From positions 1 to 43,858 of the forward strand of contig WLMU01000008.1 in assembly GCA_009700115.1 (NCBI GenBank): a DNA stretch of 43,858 nucleotides, read 5' to 3'. Source of the stretch: Actinomycetota bacterium. GTDB lineage: Bacteria; Actinomycetota; Acidimicrobiia; Acidimicrobiales; Acidimicrobilacustridaceae. The notes under the pieces were generated by a model, which did not search any database, was not told the DNA's origin, and worked only from the letters and a program-made list of their open reading frames with translations. This document shows positions 1 through 43,858 of the stretch, piece by piece. The stretch's first letter is position 1. Each line of letters begins with the position of its first letter. A program made the translations under genes and the position numbers.

Positions 1-455
1 GCCAGCGTTTCGAAGCCGAGTTGCACGCCCATCTCGACCAGCAGCGCAACGTTTCCAGCACGCTTCGTGCCGAAGTGAAAATCACTTCCGACCGTGATGA
101 GTTTTGCATTCAACAACCCGACAAGATCCTCAGCGACAAACTCGGCTGCTGTCTGCAGAGCGCGCTGCTCGTCGAATCGCACTACAAACGTGGCATCGAC
201 ACCACACTCAGCGAGAAGTTCGAGCTTTTGATCGAGATCAGTAAGTAAGAGCGGTGCCGATTCGGGCCGAACAATCGAGGCTGGATGCCTATCGAACGTA
301 ACGACAACAGTTCTCAGTCCGCGTTCAGCGGCAAGCGCCTTCAAAGTTTTGATCACCTGCCGGTGACCGCGATGCACGCCATCGAAGGCACCGATGGTGA
401 TCGCTGCGCCCTGATCGAAACGATCGCTTTGTTGGTTGTCGTAGATGACGTCCAT
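1..455 (-). CDS. ribF: RibF: bifunctional riboflavin kinase / FAD synthetase, N-terminal part
   Basis: Makes FMN and FAD from riboflavin in the cytosol. Translating the minus strand from the ATG at 455 gives an open frame to the window edge (about 151 residues) carrying the FAD synthetase (adenylyltransferase) nucleotide-binding motifs: TIGAFDGVHRGHRQ near residues 20-33, TFDRHP around 55-60, and GSDFHFG followed by AGN in the second half. Those motifs are diagnostic of RibF. The C-terminal part of the adenylyltransferase domain and the whole riboflavin kinase domain lie beyond the left edge. It starts 13 nt after the truB stop, in the truB-ribF order usual for bacteria, so it is probably co-transcribed with the infB-rbfA-truB genes. 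It is cut only by the edge of the window and shows no sign of damage. Confidence 0.93.
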   Translation of the reverse strand, partial: MDVIYDNQQSDRFDQGAAITIGAFDGVHRGHRQVIKTLKALAAERGLRTVVVTFDRHPASIVRPESAPLLLTDLDQKLELLAECGVDATFVVRFDEQRALQTAAEFVAEDLVGLLNAKLITVGSDFHFGTKRAGNVALLVEMGVQLGFETL

Positions 456-468
456 GTCGAGTCGAACG

Positions 469-1368
469 CTACCGTCCGTCGACCGGAGCGACGACAACAT
501 CAGGCTTCGCCGTGCCGCCACGATGAGCGATGTACATCGCCAATAACGTGCCTTCCGCATTCACGACTGCCCAAGGCCCATCACCGATGAATCGATCATC
601 GACCGCAAGCACCTTGCCGTGGCCGACATCGATCCGTTCTGCCTCGGTGGCCACCACCCTGGGGTGATCACGCATGGCCTCGGCGGGCGTCAGCAGTTGC
701 TCGGGCGAAACCTTCTCGAGAGGGTGCGCTTCGCCCAACGTGAACGACCCGATAGCGGTGCGGCGCAATTCACGCAGATGTGCACCCCCACCGAGGGCAT
801 GGCCCAGATCAGCAGCAAGAGTCCGCACGTAGGTCCCCGAGGAACACTCCACCTCGGCGGTGATGACAAGCGGATCAGCCGTCGGCGCAACCGTGAAGCG
901 ATGAATCGTCACCGGACGCGGCGCACGCTCGACTTCAATTCCTTCGCGAGCGAGTTCATGAAGACGTTTCCCGTCAATCTTTACCGCTGACACCATTGGC
1001 GGAATTTGCATGATGTCGCCTGTGAGTCCCGGAACAGCAGCTTCTACCTGTGCGAACGTCAACGCTGACATTTCATGTGTTGCAGTCGTCTCACCGGAGG
1101 AATCAAGCGTCGAGGTTTCGATACCGAAAACGATTTCGCAGGTATAGGTCTTCGGTAATGCGGTGAGGTACTTCAACAACCTTGTGACTCGTCCGACACC
1201 CAGAAGCAAGATCCCAGTGGCATCGGGATCAAGCGTGCCCGAATGACCGACTTTGCGCGTACCTAAAAGTCCACGCGACTTCGCAACCACATCATGCGAA
1301 GTCCAACCCGCTTCTTTATCGACGACGACCAAACCATCAGGACCGTCTTCGCGCTTCTTCGCACTCAC
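469..1368 (-). CDS. truB: TruB: tRNA pseudouridine-55 synthase
   Basis: Isomerises U55 to pseudouridine in the T loop of tRNAs. The 299-residue protein has the family N-terminus GLVVVDKEAGWTSHDVV and the catalytic block VGHSGTLDPDATG, with the catalytic aspartate at about residue 47. The C-terminal part (after about 230) resembles the small PUA-like tail seen in actinobacterial TruB. The start is GTG at 1368, overlapping the rbfA stop by 4 nt (GTGA), which implies translational coupling. No DHH phosphoesterase gene lies between rbfA and truB, unlike many actinobacteria. Function is assigned with confidence from the motif and the neighbours. Confidence 0.95.
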   Translation of the reverse strand: MSAKKREDGPDGLVVVDKEAGWTSHDVVAKSRGLLGTRKVGHSGTLDPDATGILLLGVGRVTRLLKYLTALPKTYTCEIVFGIETSTLDSSGETTATHEMSALTFAQVEAAVPGLTGDIMQIPPMVSAVKIDGKRLHELAREGIEVERAPRPVTIHRFTVAPTADPLVITAEVECSSGTYVRTLAADLGHALGGGAHLRELRRTAIGSFTLGEAHPLEKVSPEQLLTPAEAMRDHPRVVATEAERIDVGHGKVLAVDDRFIGDGPWAVVNAEGTLLAMYIAHRGGTAKPDVVVAPVDGR

Positions 1369-1757
1369 GATTCGGTGGGATCTGGTTCCGGTCGGGGTCC
1401 TTCGGCCAGAAGCGATTCGATCCGTGCCCCAGCGCGAACTGCGGGGTCAGGCGCAAACGAAAGTTCCGGAGTGCGCTTCATCCGGGCCTCACGGCCGATG
1501 GCGGACTGGAGCTTGTAGCGAATCTCACCGAATGCTGCGAGCACCTCGGGATCGCCCTCTTCGTCTTGGATCGAATCGAAGTACACCTTGGCATGGCGAA
1601 GATCGCCCTCGATGTCGACAGACGTAACGGTCACAAGGTGCAGACGGTCATCGTCCATACGCTCAAGTTCACCGGCGATGATTTCGCGTAGCAACTCGTT
1701 GAGTCGGGCAGTGCGCGGATACTGACGGGCCGAGCCGTGGTTGCTTCGTCGACTCAT
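1365..1757 (-). CDS. rbfA: RbfA: 30S ribosome-binding factor A
   Basis: A small KH-like protein that binds immature 30S subunits and helps 16S rRNA 5'-end maturation. The ORF is open upstream to 2039, but the upstream part is only a shadow of infB. The ATG at 1757 is preceded by a textbook AGGAGG at about 7 nt spacing and gives the family N-terminus (MSRRSNHGSARQYPRTARL, then LNELLREIIAGELERM). The product has 130 residues, the usual length. The middle shows the RbfA pattern VTVTSVDIEGDLRHAKVYF. The C-terminal tail is Pro/Glu-rich. It lies 56 nt after infB and overlaps truB by 4 nt. Confidence 0.95.
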   Translation of the reverse strand: MSRRSNHGSARQYPRTARLNELLREIIAGELERMDDDRLHLVTVTSVDIEGDLRHAKVYFDSIQDEEGDPEVLAAFGEIRYKLQSAIGREARMKRTPELSFAPDPAVRAGARIESLLAEGPRPEPDPTES

Positions 1758-1813
1758 GCAAACGCCTCCTGGTTGACGCCAAGGAATGCGAACGGCAAAC
1801 CGTCCGACAGAAC

Positions 1814-4702
1814 TTAGGTGCGCGGGATCTCGCGGTCTTCGTAGGTTTCGATGATGTCGCCGGGCTTGAGGTCTTGGAAATCGGTGAGACCGATACCGCA
1901 CTCGAATCCGGAAGCGACTTCTCGGACATCGTCTTTGAAGCGACGAAGTGACGAGATGGAGCCCTTCCAGATGACCGTTCCTTCTCGAAGGAACCGCACC
2001 TTGGAACCACGCGTGATCTGGCCGTTGGTGACATAGCAACCGGCGATGGCGCCAACTTTGGGAACACGGAAGATCTCGCGAACCTCGGCATCACCAGTAA
2101 CGATTTCCTCGAACTCAGGCTTAAGCATGCCAAGCATCGCTTTTTCGATGTCTTCGAGGACCTGGTAGATGATTTCGTAGGCACGGATTTCGACATGCTC
2201 GGTGTCGGCCAGTTCACGAGCCTGACGATCGGGTCGGACATTGAACCCGATGATCGTGGCATTTGATGTAGCCGCCAACTGCACGTCGTTCTGCGTAATG
2301 CCGCCGACAGCGCGATGCACGAATGCGAGTTTGACTTCGTCGCGCTCAAGCTTCTTGAGGCTCTCGGTGAGGGCTTCGAGTGAACCGGTGACGTCGGCCT
2401 TCAAGATGAGATTCAGTGTTGCCGACTCGCCGGCTTGGATCTGCTGGAAGATGTCTTCGAGCTTCGCTCCGCCGCTCATCGCATGCGCTTCACGACCGAT
2501 CGTGGCAACACGCAACCAATGTTCACGAGTCGACGCGACCTTCGACGCAGTCTTCTCGTCGGGAGCGACGACGAATCGATCGCCAGCAATGGCCACATCG
2601 GACAATCCGAGGACCTGCACCGGCGCCGAAGGGCCAGCTTCTTTGATCTGATTGCCTTGATCGTCGATGATGGCGCGAACGCGTCCCCATGCCGCACCAG
2701 CGACCATTGGGTCCCCGACACGAAGTGTTCCGTGCTGCACGAGCACAGTGGCCACCGGACCGCGACCAATGTCGAGGTTTGATTCGAGCACGACACCGCG
2801 TGCACGTCCGTCTGGGGTAGCTCGAAGATCTTCGAGGTCGGCCATGATGAGCACGTTCTCGAGAAGATCATCGATGCCGAGGTTCTGCAACGCAGAGACT
2901 TCGACCATGACGGTTTCGCCACCCCACGCTTCGGGGACAAGAGCGTGTTCAGACAATTGCTGCATCACGCGAGTGGGATCGGCGTTGTCACGATCGATCT
3001 TGTTGATCGCAACAATGATCGGGACATCGGCAGCTTTTGCGTGATTGATGGCTTCGATGGTTTGCGGCATGACCCCATCGTCGGCGGCAACCACAAGGAT
3101 GACGACGTCGGTTGCATCGGCACCACGGGCACGCATAGCGGTAAACGCCTCATGGCCGGGGGTATCGAGGAACGTGATCGCTCGATCGTCTTGGATGACT
3201 TGATACGCACCGATGTGCTGGGTGATGCCACCGGCTTCGCCCGCAACAACGTTTGCATGACGGATCTGATCAAGGAGTTTGGTCTTGCCGTGATCGACGT
3301 GACCCATGACAGTGATCACCGGCGGACGATGCGGCCATGCTTCATAGATTGCATCGTCGACATCGACTTCGAGCAAGAGCATCTTCTGCAGTTCAACTTC
3401 TTGCTCTTCACCAGGATTAACGAGACGAATTGATGCGCCGATTTCGGCAGCAAACAACTCGATCATGTCGTCACTCAACGACTGTGTTGCGGTGACCATT
3501 TCGCCCTGTTGCATGAGGAATCGAACAACGTCTGCCGCAGTTCGATTCATCTTGGGACCAAGATCTTGCGCGGTTGAGGCGCGTTCTACAACGACCTCGC
3601 CAGTGGGGATCGGTGCTTCACGAGGCGTGTAGCTCGGTGCATCGATCGGCTGAAGTTCATCGCGGTTACGACGACGACGACCCTTGCGCTTCGGACGCGG
3701 GCCACCAGGACCGCCGCCGGGACGACCGCCACCAGGACGACCGCCACCACCAGGACGACCGCCGGGACCGCCACCAGGACCGCCGCCACCAGGACCAGCG
3801 AAGCCGCCGCCAGGACCGCCGCCACCGGGACCGCCACCAGGACGGGGACCGTTGAAGCCGCCACCGCCGCCGGGCCGAGGACCACTGAAGCCACCGCCAC
3901 CAGGACGACCTGCACCAGCGCCAGGACCACCGGGACGTCCACCAGGACGCGCTCCGGGAGCGGGTGTTTCACGACGCGCACCAGGAGGAGGCGGAATGGG
4001 CTTGCCGGTTGAAGAAATCGGGGGACGCCCACCGGGGGGAGGAGGAATGGGCTTGCCGGTTGTCGAGGTGGGCGGGCGCTGCGGCATTGGCGCGCGCGCT
4101 GCCGGTGCGTCAACTGCCGGAGCAGCCGGAGCTGGAGTTGCAGGAGCCTCAGAAACAGGAGCGGCAGGTGCCGCCGGAGCTGCGGGAGCGGGAGCTGGAG
4201 CAGGAGCAGGAGCCGGCGTCTCACGGCGTGGCCCAGCGCTACCGGAAGAAGAAATGACTCGCTTCGGAGCAGCAGGCTTTAACGCCGGGGCAGGTGTCGG
4301 AGCAGGTTCGGGTTCAGTCGCAGGGGCAACATCGACGACTGGCGCAGTGTCAGCAACTGGAGTGTCGACAACGGGCGCGGGTTCGTCGGCAACAACGGGA
4401 GTTTCCTGGTCTGCCGGTTCAGCATCGGCCTTCTTCGCCGCCGCTTTCTTGGCAGGTGCTTTCTTGGCTGCGGTTTTCTTTGCCGCTGCCTTCTTGGCGG
4501 GAGCTTCAGGTTCCTCAGGCTGGACATCGCGCACGAGGCCTTCGCGCTCAGCCTTACGGCGAACGCGGTCTGCTTGCGGCTCGACCACGCTCGAGGAATG
4601 ACTCTTCACGCCGATCCCGAGCGCGACGCACAGATCCAAGGTCTCCTTATTGGTCAGACCCAGTTCTCGTGCCAGCTCGTACACACGGATGTTGGACGGC
4701 AA
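1814..4702 (-). CDS. infB: InfB: translation initiation factor IF-2
   Basis: GTPase that recruits fMet-tRNA to the 30S subunit and promotes subunit joining. The 962 residues comprise an IF2_N domain (1-55, [16 protein letters not shown]), a Lys/Ala-rich stretch (70-95), a Pro/Ala-rich linker, a Gly/Pro/Arg-rich linker (about 250-345), a second IF2_N-like region (about 375-430), then the G domain with G1 GHVDHGKT at about 466, G2 GGITQH, G3 DTPGHEAF and G4 NKID, followed by domains II, III and the C-terminal fMet-tRNA-binding domain. The predicted start is TTG at 4702, with GAGG 6 nt upstream; no in-frame ATG is near. It follows nusA by 130 nt with no ylxR gene between. The linker is very long and compositionally extreme. 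Confidence 0.96.
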
Positions 4703-4832
4703 CTGCTACCTCAGTGATCGTGGTTCGGGACCCGTCCAACGGAGCGTTAGATGGGCTCGACCCCCCATGGCAGGGCCACGGAATGGGTCTCTATCCTCGC
4801 ACGACAAGAGGCCGAACGAGGAATGGTGTCGG

Positions 4833-6071
4833 CTATGCCGGATCGGCCGATCCGGATTCTTCCTCTGCAACCTGCTCTTCGGCGTCGACGATTGCTTCGG
4901 CCTCGACGACAACCTCAGCCTCGGCAACGGCCTCAGCAACGTTCTCGTCGAGATCTTCTGCCGCTTGGGCGTAGGCCTCGGCGGACATTGCCTCGCCGCC
5001 TTCAGCGGGCTGCCAGACCTGTTCGCCTGACTCAGCGTCGACGACCCATTCGCCTTCGGCCCAATCCTGATTGGCGTAGGCCTCTTCTTCGGCAAGTTGG
5101 GTTTCGGACTTGATGTCGACGCGCCAACCAGTGAGACGAGCAGCAAGTCGAGCGTTCTGCCCTTCCTTGCCGATCGCCAATGAGAGTTGGTAATCAGGAA
5201 CGATGACCTCGGCGGTGCCGGTGTCTTCGTGGATACGAACTTCTTTGACCTTCGCCGGTGAAAGAGCTTTCATCACAAAATCGGCTGGTTCATCGCTGTA
5301 AGGAACGATGTCGATTTTTTCACCGCGAAGTTCGTTGACGACCATGCGGACGCGAGCACCGCGTGCGCCGACGCAGGCGCCGACGGGATCGACGTTGGAA
5401 TCGTTCGAAAGCACGGCGATCTTGGTGCGTGCTCCTGGTTCACGAGCACAGGCCTTGATCTCGACAACACCGTCGGCGATTTCGGGAACTTCAAGTTCGA
5501 ACAGTCGCTTGATGAGACCGGGGTGCGTGCGGCTCGTGACGATCTGCGGACCCTTTGCGGTCTTACGAACTTCGACGATGTAGGCCTTAACTCGCGCACC
5601 GGGTTCGGGACGTTCGTAGGGAACCTGTTCGGCTTGCGGCATAAGCGCTTCGACACGTCCGAGATCGAGCAACGTGTAACGCGCATCGGTCTGCTGAATG
5701 ATGCCGGTAACGATGTCGCCTTCGCGACCCGCGTATTCCTCGTACTTCATTTCGCGTTCGGCTTCACGAATGCGCTGGTTCATGACCTGCTTCATCGTCT
5801 GCGCAGCCACGCGACCCCACACCTCGGGCGGTGGGGTGACATCGAACTCTTCGCCTTCGGGGACCCCGTCGTCGTCGAGGGCTTGTGCCATCACACGGAT
5901 TTCGCCGGAATCGGGATCGATGATGACCCACGCATATTCCTGCGAATTCGGGAGCCGTTTGTATGCAGATTCGAACGCGTCGGCGAGTGCACCGAACAGC
6001 GTGTCGATCGAGATTCCCTTGTCGACGGCAAGTGCCTGCAGTGCCTCGATGAGATCAGGGGAGTTCATCAC
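4833..6071 (-). CDS. nusA: NusA: transcription termination/antitermination factor
   Basis: Binds RNA polymerase and nascent RNA, affecting pausing, termination and rRNA antitermination. The 412 residues show the N-terminal polymerase-binding domain (1-130), an S1 domain (about 135-205), KH1 with [12 protein letters not shown] and KH2 with [20 protein letters not shown]. The last ~60 residues form an acidic Ala/Glu/Val-rich tail (repeats such as [17 protein letters not shown]), unlike the short actinobacterial forms. The first ATG overlaps the rimP stop by 4 nt (ATGA), and a second ATG follows at once, so the start is certain to within one codon. The order rimP-nusA-infB is universal in bacteria. 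Confidence 0.96.
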
Positions 6072-6664
6072 GACTGGACCTTCTCTTCCTTGTGGGACGC
6101 GTTCGACGCGTCCTTCTTGTCCTTCTTGGCTTTCATGTCTTTTGTTTTCTTGGCGCCCTTTGTCGATTTCACGGCTTTCTCGCCGCTCTTCGGACCGCCG
6201 GGCTTGGGCGCTGGCCCCCAGATAAAGGTGGTGCGCGCCTTTTCGATTTCGCCGAGGTTGAGCGTGATGCTCTCCCCGATTGGCTCTTCAAGAGCGACAG
6301 TGACGGTGGTTTCGTTCGAACTGGTAACGGTGCCGGCAAAGCGACGGCCGATGGGGTGGTTCGGGAATGTCTTGACCGCAACCGTGCGACCAACTGCCCA
6401 CGCGTAGTGAGCTGGTGTGCGCAACACACGCTCAAGCCCAGGACTCGAGACCTCGAGTGTGTAACCACTGGAGATGGGATCGTGTTCATCGAATGCTCGA
6501 GAAATTGCTCGAGTGGTCTTTGTGATGTCGTCGATGCTGACGCCACCCTCACGATCAACCGTGACCCGAAGTACTGGTCCAACCTGTTCAAGATCGAACA
6601 ATTCAAGACCCTCGGCGGCCACCAATGGTTCGATAAGTGCTCGTACACGTGCGGACACGCTCAT
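6068..6664 (-). CDS. rimP: RimP: ribosome maturation factor
   Basis: Assists 30S assembly. The frame is open to 6691, but the ATG at 6664 has AGGAGG at good spacing and gives the expected N-terminus (MSVSARVRALIEPLVAAEGL), so it is chosen; the product is 198 residues. The N-terminal alpha/beta domain runs to about residue 85 and carries the family signature YTLEVSSPGLERVL. The C-terminal SH3-like domain follows. The last ~45 residues form a Lys-rich tail (KKTKDMKAKKDKK), an extension that probably binds RNA. It is the first gene of the rimP-nusA-infB-rbfA-truB-ribF run, sitting after the proS terminator, so its promoter should lie between 6665 and 6735. I could not identify a convincing -10/-35 pair there. 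Confidence 0.93.
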   Translation of the reverse strand: MSVSARVRALIEPLVAAEGLELFDLEQVGPVLRVTVDREGGVSIDDITKTTRAISRAFDEHDPISSGYTLEVSSPGLERVLRTPAHYAWAVGRTVAVKTFPNHPIGRRFAGTVTSSNETTVTVALEEPIGESITLNLGEIEKARTTFIWGPAPKPGGPKSGEKAVKSTKGAKKTKDMKAKKDKKDASNASHKEEKVQS

Positions 6665-6730
6665 TGTTGGCCTCCTTCCAAAGGGTTTCAAAGATCACTG
6701 ACTGCGGGTTCATCGCCATAATCCGGCCGA

Positions 6731-6761
6731 AACAAAAGGCGTGGGCAGAAGCCCACGCCTT
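6731..6761 (-). terminator. Intrinsic terminator after proS
   Basis: A perfect 11-bp stem (AAGGCGTGGGC paired with GCCCACGCCTT, arms 6736-6746 and 6751-6761) closes on a 4-nt loop. Read on the minus strand it is followed by TTTTGTTT. It lies 140 nt past the proS stop and 70 nt before rimP, so it should end the proS transcript and separate it from the rimP-nusA operon. Confidence 0.85.
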
Positions 6762-6903
6762 CGTCAGTACTGCAGAACGATTGCGATACAGAGAGTGTAG
6801 ACCCCTCGGCCCCAAAACGACCACCCGAGACCGGACCTCAGACCCACCCTCAGCGGATAAAATCCCTGTTCAGGACCTCTTTTTACCGGACCGAAAGGGA
6901 TCC

Positions 6904-8316
6904 TCAGTACGACCGAGCGACGACGGCGACCGCACCTTCAGCGCTATCTGAAGTCGGAAGTGAGCCATCGGGCATCACCAAGCAGCGAACCGTGACGCTC
7001 GATTTCGCCAGTTCGGCCTCGCCATCTGCGCCTAGAGCAGCCCACGGAATGCGGGCCCATCCAGCAGTAGCAGCTTCAGCGGCTTCAGCGATGGTGGTGA
7101 CATCGACGGTACGGGAGTCTCTGCGCTCGGTGGCTTCGGCCAGCAGTTGTGCTTGCGCAGCATCAAGAGAAGCTCTCACGGTCGCTGCGAGTCCATCGAG
7201 GGCCACGGCATCTTTGGAACCGCTTATTCGATTCGCAAGTGTAACGACGCCTTCGGCCAAATCCCGCGGACCAAGTTCAAGTCGAACTGGCACACCCTTC
7301 AGTTCCCAATCTGTGGCACGACGGCCCATTGATGTCTCGACTCGTACATCAAGTTCCACGCGCACTCCGGCGTCGGTGAGTTCAGCAGCAAGCGAACGGC
7401 AGCGCTCGATGACGGCCTCGTCGTCGCGAACCGCGATCACGACAACCTGTACGGGTGCAAGCGCGGGCGGAATGCGAAGACCGTTGTCATCACCGTGACA
7501 CATGATGAGTCCGCCCACCATTCGCGTTGAAACGCCCCATGACGTTGTCCACGCGTGTTGCTGCGTACCTTCGTTATCAAGGAACTGAATATCGAATGCC
7601 TTGGAGAAGTTCTGACCAAGTTCGTGACTCGTGCCCATTTGCAGAGCTTTTCCGTCACCCATCATCGCTTCGCAGGTCATCGTGTTTGTTGCGCCAGCGA
7701 AACGTTCCTTCACGGTTTTGCGCCCAACAACGACAGGCATCGCCAGAACATCTCGCATAAATGATGCATACACGTCGTAAAGGATGCGTTCTGAATACTG
7801 ACGACCGTCTTCTTCAGACACATGTGCGGTGTGTCCTTCTTGCCAAAGGAACTCGCTCGTGCGCAGGAAAATGCGCGGACGCAATTCCCACCGGACAACG
7901 TTGGCCCACTGATTCAGCAACAGCGGAAGATCGCGGTAACTCTGCACCCACTTCGCCATGAATTCGCCAATGACGGTTTCTGATGTGGGACGAACAACGA
8001 CAGGCTCTTCCAGTTCTTTTCCGCCGGCCACGGTGACGACCGCCAGCTCCGGGCTAAAGCCTTCAACGTGTTCGGCCTCGCGCTTGAGGTAACTCTCCGG
8101 AATGAACAATGGGAAGTATGCGTTTTTTGCGCCTGCCAACTTGATACGGCGATCGACCTCGGCCTGCATCTGTTCCCAGATGGAATAGCCATAGGGGCGG
8201 ATGACCATCGTGCCGCGCACCGGACCGTTGTCGGCCAGTTCCGCCTTGGCAACAATGTCTTGATACCAGCGGGGGAAATCTTCAGACTGCGGTGTGAGAA
8301 CAGGGGCCTTTGCCAT
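6904..8316 (-). CDS. proS: ProS: prolyl-tRNA synthetase, archaeal/eukaryal type
   Basis: Charges tRNA-Pro with proline. At 470 residues it has the architecture of the archaeal/eukaryal-type (type 3) enzyme, not the ~570-residue bacterial form with an INS editing domain: class II motifs VVRPTSETVIGEFMAKW, motif 2 around RWELRPRIFLRTSEFLWQEG, motif 3 GGLIMCHGDDNGLRIPP, then the anticodon-binding domain (from about 285) and a C-terminal zinc-domain-like segment ending in Ser-Tyr, the terminal Tyr usual for this type. The ATG at 8316 lacks a clear Shine-Dalgarno. It lies 51 nt after ispG and is followed by the 6731-6761 terminator. This type recurs in Actinobacteria-related and other bacterial lineages, so it is not by itself a recent transfer. 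Confidence 0.95.
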   Translation of the reverse strand: MAKAPVLTPQSEDFPRWYQDIVAKAELADNGPVRGTMVIRPYGYSIWEQMQAEVDRRIKLAGAKNAYFPLFIPESYLKREAEHVEGFSPELAVVTVAGGKELEEPVVVRPTSETVIGEFMAKWVQSYRDLPLLLNQWANVVRWELRPRIFLRTSEFLWQEGHTAHVSEEDGRQYSERILYDVYASFMRDVLAMPVVVGRKTVKERFAGATNTMTCEAMMGDGKALQMGTSHELGQNFSKAFDIQFLDNEGTQQHAWTTSWGVSTRMVGGLIMCHGDDNGLRIPPALAPVQVVVIAVRDDEAVIERCRSLAAELTDAGVRVELDVRVETSMGRRATDWELKGVPVRLELGPRDLAEGVVTLANRISGSKDAVALDGLAATVRASLDAAQAQLLAEATERRDSRTVDVTTIAEAAEAATAGWARIPWAALGADGEAELAKSSVTVRCLVMPDGSLPTSDSAEGAVAVVARSY

Positions 8317-8367
8317 GGCTCATGATGCTAGGCGACGCCTTCTCAGACCCCGTCACAACCAACAGGG

Positions 8368-9597
8368 TCAATCGAGTTTGCGGATCAGTTCGATGCGCTC
8401 TTCAGCGTGGTTGGCATCGTCACCCTTGTCGTCGAGCAGTGCCATGCGATCGGCTTCCGCTTCGGCGGCTGCGCCCTCGTCCTTGCGACGAAGCGCTTCT
8501 TCGACTCCCCCGTCGGCAATGATCTGCGCCCACTCGACGAGGGATTCAACCATCTCGGATTCCGGCACGACCTTGACGACTTCACCCTTGACGAACAAGT
8601 GGCCACGCTTTCGACCGGCAGCGATTCCGAGGTCGGCTTCGCGAGCCTCGCCTGGTCCGTTCACAACACAACCCATAACGGCAACCTGAATCGGAATGTT
8701 CAAGCCCGTGAGCGCTTCTTGGGCTCGAGCGGCAACATCGATGACATCGACTTCAGCGCGACCACAGGAAGGACACGCGATGAGATCGAGACCACGTCGT
8801 TCTCGCAGACCAAGACTTTCAAGTAACCAGCGACCGGCGCGCACTTCTTCGACCGGATCGGCGGTAAGCGAATAGCGGATGGTGTCGCCAATTCCTTCGG
8901 CCAACAACGTAGCCATGCCCGCGGTCGCTTTAACCAGACCAGCAGGTGGCGGACCAGCTTCGGTCACGCCGAGATGCAGCGGATAGTCGACCGTGTCGGC
9001 AAGCAACCGATAGGCGTCGATCATTAACGCAACATTCGAGGCCTTCACTGAAATCTTTACATCGTCGAAGCCAACCTCTTCGAAGTATGCGAGTTCACGC
9101 TTGGCCGATTCGACCATTGCTTCGGCAGTGACTCTTCCGCCGTACTTCTCATACAACTCGGGATCGAGAGAACCGCCGTTGACGCCGATGCGAATCGGAA
9201 TGCCGCGGTCTTTAGCTTCAAGAGCAACTGCCTTGATGTGTTCGGGCCGACGAATATTTCCGGGGTTCAGACGCAAACCCTGAACACCCGCTTCCATCGC
9301 TTCAAGCGCGCGCCGGTACTGATGGTGAATGTCAGCGATGATCGGCAACGGTGAACGCGGAACGATATGCGCAAGGCCTTCAGCAGATTCTTGTTCGTTG
9401 CACGTGCATCGCACGATGTCGCAACCGGCCCCGGCAAGCGCGTAGATCTGTTGCAACGTGCCTTCGACATCGGCGGTCTTCGTGGTGGTCATCGACTGGA
9501 TCGTGATGGGTGCACCACCACCCACGGCAACATCACCAACGTGCAACTGACGAGTTGCTCGTCGCTGGTATCGGGTCTGCGGGAAAAGCTCGCTCAC
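8368..9597 (-). CDS. ispG: IspG (GcpE): HMBPP synthase, 4Fe-4S
   Basis: Penultimate enzyme of the MEP isoprenoid pathway; converts MEcPP to HMBPP using a 4Fe-4S cluster. The 409-residue protein has the TIM-barrel N-terminal half (ITIQSMTTTKTADVEGTLQQ; RLNPGNI; IRIGVNGGSLD) and the cluster ligands CPSCGR (Cys near 275 and 278) and GCVVNGPGEA (Cys near 310 plus the following Glu). The start is GTG at 9597, 16 nt after the M50 protease stop, with no clear Shine-Dalgarno. The last ~40 residues form an acidic tail (DEGAAAEAEADRM) beyond the usual end. It sits with dxr in one operon, so two MEP steps are co-expressed. Confidence 0.96.
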   Translation of the reverse strand: MSELFPQTRYQRRATRQLHVGDVAVGGGAPITIQSMTTTKTADVEGTLQQIYALAGAGCDIVRCTCNEQESAEGLAHIVPRSPLPIIADIHHQYRRALEAMEAGVQGLRLNPGNIRRPEHIKAVALEAKDRGIPIRIGVNGGSLDPELYEKYGGRVTAEAMVESAKRELAYFEEVGFDDVKISVKASNVALMIDAYRLLADTVDYPLHLGVTEAGPPPAGLVKATAGMATLLAEGIGDTIRYSLTADPVEEVRAGRWLLESLGLRERRGLDLIACPSCGRAEVDVIDVAARAQEALTGLNIPIQVAVMGCVVNGPGEAREADLGIAAGRKRGHLFVKGEVVKVVPESEMVESLVEWAQIIADGGVEEALRRKDEGAAAEAEADRMALLDDKGDDANHAEERIELIRKLD

Positions 9598-9613
9598 GAC
9601 TATGAGGTTAGGG

Positions 9614-11137
9614 CTACGGCGAGAGTTTCACGGGGTCCACGGCATCGAGATACAGCGTGGACGCAAAGAGCCCGACCATGAGAAGCACCACCACATAGGT
9701 GACGGGCATCAGTTTGGCCATGTCGACCCGATAGGACTTTCCCGATCTGCGGGTACGAATCTCTTCATAGGTAGCAACGGCGATGTGTCCGCCATCAAAC
9801 GGCAACAAGGGGGCCAGGTTGATGAGACCGAGGAAAATATTGACCGTGGCGAGAAGCGCCAATACGCCCGCCCAGCCCGCCTGCTCGCCAAGTTGGGTGC
9901 CCACGTTCACGATGCCGAGCAGCGACATCGGACGATCGGCGTTCGATGACGCCGTCGGAGCGGGCGCTGCCCCTGAAGTCGCCGACCCCGCTGGCTCGAC
10001 TGAACCCGAAGATGTGGAGCTTCCCCCGTTGGCAACCTGCGTCGCTAACTTTCCAATACCTGATGGCGAGAAGATGCGGCCGATTCCCTGCACTGATCCA
10101 ACAACGGTGTCACCGAACGCACTGAACGCTTGTCCGGTTGCTTCCACGATGCCGGCATGCACGAGCACCGAACGGGGACTAACGCCAAGGAAACCTCGGT
10201 ACCCGTCGATCGGCAATGCAATAGGACCATCGATCGTGGTTGTGAACGCGCGGTCGTTGCGATCGAACGTGACGACCACCGGACCTAAAACTCGAAGCAT
10301 CGCCGACTGCGCTTCTGAATAGGAAGACACAACCGTGTCGCCCACCTTCGTGACCCGATCGCCGGGAACGAGCGGCTGCAACGCGCGGGCACCATCGGCG
10401 TTGAGCGACCAACCGATGGTGGCGGGAATCGTGAACTGTTCGTCGCCACGTTGAATAGTGAGTTCACCAACGGTGCCGCCGTGTGCGCGGATCGTCGATG
10501 TGAAGTCATCGAACGCACCTACGGGTTGGCCATCGAACGCCAAAATACGGTCGCCAGGCTCAAGACCAGCCGCAGCAGCAGCCGAACCACTTGAAACTGA
10601 TTCGATCTTCCATTTATCGGATGACGGGTGACCGAACCCAGCAAATACAACAACAAGCAACAACAAGCCCAAGACGATGTTGACCACCGGCCCAGCAAGA
10701 ACAACCGGCATGCGCTGCCAATAGGACTGTGCCCGATAGGTGCGCTCTTCATCGTCAGTAGTTTCGATTTCCTCAAGGCCGTGCATGCCAATGATGCGCA
10801 CATAAGCCCCGGCAGGAATCAGTTTGAGTCCGTACTCGGTTTCGCCGCGCCGGAATGACCACACACGCGGTCCGAAACCAATGAAGAACTCGGTGACCTT
10901 CATGCCATTGCGCTTCGCCATGAGAAAGTGACCCATCTCATGCAAAAAGACCGACGCAACAATCGCGATGATAAGGACGAAGAGCCAAATACGAGTGAAC
11001 GCCACCCACCCGAGCAGGGACAGGAGAAGTCCCAGCAGCACGATCTGGTTTCCAAAAAATCGCTCAAGCAGCGCTGGCTTGGCTACGACTGTTGGGTCGC
11101 CATCATTTCCTGCTTCAATCTCAGTTGGAGTCGTCAT
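9614..11137 (-). CDS. M50 site-2 protease, RseP/Rip1-like
   Basis: Membrane zinc metalloprotease that cuts transmembrane substrates such as anti-sigma factors. The 507 residues hold an N-terminal membrane segment region with the zinc site HEMGH (about residue 66), PDZ-like sequence around 180-260 (SGSAAAAAGLEPGDRILAFD) and a second, weaker PDZ-like stretch (LVPGDRVTKVGDTVV). A Ser/Ala/Pro-rich low-complexity insert follows at about 370-410, then the C-terminal membrane region with the third metal ligand in LLPFDGGH. The position between dxr and ispG is the same as mycobacterial rip1. The ATG overlaps the dxr stop by 4 nt. The low-complexity insert is unusual. Substrates cannot be told from sequence. 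Confidence 0.92.
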   Translation of the reverse strand: MTTPTEIEAGNDGDPTVVAKPALLERFFGNQIVLLGLLLSLLGWVAFTRIWLFVLIIAIVASVFLHEMGHFLMAKRNGMKVTEFFIGFGPRVWSFRRGETEYGLKLIPAGAYVRIIGMHGLEEIETTDDEERTYRAQSYWQRMPVVLAGPVVNIVLGLLLLVVVFAGFGHPSSDKWKIESVSSGSAAAAAGLEPGDRILAFDGQPVGAFDDFTSTIRAHGGTVGELTIQRGDEQFTIPATIGWSLNADGARALQPLVPGDRVTKVGDTVVSSYSEAQSAMLRVLGPVVVTFDRNDRAFTTTIDGPIALPIDGYRGFLGVSPRSVLVHAGIVEATGQAFSAFGDTVVGSVQGIGRIFSPSGIGKLATQVANGGSSTSSGSVEPAGSATSGAAPAPTASSNADRPMSLLGIVNVGTQLGEQAGWAGVLALLATVNIFLGLINLAPLLPFDGGHIAVATYEEIRTRRSGKSYRVDMAKLMPVTYVVVLLMVGLFASTLYLDAVDPVKLSP

Positions 11138-12333
11138 GTGCGCACCGTCGTCGCAAATCGATTGAGTTCTTCCGATGCGACTCGTCGTGCCTGAGCATCG
11201 GCATCGATAACCGATGGGGCATCCGTCGCGGGTGCACCGTCGTGACGATCGAGAGTGGCCGAAATGATCGCAGCGATGTCACGCCATGCGATCTGGCCTT
11301 GAAGAAATGCGTCGACCGCAACCTCGTTTGCCGCGCTGATCCAGGCCGGTGCCGTTCCACCAGCACGGCCAGCGGCATAGGCAAGCGCCAAACACGGGAA
11401 TGCCTTGAGGTCGGGCGGCTCGAAATCGAGTCGTCCGAGGGTTGACCAATCGATGCGACCGAATGGTGTTGTGATGCGATCGGGCCAGGCCAACGCGTAT
11501 CCGATGGGAAGACGCATATCAGGAGTCGAGAGTTGCGCAATGGTTGATGCATCGGTGAACTCGACCATTGAGTGCACGATCGACTGCGGGTGAACAACGA
11601 CATCGATCTCGTCGAATCCGATGCCGTATCCAGCGTCCCCTGCCGGCACGCCAAAGAGTTCGTGCGCTTCGATCACCTCGAGACCCTTATTCATAAGCGT
11701 CGATGAATCGATTGTGATCTTGGGACCCATGCTCCACGTCGGATGAGCCAGCGCATTTTCGATCGTGACATTTGCCAGGTCTTCGGCGCTGCGGCCGCGA
11801 AACGGGCCACCACTTGCCGTGAGAAGCAGTCGAGCAACGCGAGTTCGATTATCGGTTGCACGAAGGCACTGATGAATTGCTCCGTGTTCACTATCGACGG
11901 GAACAAGTTCGGCGCCAGGAGTACGACGCGCAATCTGCACGACAGGCCCGGCCGCAATCAATGACTCTTTATTGGCCAACGCAAGTCGGCGGCCTGCTTC
12001 GAGTGTCGCCAACGTGACCGACAGCCCGGCAAACCCGACCACACCGTTCACCACGACATCGGCCTCGAGAGCGAGGCTCGCCATTGCGTCGGCACCGCCG
12101 CGAACATCGACACCTGGGAGTTCGGCAGCAATGTAGAGAGCTGCGCCCGGATCACTAATTGCAACGACAGCCGGTCGGTAACGACGGGCCTGTTCGATGA
12201 TCACGTCAGGTTGGCGACCCGTGGCCCCAAGCGCGGTGAGTTCGAAGTGTTCTGATTCGGCGTCGATGACCTCGAGCGCTTGCGTGCCTATCGAGCCGGT
12301 AGATCCGGCGAGGGCGACACGAGTCAACGACAT
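11134..12333 (-). CDS. dxr: Dxr (IspC): DXP reductoisomerase
   Basis: Second step of the MEP pathway: NADPH-dependent conversion of DXP to MEP. The 399-residue protein has the NADPH-binding start VALAGSTGSIGTQALEVI, LANKESLIAAG, the metal/substrate block VPVDSEHGAIHQCL, the flexible-loop region TASGGPFRG and TIDSSTLMNKGLEVIEAHEL. All core residues look intact and the length is normal. It begins 42 nt after cdsA and overlaps the M50 protease start (ATGA). With ispG two genes downstream it makes this a MEP-pathway operon. Confidence 0.97.
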   Translation of the reverse strand: MSLTRVALAGSTGSIGTQALEVIDAESEHFELTALGATGRQPDVIIEQARRYRPAVVAISDPGAALYIAAELPGVDVRGGADAMASLALEADVVVNGVVGFAGLSVTLATLEAGRRLALANKESLIAAGPVVQIARRTPGAELVPVDSEHGAIHQCLRATDNRTRVARLLLTASGGPFRGRSAEDLANVTIENALAHPTWSMGPKITIDSSTLMNKGLEVIEAHELFGVPAGDAGYGIGFDEIDVVVHPQSIVHSMVEFTDASTIAQLSTPDMRLPIGYALAWPDRITTPFGRIDWSTLGRLDFEPPDLKAFPCLALAYAAGRAGGTAPAWISAANEVAVDAFLQGQIAWRDIAAIISATLDRHDGAPATDAPSVIDADAQARRVASEELNRFATTVRT

Positions 12334-12375
12334 GGATTCAGCCTACCGAGAGAGAATCCGAGATTCCCCGCGGGA

Positions 12376-13842
12376 TCAGCCCAATCCGAGGATTCGCACG
12401 ACGTAGTAGGTCGCGGGCAGGACGAACAAGAGCGCATCGAAGCGATCGAGCAGCCCTCCATGCTCTGGGAGCATCGAACCCATGTCCTTGAGGCCGAGAT
12501 CACGTTTGAACTGTGACTCCGCAAGATCGCCCAACGGAGCCACGACGGCGAGGACGACAGCGAGCACAAGCGCCTTGCCTGCACTCAACGAACCCACGCC
12601 CAAGACCACAACAAGTACAAAGACCGCAAAAACCGTGGCCGCGATTCCGCCAACAAGCCCTTCGACAGTTTTATTCGGAGAAATCACGCTCAGCGGACTC
12701 CGACCCATCGCTCTACCGAAGAAGAATCCACCCACATCGGTGGCGACCGCTGCGAAGACCGCAACAAGCAGCAAGCTCACACCCTGAGCTGGGATGTCGA
12801 CGATCAGCGCGGCATAACTGCCGAGTACGCCAACCCAAATAACTCCGATAAGCGTGATGCCGAGGTTCGCGGTCGGGCGAGCTCGCCCACTCGCGCTACT
12901 GAGATACCAAACAACACCAAAGATGAATGTGAGAACGATGATTGCCGGAATTGCAGACTCGCCCTTCCAGTAACACGCAATCGGAAGTCCTGCGACTGCT
13001 GCAAGGCCAAGCAACGTTGCAGGACGAAATCCGCTGCGCTGCATTGCAGTGAAGTATTCGAACCCTGCGGCAACCAGAACAACTTCGATGAGAAGCATTG
13101 CGGGTGCTGGACCGGCCTTGAACAAAAGCGCGGCAACGATTGCCATCCCGATACCAACTGCTGCAGCAATTGGGACATTGCGACCCTTTGTGCCTTCAGG
13201 CGCACTTTCATCTTCGGGCTTGCGGACTCGTTCAGCGCGCGCCGCTGGAGGGGCAGGAGGAGGCGGCAATGGAGCCTCTGTCGGAGCACCGACAAGATCG
13301 GGTGGAAGAAGAATTGCCGACAACGAATCGTTGGCGATGTCGACAGAGCGAGCAGCGCGTCCCCGACGTGAACCGCGGCGGCGAGGCTGCGGGTCGAGTT
13401 CGACATCGTCGAAATTCAAATACGCCTCGTCAGAGATGCGGTCATCGGTATCGAGCGCGCCAAGCCGCTCGGCAACTGGTTCATCGGGTTCGACCGAACC
13501 GAGATCGGCGAAGAGATCGCCGTGCTCGGTTGTGTCGTGCTCACTTCGCCAGCGTGGACTATCGGTCATCGATGCGCGGTCGTCATCGGTCACATTGTCT
13601 CCGATGACAACGGCAGGTACCTGACCAGTCGCCGGTTCGGTCCAATGCGGCATTTCGTGTTCGCCGGTGGGTGGTCCGACATTCATTACCGGCGGCGGAG
13701 GGGGCGGAAGGTCGCGCTCGGGAAGTCGAGTAGCGATATCGGGACGACTTGATGCCTCGGCTATTTCGTCAACGGTGATGATCCGAACTTCTTCGGGATC
13801 GCCTGGCGCTCTCGGTTCTCGAGACAAGTCATCAGGCGCCAT
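12376..13842 (-). CDS. cdsA: CdsA: phosphatidate cytidylyltransferase with long N-terminal extension
   Basis: Integral membrane enzyme making CDP-diacylglycerol from CTP and phosphatidic acid. The C-terminal ~260 residues hold about eight hydrophobic segments and the full family signature near the end (SQFKRDLGLKDMGS then LPEHGGLLDRFD), plus SPNKTVEGLVGG. The first ~215 residues are not part of the family fold: acidic, Pro-rich stretches (RDLPPPPPPVMN, APLPPPPAPPAARAE) and an Arg-rich patch (RRRGSRRGRAAR), predicted to be disordered and cytoplasmic. The start at 13842 shares one base with the frr stop (TGATG). The enzyme call is secure; the role of the extension is unknown. Confidence 0.94.
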   Translation of the reverse strand: MAPDDLSREPRAPGDPEEVRIITVDEIAEASSRPDIATRLPERDLPPPPPPVMNVGPPTGEHEMPHWTEPATGQVPAVVIGDNVTDDDRASMTDSPRWRSEHDTTEHGDLFADLGSVEPDEPVAERLGALDTDDRISDEAYLNFDDVELDPQPRRRGSRRGRAARSVDIANDSLSAILLPPDLVGAPTEAPLPPPPAPPAARAERVRKPEDESAPEGTKGRNVPIAAAVGIGMAIVAALLFKAGPAPAMLLIEVVLVAAGFEYFTAMQRSGFRPATLLGLAAVAGLPIACYWKGESAIPAIIVLTFIFGVVWYLSSASGRARPTANLGITLIGVIWVGVLGSYAALIVDIPAQGVSLLLVAVFAAVATDVGGFFFGRAMGRSPLSVISPNKTVEGLVGGIAATVFAVFVLVVVLGVGSLSAGKALVLAVVLAVVAPLGDLAESQFKRDLGLKDMGSMLPEHGGLLDRFDALLFVLPATYYVVRILGLG

Positions 13843-14411
13843 CAGTCCTCCATCAATTCAGTTTCCTTGGCACCCAGTGCGTCACTGATTTCCGCTTCTT
13901 GGGTGTGAATGATTTTGTCGAGTTCTTTCTCGGCGCGTTCCAGTTCGTCTTTGGAGAGGTCGGCAGACTTCTCGAGCGCCTCAAGTTCTTGGCGTGTCGA
14001 CCGACGCTGGTTACGCAACGAGACCTTGCCTTCCTCAGCCATATTCTTGACGACCTTCACGAGTTCTTTGCGACGCTCACCAGTGAGCGGAGGAAACGTG
14101 AGGCGAATCGAAATGCCGTCGTTGCTCGGATTGAGTCCGAGGTCAGACTGCTGAAGCGCACGTTCGATCGCTCCGATTGCTCCCTTGTCGTAGGGAGTGA
14201 TGAGCAATTGCCGAGCTTCAGGAACATTGAAGCCAGCGATCTGTTGCAGCGGAACTTCCGAGCCGTAGTAATCAACCAGAATTTTCTCGACAAGAGCGGG
14301 AGCAGCCCGGCCGGTACGAATGGAAGCGAAGTCGGCTCGCGTATGCACGACGACCTTCTTCATCTTGTCGACTGTTTCTGCAAGCAGCAGGTCGGCCATC
14401 TCTGATGTCAT
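13842..14411 (-). CDS. frr: Frr: ribosome recycling factor
   Basis: Splits post-termination ribosomes together with EF-G. The frame is open to 14513, but the ATG at 14411 has GGAG about 7 nt upstream and gives a normal 189-residue protein starting MTSEMADLLLAETVDKMKK; a second ATG four codons on is the alternative. Family motifs include RTGRAAPALVEKILVDYYG and the C-terminal helix pair (LPPLTGERRKELVK-like block read as FPPLTGERRKELVKVVK). It lies 52 nt after pyrH and overlaps cdsA by one base, in the pyrH-frr-cdsA order typical of actinobacteria. Confidence 0.95.
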   Translation of the reverse strand: MTSEMADLLLAETVDKMKKVVVHTRADFASIRTGRAAPALVEKILVDYYGSEVPLQQIAGFNVPEARQLLITPYDKGAIGAIERALQQSDLGLNPSNDGISIRLTFPPLTGERRKELVKVVKNMAEEGKVSLRNQRRSTRQELEALEKSADLSKDELERAEKELDKIIHTQEAEISDALGAKETELMED

Positions 14412-14463
14412 CAGAACACTCCAGGAGAAATCGACAAATGCGACGGGGACTCCAACAACCGCC

Positions 14464-15989
<1,526 letters not shown>

Positions 15990-15995
15990 GGGGGT

Positions 15996-16901
15996 TTAGG
16001 ACTCCTGGGTCGTTTCGTTTGCGGGATCGGTCTGCGTGATTGCTTCTTCGGCAGTTGCGCGTTCTGAAGCGATACGTGCTTCACGAGCAGCGGCCGCTTC
16101 TGCAGCCTGACGACGAGCATCGGCCTGAGCAGCCTCATGCGCTTCTTCTTCTTCAGGGGTGCGCTCGGCGACAATGGCCGGGCCCTCGGGAGAAACTGCG
16201 CCACGCTTGCGCGATGCAATAAAGCGTCCTTCTTCAACGGCATCGCTGATCACGCGAGCCATGAGGTTCGCGGAACGAATGGCGTCGTCGTTGCCCGGGA
16301 TCACAAACGTGATGATGTCGGGATCACAGTTGGTGTCGACAACAGCAACAATCGGAAGACCGAGCTTGTTGGCTTCGGTAACGGCGATGTCTTCCTTCTT
16401 GGTGTCAAGAACAAAGATCGCGCTTGGGAGGCGTTCCATGTTGCGGATGCCGCCAAGGTTGCGCTCGAGCTTCTCGAGTTCACGGCTAATAAGAAGGGCT
16501 TCCTTCTTCGGCATCGCTTCGAAGTCACCAGAATCGCGCATGCGCTGGTAGTCCTTCATTTTTGCGACGCGCTTCGACATGGTCTGGAAGTTGGTGAGCA
16601 TGCCGCCGAGCCAACGCTCGTTGACATAGGGCATGCCGCAGCGTTCGGCGTAGTTACGCACCGGATCCTGGGCTTGCTTCTTCGTGCCCACGAACAGGAT
16701 CGAGCCACCGTCGGCAACGAGATCACGTACGAAGTTGTACGCGGTTTCGATACGGCCGAGCGTCTGCTCAAGATCGATGATGTAGATGCCATTGCGCTCG
16801 CCGTGAATGAATCGCTTCATCTTCGGGTTCCAACGGCGGGTCTGATGACCGAAATGCACGCCGGAATCGAGCAGTTGGCGCATTGTGACAACTGGTGCCA
16901 T
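15996..16901 (-). CDS. rpsB: RpsB: 30S ribosomal protein S2 with acidic C-terminal extension
   Basis: Structural protein of the small subunit. The frame is open to 16982, but the ATG at 16901 (AAGGA about 8 nt upstream) gives the conserved N-terminus ([20 protein letters not shown]), so it is preferred; the product is 301 residues. The S2 core runs to about residue 230 with [26 protein letters not shown] and [19 protein letters not shown] ~70-residue tail follows, rich in Glu and Ala ([14 protein letters not shown]...), longer than in most bacteria and probably helical. It is the first gene of the rpsB-tsf-pyrH-frr-cdsA run; its promoter and leader must lie in 16902-17091. Confidence 0.95.
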
Positions 16902-17025
16902 GAGGGTGTTCCTTCCCATCGGTTCGGAGGATCGCAGGCCCGTGCTGGCGTCTTCCAGGATGGAGACGACCGTGGGGTGCACGGCTGCGGGGTGTCTAGA
17001 GGTATGTCGATCGGGTGATCAACAT

Positions 17026-17043
17026 GCCCAACGGTCGTTGGGC
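17026..17043. promoter_or_regulatory. Small hairpin in the rpsB upstream region
   Basis: A perfect 7-bp inverted repeat (GCCCAAC / GTTGGGC) around a GGTC loop lies 49 nt past the stop of the secreted hydrolase gene and about 125 nt before rpsB. There is no U-tract on the minus strand, so a terminator is doubtful. It could be part of an rpsB leader structure. The rest of 16902-17091 shows nothing I can name. Confidence 0.3.
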
Positions 17044-17091
17044 CGGGTTGTGAGTGTATGGGAGCACTAGGGAAAGGGGCCAGCCCACCGA

Positions 17092-18774
17092 TTAGTCGCC
17101 CGGCGGGATGGCCAGCACGCCGGCACCAATCGCCGCATTCGCGCTGGCGAGGGTCTCGCCGTATCGGATGGTTTCGGCCGTCAGAACCCCCGAAAGGGCG
17201 ACACCGAAGCTCTGACAGGTGGGACCCATTCCTGCCACGGCAAGGCCGATTTCCCTTGTGGCTGCTGGGGTGGAGGGAAGCGAGCCGTGAGCCTCTTTCC
17301 CAATGGGCGTCGGCAAGATGATCGACGCATCGGCAGCTGAATCTCCGGCCGAAGACCCCGGAACCACCAAATCACCCGAGCCGCCGATCGTCACGAACCG
17401 AACCCCTGCGGGAATCGGCCGATTGTGGAGTTCGTCCATCGTTGCCGAGGTTTCGGCCAAATCCGTCAACGCCGGCAACCGGTTGTCGAGTTCATCGGCC
17501 ATACCGGAAGCGCGCACCTGCGACAACGCCGCAGCGCCACCGGGAGTGTCAGCGAGAGCAACCACGCCGGTGGCCAACGGGGCTCCTCGTTGAGGAGAAG
17601 ACACCGTCACCAATGTTTGAACCTCTGATGGAAGTTGATTCTCTGCTCCAGAACGCTCGACTGCGAGACGGGCCACAACGCCGCCTTGCGAATGACCAAC
17701 AACGTCAATCGGAACACCTGGTTGTGCAATCGCAACCGACTGCAAGAGAACACCCAAACGATCTGCGGAGGTTCCAACCGACTGCTGACTGTCGGTGGCA
17801 GTAAACGGACGAGTCGTGATTGCTCCGAGTGGTTGTGACACATCCTCACGCAACGTCGATCCTTGATCGTTACTAACTCGGGGAGCCTGACCACCTTCGT
17901 AGGAGTATCGAACGACATCGGTATCGGCATAGCCAAGTGATTTGGTATCGATCTCCCACGCAGTATTCGAGTCGCTTGCAGTACCCAGTCCGCTCACCAA
18001 GACGACGATGCGTCGCGTCGCGTGAGAAGGAACTGGAGTTGAAGACTCCGTGCAAGTCCGGCGGTCCTTGAACCATTTTCCAACCGCATACGCAAGTCGC
18101 GCTGCGTGAGTATCCGGATTCAACTCGACCACATAATGAGTGAGCAACGCCGATGTCCGTGAAGAAAAACTCGCCGCTACGGACAGTGCGGCAACTCCGT
18201 CGTCGAGAAATGTCTCAAGTAACGATCGGCGCTCTTGTGCACCTAACCGTTCGAGACCTTGATCGGTGCCGGGTACGAGTCGTACCGACGGCCGAAGAGA
18301 ACCCGCAAGAAGCGCTTCGGGATCGAGATAGGAATTATCGGGCGCACGAACACCAAAATGGAATGGCCCACCGGCGATTCCGATGACCTCGCCACCATGA
18401 ACCCGATTACCGACATCGACCGAGATCAATGCCAAGAATGAATAACTCGTTCGCAAGCCATCGGAGTGTTCAACGGTGACATGAAGTTGGCCGCCAACCT
18501 GCCCAGCAAAAATCACACGCCCATCGCCAGCCGCCCAGATCTGGGCGCCAGGTTCAGTGCCGTAGTCGATACCACGGTTGCCAGCCATCCATGGTTTCGG
18601 CGGTGGTCGGAAGTGATCGATTATCGGAGTGTCACTCGGCGGTCGGTAGTCCCCAGATGACGGCGCAGCACTTGTCAGTTTCGGCGTCATGAACACAAAC
18701 ATCGAAGAACTGACAGCAACAACAAGAGCGAGTCTGACAACACGCGCCCGCAAAGTGAACGGCACTGATCGCAC
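17092..18774 (-). CDS. Secreted fusion of a degenerate LytM/M23 domain and an alpha/beta hydrolase
   Basis: 560 residues with a signal peptide (1-36, hydrophobic core LALVVAVSSSMFVFM). Residues about 60-145 are a LytM/M23 fold (GIDYGTEPG, AAGDGRVIFAGQ, VGNRVHGGEVIGIAG), but three of five active residues are changed: the metal His of HxGxD is Asn66, the His of YxHL is Phe113 and the first His of HLH is Pro137; Asp70 and His139 remain. It is therefore probably a non-enzymatic LytM, as in EnvC/NlpD. Residues about 250-560 are an alpha/beta hydrolase with nucleophile elbow GHSQGG (Ser362) and likely Asp468 and His496, a lipase/PGAP1-like triad. The start is GTG at 18774 with AAGGA. It occupies the slot of the M23 gene next to rpsB in mycobacteria. 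Substrate unknown. Confidence 0.75.
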   Translation of the reverse strand: MRSVPFTLRARVVRLALVVAVSSSMFVFMTPKLTSAAPSSGDYRPPSDTPIIDHFRPPPKPWMAGNRGIDYGTEPGAQIWAAGDGRVIFAGQVGGQLHVTVEHSDGLRTSYSFLALISVDVGNRVHGGEVIGIAGGPFHFGVRAPDNSYLDPEALLAGSLRPSVRLVPGTDQGLERLGAQERRSLLETFLDDGVAALSVAASFSSRTSALLTHYVVELNPDTHAARLAYAVGKWFKDRRTCTESSTPVPSHATRRIVVLVSGLGTASDSNTAWEIDTKSLGYADTDVVRYSYEGGQAPRVSNDQGSTLREDVSQPLGAITTRPFTATDSQQSVGTSADRLGVLLQSVAIAQPGVPIDVVGHSQGGVVARLAVERSGAENQLPSEVQTLVTVSSPQRGAPLATGVVALADTPGGAAALSQVRASGMADELDNRLPALTDLAETSATMDELHNRPIPAGVRFVTIGGSGDLVVPGSSAGDSAADASIILPTPIGKEAHGSLPSTPAATREIGLAVAGMGPTCQSFGVALSGVLTAETIRYGETLASANAAIGAGVLAIPPGD

Positions 18775-18780
18775 ACTGAT

Positions 18781-18811
18781 CCTTCCGGTTACGACTACTC
18801 ACCGGGGAAGG
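18781..18811 (-). promoter_or_regulatory. Hairpin covering the ribosome-binding site of the LytM-hydrolase gene
   Basis: Arms 18781-18789 and 18801-18811 pair over 9 bp with a 2-nt bulge and an 11-nt loop. On the minus strand the 3' arm ends in GGAAGG, which forms the Shine-Dalgarno for the GTG at 18774. The structure lies 20 nt after the xerC stop and could reduce initiation, or act as a weak pause. It has no U-tract. Confidence 0.4.
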
Positions 18812-18830
18812 ATGAAGCGGTATAGCTAGT

Positions 18831-19796
18831 TCAAGCGCGCGGGTGGGTTGAGTCGACCACTGTGCGCAAGCGTTCTTTGCTTACATGCGTGTAGAGCTGC
18901 GTTGTAGCAAGATCAGCGTGTCCGAGCAGTTCCTGCACGGCCCGGAGATCGGCTCCGCCGTCGAGCAAATGCGTAGCGAAGGTGTGGCGCAACGCGTGCG
19001 GATGTGTCGGGGAAGGTGCGCGACGGTCGAGCAGACGACGAACATCCCGAGTGCCGAGTCGCGTTCCCTTGCGATTGAGAAACACCGCATCGGATGGTGA
19101 CGATGCCGTGGCCAGCACGCGCCGACCATGGCCAAGCCACTGTTCAAGTGCTTCGACCGCAGGGGCACTCAGCGGAACGACGCGCTGTTTGGAACCCTTA
19201 CCCCACACCACGACACGTCGGCGAGCAAGGTCGAGGTCTTCGGGGCGAATGCTGCAGACCTCCGAAACGCGCAATCCGCTTCCGTAAAGGAGTTCAAGGA
19301 CCGCGTCGTCACGAGAGCGAATCGCTGGAGGATCATTCGCCGTTGTCCCTGGCGGATTATCGAGAACTTGCGTGAGTTCATCGTCACGAAGAACGCGCGG
19401 AAGCCGACCCGTTGAACCGGGGGCACTGAGACCAGCCGAGGGGTCGGCATTGAGATGACCGCTACGAACAAGCCATGCAAAGTAACGGCGCAACGCAGAC
19501 GCTTTTCGAGCAATAGAACGCCGCGCAAGCTTTCTCGTAGTCATCGCACCGATGTAGCGCCGCAAAATCGTGCGGCTGACATCGGCTGGCATTTCGATGT
19601 CTTGGCGGCCCACCCATTCGACGAACTGGTGGATGTCACTGCGATAGGCGCGAAGAGTTGCGTCAGAGACCGACGTCAGTGACGCTTGGAACTCATCAAG
19701 AAACCACGGATCTGCTTCGCGAGCCACAAACAAAACTGTAACGGCGAGCATTGAACGTTCTCTCGGATGCTTGGTGATCGTTGCGCACGCCGTCAT
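18831..19796 (-). CDS. xerC: XerC-like tyrosine recombinase
   Basis: Resolves chromosome dimers at dif with a XerD partner. The 321 residues contain the N-terminal SAM-like core-binding domain (about 25-115, SDATLRAYRSDIHQFVEW) and the catalytic domain with Arg in GSGLRVSEV, Lys in GKGSKQR, the HxxR box HALRHTFATHLLDGG, the second His in LGHADLATTQLYTHV and the nucleophile Tyr there. All catalytic residues are present. The ATG at 19796 overlaps the dprA stop (ATGA) and has a GGGGGAG upstream; a later ATG at 19751 is possible. The comM-dprA-xerC order matches mycobacteria, which argues for the housekeeping XerC and against a phage integrase. Confidence 0.9.
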   Translation of the reverse strand: MTACATITKHPRERSMLAVTVLFVAREADPWFLDEFQASLTSVSDATLRAYRSDIHQFVEWVGRQDIEMPADVSRTILRRYIGAMTTRKLARRSIARKASALRRYFAWLVRSGHLNADPSAGLSAPGSTGRLPRVLRDDELTQVLDNPPGTTANDPPAIRSRDDAVLELLYGSGLRVSEVCSIRPEDLDLARRRVVVWGKGSKQRVVPLSAPAVEALEQWLGHGRRVLATASSPSDAVFLNRKGTRLGTRDVRRLLDRRAPSPTHPHALRHTFATHLLDGGADLRAVQELLGHADLATTQLYTHVSKERLRTVVDSTHPRA

Positions 19797-20941
19797 CTCG
19801 CTCCCCCGCGGCCAATCCGTTCAATCCATCCGGAGCGCTGTGAGACCCACCCATCGTTCTCCAGTTGCTCCAGCACAAGCATGACTAAACCCAATTCGAG
19901 ACCTGTCGCGGAGAGGACCTGCTCCATAGGAATCGCCTGCCAGGGCAAGGCTTCGAGAACTTCCTTCGCTTTTCCGATTGGAGTCGGACGCTGCTCGGCT
20001 GCGACTCGGCGTCGTTCCGGTTCACGACCAAGTGCGAGGAGGACATCATCGACATCGCGAACAGGCCCACAGCCGTCGAACAACAGTTGATTCGTTCCCG
20101 CTGAGCTTGGTGCCGTGATTGGCCCAGGGACGGCAAGCACTGTTCGGCCCCGTCTTGCTGCTTCGACTGCGGTACCCAAAGCTCCCCCGGTCGATTGCGA
20201 CTCGACCACCACAACAACATCGGAAAGCGCAGCGATAATGCGATTGCGCGCCGGAAACTGCCACGCCACTGCCGACGAGCCCAACGGGTATTCACTCAAC
20301 ACAACGCCGCGTTCGGCCACTGCTCTCCATAAGGACCGATGCGCGCGGGGGTACACCCGATCAAGCCCGCTTCCGACCACGGCAATTGGTGGGGCCCCTT
20401 CGACGGCAAGTGCGCCAGCATGCGCGGCTCCATCGATACCAAGTGCCAATCCCGACACCACCGAAATGCCGGCAAGTGAAAGTTCCCGAGCGAACTCGTT
20501 TGCAACATCGATGCCGTAACGACTGGCGCGACGGGTGCCAACCACCGCAACACGCGTGCCCGCCAACCGATCGATGTCGCCGAGCCAAAACAGAATGGCC
20601 GGCGCGTCATCGTCGTCGGCGAGTTCTTCTGGGAAAGAGGGAGACCATCGAAGCATCACGCCGACACCGGCTTCGACATGCGCGTTCCAATACGCCTCAG
20701 GATCGATCGTTCTTGCTACGGAACGCCATTGATCGCGAAGCGCTTGAGGAAGTCGAAGCCCGGCACCGCGAGAAGTCGCACCGGGAGGCAACTCGTGAGG
20801 GAGTGAACCGTTGCAGACAGAACGCCAAAGTGACGCAGGTTCGTCACTCGCAAGAAGTGCCCGTAGCCGAGCCGGCCCTATTCCGGGCACGCGGGAAAGA
20901 GCAACAACCCATGCTTCGTCCGGAAGTCGCGCCTTGACCAC
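19793..20941 (-). CDS. dprA: DprA/Smf: DNA-processing protein
   Basis: Binds incoming single-stranded DNA and loads RecA during transformation. The 382-residue protein has an N-terminal helix-hairpin-helix-like segment (LSRVPGIGPARLRALL), the extended Rossmann fold (AVVGTRRASRYG, SGLALGIDGAAHAGAL, the signature FPARNRIIAALSD) and a C-terminal winged-helix (DML1-like) region after about 320. The start is GTG at 20941, directly after the comM TAA with no gap. Together with comM it suggests that DNA uptake machinery is, or was, functional. Confidence 0.94.
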   Translation of the reverse strand: MVKARLPDEAWVVALSRVPGIGPARLRALLASDEPASLWRSVCNGSLPHELPPGATSRGAGLRLPQALRDQWRSVARTIDPEAYWNAHVEAGVGVMLRWSPSFPEELADDDDAPAILFWLGDIDRLAGTRVAVVGTRRASRYGIDVANEFARELSLAGISVVSGLALGIDGAAHAGALAVEGAPPIAVVGSGLDRVYPRAHRSLWRAVAERGVVLSEYPLGSSAVAWQFPARNRIIAALSDVVVVVESQSTGGALGTAVEAARRGRTVLAVPGPITAPSSAGTNQLLFDGCGPVRDVDDVLLALGREPERRRVAAEQRPTPIGKAKEVLEALPWQAIPMEQVLSATGLELGLVMLVLEQLENDGWVSQRSGWIERIGRGGAR

Positions 20942-22456
20942 TTAGTTCACCAATGAACGAACAAGAAATGCCGGATCAGTTCGCAGATGAAGTGCGCTGG
21001 CCACATGTTCTGCAGTGAGAGCGCCATCGTGACCTTCGAGATCAGCGATCGTGCGCGCAACCCGCCACACTCGGCGCATTCCACGCGCCGAAAGGCGGCC
21101 AGATTCAAGTGACCGTTCAATAAGCGCAGACGCATCGGTTTCAAGTGGAGAGGTGCGCTCAAGAGCTGCCGATGAAAGCTCGGCATTGCATCGAACGCCA
21201 CGCTCGATGGCGCGACATCGAGCGCTGCGAACACGGTCAGCAACGACAGCACTTGATTCCGCCGCGCTTCCGCCTAGTAACTGCCGAGGATCTGGCCGGT
21301 GTACTTCAATACGAAGGTCGAAGCGATCAAGCAACGGGCCTGAGAGGCGCCTGCGATACCGCTCAAGGGCCCGGTCGGAGCATCGACACGCCGCCGGAAC
21401 CACACCCTCGCCGCACGGGCACGGGTTCATCGCTCCAACGAGCAGAAAGCGTGCCGGCAATTCCACACGCGTCTCGGCTCGCGCCAAACGAATAACGCCT
21501 TCTTCAAGCGGCTGTCGCAACGAATCGAGAACTACTGCACCGAACTCTCCCATTTCATCGAGGAAAAGCACACCGCCATGCGCCATCGAAATTTCGCCTG
21601 GGCGCAATCGATGCGTTCCACCGCCAACCATGGCTACAGCGCTCATTCCGTGATGCGGAGCTCGCAATGGTGGACGCCGAACCAAACCGCCAACGATTGA
21701 TTCGCCCGCGGCTGAATGCACACGCGTGGAATCGAACGCTGTGTGATCGTCGAGATCGGGCAATAAGCCAGGAAGACGCTCGGCCAACATCGTCTTGCCC
21801 GAACCAGGCGGGCCAACCATCAAAAGGTGGTGACCGCCGGCAGCAGCAACTTCGAGGCCAAAGCGAGCCAGTCGATGACCACGAACATCGGCAAGATCGG
21901 AATCGCCAACGTTCGACGCGGCAATGGGTTCGTCTGGAGGTCGCGGCCACGGTGCTTCTGCGAGCAACGCGTCAACCAACGTTCGTAAATCTGCGGCACA
22001 CCGGATTGTGGGTCGAGCCACAAGCGATGCTTCGGAATAGGAAGCCGGCGCAACGATGATTTCGGACTGTGGACACGCGGCAACAAGTGAAAGTGCACCA
22101 GGAACATGGCGGAGCGAACCGTCGAGACCGACCTCGGCGAGAAAGGCTCGGTCAGTGACGACATCAGCGGGTATCTGTTCGCTGGCCACGAGAACGCCGA
22201 TCGCAATCGCGAGATCCAACGATGCTCCGACTTTGCGAACCGAAGTTGGCGCAAGATTTACCGTTGTTCGTCGGTCGGGCCACGAGTAGCCCGATGTAAG
22301 AAGTGCGGCGCGCACACGATCTCGTGCTTCGCGACATGACGCATCGGGCAATCCGACGACAGTGAATCCGGGCAACCCGTTGGCAACGTGTACTTCAACG
22401 GCGACAGGTACACCATCGATACCTGACAACGTTGCCGACCCGATGGTGGCAAGCAT
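20942..22456 (-). CDS. comM: ComM/YifB: Mg-chelatase-like AAA+ ATPase
   Basis: Hexameric helicase that promotes branch migration in recombination of transforming DNA. The ATG at 22456 has a perfect AGGAGG and gives the family N-terminus (MLATIGSATLSGIDGVPVAV), so it is preferred to the upstream start at 22498; the product is 504 residues. Features are the N-terminal Lon-like domain (1-180, VVGLPDASCREARDRVRAAL), Walker A GPPGSGKTMLAERL, Walker B GVLFLDEMGEF, a Cys cluster MNPCPCGEGVVPAACRCS and the C-terminal Mg-chelatase domain. It is the first gene of the leftward block; the usual neighbours upstream (yraN, rnhB, lepB) are missing, so synteny breaks here. Confidence 0.94.
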   Translation of the reverse strand: MLATIGSATLSGIDGVPVAVEVHVANGLPGFTVVGLPDASCREARDRVRAALLTSGYSWPDRRTTVNLAPTSVRKVGASLDLAIAIGVLVASEQIPADVVTDRAFLAEVGLDGSLRHVPGALSLVAACPQSEIIVAPASYSEASLVARPTIRCAADLRTLVDALLAEAPWPRPPDEPIAASNVGDSDLADVRGHRLARFGLEVAAAGGHHLLMVGPPGSGKTMLAERLPGLLPDLDDHTAFDSTRVHSAAGESIVGGLVRRPPLRAPHHGMSAVAMVGGGTHRLRPGEISMAHGGVLFLDEMGEFGAVVLDSLRQPLEEGVIRLARAETRVELPARFLLVGAMNPCPCGEGVVPAACRCSDRALERYRRRLSGPLLDRFDLRIEVHRPDPRQLLGGSAAESSAVVADRVRSARCRAIERGVRCNAELSSAALERTSPLETDASALIERSLESGRLSARGMRRVWRVARTIADLEGHDGALTAEHVASALHLRTDPAFLVRSLVN

Positions 22457-22593
22457 CGAACCTCCTGAATGTGGATCGCAGAGAGGGCGACTGGTCACCG
22501 AACGAATGAACCTAAAAGCAGATCAGTACCGAAACATGAGTCGTTCGAATACTTAGGGCTCGTTGGCCATCTTGGACTTCACTAAGCGCTAAC

Positions 22594-22612
22594 GCTCAAT
22601 TTCAGATTGAGC
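22594..22612. promoter_or_regulatory. Inverted repeat in the comM / Thr-rich protein divergent region
   Basis: A perfect 7-bp inverted repeat (GCTCAAT / ATTGAGC, 5-nt spacer) lies midway in the 255-nt divergent intergenic region 22457-22711, which is more A+T-rich than its surroundings between 22590 and 22670. It might be an operator or part of a 5' leader. No reliable -10/-35 pair could be called for either gene. Confidence 0.35.
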
Positions 22613-22711
22613 CACCTTGTGACTATTTCAAAAAATTACTGTTCTTTCTTCCTCTCCGACCTGTCTCTAGGCAGCGCCGCACAGCGAGTACTCCAACAAA
22701 AAGGACAGCAC

Positions 22712-23461
22712 ATGACCGAAGAACACCCTCCCCCCAATGATTCAGGCGTTCCCCCGGAATCACCGCCGCTAGGGCAAACGCTTCCGCCGCCACCAGCCGG
22801 CACGTCTCCCCTGGATCCTTCAGGACCCGATAGCGATTCAAGTTCCTCAGGTTTCCTGTCGAACCGTAAATGGGTAATCGCGGGAGCAGCAGTTGGGGCA
22901 GTCGTGATCCTCGCTCTAGTCGGCGCATTGGTGTCAAACGGTTCGAGTTCTAAAGCGGGACCGACCACAACCACAACCGAAGCAACCACGACAACGGTGC
23001 CTCGAACCACAACGTCGATGGTCACGACCACCACACTTCCGCCTCCGATTCTCACGAAGGCGATGTGCACAGAAACCCCACCCGACGGAATGGTCACAAA
23101 AGACGGGAATTCATTTACGGGGCAGTGCCTTCATTTCTGGGCACATGTATTTCAGTTCGATGCCGCAACGGGACCATGCACCCTCATGGCGAACTACAGC
23201 AATTCCTGGCACAAGTACAACTTCGAATATGGAAATGCGATTCTGATGATTGATTCGAATCAAAGCTTCGGAGCAGCAGTCACCAGCACTCAAGGGAAAG
23301 TTCAACTCCCTTCAAATTCATGTGCCCAACTCGGGCCCATTTCGCAAGGCGACAACATCGAAGTTTGGGGAATCGCGCAAGGAACCAGCAGTTACTCGAC
23401 GAAGGCTGGTGGAACTAACCAATACCTCAAAATCGGATTAGTCGACGCATACAAGAGGTAA
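22712..23461 (+). CDS. Membrane-anchored Thr-rich protein of unknown function
   Basis: Not recognised as a named family. The frame is open from 22607, but the ATG at 22712 has AAGGA 8 nt upstream and is chosen (249 residues). Layout: a cytoplasmic Pro/Ser-rich N-terminus (1-55, EEHPPPNDSGVPPESPP), one membrane segment (about 56-78, WVIAGAAVGAVVILALVGAL), a Thr-rich linker (about 85-115, runs of TTTTT with Pro), and an extracytoplasmic domain (about 120-249) with four Cys and a beta-rich look (GQCLHFWAHVFQFDAATG, GDNIEVWGIAQG), possibly an OB- or SH3-like fold. Thr-rich linkers of this kind are common in Acidimicrobiia surface proteins. It is a single-gene unit ending at the terminator 23474-23514. 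Confidence 0.8.
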   Translation: MTEEHPPPNDSGVPPESPPLGQTLPPPPAGTSPLDPSGPDSDSSSSGFLSNRKWVIAGAAVGAVVILALVGALVSNGSSSKAGPTTTTTEATTTTVPRTTTSMVTTTTLPPPILTKAMCTETPPDGMVTKDGNSFTGQCLHFWAHVFQFDAATGPCTLMANYSNSWHKYNFEYGNAILMIDSNQSFGAAVTSTQGKVQLPSNSCAQLGPISQGDNIEVWGIAQGTSSYSTKAGGTNQYLKIGLVDAYKR

Positions 23462-23473
23462 AGACTTCATCTG

Positions 23474-23514
23474 AAACCGGTTGGAACCACTCGAATGGTG
23501 GTTCCAACCGGTTT
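23474..23514. terminator. Bidirectional intrinsic terminator
   Basis: A perfect 17-bp stem (23474-23490 with 23498-23514) closes on a 7-nt loop. It starts with AAA and ends with TTTT on plus, so both strands get a short U-run. It lies 12 nt after the Thr-rich protein stop and 15 nt past the cytochrome c gene stop, between convergent genes. Confidence 0.9.
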
Positions 23515-23529
23515 TGCCCAATCGAGTTG

Positions 23530-23883
23530 TCAGTTTGTTCCGAGAACCTCGCGCGTGTACCGGGTGACCGCAGTGATCTGGTCTGAAGTCAACTTCTTTG
23601 AGAATGAGGGCATTGCGCCCTTCCCATTGGTAATCAAAGCGATCTGATCGTCGATGTTTGGATATTTCACCGTTACGACTCCCGCCAACTTCCGCCCGTA
23701 CCCACCACCGCCGGAGGCGCCATGGCAACCAGCGCAGTTCTGCGAGTAAACCTGCTGTCCCTCGACGAGCACCGCATCACCCGATGGTGCGGCCGGTGTG
23801 GAACCCCCACTTGAGCAGGCGGCAACCATCGTGATGCCGGCGACCAGCAGTAATCCAGCAGCAAGAACTCGGGGGGAACGCAT
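23530..23883 (-). CDS. Monohaem cytochrome c lipoprotein
   Basis: Electron carrier outside the membrane. The chosen ATG at 23883 gives 117 residues with a typical lipoprotein signal (RSPRVLAAGLLLVAGITM) and lipobox VAAC, so the mature protein is probably lipid-anchored. Haem attachment is CAGCH, and the likely axial Met is in GAMPSFSKKLT, with a C-terminal helix ITAVTRYTREVL, as in class I cytochromes c. In-frame ATGs at 23910 and 23937 would add 9 or 18 residues ahead of the signal; none has a clear Shine-Dalgarno, so the start is uncertain. It is divergent from the 36-residue microprotein gene, and no oxidase or bc1 genes are nearby to name its partner. Confidence 0.88.
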   Translation of the reverse strand: MRSPRVLAAGLLLVAGITMVAACSSGGSTPAAPSGDAVLVEGQQVYSQNCAGCHGASGGGGYGRKLAGVVTVKYPNIDDQIALITNGKGAMPSFSKKLTSDQITAVTRYTREVLGTN

Positions 23884-23957
23884 GGCTGAGGACGATACCA
23901 GTGGACGCATCGCAACCCGCGTGCGGGGACGCGCCATTCTCAGGGAATACTTAGACC

Positions 23958-24068
23958 GTGGGATTCAATCCGCATCGCCAACAACGCCGCACACCGTTCG
24001 ACTATGTCATGGTCAGTGCGGCGATCATTGTCTGCCTGGGCCTCGTCATCTGGGCGTTTTTCGGTTGA
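23958..24068 (+). CDS. 36-residue single-pass membrane microprotein
   Basis: Starting at GTG 23958, the frame encodes MGFNPHRQQRRTPFDYVM followed by a hydrophobic segment (VSAAIIVCLGLVIWAFF) and a stop at 24068. A basic N-terminus then one membrane helix with almost no tail suggests an N-in small membrane protein. Its TGA is separated by one base from the ATG of the next gene, so the pair is probably translationally coupled. The compact arrangement and the helix make it likely real, though no Shine-Dalgarno is obvious and I cannot name its family. Confidence 0.65.
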   Translation: MGFNPHRQQRRTPFDYVMVSAAIIVCLGLVIWAFFG

Positions 24069-24069
24069 G

Positions 24070-24294
24070 ATGACGAACGAACCCGAGCGCGACCCGATGG
24101 GGCTCGAAGTTGAGGTTCGCCGAGTGCAGCCCTACGAAGCAAACAAGGCCTACGTCTGCCCCGGATGCAACCGCGACATTCCGTCGGGAACGGGACACAT
24201 CGTCGCAGTTCCAGTCGATGCTCCAGACCTTCGCCGCCACTGGCACCATGGGTGTTGGAGTAACCGCCATCGCCGCCGACCTGGTCGCGGCTAA
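24070..24294 (+). CDS. Small zinc-ribbon-like protein
   Basis: 74 residues from the ATG at 24070, immediately after the microprotein. The pattern YVCPGCNRDIPSGTGH ... RRHWHHGCW has CxxC plus HxxxC-type ligands and would hold one zinc ion. Short actinobacterial proteins with the same pattern (often labelled ATP/GTP-binding protein without proof) are widespread, and the likely role is unknown. The C-terminus is Arg-rich (NRHRRRPGRG). The frame continues upstream to 24004, but that part only overlaps the microprotein. It is followed 14 nt later by the histidine phosphatase. Confidence 0.8.
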   Translation: MTNEPERDPMGLEVEVRRVQPYEANKAYVCPGCNRDIPSGTGHIVAVPVDAPDLRRHWHHGCWSNRHRRRPGRG

Positions 24295-24308
24295 CCCTTG
24301 GACCAACT

Positions 24309-24986
24309 ATGGAACTGATCTTCATTCGACACGGACAACCACAGTGGGAAATCGATGGAGGTGGCGTCGATGATCCAGTGCTTACCGACATCGGTCATCG
24401 TCAGGCCGAACTCATCCCCTCCTTCTTTGCCGACCGTCCGATCGATCGTCTCGTTGTGTCCCCGCTTCTTCGAGCACAACAAACGGCTCAGCCCTTAATC
24501 GAGGCGTTCAACCTCGAACCCGAAACCCACGACTGGATCGCCGAAATTCGCGCGCCCGAATGGCAGGGAACTCCGTCAGAAGTCATCGAGAAGGCGTTCG
24601 CCCAACAACGACGTCGACCGCTTAATGAACAGTGGGAAGCAATCCCTGGTGCGGAATCGTTTCGCGAATTCCATGACCGCGTTGTCGGCGGCCTCACGGC
24701 ATTTCTTTCAGACATCGGCTGCACCCGCGCGCGTCAGTTCCCGCCACTGTGGGACATGAACCATGAAGGACCACGAATTGTTTTCGTCGCTCACTCCGGT
24801 GCGAATGCTGTAAGCCTCGGACACCTTCTTGGAATCGAACCCGTTCCATGGGAATGGGAACGTTTCGTTGCCTTCCACGCGTCGATCAGTGTGGTTCGCC
24901 CGATGCATATTGCATCGTCGTTATCGTTCAGCCTTTTTCGATTTTCCGATACGGCTCATCTTCCAGCAGAACTTCATACCCGCTGA
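24309..24986 (+). CDS. Histidine phosphatase family protein
   Basis: Phosphoglycerate-mutase-like phosphatase of 225 residues. It has the N-terminal IFIRHGQPQWE block with the catalytic His8, an Arg in SPLLRAQQTAQPL, a candidate acid Glu in the WIAEIRAPEWQG segment and the second His in FVAHSGANAVSLG, so it is probably active. The substrate (phosphosugar, nucleotide or phosphoprotein) is not deducible. It is the last gene of the microprotein / zinc-ribbon unit and converges with ppgK across only 10 nt, with no terminator visible between. Confidence 0.88.
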   Translation: MELIFIRHGQPQWEIDGGGVDDPVLTDIGHRQAELIPSFFADRPIDRLVVSPLLRAQQTAQPLIEAFNLEPETHDWIAEIRAPEWQGTPSEVIEKAFAQQRRRPLNEQWEAIPGAESFREFHDRVVGGLTAFLSDIGCTRARQFPPLWDMNHEGPRIVFVAHSGANAVSLGHLLGIEPVPWEWERFVAFHASISVVRPMHIASSLSFSLFRFSDTAHLPAELHTR

Positions 24987-24996
24987 GAACGTTTCT

Positions 24997-25779
24997 CTAC
25001 TTCTTTTTCCCTATGTGAGATTGGCCATCGGTGCCATGTTTCTCACGATGACGACTTACGGCGAGTGCTCCACCAACGATCCCAGCCGCATTGCGGAGCG
25101 TTGCTGGAACGACTGGTGTCCGACAGGTCAGATTCGGAATGAACTTGTCGGACTTCTTTGAAACTCCGCCACCGATGATGAAGAGGTCGGGCCAGAACAA
25201 TTTCTCGACTGAGCACAGATACTCGTCAACGCGAGCTGTCCATTCCTGCCAATCGAGTTCAAGGCGTTCGCGAACCGAAGCCGCCGCCCACTTCTCGGCA
25301 TCGCCACCACGCAACCACAAATGACCAAGTTCGGTATTCGGAACAAGCGTTCCATCGATCATCAACGCTGAACCGATGCCGGTCCCCAAAGTGATCGTCA
25401 AGATGACTCCAGATTTTCCGCGTGCCGCTCCAAAGCGAGTTTCAGCTTCGCCCGCAGCATCTGCGTCGTTCACGATCGTCACGGGACATCCGGTTGCGTC
25501 GCTAATGATGCGAGCTGCATCCGCATTGATCCATGAATGATCAACATTCGCTGCGGTGTACACCACGCCACCCTTTACGACCCCAGGAAAGGTGCAACCA
25601 ATCGGACCGCTCCACTCGAAATGTTTCGCGATTTCAGCAACCGTCGTTCCCACTGCATCCGGCGTTGCCGGATCAGGCGTGAGCAATCGAAGCCGATCAG
25701 TGACGAGATGACCTTTCTTGGTATCGACAACGGCACCCTTGATACCTGTGCCGCCGATATCAATACCAAGAACTTTCAT
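24997..25779 (-). CDS. ppgK: PpgK: polyphosphate glucokinase (ROK family)
   Basis: Phosphorylates glucose to glucose-6-phosphate using polyphosphate (and often ATP). The 260-residue protein has the ROK phosphate loop [11 protein letters not shown], the catalytic Asp105 in [23 protein letters not shown] and the [13 protein letters not shown] segment typical of polyphosphate-preferring enzymes. It lacks the ROK zinc Cys cluster, as is normal for this group. The ATG at 25779 has a strong GAGGAGG, which lies in a hairpin. It is last in the gnd-galM-pgi-ppgK cluster and feeds glucose-6-phosphate to pgi and the pentose phosphate branch. Specificity is inferred from sequence similarity alone. Confidence 0.92.
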
Positions 25780-25787
25780 CTGCCATC

Positions 25788-25808
25788 CTCCTCGCTAGGG
25801 ACGAGGAG
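25788..25808 (-). promoter_or_regulatory. Hairpin masking the ppgK Shine-Dalgarno
   Basis: On the minus strand CTCCTCG (25808-25802) can pair perfectly with CGAGGAG (25794-25788) across a 7-nt loop. The second arm is part of the GAGGAGG that precedes the ppgK ATG. If formed in mRNA it would hide the ribosome-binding site, giving translational control or reduced expression relative to pgi. Confidence 0.5.
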
Positions 25809-25832
25809 TCTGCCACGGACACCCAGCGCCGC

Positions 25833-25855
25833 GCCGGGCTCAACTCAGGCCCGGC
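25833..25855 (-). terminator. Possible weak hairpin at the pgi 3' end
   Basis: Arms GCCGGGC and GCCCGGC (25833-25839, 25849-25855) flank the pgi stop with a 9-nt loop. There is no U-tract, so it may only lessen read-through into ppgK or protect the pgi mRNA end. Confidence 0.25.
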
Positions 25856-27485
25856 CGCGAGCCTTGCGGTAACGACGGATCAATGCACTCGTCGACGAAT
25901 CGTGGGCAAGTTCTGGGGCCGTCTCGTTCGTGAGCTCGGGGACAATCGCTTGGGCCAGCTTCTTGCCCAGCTCCACTCCCCACTGATCAAACGAATCGAT
26001 ACCCCACACCGCACCCTGCACAAACGTTTTGTGCTCATAGAGAGCGATCAACTGGCCCAGCACTCTCGGTGAAAGTTCCGGCACGAGGATTGACGTCGTC
26101 GGATGATTCCCCAGGAAGGTGCGGGCGGCAATCTGTGCTTCGGGCACGTCATCGGCCCGAACCTGTTCAGCAGTTCGACCGAACGCCAATGCTTCAGGCT
26201 GCGCGAAAAAGTTCGCCATAAAGATGTCTTGGTGGCCACCAACCTCGTGGGCAGCCGAAATCACTCCGATGAAATCGGCAGGGATCAACTTCGTTCCCTG
26301 ATGAATGAGTTGGTAATACGCGTGTTGACCGTTCGTGCCCGGTTGTCCCCAAACGATCTCGCCTGTTTGCGTCCCCACTGTGCGACCCCAACGATCGACG
26401 GACTTGCCATTACTTTCCATCGCGAGTTGTTGGAGGTATGGCGTGAGATGTGCGAGGTAGTGGCTGTAAGGCAACACAGCGAGAGTTTGCGCACCAAAGA
26501 AGTTGTTGTACCAAATACCGATGAGTCCGAGGATGAACGGGAGATTTCGCTCCATCGGTGCAGTCCGGAAGTGCTCGTCGATGAGTCGAAATCCTTCAAG
26601 CATTTCGGTGAAGTTGTCAGGTCCGATGGCGATCATCAGTGAAAGCCCGATCGCTGAGTCGTAGCTGTAACGACCACCAACCCAATCCCAGAAGCCGAAC
26701 ATGTTGTCGGTATCGATCCCGAACTTCGAGACCTCGGCAGCGTTCGTAGATACGGCAACAAAGTGCTTGGCAATTGCCGCTTCGTCGCCAAGTGATGCGA
26801 GCGCCCATGCGCGAGCGCTATTCGCGTTTGTCATCGTCTCGAGAGTCGTAAACGTCTTCGACGCAATAATGAAGAGCGTTTCAGCGGGATCGAGATCGCG
26901 AGTGAGCTCATAGAACTCATTGCCGTCAACATTTGAGACAAACCGAACGTCAATAGTTTCCTGCGCGTACGGAAGCAATGCTTCATGAGCCATGCGCGGA
27001 CCGAGATCGCTTCCGCCGATTCCGATATTGACCACTGTACGAATACGTTTGCCGGTGTGCCCGACCCATTCGCCTGAACGAATCCGTTCTGAGAACGATC
27101 CCATTCGTTCAAGAACTTCATGGACCTCGGGGACAACGTCGTGGCCTTCGTCAGTGAACACCACACCCTTCGGCGCCCGAAGTGCAATATGAAGCACTGC
27201 TCGGTCTTCGGTGACGTTGATGTGTTCACCGGCCCACATGGCATCGCGCAATCCTTCGACGTCGGCTCGACGCGCAAGAGCAAAAAGCTTTGCCAGTGTC
27301 TCGTCGTTAAGACGATGCTTGGCGTAATCAACGTAGAGATCGCCGACTTCAACATTGAGTCGTTCACCACGACTTGGATCGGACGCAAAAAGATCGCGCA
27401 GGTGTACGTCAGCGATCTCGGCCTGGTGTGAGGCCAGTTCCCACCATTCAGTTGACTGTTCGATTGGTTGCGGCGCGGCAGACAT
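25845..27485 (-). CDS. pgi: Pgi: glucose-6-phosphate isomerase
   Basis: Interconverts glucose-6-phosphate and fructose-6-phosphate. The frame is open to 27572, but the ATG at 27485 has AGGAG at 6 nt and gives a normal 546-residue enzyme of the enterobacterial type. Visible are [12 protein letters not shown], the SIS-fold core with [29 protein letters not shown] and the C-terminal signature [17 protein letters not shown]. All look intact. It begins 14 nt after galM. Confidence 0.96.
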
Positions 27486-27499
27486 GTGAACTCCTGAGT

Positions 27500-28441
27500 T
27501 CATGTAAGGGAAACAACGAAACGGGCAGTGAAGCGCTCGCCCGGCGAGACCATCGGCGTGGTCCCCTGACAAAGCGCATTCGTGGGAGCCGTCATCGGCT
27601 CAAGAGCAATGAAGTCTGCCCCGGGCGGCGCATAGAACTGCGCGTAGGAATACTTTCGATCAAAGACAACAGTCAGACGGCGCCGCCCTGAAGCGAGGAG
27701 TAACTGACGATCAGACCCGAGGCGATAGGCGTCGTCAAAGGAGCGATCCCCGATTCGAACGATCGATGCCGGTTCAAAGACCTCTTCGCCCGTTGGAAGT
27801 CCCATCTCATCGAGTACCAGGCGATGGCGAGCAGGTGCACCCAATCGAATACGGCCACGTTCAACTTCAGGCAAGCGGAAATAGGGGTGCCAGCCGAAAC
27901 TCACCGGCACCGAGCGCTTGCCAGTCGCAGTGAGGGTGGTCGAGACCATAAGTCGCCCCGGAGTCACGGTAAATCCAATAGTCAGTTCGTGAGGGAACGG
28001 AAACGCAGCCATCACCGTCTCATCGGCACCAGCATCGAATTTCGCGACCATTGATGCCGAACCGGGCTGGCCTTTGACCGACACAAGTTCCCAACCTGGC
28101 CGCCCGACCAACATTCCATGAATTGGAAGGCCGTTGCCATCGCGATGCAAGGGAACATCGGAAAGGTCAACGGTGTGAGAACCAACTCGATACGAAGAGC
28201 TTGCAAGTCGATTCGCCCAAGGCGCAAGAAGTGGGAGGCCGGTGGTGTGACCGGCCCTTGCGTTTTCGGGTCCGCCATGAAAGTCGAGGTACTGGCGACC
28301 CTTATGCGTCAGCGATGCACCGACCAGCCCCACTTCAGGCAGAACAGAAAAGACCGTTGGTCCCGCTTCAAGAATGACAGCAGCAACGCCATCAATCGTT
28401 GAGACATGGACGGAACCGTCGACAGAAGCGTCAGCTGCCAC
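27500..28441 (-). CDS. Aldose 1-epimerase (galactose mutarotase family)
   Basis: Interconverts alpha and beta anomers of free hexoses, or of hexose-6-phosphates in related families. The frame is open to 28618, but everything before about 28465 overlaps gnd. The GTG at 28441 gives 313 residues, the usual size; GTG at 28465 is the alternative. Seen are a beta-rich fold with GWHPYFRL (catalytic His), [12 protein letters not shown] and [14 protein letters not shown] (probable catalytic Glu). It overlaps the gnd end by 11 nt and sits between gnd and pgi. That context suggests it speeds mutarotation of glucose for ppgK or of glucose-6-phosphate, so a D-hexose-6-phosphate mutarotase is a real alternative. 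Confidence 0.85.
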
Positions 28442-29459
28442 TCGCCGACTTCTCGTCGTGGCCACCAAATTGCTTACGCATCGCCGAAAGTAGCTTGTCC
28501 GCGTAATCGGCCTCGCCCCGAGAGGTGAAGCGCTCGTAGAGAGACGTCGTAAGAATCGGAGCCGGTGCACCAATGTCGATGGCAGCAAGGCTGGTCCAAC
28601 GCCCTTCACCAGAATCACTCACGCGACCAGCAAACGTGTCGAGTTGTGGATCTTCCACCAAAGCCGCAGCCGTGAGGTCGAGCAACCAAGAAGCCACGAC
28701 ACTTCCGCGGCGCCAAACTTCTGATACCGACTCGATATCAATGTCGTACTGGTAATACTTCGGCTCGCGCAGCGGCGTTGTTTCTGCATCGTTTTCTCGA
28801 ACGACTTTGCCAGCATTCGCGTGCTTGAGAATGTTGAGACCCTCTGCGTATGCGGCCATAAGTCCGTACTCAATGCCGTTGTGCACCATTTTCACAAAGT
28901 GGCCTGCTCCCGCGGGACCGCAATGCAGCCAACCGTGTTCTTCGGGCATGTAGTCGCCTGTGCGACCGGGAGTGCGCTCGGCATCGCCAACGCCTGGAGC
29001 AATCGTGCGAAAGATCGGCTCGAGATGCGTGACGATTTCATCCTCGCCGCCGATCATGAGACAGAAACCTCGATCGAGGCCGAAGACACCACCACTGGTG
29101 CCAACGTCGACATAATGAACGCCTTTCGGCGCGAGCGCCTCGGCACGGTCGACATCGTCGCGGTAGTAGGTGTTTCCTCCGTCGATCACAATGTCGCCCG
29201 ACTCCATAAGCGCGGCAAGGTCAGCCACGGTGCCGCCGGCATATGCCGCCGGGACCATCACCCACGCAGCGCGGGGCACATCAAGCTTCGCGACGAAATC
29301 AGCGAGATCGTTGGCTCCGGTGATGGAATCACTCTCGGCCGCGAGGGTTGCGACCGCCTTGGCGTCGACATCAAACACCACGCAGGTATGACCATCGCGA
29401 ACAAGACGACGAACGAGATTTGCACCCATACGTCCGAGACCCACCATGCCGAGCTGCAT
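28431..29459 (-). CDS. gnd: 6-phosphogluconate dehydrogenase, short decarboxylating form
   Basis: Oxidatively decarboxylates 6-phosphogluconate to ribulose-5-phosphate. The ATG at 29459 has AAAGGA and places the Rossmann motif at the N-terminus (MQLGMVGLGRMGANLV), giving 342 residues; the upstream open frame to 29618 is not used. Further marks are VDVGTSGGVFGLDRG and HCGPAGAGHFVKMVHNGIEYG, the substrate-binding and Lys/His/Asn active-site block. The size fits the short bacterial (Gnd/YqeC-like, often NAD-linked) class, not the 470-residue form. It opens the leftward sugar-phosphate cluster; zwf and pgl are not in the window, so the oxidative branch is completed elsewhere. Confidence 0.93.
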   Translation of the reverse strand: MQLGMVGLGRMGANLVRRLVRDGHTCVVFDVDAKAVATLAAESDSITGANDLADFVAKLDVPRAAWVMVPAAYAGGTVADLAALMESGDIVIDGGNTYYRDDVDRAEALAPKGVHYVDVGTSGGVFGLDRGFCLMIGGEDEIVTHLEPIFRTIAPGVGDAERTPGRTGDYMPEEHGWLHCGPAGAGHFVKMVHNGIEYGLMAAYAEGLNILKHANAGKVVRENDAETTPLREPKYYQYDIDIESVSEVWRRGSVVASWLLDLTAAALVEDPQLDTFAGRVSDSGEGRWTSLAAIDIGAPAPILTTSLYERFTSRGEADYADKLLSAMRKQFGGHDEKSASGS

Positions 29460-29601
29460 CAGTTTCCTTTCGATCCCGCCATTCAGCGAGGCCCCCATCC
29501 TGCCAAACCCCGGATCGCCCTGCTGCAGCCCCGAGCCGCCCTGCGGGATTAGCCCCTGATCTGTGGCATGGTTTGGCGGTTCGAGGGCGAGGGATACGTC
29601 A

Positions 29602-31905
29602 ATGACCGCTGCATCCAATCATCAGGCCGCGGCGCCAAAGCGCAAACGCACCGTCCGCCATGTCGGTTCGCTCTTCTGCGCGTTCCTCTTCTTCTTGACG
29701 TTCACACTTGGCGTCACGTCGATTTGGGCCCGCGTGACGGTCTTCGATTCTGCGCGATTCGCGCAACGAGCCGAGAAAATTCTGGATTCTGATGCAGTCC
29801 GAACGAAACTTGCCGACGAACTCACCGACGCAATCGTCAACTCAGGCCCATCGAATCTCGCGTCGTTCCGAACTGTCATCAGGACCTCACTTGATCCGAT
29901 TATGCAGACACCTGCATTTCGCTCGATCTTTCGTAGAGCGCTCGCCACCGGCCACGGCTACATCTTCACAAAAAGCGGCAATACCGCAGTCATCAACCTC
30001 AGCGAAGGACTCGGCGTTCTTTCGGGAAGTCTCCAAGCCACAAACCCAGATCTAGCAAATTCAATTCCTGCAGGTTCATCGCAACTTCTCGTCAAGATCG
30101 GCGACAACACACGCGGACTTGGGCTCTGGCGCATCGCCGAAAAACTGACCTACGCGGGGATTGGACTCTCAATCGCCGCTGCATTCTTTGCGCTAGCGAC
30201 GATCTTCCTTGACTCCGACAGGCGTCGTTCCGTCTTTGCGCTCGGGATCTCAGGGGCGTTTGGTGGAATCGTCATGTTTGCGATTGCAACAGTCGTTCCG
30301 ATTATCGCCGGCTCTTACGCAAACGACCCTGACACCCAGCGTGCTTACGTCGCAGCAACACAACTATTTATCAGCGATTTTCGACTGCTTTCCATCTGGA
30401 TCATTGGCGCTGGAGTCGTACTTTGCGCATTTTCTACTGCCACGACTCCGCACGGCAGCGTTGTCACCGTTGGATCGACAATCACTCGATTGCGCAACTC
30501 CGTTGAACGATTCAAACCCAAAACACAACGAGGCCGAATCGCACACGCTCTCCTACTTATGTTGGGCGGCCTTCTCGTGATCATTCAGCGAGAAACAGTC
30601 ATCCCCCTAGTTGTCATTCTCGCTGGTGCAGTGCTCGCGTACGTAGGTTCGGTCCAATTACTAGCGATTGTCGGACGACATTCGGAGACCACGACTCGCA
30701 GCCTCATCGCGTCTGACATCAAGAAATTTCGATTCACTAGCGCGGTTACAAGAATTGCATTTGTCTCACTCGCGCTCCTTGTGGTGATCGGTGCAGGCGC
30801 ATGGCTTTCCACTTCGGGAGCCCGGAGCAAAACCGCTCAGAACGATCAGCAGAAGTGCAACGGTTCGGCGTCGTTATGCAACAAGCCGCTCAACGAAGTC
30901 GCATTCCTAGGAGCACATAATGCGATGTCAACTGCCGCTGATCCAGGTTGGTTGTTTTATGAACAGTCCCGGAGCATTCCTGCACAATTGAATTACGGCG
31001 TTCGTGCTTTGCTCGTCAAGACCCATTACGGCATACCCACGACAGTCAACGTGACCGGCGCCAATTTAGTAATTACCGACAGCCTCGCTGAACTCACCGT
31101 CAATCCCATCGATCGCGATGATCAGTACTCCGAGGCACAACAAGCGAAAGCCAAACAGCTGCAGGCGGATATCAAAGTCGACCCGAAACTTCGAGACGTG
31201 TACCTGTGCCACGTCTATTGCGAATACGGCGCAACAAAGTTCACAACAGCGCTTTCTTACATTAATCAGTTCCTCATCACTAACCCTGACAATGTCATCA
31301 TGCTGTTCGTCGGCGATTACGTCTCTAAGGCCGATACAGAGAAGGCGCTGCGCGAGGCGAAGGTCTTCGACAGGGTCATGGACTTCGACCCCAGTGCTCG
31401 CATGCCCACACTCGGCCAGCTCATCAATTCCAAACGAAACATCGTTTTACTTTCGGAGTTCAGCGGAGCTCCTCCCTCTTGGAACACCCGCGGTTATGGA
31501 GTCTTCCAGGACACCCCGTACACGTTCCGCAAGGATTCGGCGCTCTACTCCCCTGGTTCACCGAAGTACACCGGTACCGACACCGTGACTGGGCCTGTCG
31601 AAGCCACTGTCCCTGCTGCCGACGGAACCCAAACGTGGACGAAAGACTGGGCTGGTCTCCCGAGTTGCGCACCCAACCGGGGGTCCCCGAGTTCACCGCT
31701 TTTCCAAATCAACCACTGGGTCACACCAGCGGGATCAGCTCCTACGGTGCGCCAGGCAAAGACCGTGAACGCCTATGACGTCCTCATGCCTCGAGTCAAA
31801 GACTGCATGAAGCAACGGGACCTCTTCCCGAGCATCATCGCGGTCAATTTCGCCGAGACCGGCGATGCGCTGAGGGTTGTTAACGAACTGAATGCACCCG
31901 ACTGA
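29602..31905 (+). CDS. Multi-membrane protein with extracytoplasmic PI-PLC-like phosphodiesterase domain
   Basis: 767 residues from the ATG at 29602 (GAGGG upstream), chosen over 29563. Membrane segments lie near 23-45, 180-202, 208-235, 257-277, 313-330, 336-360 and 380-403, with a long external loop (45-180). The C-terminal ~340 residues are outside and resemble PI-PLC X-like (TIM-barrel) phosphodiesterases: the FLGAHNAMS motif with His439 matches the first catalytic His, and YLCHVYCEYG with His537 the second, followed by a FVGDYV strand. The metal and specificity residues cannot be verified by eye. The target may be a phosphoinositol- or glycerol-based lipid or surface glycan; actinobacterial PI-mannosides are a guess. 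It stands alone, divergent from gnd. Confidence 0.78.
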   Translation: MTAASNHQAAAPKRKRTVRHVGSLFCAFLFFLTFTLGVTSIWARVTVFDSARFAQRAEKILDSDAVRTKLADELTDAIVNSGPSNLASFRTVIRTSLDPIMQTPAFRSIFRRALATGHGYIFTKSGNTAVINLSEGLGVLSGSLQATNPDLANSIPAGSSQLLVKIGDNTRGLGLWRIAEKLTYAGIGLSIAAAFFALATIFLDSDRRRSVFALGISGAFGGIVMFAIATVVPIIAGSYANDPDTQRAYVAATQLFISDFRLLSIWIIGAGVVLCAFSTATTPHGSVVTVGSTITRLRNSVERFKPKTQRGRIAHALLLMLGGLLVIIQRETVIPLVVILAGAVLAYVGSVQLLAIVGRHSETTTRSLIASDIKKFRFTSAVTRIAFVSLALLVVIGAGAWLSTSGARSKTAQNDQQKCNGSASLCNKPLNEVAFLGAHNAMSTAADPGWLFYEQSRSIPAQLNYGVRALLVKTHYGIPTTVNVTGANLVITDSLAELTVNPIDRDDQYSEAQQAKAKQLQADIKVDPKLRDVYLCHVYCEYGATKFTTALSYINQFLITNPDNVIMLFVGDYVSKADTEKALREAKVFDRVMDFDPSARMPTLGQLINSKRNIVLLSEFSGAPPSWNTRGYGVFQDTPYTFRKDSALYSPGSPKYTGTDTVTGPVEATVPAADGTQTWTKDWAGLPSCAPNRGSPSSPLFQINHWVTPAGSAPTVRQAKTVNAYDVLMPRVKDCMKQRDLFPSIIAVNFAETGDALRVVNELNAPD

Positions 31906-32000
31906 GTCAAAGACCCCGCCAGATGGGCTCAGCGGGCGGTGGGCCGATAGATTCAATCCCCTGAACGCCCGGCCGATCCGGGTCATGAGAAGGGGAAGTC

Positions 32001-33461
32001 ATGCTGACGTACGACAAGTTCTTCATCGGTGGCGAGTGGGTTGAGCCAGCCGGGAACGAAACGCTCAAGGTGCTCTCACCAACGACCGAAGAGGTCATCG
32101 GTTCCGTTCCTGTTGCGACCAACGCCGACATGGATCGAGCTGTTGCCGCAGCCAAGGCTGCACTCACCGGCCCTTGGGCCGACTACACGCCGCAAGAGCG
32201 TTCCGCTCTGCTCGCGAAGGTTGCCGAGCTCCTCACCGCTCGTCAGGAAGAGTTCACCAACCTCATCGTGAGCGAAGTTGGCGCTCCGTACTACTTCTCC
32301 ATGTTCGGTCAGGTTCTGTCCGCAACCATGGTGCTCAACTCCTTTGCACAGCACACGCTGAACTTCCCATTCGAAGAACGTCGTGACGGCGCCCTCGGTG
32401 GACAGATCATTGTTCGCCGCGAACCAGTCGGCGTTTGCGCCGGCATCATTCCGTGGAATGTGCCTCTGTTCATCACCACCCTCAAGGTTGGCCCGACGCT
32501 TGCTTCGGGTTCGACCATCGTGTTGAAGCCCGCTCCGGAGACTCCTCTCGATGCCAACCTCTTCGCCGAGGTCCTCATCGAAGCAGGCGTTCCTGCTGGC
32601 GTCATCAACATCGTTCCGGCTGACCGCGAGGTCGGCGAATACCTCGTCCGTCATCCTGACGTCGACAAGGTCAGCTTCACTGGTTCAACCGCAGCCGGTC
32701 GCAAGATCGGTGCAATCTGTGGCGAGCAACTCAAGCGCTGCACACTCGAGCTTGGTGGCAAGTCCGCTGCAATCATTTGCGACGACGCCAACATCGAAGA
32801 AGCAGTTGGTCACATCATTCAGGGTGGCCTCATGAACAACGGTCAGGCCTGCGTGGCACTCACTCGCGTTCTTGCTCCAGCCAGCAAATACGACGAGATC
32901 CGCGATGCACTCGCTGCTGCAGTGAGCGCGCAGGTAGCCGGTGACCCCGCCAATCCCGAGAACATGTGTGGACCACTCATCGCCGAGCGTCAGCGTGAAC
33001 GCGTCGAGGGATACATCGCCAAGGGCAAGGCCGAAGGTGCAACCGTTGTTGTCGGTGGCGGTCGTCCCGACGAAGCAAAGGGCCACTACGTGTCCCCCAC
33101 GCTTTTCGCCGATGTCACCAACGACATGACCATCGCCCGTGAAGAAATCTTCGGACCAGTGCTGTCGCTCATCAAGTACGACACCCTCGAAGATGCCATC
33201 GCCATTGCGAATGACAACGACTACGGCCTTGCCGGCGCCTGCTACACCGCAGACATCGAAAAGGGCATCAACGTTGCTCGCAAGGTCCGCACTGGCACGT
33301 TTGGTGTCAACACGGCTCAGGGCATGGACTTCAACGGCCCGTTCGGTGGCTTCAAGAGCTCGGGCGTTGGCCGCGAGCTTGGCCCCGAAGGCATCGAAGC
33401 ATTCTGCGAGTGCAAGACCATCTCGCTTCCCGGTGGCATTGATCTTCCGATCGGCGGCTGA
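32001..33461 (+). CDS. Aldehyde dehydrogenase (NAD(P)-dependent)
   Basis: Oxidises an aldehyde to the acid. The 486 residues are of normal length and carry NAD-binding IIPWNVPLF and FTGSTAAGRKIG, general-base Glu250 in TLELGGKSA and the nucleophile Cys284 in NNGQACVALTR, then the C-terminal EEIFGPVLS and GPFGGFKSSGVGRELG signatures. All catalytic residues are there. The ATG at 32001 has AGGGGAAGTC. Codon use is markedly biased to C-ending codons (ATC, TTC, AAG), pointing to strong expression. Substrate is not deducible; the group of aldehyde dehydrogenases closest in motif includes many medium-chain and aromatic-aldehyde enzymes. It is a single-gene unit closed by the terminator 33487-33525. 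Confidence 0.93.
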   Translation: MLTYDKFFIGGEWVEPAGNETLKVLSPTTEEVIGSVPVATNADMDRAVAAAKAALTGPWADYTPQERSALLAKVAELLTARQEEFTNLIVSEVGAPYYFSMFGQVLSATMVLNSFAQHTLNFPFEERRDGALGGQIIVRREPVGVCAGIIPWNVPLFITTLKVGPTLASGSTIVLKPAPETPLDANLFAEVLIEAGVPAGVINIVPADREVGEYLVRHPDVDKVSFTGSTAAGRKIGAICGEQLKRCTLELGGKSAAIICDDANIEEAVGHIIQGGLMNNGQACVALTRVLAPASKYDEIRDALAAAVSAQVAGDPANPENMCGPLIAERQRERVEGYIAKGKAEGATVVVGGGRPDEAKGHYVSPTLFADVTNDMTIAREEIFGPVLSLIKYDTLEDAIAIANDNDYGLAGACYTADIEKGINVARKVRTGTFGVNTAQGMDFNGPFGGFKSSGVGRELGPEGIEAFCECKTISLPGGIDLPIGG

Positions 33462-33486
33462 TCGCTCCACCAACGTTGTGCAGTAC

Positions 33487-33525
33487 CCGGGGGTCGACCA
33501 CATGGTCGGCCCCCGGTTTCGTTTT
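33487..33525 (+). terminator. Intrinsic terminator after the aldehyde dehydrogenase
   Basis: A 13-bp stem with one G-U pair (33487-33499 with 33504-33516) closes on ACAT and is followed by TTTCGTTTT. It is 25 nt past the stop on plus and just short of the end of the opposing gene, so it also separates convergent transcripts. Confidence 0.9.
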
Positions 33526-33530
33526 GCGAC

Positions 33531-34838
33531 TTAGTTGTCTGGACCCCAGGCCACGACAGAGCCAGCAAGATCGACGAACTCTGCGGCGGCGGAAAGATCT
33601 ACGGCGATGCCGGTGACGCTCATGCCTGAATCGCTCATGGCCGCAACGAGATTTGCTCGGTGTTGTGAAGGGTCGCTGCCAGCAACATCATCGCCCCAGT
33701 GCTCAACAACAATGCCGAGGTCGAGAGATGCGGCAAGATCGAGCAACTCGTTCTCAAGCAATCCACCCGGCGTCGTAATTGCCACTGAACGAGTGCCGTC
33801 GAGAGCAGCAACGATCGCCGCTGCGATCGCGAATCCATCGGCCACGCGGGCAGGAACAACAACGCGACCCATCGGAACAGGAACAACACCGCGAGCGAAC
33901 CAAAAACCTGCAGCGCCGGCATCGACGTAAATCTGGACATCACTGTCGATTGCATCGAAGACATCGAGCACTGCGCGAACTGGATGTAACGGCGCCGTGT
34001 TCGTATCACGATGATCACCGAAGACCGCAGCGCATGCCTCGACGAGCGACGAGCGAACAGGTGCGAGTTCCTCCGTGGGCCAGTCTGTTGCGAGGAAAGG
34101 TAGATGCCACGGCTCAACTTCAAGGAGTTGCGCGTTCACCGGAAGTGACTCGCCGAGTTCGTCATCGTCGACACCAACCGCGATCACGAGTTCGCACTCA
34201 TCGAGACCACCGAGCGCTGGATCATCACACTGAATCCCGACGACACCACACCATGAAGGGTGATCGAACGAAACAACCCCGACCGCCCCCATCGTGGCCA
34301 TCACGCCAGCGCCAGTGCGCGCCACGAAATCGGCGACATCGGCCGCAACGCCATCGCGAAGTACGCCGGGGCCAACCACAATCATCGTTCGGAAGTCTGC
34401 GAGACCGGGAGAAAGCCGAAGGAGCTGATCGCTTCGCTGGAGCACCAAAGGTTGTGCTCCGTCAGGGGCTTGTGAAAGGAGGTCAAACGGAAGTTCGATC
34501 TCGGCTGCGCTAAACACCCGACCCAGCGACCAGCCCGCGATTGCAGCAGGTAAATCTTCGATGGCAACGGCAAGAGCCGCTGTCTCCTCGCCCGGTTGCG
34601 AAGAAAGACGCAACCGACGCCCAGAAAGAAGCGCAAGACCTGGTCGCGCATCGGGCGCAACTGACAGCCGTCCGTCAGCGTCAGCGAGTGCGATCGCGGC
34701 CGCTTCTGAAGCGACGGGGATGAGAGCAAGGCCTTCGAGTGCGTCGAGTCCGTGGCCGGGAGCAGCGAATGCTCGAGTTACTCCGGCTGCGCGCAAACAC
34801 CGCGAAACAAGCGAGGCGACTGACTCAGACGTAGTCAC
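33531..34838 (-). CDS. Degenerate ThDP-fold protein (acetolactate synthase-like)
   Basis: 435 residues from the GTG at 34838; an ATG at 34871 would add 11 residues and overlap the preceding gene. The layout follows ThDP enzymes: pyrimidine domain (RAAGVTRAFAAPGHGLDALE, with a Glu in VASEAAAIALADADGR where the catalytic Glu sits), a central Rossmann-like domain (about 150-280, VVGPGVLRDGVAADVADFVA), and a pyrophosphate-domain-like end. The GDG-x-N cofactor motif is missing: ITTPGGLLENELLDLA stands where GDG would be, and the pyrimidine domain is short (~110 residues). It has probably lost ThDP binding. It is third in an operon after two acyl-CoA dehydrogenase genes, starting 4 nt past the second. 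Role unknown. Confidence 0.65.
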   Translation of the reverse strand: MTTSESVASLVSRCLRAAGVTRAFAAPGHGLDALEGLALIPVASEAAAIALADADGRLSVAPDARPGLALLSGRRLRLSSQPGEETAALAVAIEDLPAAIAGWSLGRVFSAAEIELPFDLLSQAPDGAQPLVLQRSDQLLRLSPGLADFRTMIVVGPGVLRDGVAADVADFVARTGAGVMATMGAVGVVSFDHPSWCGVVGIQCDDPALGGLDECELVIAVGVDDDELGESLPVNAQLLEVEPWHLPFLATDWPTEELAPVRSSLVEACAAVFGDHRDTNTAPLHPVRAVLDVFDAIDSDVQIYVDAGAAGFWFARGVVPVPMGRVVVPARVADGFAIAAAIVAALDGTRSVAITTPGGLLENELLDLAASLDLGIVVEHWGDDVAGSDPSQHRANLVAAMSDSGMSVTGIAVDLSAAAEFVDLAGSVVAWGPDN

Positions 34839-34842
34839 GAAA

Positions 34843-35862
34843 TCAGGCGTCGAGCAACAGGTGAGCCACACGACGGCGATGCCATGCCGCGTCGCCCCAA
34901 CTTGATGCGAGCGCCCACGAACGCTTCAACCAGAAGTGAAGATCGTGTTCCGTCGTATAGCCAATGGCGCCGTGAGTTTGCAGCGCCTTTCGAGCAACAA
35001 CCTCGGCGGCATCGGATGCGAAACATTTCGCCATCGAAACTTCACGATCGACATCAGCCGAACTGTTGGCAAGACCATAGGCAGCAGCCCAAACTGCTGG
35101 TCGGGCGAACGACACTTTGAGTTCGGCATCGGCCAAGTGATGCTTCACGGCTTGGAAGCTACCGATCGGCACACCGAACTGCTTGCGGTCAGAGACATAG
35201 GCAACAGTCATCGCGATCATTTGTTCGGACAAGCCGATGAGTTGTGCGGCTGTCGCGGCAGCACCGCGGTCAAATGCTCGGTCCGCTGCTCGCAGAGCGG
35301 CATCGCCGGAAACGATGAGTTCCGCGTCGGCTTCGTCCCATTCGACGCTGAACAAACGACGTGCGCCATCGACGGAAATCTGAGGAGTCGAGCGAACGTG
35401 TTCGGCCGGAATGGCGAAGAGTTGATCGCCGCGCTGCGCAATCAAAAGGTTGGCAATGTGCATGTCGTTCACAAACGGCTGACCATCGAGTTGGACGGTT
35501 GCGATAACAGAACCGTCAGCAATGCCGGGCAACCACTTTTCGGCAATGGCCGCGGGAGCTGACTCGGCAAGAAGCGGAGCCACTACCGCAACAGTTTCAA
35601 CGAGCGGCGCCGGGTAGGCGTAGCGACCGGCTTCGGTCAGGATCGGCAGCAGATCGATCTCGTTCATTCCCATGCCACCAAAGGCTTCGGGGACGGTGAG
35701 GCCAATCACACCCATTTCAGCAAGGGCAGCCCAAATCGACGCGTCGCGACCGACCTCATCGTTCCATGACCAGCGCACCTTTTCTGGCGGGCATTCGTTA
35801 GCAAAGAACTCGGCAACTGCGTCACGAAACAACAGTTGATCGTCAGTGAAAGCGAAATTCAT
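34843..35862 (-). CDS. Acyl-CoA dehydrogenase, smaller subunit-type
   Basis: 339 residues with the acyl-CoA dehydrogenase layout: N-terminal helices (FAFTDDQLLFRDAVAEFF), a shortened beta domain and the C-terminal helical domain (RKQFGVPIGSFQAVKHHLAD, HGAIGYTTEHDLHFWLKR). The C-terminus stops at ALASSWGDAAWHRRRVAHLL without the usual YxGTxEIQ catalytic loop. In heteromeric actinobacterial dehydrogenases (ChsE-type) one subunit is shorter and lacks a catalytic Glu, and this protein fits that role. It starts 6 nt past the upstream acyl-CoA dehydrogenase gene, so an obligate pair is the best reading. The substrate is unknown; steroid or other CoA thioesters are only a suggestion. Confidence 0.88.
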   Translation of the reverse strand: MNFAFTDDQLLFRDAVAEFFANECPPEKVRWSWNDEVGRDASIWAALAEMGVIGLTVPEAFGGMGMNEIDLLPILTEAGRYAYPAPLVETVAVVAPLLAESAPAAIAEKWLPGIADGSVIATVQLDGQPFVNDMHIANLLIAQRGDQLFAIPAEHVRSTPQISVDGARRLFSVEWDEADAELIVSGDAALRAADRAFDRGAAATAAQLIGLSEQMIAMTVAYVSDRKQFGVPIGSFQAVKHHLADAELKVSFARPAVWAAAYGLANSSADVDREVSMAKCFASDAAEVVARKALQTHGAIGYTTEHDLHFWLKRSWALASSWGDAAWHRRRVAHLLLDA

Positions 35863-35868
35863 CTCGGC

Positions 35869-37047
35869 CTACTTCCGGGGCAGACCGAGCACGCGCTCGG
35901 CGACAACGTTGCGTTGGATTTCGTTTGTTCCTGCATAAATAGGGCCGCTTAGGGCGAACTCGAAGCCCTTCATCCACGCTCCACCGTCAACAGCACCAGC
36001 AGAGGTTTCGATGAGTTCGGCGGCGGGGCCCAACAATCGAAGTGCAGTCTCATTGAGTTTCACATCAAGTTCCGACCAGAAGATCTTGGTGAGACTTGAT
36101 CGAGCGCCCTGTGAAACACCGTTCACTAAACCAGTGACATCGGCAAGCGTGGCGAGTCGATAGGCCTCGGCTTCCATCCATGACTGAGCAACATCGCTAC
36201 GCAGAGAATCGATCCGCTCTGGATGTTCGCCGGCAGCAGCTTGACGCTTCCAAAGATCAACAAGCCGGTCAGCAGCAGCACAGAAACGACCAGGCGATCG
36301 CAGCGTGAGACCGCGTTCGGAAGAAGTGGTCGCCATCGCAACTCCCCATCCTTCGTTCACACCGCCTAACACCAAGTCATCGGCAACAAATACATCGTCG
36401 AAGAAGACTTCAGCGAAGCCTTCATCGCCGTCGAGACGCTCGACGCCACGCACAGTGACGCCAGAAGCATCAAGCGGAACCATCAGATAGGTCATTCCGC
36501 TGTGGCGCGCCGCCTCGGGGTCAGTGCGGAACAAACCGAACACCCAATTACAGAATGCACCGCGCGTTGTCCACGTCTTTTGTCCGTTAATGACCCAGCC
36601 GCCGCGCTCATCGTCGCGTGTTGCTCTGCTCTTGATGCCAGCAAGATCAGAACCGGCATCGGGTTCAGACCAACCCTGACACCACAGGTCATCGGCCGAG
36701 GCCATGCGCGGAAGAAAACGCGCCTTCTGCTCATCGGTTCCGTACTCAAAAATGGTTGGCGCCAAGAGGAAGATGCCGTTCTGTGTCACGCGCTGCGGAC
36801 CACCGACCCGGTAGTACTCCTCTTCAAAAATCAGCCACTCCCACAGCGACGCACCGCGTCCACCGAATTCCTCGGGCCACGAAACCACTGACCAACCAGC
36901 TTCAAAAAGTTTCTTTTCCCACTCGACGTGAAGAGCAAAGCCTTCGGCGGTATCGCCGGAAGGAAGGCCGACAGGAACATTGGCTTCGAGCCATTCTCGG
37001 GCTTCAGCCCGGAAGGCCTCTTCGGCCGGTGTGAAGGTCAGATCCAT
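35869..37047 (-). CDS. Acyl-CoA dehydrogenase, probable catalytic subunit
   Basis: FAD enzyme desaturating an acyl-CoA at the alpha-beta position. The ATG at 37047 has GGAG and gives 392 residues (MDLTFTPAEEAFRAEAREWL); the longer frame to 37143 is not needed. Visible are WCQGWSEPDAGSDLAG, the FAD-contact block GQKTWTTRGAFCNWVF and the C-terminal IYAGTNEIQRNVVAERVLG. The usual catalytic Glu of YEGT is Ala here, but Glu244 in TTSSERGLTLR sits where isovaleryl-CoA and ChsE-type enzymes hold theirs. It is first of the three-gene operon and starts 193 nt from the divergent amidohydrolase, next to the palindrome at 37159-37183. Confidence 0.9.
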   Translation of the reverse strand: MDLTFTPAEEAFRAEAREWLEANVPVGLPSGDTAEGFALHVEWEKKLFEAGWSVVSWPEEFGGRGASLWEWLIFEEEYYRVGGPQRVTQNGIFLLAPTIFEYGTDEQKARFLPRMASADDLWCQGWSEPDAGSDLAGIKSRATRDDERGGWVINGQKTWTTRGAFCNWVFGLFRTDPEAARHSGMTYLMVPLDASGVTVRGVERLDGDEGFAEVFFDDVFVADDLVLGGVNEGWGVAMATTSSERGLTLRSPGRFCAAADRLVDLWKRQAAAGEHPERIDSLRSDVAQSWMEAEAYRLATLADVTGLVNGVSQGARSSLTKIFWSELDVKLNETALRLLGPAAELIETSAGAVDGGAWMKGFEFALSGPIYAGTNEIQRNVVAERVLGLPRK

Positions 37048-37158
37048 GGGGACTCCGTTGGGGGAACGTTCGCTCCGGAGGGGCGATCGTAGGCCCTGAA
37101 CCACCGAGAGGTCAGGTTGAGCGACCCCAGCGACAAAGGTCACCCTCGACCACAGAGC

Positions 37159-37183
37159 AAAACCTGACGGGTCGTCAGGTTTT
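37159..37183. promoter_or_regulatory. 25-bp perfect palindrome, candidate repressor operator
   Basis: Arms of 11 bp (AAAACCTGACG / CGTCAGGTTTT) flank a GGT spacer. It lies in the divergent gap between the acyl-CoA dehydrogenase operon (starts at 37047) and the amidohydrolase (starts at 37241). Size and symmetry are those of dimeric TetR-type operators. It overlaps the proposed -35 box of the amidohydrolase promoter. No regulator gene lies in the window, so the protein that binds is unknown. A terminator is unlikely as no gene ends here. Confidence 0.65.
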
Positions 37184-37193
37184 CTCCTAAAGT
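37164..37193 (+). promoter_or_regulatory. Possible promoter of the amidohydrolase gene
   Basis: CTGACG (37164-37169) and TAAAGT (37188-37193) are spaced 18 nt. The -10 fits the actinobacterial TANNNT pattern; the -35 is imperfect. A start near 37200 would give a ~40-nt leader with GAGGAG before the ATG at 37241. The -35 lies within the palindrome, consistent with repression. Confidence 0.4.
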
Positions 37194-37240
37194 CGGATCA
37201 GCGGGGAACAGCCCCGACACCAGCGCCCTCGAGGAGAGCC

Positions 37241-38485
37241 ATGACCATCACCGCTCCCAATCCCGCTTCGCCCGATACCAAGCGAGTCATTCCGAAGATC
37301 GTTTCGGTCGACGACCACATCATCGAACCTTCCGATGTCTGGACAAGTCGCCTCCCGAAGAAATACCTCGATGTTGGTCCTCGCCTTGAGCGCTTGCGCG
37401 TCGACAACCTCAAGTTCGACGGCATGAACTATTCGTTCGACATCGTCGGCGACAACAGCCCGGGCGGAAAGTTCGCTGACTTCTGGTGTTACGAGGACCT
37501 CAAGGTTCCAATGCGTCGCATCATCACAGCGGTTGGCTTCGACGTCGAAGAGCGCACCATGCTTCCGGTGACGTATGAAGAAATGCGCAAAGGCTGCTGG
37601 GATCAAACCGCTCGCCTTGCCGACATGGACGCCAACCACACCGAAGCTTCTCTTTGCTTCCCCACCTTCCCTCGTTTCTGCGGACAAACTTTTGCTGAAG
37701 CCAAGGACAAGGAACTCGCTCTCCTCTGTGTGCAGGCCTACAACGACTTCATGGTCGAGGAATGGTGCGGCGGCGCAGGCAAGGGCCGTCTCATTCCGCT
37801 CATCATTGTTCCGATGTGGGATGCCGAACTCGCCGCCGCCGAGATCTACCGCAATGCAGCACGCGGCGTACACGCAGTGTGCTTCTCCGAAGTTCCTCAC
37901 TTCCTCGGTCTTCCCACTATCCACTCGGGCTACTGGGATCCGTTCTTCCAGGCATGCAACGACACGCAAACTGTCATCAACATGCACATCGGTTCTTCCT
38001 CACGAATGCCAGCAACCTCACCTGATGCTCCGGCTGCTGTTCAGGCCACACTGAGCTTCAACCAGGGAATGGCCTCATTGGCCGACTGGATTTTCTCCGG
38101 CATCCTCCCCCGTTTCCCCGACATCAAACTCGCCTACTCCGAAGCGCAAATGGGTTGGATTCCGTACTTCCTCGAGCGAGCCCAGAACGTGTGGTCGGAA
38201 TTCCGCGGTTGGGCATTCGACCCCGAAATCGTCAGCGAACCGCCGGAGTTCTACTTCCGACGTCAGGTCTACGCCTGCTTCTTCCGCGACAACTTCGGAC
38301 TGAAGAATCTCCAGGACATCGGCGTCGACAATGTGACCTTCGAAACTGATTACCCGCATTCAGACTCGACCTGGCCACACACTGAGCAATTCATCCGTGA
38401 CATGGCCACTGACATCGACGACGAGACGCTGTACAAGATCATCCGTGGCAACGCCATCAAGATGCTCCATCTCGATCTCGACTGA
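37241..38485 (+). CDS. Amidohydrolase family 2 (metal-dependent hydrolase)
   Basis: TIM-barrel metal enzyme of the ACMSD/amidohydrolase-2 group: hydrolysis or decarboxylation of a small acid, not further specified. The 414 residues hold VSVDDHIIEPSDVW near the N-terminus (metal pair Asp24/His26), a His in VINMHIGSSSR and the metal Asp in TFETDYPHSDSTWP near the end, the pattern of this large actinobacterial group, which is common next to acyl-CoA dehydrogenases. The ATG has GAGGAGAGCC. The leftward neighbour is the acyl-CoA dehydrogenase operon, and both share the palindrome, so a joint catabolic role for an exogenous acid or ring compound is likely but unproven. Codon bias suggests good expression. 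Confidence 0.85.
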   Translation: MTITAPNPASPDTKRVIPKIVSVDDHIIEPSDVWTSRLPKKYLDVGPRLERLRVDNLKFDGMNYSFDIVGDNSPGGKFADFWCYEDLKVPMRRIITAVGFDVEERTMLPVTYEEMRKGCWDQTARLADMDANHTEASLCFPTFPRFCGQTFAEAKDKELALLCVQAYNDFMVEEWCGGAGKGRLIPLIIVPMWDAELAAAEIYRNAARGVHAVCFSEVPHFLGLPTIHSGYWDPFFQACNDTQTVINMHIGSSSRMPATSPDAPAAVQATLSFNQGMASLADWIFSGILPRFPDIKLAYSEAQMGWIPYFLERAQNVWSEFRGWAFDPEIVSEPPEFYFRRQVYACFFRDNFGLKNLQDIGVDNVTFETDYPHSDSTWPHTEQFIRDMATDIDDETLYKIIRGNAIKMLHLDLD

Positions 38486-38512
38486 ACCAGACTCAACCTG
38501 AATACTCCGATC

Positions 38513-38543
38513 GAGGGGGCTACGGTTCTTCCGTGGCCCCCTC
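38513..38543 (+). promoter_or_regulatory. Hairpin enclosing the GTG start of the next gene
   Basis: GAGGGGGC (38513-38520) pairs with GCCCCCTC (38536-38543); within it ACGG/CCGT also pair, separated by one T-G mismatch, with a TTCTT loop. The 3' arm carries the GTG start codon (38533-38535) and the next codons of the gene that follows. It lies 27 nt after the amidohydrolase stop. It might slow initiation, act as a weak terminator (no U-tract), or be part of a leaderless transcript start. Confidence 0.5.
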
Positions 38544-39036
38544 GTCGCGTTCCCGCGAAAAACGCTCGAGCACCTTGCGCGCCTATGGCCCGCCGTTCTG
38601 GCGTGACCTCATGTTCTGGATCGCGATAGGGCTGTCGCTTTTCGTGGGCGTGCTCATCGTGGTCGCGTTGTTCATGCTGCTCAGCACACCACGAACTGAT
38701 GCCGGTTGGGCTTGGACCATGGGACTGTTCGTCATCGGTGTATGGATCGGCTTCGTCGTACTGTCTCTCGGCCTCAATACCGCGCGTGGCCTTGAACGTG
38801 GCGCCGAAGAAGCCGAGGCCATACGCGGAGATCGATTCGAAGCCCATGGCCGCAAAGCAGGCAAGGTCATCGGCACTGGTCTCGCCAAAGTCACGGGTCG
38901 ATCGAAGCCACAACCCGCAACCGCGAACGATCACAAAGAAACCGGCACCGAACCGAAACCCACCATCGACGACGCGGCGCGATCGCTCGGGATGATGGTC
39001 GGACGTCGGCTCGGCGCTCGGAAGGACAAGTCATGA
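38533..39036 (+). CDS. Small two-helix membrane protein upstream of ppk2
   Basis: Not recognised by family. 167 residues from GTG 38533 (MAPSSRSREKRSSTLRAY): a basic N-terminus, two hydrophobic segments (about 28-52 and 63-85), then a soluble C-terminal part rich in charged residues (GLERGAEEAEAIRGDRFEAHGRKAG) that likely faces the cytosol, ending in a basic segment (GRRLGARKDKS). The ATG of ppk2 overlaps its stop by 4 nt (ATGA), so the two are probably translationally coupled and may work together, for instance in anchoring the kinase at the membrane. That link is an inference. No promoter or RBS is evident before the GTG. Confidence 0.75.
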   Translation: MAPSSRSREKRSSTLRAYGPPFWRDLMFWIAIGLSLFVGVLIVVALFMLLSTPRTDAGWAWTMGLFVIGVWIGFVVLSLGLNTARGLERGAEEAEAIRGDRFEAHGRKAGKVIGTGLAKVTGRSKPQPATANDHKETGTEPKPTIDDAARSLGMMVGRRLGARKDKS

Positions 39037-39860
39037 GTCCCAATCGGATCGAACCCGACGACTATCGGGTTAAGCCAGGCGCCAAGGTTTCCCTCGGTAA
39101 ATGGTCAACAAGTGCCACCGATGGGTTTGATGGTGACAAAGAACAAGGCGCAGCACTGCTCCCAGCGCTCAACGAACGGCTCGCCGAATTGCAAGGAATG
39201 CTGTACGCGGAATCCAAACACAAGATGCTCATCATCTTGCAAGGAATGGACACCTCCGGCAAAGACGGAACCATCAAGCACGTGTTCCGCACCATCAATC
39301 CTGTCGGCGTGAAGGTAAAAGATTTCAAACGTCCCAACGATGTTGAACTTGCCCACGATTACTTGTGGCGAGTGCACGAACACACCCCTCGCAATGGCCG
39401 CATGGTCATCTTTAATCGCAGTCATTACGAAGATGTTCTCGTTGTGCGCGTCAATGATCTTGTTCCCAAGAACGTCTGGGAACGTCGGTACCAACACATT
39501 CGCGGTTTCGAACAAATGCTGGCCGATGAAGGCACAACCATCGTGAAGCTCTTTCTTCACATCTCAAAAGATGAACAACGAGCTCGCCTGCAGGAGCGGC
39601 TCGACAACCCGGCGAAGCACTGGAAGTTCGAACACGGTGATGTTGCCGAGCGTGCACATTGGGATGCCTATAGCGAGGCTTACGAGAAAGCTCTCTCAGA
39701 GACCTCTACAAAGAGCGCCCCGTGGTACGTGATTCCATCTGATCGCAAGTGGTTCCGGAACCTCGTGATTTCGCAACTGCTGATCGACAAACTCGAAGCA
39801 TTGAATATGACCTACCCCGAGCCGGTTATCGGCATCGAGAACATCGTCATTAGCGACTAA
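39033..39860 (+). CDS. ppk2: PPK2 family polyphosphate:nucleotide phosphotransferase
   Basis: Transfers phosphate between polyphosphate and (d)NMP/NDP. The 275 residues show Walker A QGMDTSGKDGT (71-80), the DFKRP and HDYLWRVHEHTPRNG blocks, Walker B NRSHYEDVL (128-136) and the lid RLQERLDNPAKHWKF. This single-domain form most resembles class III, able to phosphorylate both AMP and ADP, but class cannot be fixed without alignment. It is coupled to the membrane protein before it and ends 0 nt from the opposing GAP gene. With ppgK in the same window it points to polyphosphate as an energy reserve. Confidence 0.92.
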   Translation: MSPNRIEPDDYRVKPGAKVSLGKWSTSATDGFDGDKEQGAALLPALNERLAELQGMLYAESKHKMLIILQGMDTSGKDGTIKHVFRTINPVGVKVKDFKRPNDVELAHDYLWRVHEHTPRNGRMVIFNRSHYEDVLVVRVNDLVPKNVWERRYQHIRGFEQMLADEGTTIVKLFLHISKDEQRARLQERLDNPAKHWKFEHGDVAERAHWDAYSEAYEKALSETSTKSAPWYVIPSDRKWFRNLVISQLLIDKLEALNMTYPEPVIGIENIVISD

Positions 39861-40517
39861 TTAGACCGACTTCACGATGGCGACGCCGCCCTTGAAGACC
39901 AAGAAGATCGAGATTGCCCCGAACAATCCAGCGATCACTTCCTGCCAATGAGCGTCTAGCCAGGAGTTCCACTCCGAAAGTCGGTGCTCTCGACGTGAGG
40001 GTTGCAGTGTGAGCCAGAGGATCGGAACAATCTCAACGAGCGTCCCGATCGCTGCGTAAAGAAATACCGCAGCCCATTTCGCGTCCTCAGATAAGTGTTG
40101 TTGATTGATTTCATTACCGGCCGCGAATGCCAGCACCGTTGGCGGCAGGAACATTCCAAGCCCAAGAGCGAATGCGACCGACATGGAGCCGACTCGGTCC
40201 ATCCATTTGGGCAGCGCTTTGCCATGTTCAACATGTGCACGCCGCCACGACCGGTAGGCCATGAAACCAATGAAGAGCCCAAACAGAACATCGAGAACAC
40301 CCATCCACCAATGACGGTGATGGCTCTTTGTTCCTCCAACTGCTCCTCCCACAATCACCATGATCAGCGCACACGCGCCAATTGAGAGGAACCATCCGAT
40401 GGCGGCGGCCCATGCGGTGCGCACCTTTTGCGAGGTGCTCATCATGATGACCGCAGCAAGCAAGAACAACGGCGAAATCGTGGTCGCAATCGCGAGGATG
40501 ACCAGATTGATACTCAT
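39861..40517 (-). CDS. GAP family (SfLAP/LysE-like) integral membrane protein
   Basis: 218 residues with about six hydrophobic segments (near 4-27, 34-60, 72-90, 108-134, 147-168, 190-214) and a few charged loops (RSWRRAHVEHGKALPKWMDR). The pattern fits the GAP / sulfolipid-addressing protein family of actinobacteria, a LysE-superfamily relative proposed to move lipids or small solutes; the actual substrate is unknown. The ATG at 40517 has GGGAG at 5 nt. It converges on ppk2 with stop codons side by side and no terminator, and begins 70 nt past the stop of the adhesin gene, in the same orientation. Confidence 0.75.
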   Translation of the reverse strand: MSINLVILAIATTISPLFLLAAVIMMSTSQKVRTAWAAAIGWFLSIGACALIMVIVGGAVGGTKSHHRHWWMGVLDVLFGLFIGFMAYRSWRRAHVEHGKALPKWMDRVGSMSVAFALGLGMFLPPTVLAFAAGNEINQQHLSEDAKWAAVFLYAAIGTLVEIVPILWLTLQPSRREHRLSEWNSWLDAHWQEVIAGLFGAISIFLVFKGGVAIVKSV

Positions 40518-40587
40518 GTGTCTCCCACGCCGACCGAACCAACGGAGACCCTAGCGAGTTTTGGCTTCGAGCCTTGCTACTGCGAAC

Positions 40588-43500
40588 TCAGCTCAAGCGC
40601 CGACGTCTGAGCAGTTCCATAGCGAATCCGACACTGAACAAAAGCACCGCCCAGCCCACATAGGCCAACGCGTCTGAACCAGTCATTGGAAGTTTCTGAC
40701 CCGCGATCGTGATGACGTCAGGATGCGGCGTCACCGTTGGATGGATCGTTGCCCAGACAACCTGACCAAGCACATCCTCAACGACATAGGCGATCGGCGT
40801 CGCAACACCAACGAATTCCGGTTCGGGAGTGAACGTCACTGTTCCATCGCCGTTGATCGAATACGTGCCTTCACCAGCAATCGATACCGAGGTCTGCGAG
40901 CAGGTCGGCGGCGTATCAGCCGGTCGGCAAAGCCGCAGCGTTGTGAGGTCGAAGGGAACTCCTGCGTTTGCAGGTGTGTCATTGCTAAAGATCGAAATGA
41001 CCTGAGCAACACCCTGTTCCGACTGACCAGAGTCATCGGCGAGAGCAGGCGGTTCAACAACCGCAGGCGTGTACGTCGACGAAACAACGCGCCCCATCTG
41101 ATCTGCCACCACATAAGGAAGCGCATCAGCAGTGCCGATGAAGTCGGAATCAGGAGTGAATGAAACAACACCGGTTGCCGAATTGAGGACGTACTCCCCA
41201 ACGCCTGCGAGCTGCACACGGAGCGCCGTGCAACTCGGGGATGACTCACCATCGCCGCAAAGGCGGACAGTTGCAAGCACTAAGGGAATCGCCGGGTGGC
41301 CTGGGGCGTCGTTGTTCAGCAGATCCGAGAGCTGGACCTCTCCCTGAACGCCGAAGGTTGCCGTCGGGTTCGCGATTGGAAGCGGCGGAGGAAGCACCTC
41401 AGGAGTGATCGTTGCAGTCACGCTTCGAGCGAACACATCCGCAACCACGTACCGGATAGGCACGGTCACCACACCGATAAACCCTGCATTGGGATCAAAG
41501 GTCACAACACCAGTCGCGGGATCGACCCAATACTTGCCATCGGCCGTAATCAATGGACTGCCCTGACTCGGCACCAGCGAACAGTTCGTCGAGGTGAACG
41601 GAGCAGTCGCTGAGAGCGGGCAAAACTTCAGACTTGAGAGCACGAACGGTGCGCTTGGATCGCCAGCCAAGTCGTTCATCATCGGCGTGATCGATTGGTT
41701 GGTGTCGTACTCGTCAACGTTCGTGTCATTCACCGCAACCGGAGGCGGAGGAACAATCGGCGTCAACGTCGACGTCGCTGTCTGACCAACAATGTCTGTC
41801 ACGCGATAGGTGATCGAGGTCTTCGTCCCCGGAGCGACACCCGGATCCGCCGCATAGGTGACAATGCCAGTTGCCGGATCAAGAGTGAACACGCCCTGGC
41901 CATTGATCGGCACGACATTGTCCGCATCGCATGTTGTGGTGTTCGGCGTGTACAAACACGTCACCCCAGCACCAATAGTGACAAGACCCGTTCCAGTCGC
42001 AAGACCAGACGTACCAGTGATGTTCGTAAAGCTGATCGTTCCACCCGGAAGCACTGACTTCGTCTGCGGAGTTGCAACAGGCGCAGGCGGATTCGACACA
42101 CTCAACGTGATCTTCGCCGTGGTTTGCTGACCAAGACTGTCAGCAACGACATATTGAACTGGCTGCGTCACCGTGCCACTGAAATCCGGATCCGGATCAA
42201 AGGTCACCACACCCGTGGCCGGATCAACCCAATACTTGCCATCAGCAGTCACCAACGGACTGCCCTGCGACGGAACGAGTGAACAGTTCGTCGAGGTAAA
42301 CGGAGCCGTGGCCGAGGTGGGACAGAACTTCAACGAACTCACTACCAACGGCGCACTCGGCGCACCCGGCGAGTCATTGCCCAGCGGCGAAACCGTCTGA
42401 TTCGTGTCATACGCACCGATCGGACGCGTGTCATTGACCGCAACCGGAGGCGGAGGAACAATCGGCGTCAACGTCGACGTCGCTGTCTGACCAACAATGT
42501 CTGTCACGCGATAGGTGATCGATGTCTTCGTACCCCGGGTCACCACAATCGGATTCGCGGCGTACGCAACAACACCCGTAGCCGGATCAAGCGTGAACGT
42601 GCCCTCACCATCAATAGTCACAACATTGTCCGCATCGCAGGTTGTTGTGTTTGGCGTGTACAAACACGTCACACCAGCGCCACTGGTCTGCAAACCGGTA
42701 CCAGTCGCGAGACCAGAACCACCAGTGATTGTCGTGTAACTGATCGTTCCACCAGGCAACACGGATTTTGTCTGTGGCGTCGCCACCGGAGGTGTCGGGT
42801 TCGAAACGCTCAACGTGATCTTCGCCGTGGCCTGCTGACCGAGGCTGTCAGCAACCACATACTGAACCGGCTGCGTCACCGTGCCAGTGAAACCAACATT
42901 CGGATCAAACGTCACAACACCAGTCGCGGGATCAACCCAGTACTTACCGTCGGCCGTGATCAACGGGCTGCCCTGACTCGGCACCAGCGAACAATTCGTC
43001 GAGGTGAAAGGCGGAGTTGCTGAGGTCGGGCAGAACTTCAAGGTGCTCACTACCAACGGAGCTGACAACGCACCCGGAGAGTCATTCGTAAGGGGGCTGA
43101 TGGTTTGGTTCGTGTCATAGGCACCAGGAGCCTGGGTGTCGTTGTTCGCAACCGGAGGCGGCGGCACAACCGGCGTCAACGTCGACGTCGCTGTCTGACC
43201 AGCAAGATCTGTTACTCGATAGGTGATCGAAGTCTTCGTTCCCTGAGTGACACCCGGATCGGCGTCGTAGGTGACGATGCCGGTTGCCGGATCCAGAGTG
43301 AAGATGCCCTGACCATTGATCGTCACAACATTGTCCGCATCACACGTTGTTGTGTTCGGCGCATACAAACAGGTTGCACCAGCACCCGACGTGACAAGAC
43401 CCGTTCCCGACGCGAGACCGGAACCACCCGTGATGTTCGTGAAGCTGATCGTGCCACCAGGGAGCACCGACTTCGTTTCTGGAGTCGCCGTCGGTGGAGT

Positions 43501-43858
43501 CGGATTCGACACACTCAACGTGATCTTCGCCGTGGTCTGCTGACCCAAAGAATCAGCAACTACATACTGAACTGGCTGCGTCACCGTGCCAGTGAAACCA
43601 GCATTTGGATCAAACGTGACAACACCAGTGGCGGGATCAACCCAATACTTACCATCGGCCGTCACCAATGGACTTCCCTGCGACGGAACGAGTGAACAAT
43701 TCGTCGATGTAAACGGAGCAGTTGCCGAGGTCGGACAGAACTTCAGAGTCGAAAGAACTAATGGAGCACTCTCCGCACCCGGCGAATCATTACCCAGCGG
43801 CGAAATCGTCTGATTCGTGTCATAGGCACGAGCCGTTTGTGTGTCATTGAGCGCAACC
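40588..43858 (-). CDS. Large cell-wall-anchored adhesin with CshA-like repeats, C-terminal part
   Basis: Open from the right edge to the TAG at 40588, about 1090 visible residues; the N-terminus is outside the window, so no start can be assigned (TTG at 43668 is not the start). Nine beta-rich modules follow one another, the first seven alternating between two types, each with the CshA-fibril-like end (G.Y/F...PATG.VTFDP..GFTG....YVVAD..GQ). Each has a pair of Cys in a loop (CPTSATAPFTSTNC; CLYTPNTTTC), likely a disulphide. The last two modules are more divergent. The end is LPMTG (40678-40692), a hydrophobic segment and RRRRLS: a sortase sorting signal. It is probably displayed as a long fibril for attachment; no sortase gene is in the window. 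Confidence 0.88.
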   Translation of the reverse strand, partial: VALNDTQTARAYDTNQTISPLGNDSPGAESAPLVLSTLKFCPTSATAPFTSTNCSLVPSQGSPLVTADGKYWVDPATGVVTFDPNAGFTGTVTQPVQYVVADSLGQQTTAKITLSVSNPTPPTATPETKSVLPGGTISFTNITGGSGLASGTGLVTSGAGATCLYAPNTTTCDADNVVTINGQGIFTLDPATGIVTYDADPGVTQGTKTSITYRVTDLAGQTATSTLTPVVPPPPVANNDTQAPGAYDTNQTISPLTNDSPGALSAPLVVSTLKFCPTSATPPFTSTNCSLVPSQGSPLITADGKYWVDPATGVVTFDPNVGFTGTVTQPVQYVVADSLGQQATAKITLSVSNPTPPVATPQTKSVLPGGTISYTTITGGSGLATGTGLQTSGAGVTCLYTPNTTTCDADNVVTIDGEGTFTLDPATGVVAYAANPIVVTRGTKTSITYRVTDIVGQTATSTLTPIVPPPPVAVNDTRPIGAYDTNQTVSPLGNDSPGAPSAPLVVSSLKFCPTSATAPFTSTNCSLVPSQGSPLVTADGKYWVDPATGVVTFDPDPDFSGTVTQPVQYVVADSLGQQTTAKITLSVSNPPAPVATPQTKSVLPGGTISFTNITGTSGLATGTGLVTIGAGVTCLYTPNTTTCDADNVVPINGQGVFTLDPATGIVTYAADPGVAPGTKTSITYRVTDIVGQTATSTLTPIVPPPPVAVNDTNVDEYDTNQSITPMMNDLAGDPSAPFVLSSLKFCPLSATAPFTSTNCSLVPSQGSPLITADGKYWVDPATGVVTFDPNAGFIGVVTVPIRYVVADVFARSVTATITPEVLPPPLPIANPTATFGVQGEVQLSDLLNNDAPGHPAIPLVLATVRLCGDGESSPSCTALRVQLAGVGEYVLNSATGVVSFTPDSDFIGTADALPYVVADQMGRVVSSTYTPAVVEPPALADDSGQSEQGVAQVISIFSNDTPANAGVPFDLTTLRLCRPADTPPTCSQTSVSIAGEGTYSINGDGTVTFTPEPEFVGVATPIAYVVEDVLGQVVWATIHPTVTPHPDVITIAGQKLPMTGSDALAYVGWAVLLFSVGFAMELLRRRRLS
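40591..40692 (-). other. LPMTG sortase sorting signal
   Basis: The last 34 residues before the adhesin stop are LPMTG, a short spacer, a hydrophobic stretch (YVGWAVLLFSVGFAMELL) and an Arg-rich tail, the three-part signal cut by sortase A-type enzymes. It places the protein on the cell wall. Confidence 0.9.
41741..43858 (-). repeat. Tandem ~705-nt repeats in the adhesin gene
   Basis: Three full units (41741-42445, 42446-43153 and 43154-43858, sizes 705, 708 and 705 nt) are closely similar at the base level, and a fourth, partial copy continues to about 41350. Each encodes two adjacent modules (235-236 residues). Length differences are whole codons, so the frame is kept. Tandem identity this high allows copy-number change by recombination or replication slippage, and short-read assembly of the region could be collapsed. 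Confidence 0.9.

Follow-up and report, generated by a model that had tools for sequence, protein, structure and literature searches.

The window, the 43,858-nt stretch of DNA analysed here, is an entire contig (G000:C162) and carries at one end an open frame whose repeats each contain two Cys residues; the questions raised are what kind of surface protein this frame encodes and what role the Cys residues play. The frame, at 40588..43857 on the minus strand, encoded 1089 aa with no start codon at 43857, its 5' end being cut by the contig edge, and the host draft genome amounted to 2.23 Mb in 183 contigs at 85% completeness. What the frame specifies is very probably a CshA-type fibrillar adhesin with Cys-closed loops, represented here by its cell-proximal stalk and its cell-wall anchor; a role in adhesion would be in keeping with what is known of the family.

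Repeat array, module fold, and cell-wall anchor

Both PF19076 (280.5 bits, cut-off 27) and TIGR04225 (318.3 bits, cut-off 60) matched nine stretches of the frame, bearing out the CshA-like modules proposed in the sequence-only reading, and DNA self-comparison gave peaks at offsets of 705, 708, and 1413 nt, in agreement with its tandem period of about 705 nt. Assigned by sequence, the modules ran in the order A0-B1-A1-B2-A2-B3-A3-C1-C2; behind C2 came LPMTG, a hydrophobic segment, and RRRR. Modules A (about 120 aa) and B (about 113 aa) alternated with a period of 705/708 nt; the two alternating module types described earlier thus hold for the first seven modules, A0 to A3, but not for the last two, C1 and C2, which were of different types. 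The features assigned are as follows.

40588..43857, minus strand: C-terminal 1089 aa of a predicted CshA-type fibrillar adhesin (open frame, PF19076/TIGR04225)
43501..43857, minus strand: module A0, Cys 41/54, 5' truncated by about one residue (TIGR04225 match at 43510-43752)
43156..43494, minus strand: module B1, Cys 163/172 (repeat alignment; AlphaFold2 model with A1, pLDDT 92.7)
42796..43155, minus strand: module A1, Cys 276/289 (repeat alignment; AlphaFold2 model with B1)
42448..42789, minus strand: module B2, Cys 398/407 (repeat alignment)
42088..42447, minus strand: module A2, Cys 512/525 (repeat alignment)
41743..42081, minus strand: module B3, Cys 634/643 (repeat alignment)
41386..41742, minus strand: module A3, Cys 746/759 (repeat alignment)
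41050..41382, minus strand: module C1, non-alternating type, Cys 867/876 (AlphaFold2 model of C1+C2, pLDDT 96.1)
40726..41049, minus strand: module C2, Cys 977/986, best TIGR04225 match at 64.7 bits (profile; AlphaFold2 model of C1+C2)
40678..40692, minus strand: LPMTG sortase-type motif (sequence; scan of window ORFs)
40591..40677, minus strand: cell-wall sorting signal, hydrophobic segment and RRRR tail (sequence)
42680..43635, minus strand: tract near-identical to congener G020 (exact matches of 243 and 682 nt)

The AlphaFold2 predictions for C1+C2 (mean pLDDT 96.1, pTM 0.79) and for B1+A1 (mean pLDDT 92.7, pTM 0.80) each consisted of two beta-sandwiches, and the PDB structures matched by both models were tandem domains of Ig, cadherin, or bacterial adhesin type, the best with Z 11.2 over 105-107 residues at an rmsd of 2.4. 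Each module of about 110-120 aa is shown to be a CshA repeat, modelled as an Ig/cadherin-like sandwich and arranged head to tail with its neighbours, and the Ig-like fold, on which the earlier proposal depended, was recovered. The closest solved relative by sequence was 6szc, a CshA repeat of Streptococcus gordonii; with the profile of A3, one further and weaker PDB chain passed, 36gk, an RTX protein (E 3.2e-6).

The C-terminus, with LPMTG, the hydrophobic segment, and the RRRR tail, possessed an LPXTG-type sorting signal, and a scan of the 43,858-nt window revealed no second LPXTG-type C-terminus among its ORFs. Profile search found no PF04203 sortase in the 85%-complete host draft, while 19 of the 20 congeners had a sortase of this family, as did every one of the 27 sampled genomes that were at least 90% complete; the missing sortase is therefore best read as incompleteness of the draft. 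Its absence was rejected as an argument against anchoring, and the sortase-anchored fibril proposed earlier is in accord with both the signal and the sortases of the congeners. The gene neighbourhood of the frame was conserved with that in congener G020; genes downstream include those for an SfLAP membrane protein, a PPK2, and an Amidohydro_2 protein. A plasmid search gave only distant tandem-95/Ig-like proteins of about 30% identity.

The contig ended before any adhesive tip or NR2 domain; N-terminal parts were seen in congeners. The ortholog in the near-complete congener G020 (CAMCTW010000061.1, isolate MsH-01oct19-144) comprised 2813 aa in the order glycine-rich and SWM regions, 276 aa with no Pfam or PDB match, GEVED, 16 CshA repeats, and LPMTG. 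This record (L072) is titled as a 'Bifidobacterium breve' MAG; it belongs to the same genus as the window organism, with neighbour genes 88% identical, and its title looks mislabelled. A GEVED domain also preceded the repeats in congener G018, where the N-terminus possessed a propeller-like DUF5122 region, a weak fn3 match, and, as judged by eye, a hydrophobic signal-like segment. No NR2 adhesive domain was matched in the congeners' region before GEVED by Pfam, phmmer, or a two-sequence profile, and a class-wide search with this region gave a match in one of 198 genomes. With the congener N-terminus as query, a search run with no positive control gave no match to the missing 5' part in the host draft.

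Cysteine pairs and oxidative folding genes

The frame contained 18 Cys, exactly two in each module and always in the same loop, with a spacing of 13 in A and of 9 in B and C; the pair at an equivalent loop, earlier ascribed to nearly every module, was present in 9 of 9. In the AlphaFold2 models, the first Cys lay where strand C finishes or shortly after it, and the second immediately ahead of the following strand, the loop in C1 and C2 being modelled with high confidence (block pLDDT of about 95-98), and the alignment with 6szc had a 7-residue gap in 6szc where the Cys-bracketed segment falls.

Cys were counted on whole modules. The freshwater-type set, made up of the distinct modules of the window, its congeners, and other freshwater-type MAGs (L055-L062, L075-L077, L088, L094), had 0 Cys in 6 modules, 2 in 70, 4 in 7, and odd counts in none, the label 'freshwater-type' being derived from the titles of the MAG records and not from a habitat field. 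The 367 distinct modules of other actinobacteria and Bacillota (Pimelobacter, Leucobacter, Microbacterium, Streptococcus, Gemella, and others) had 0 Cys, in a comparison group picked by hand and with no correction for phylogeny; a few loci from Clostridiales-type MAGs, where Cys were isolated (L097, L114, L124), were left outside this group. Over all 610 distinct modules, 481 had no Cys, 10 had one, 100 had two, 2 had three, and 17 had four. The Cys-closed-loop variant of the repeat was found here only in freshwater-type actinobacteria, the CshA-type stalk itself being of a known kind. The view that such a pair is unusual stands in comparison with CshA repeats of streptococcal, soil, and host-associated origin, none of whose 367 modules had a Cys, but the trait is not unique: several other freshwater-type actinobacterial MAGs possess it, and surface fibres that depend on disulphides are known in Actinobacteria.

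Within the freshwater-type set the spacing ranged from 7 to 18 with both Cys always kept, as expected if the loop is closed covalently but free to vary in length. With two Cys per module, bonding between chains would be possible as well, and the pairs might then cross-link neighbouring fibres through intermolecular disulphides, or else bind a metal, rather than form structural disulphides within a module; this is quite improbable, because the Cys always co-occur at the two ends of one loop, confidently modelled in C1 and C2, because the module alignment showed no conserved His or additional Cys beside the pair, and because the strict evenness and the 7-18 spacing are better explained by an intra-loop disulphide than by a metal site.

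A gene for DsbB (PF02600) was found in the host genome and in 15 of the 16 genomes of the genus searched. At L160 (G000:C151; 1720-2451 and 2448-3026), the DsbB gene, with CELC and CTAAAPC in its product, overlapped by 4 nt a gene for a membrane-anchored thioredoxin-fold protein with CPHC; the partner gene was also present in congeners G008 and G004, there with CSFC. VKOR was rejected as the oxidant, its profile giving no match above the cut-off in the host genome or in any of the 16 searched from the genus, and one sub-threshold match in G011. As for DsbA of family PF13462, matches in the genus were weak, and the one in the host genome resembled, by sequence, an FrnE-type DSBA-family protein with no export signal. 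The even Cys counts, together with the DsbB/DsbA-like gene pair, give strong if indirect support to the view that the two loop Cys probably form an intra-module disulphide.

A probable course of events can be outlined. The protein would be exported by Sec, the DsbB/DsbA-like (CPHC) pair would oxidise the two loop Cys of each module, and the disulphide would close the inserted loop that separates strand C from the GEGTY strand. Sortase would then couple the C-terminus to the cell wall, and the stiffened stalk would hold the N-terminal domains, which in congeners are GEVED and regions of glycine-rich, SWM, and propeller-like type, away from the cell, where they may attach to particles, cells, or polymers.

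Cys were also observed in other arrangements. In distant Big_9-type/CshA-like repeats (L087, L126, L128, L144, L152, L154), pairs occurred at another site (VCD...CDTA), which suggests that disulphides were gained repeatedly and independently. A congener surface protein (L056, G008:C128, 3983-9235) had a Cys-rich N-terminal domain, with about 21 Cys in about 760 aa, followed by SdrD_B-like and CshA repeats, some of the repeats with four Cys.

Evolution of the array

The sequence-only reading had taken a high identity of units 1-3 as a sign of recent amplification and length variation. Identities among A0/A1/A2 and among B1/B2/B3 were 78-84% in nt and 82-91% in aa, and A3 shared 66-69% nt identity with the other A modules, so that the units, 16-22% apart in nt, are not near-identical. 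Comparable units in the window (A or B) differed by a dS of 0.5-1.1 with a dN/dS of about 0.10-0.17; these values indicate that the units are old and conserved, with the fold kept by selection, and recent amplification was rejected.

Length variation is suggested by the window having one B-A unit fewer than G020, but the difference sits at the end of a MAG contig. Here, A0 was a mosaic, its first 59 nt matching A5 of G020 and the part after nt 222 matching A7, and 925 of the approximately 956 nt at 42680..43635 fell in two exact matches to G020 (243 and 682 nt), with the downstream flanks and neighbour genes sharing about 88% identity. Either a tract was exchanged between congeners with one B-A unit lost or gained, or the contig end is chimeric, which is quite possible, as repeat assembly is error-prone. 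That sequence of a co-occurring species was joined in assembly to the array at its 5' part (about 42680-43635), making some of the repeat order artefactual, is a serious possibility, though rated somewhat below an even chance: exact tracts are shared with a species whose flanking genes are only about 88% identical, and they adjoin the contig end, but true recombination between congeners within repeats would look alike, and the window genome and G020 are separate assemblies.

The missing unit and the mosaic A0 would also suit a protein of the periscope type in which the number of repeats is currently switching and the length varies accordingly, the more so as the stalk is a single sortase-anchored chain and a list of periscope-protein folds includes CshA_repeat (PMC9704523). 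This reading is rather unlikely, since the units are 16-22% apart in nt with a dS of 0.5-1.1, the mosaic is found at the very end of a MAG contig, a place where mis-assembly of repeats is likely, and a single near-complete array is at hand for comparison.

Implications and comparison with known systems

These findings add small-genome freshwater-type actinobacteria to the bearers of CshA-type adhesin stalks and suggest that such organisms devote resources to long surface fibres. The repeat family was found to be sharply split: nearly all repeats of freshwater-type MAGs had the Cys pair, and no sampled repeat of streptococcal, soil, or host-associated origin did. With a DsbB/DsbA-type pair in place of VKOR, the trait offers a testable case of disulphide stabilisation in single-chain bacterial stalks. 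A wider proposal, that freshwater-type planktonic actinobacteria evolved a lineage-specific CshA stalk, with a disulphide-closed loop insertion in every bead made through a DsbB/DsbA-type pathway and not VKOR, giving a stiff or redox-tunable fibre whose arrays are remodelled by interspecies recombination, is speculative and, taken as a whole, unlikely. In a literature search with all terms jointly, no paper on freshwater actinobacterial LPXTG adhesins was found.

Disulphides have precedents in actinobacterial fibres (PMC5478893, PMC12617251), which makes a Cys-containing stalk less surprising. In Actinomyces oris, sortase-assembled pilins depend on disulphides made by an MdbA/VKOR pathway (PMC5478893), and a related MdbA pathway operates in Corynebacterium diphtheriae (PMC9974433). 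The A. oris pilins share with the present protein the nature of actinobacterial sortase-linked surface fibres with disulphide-dependent folding (here presumed), but they are polymerised and use VKOR, in contrast to a single chain and a DsbB-type oxidase here. Of the intramolecular isopeptide domains of Actinomycetota, 41.3% are reported to contain disulphides (PMC12617251); the CLIPPER domains of that study are likewise covalently stabilised beta-sandwich stalk domains, in a fibrillar adhesin with CshA_NR2-like and GEVED-like domains, but belong to another domain family and combine an isopeptide bond with a CTTC tetrapeptide disulphide.

Cultured actinobacteria (Pimelobacter simplex L078, Leucobacter zeae L080, Microbacterium L081) have CshA-type proteins that also possess tandem CshA repeats, in arrays of 8-14 modules, but lack Cys in every module. 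S. gordonii CshA binds fibronectin. CshA/CshB of this species (TIGR04225/PF19076; 6szc) share with the window protein the repeat family, the single-chain head-to-tail stalk, the LPXTG anchor, and, in the congener ortholog, GEVED before the repeats. They differ in that the streptococcal repeats sampled lack Cys, whereas a Cys pair closes an inserted loop in each module here, that two module types alternate here, and that the N-terminal part in the congeners has propeller-like DUF5122, SWM, and Gly-rich regions and gave no NR2 match.
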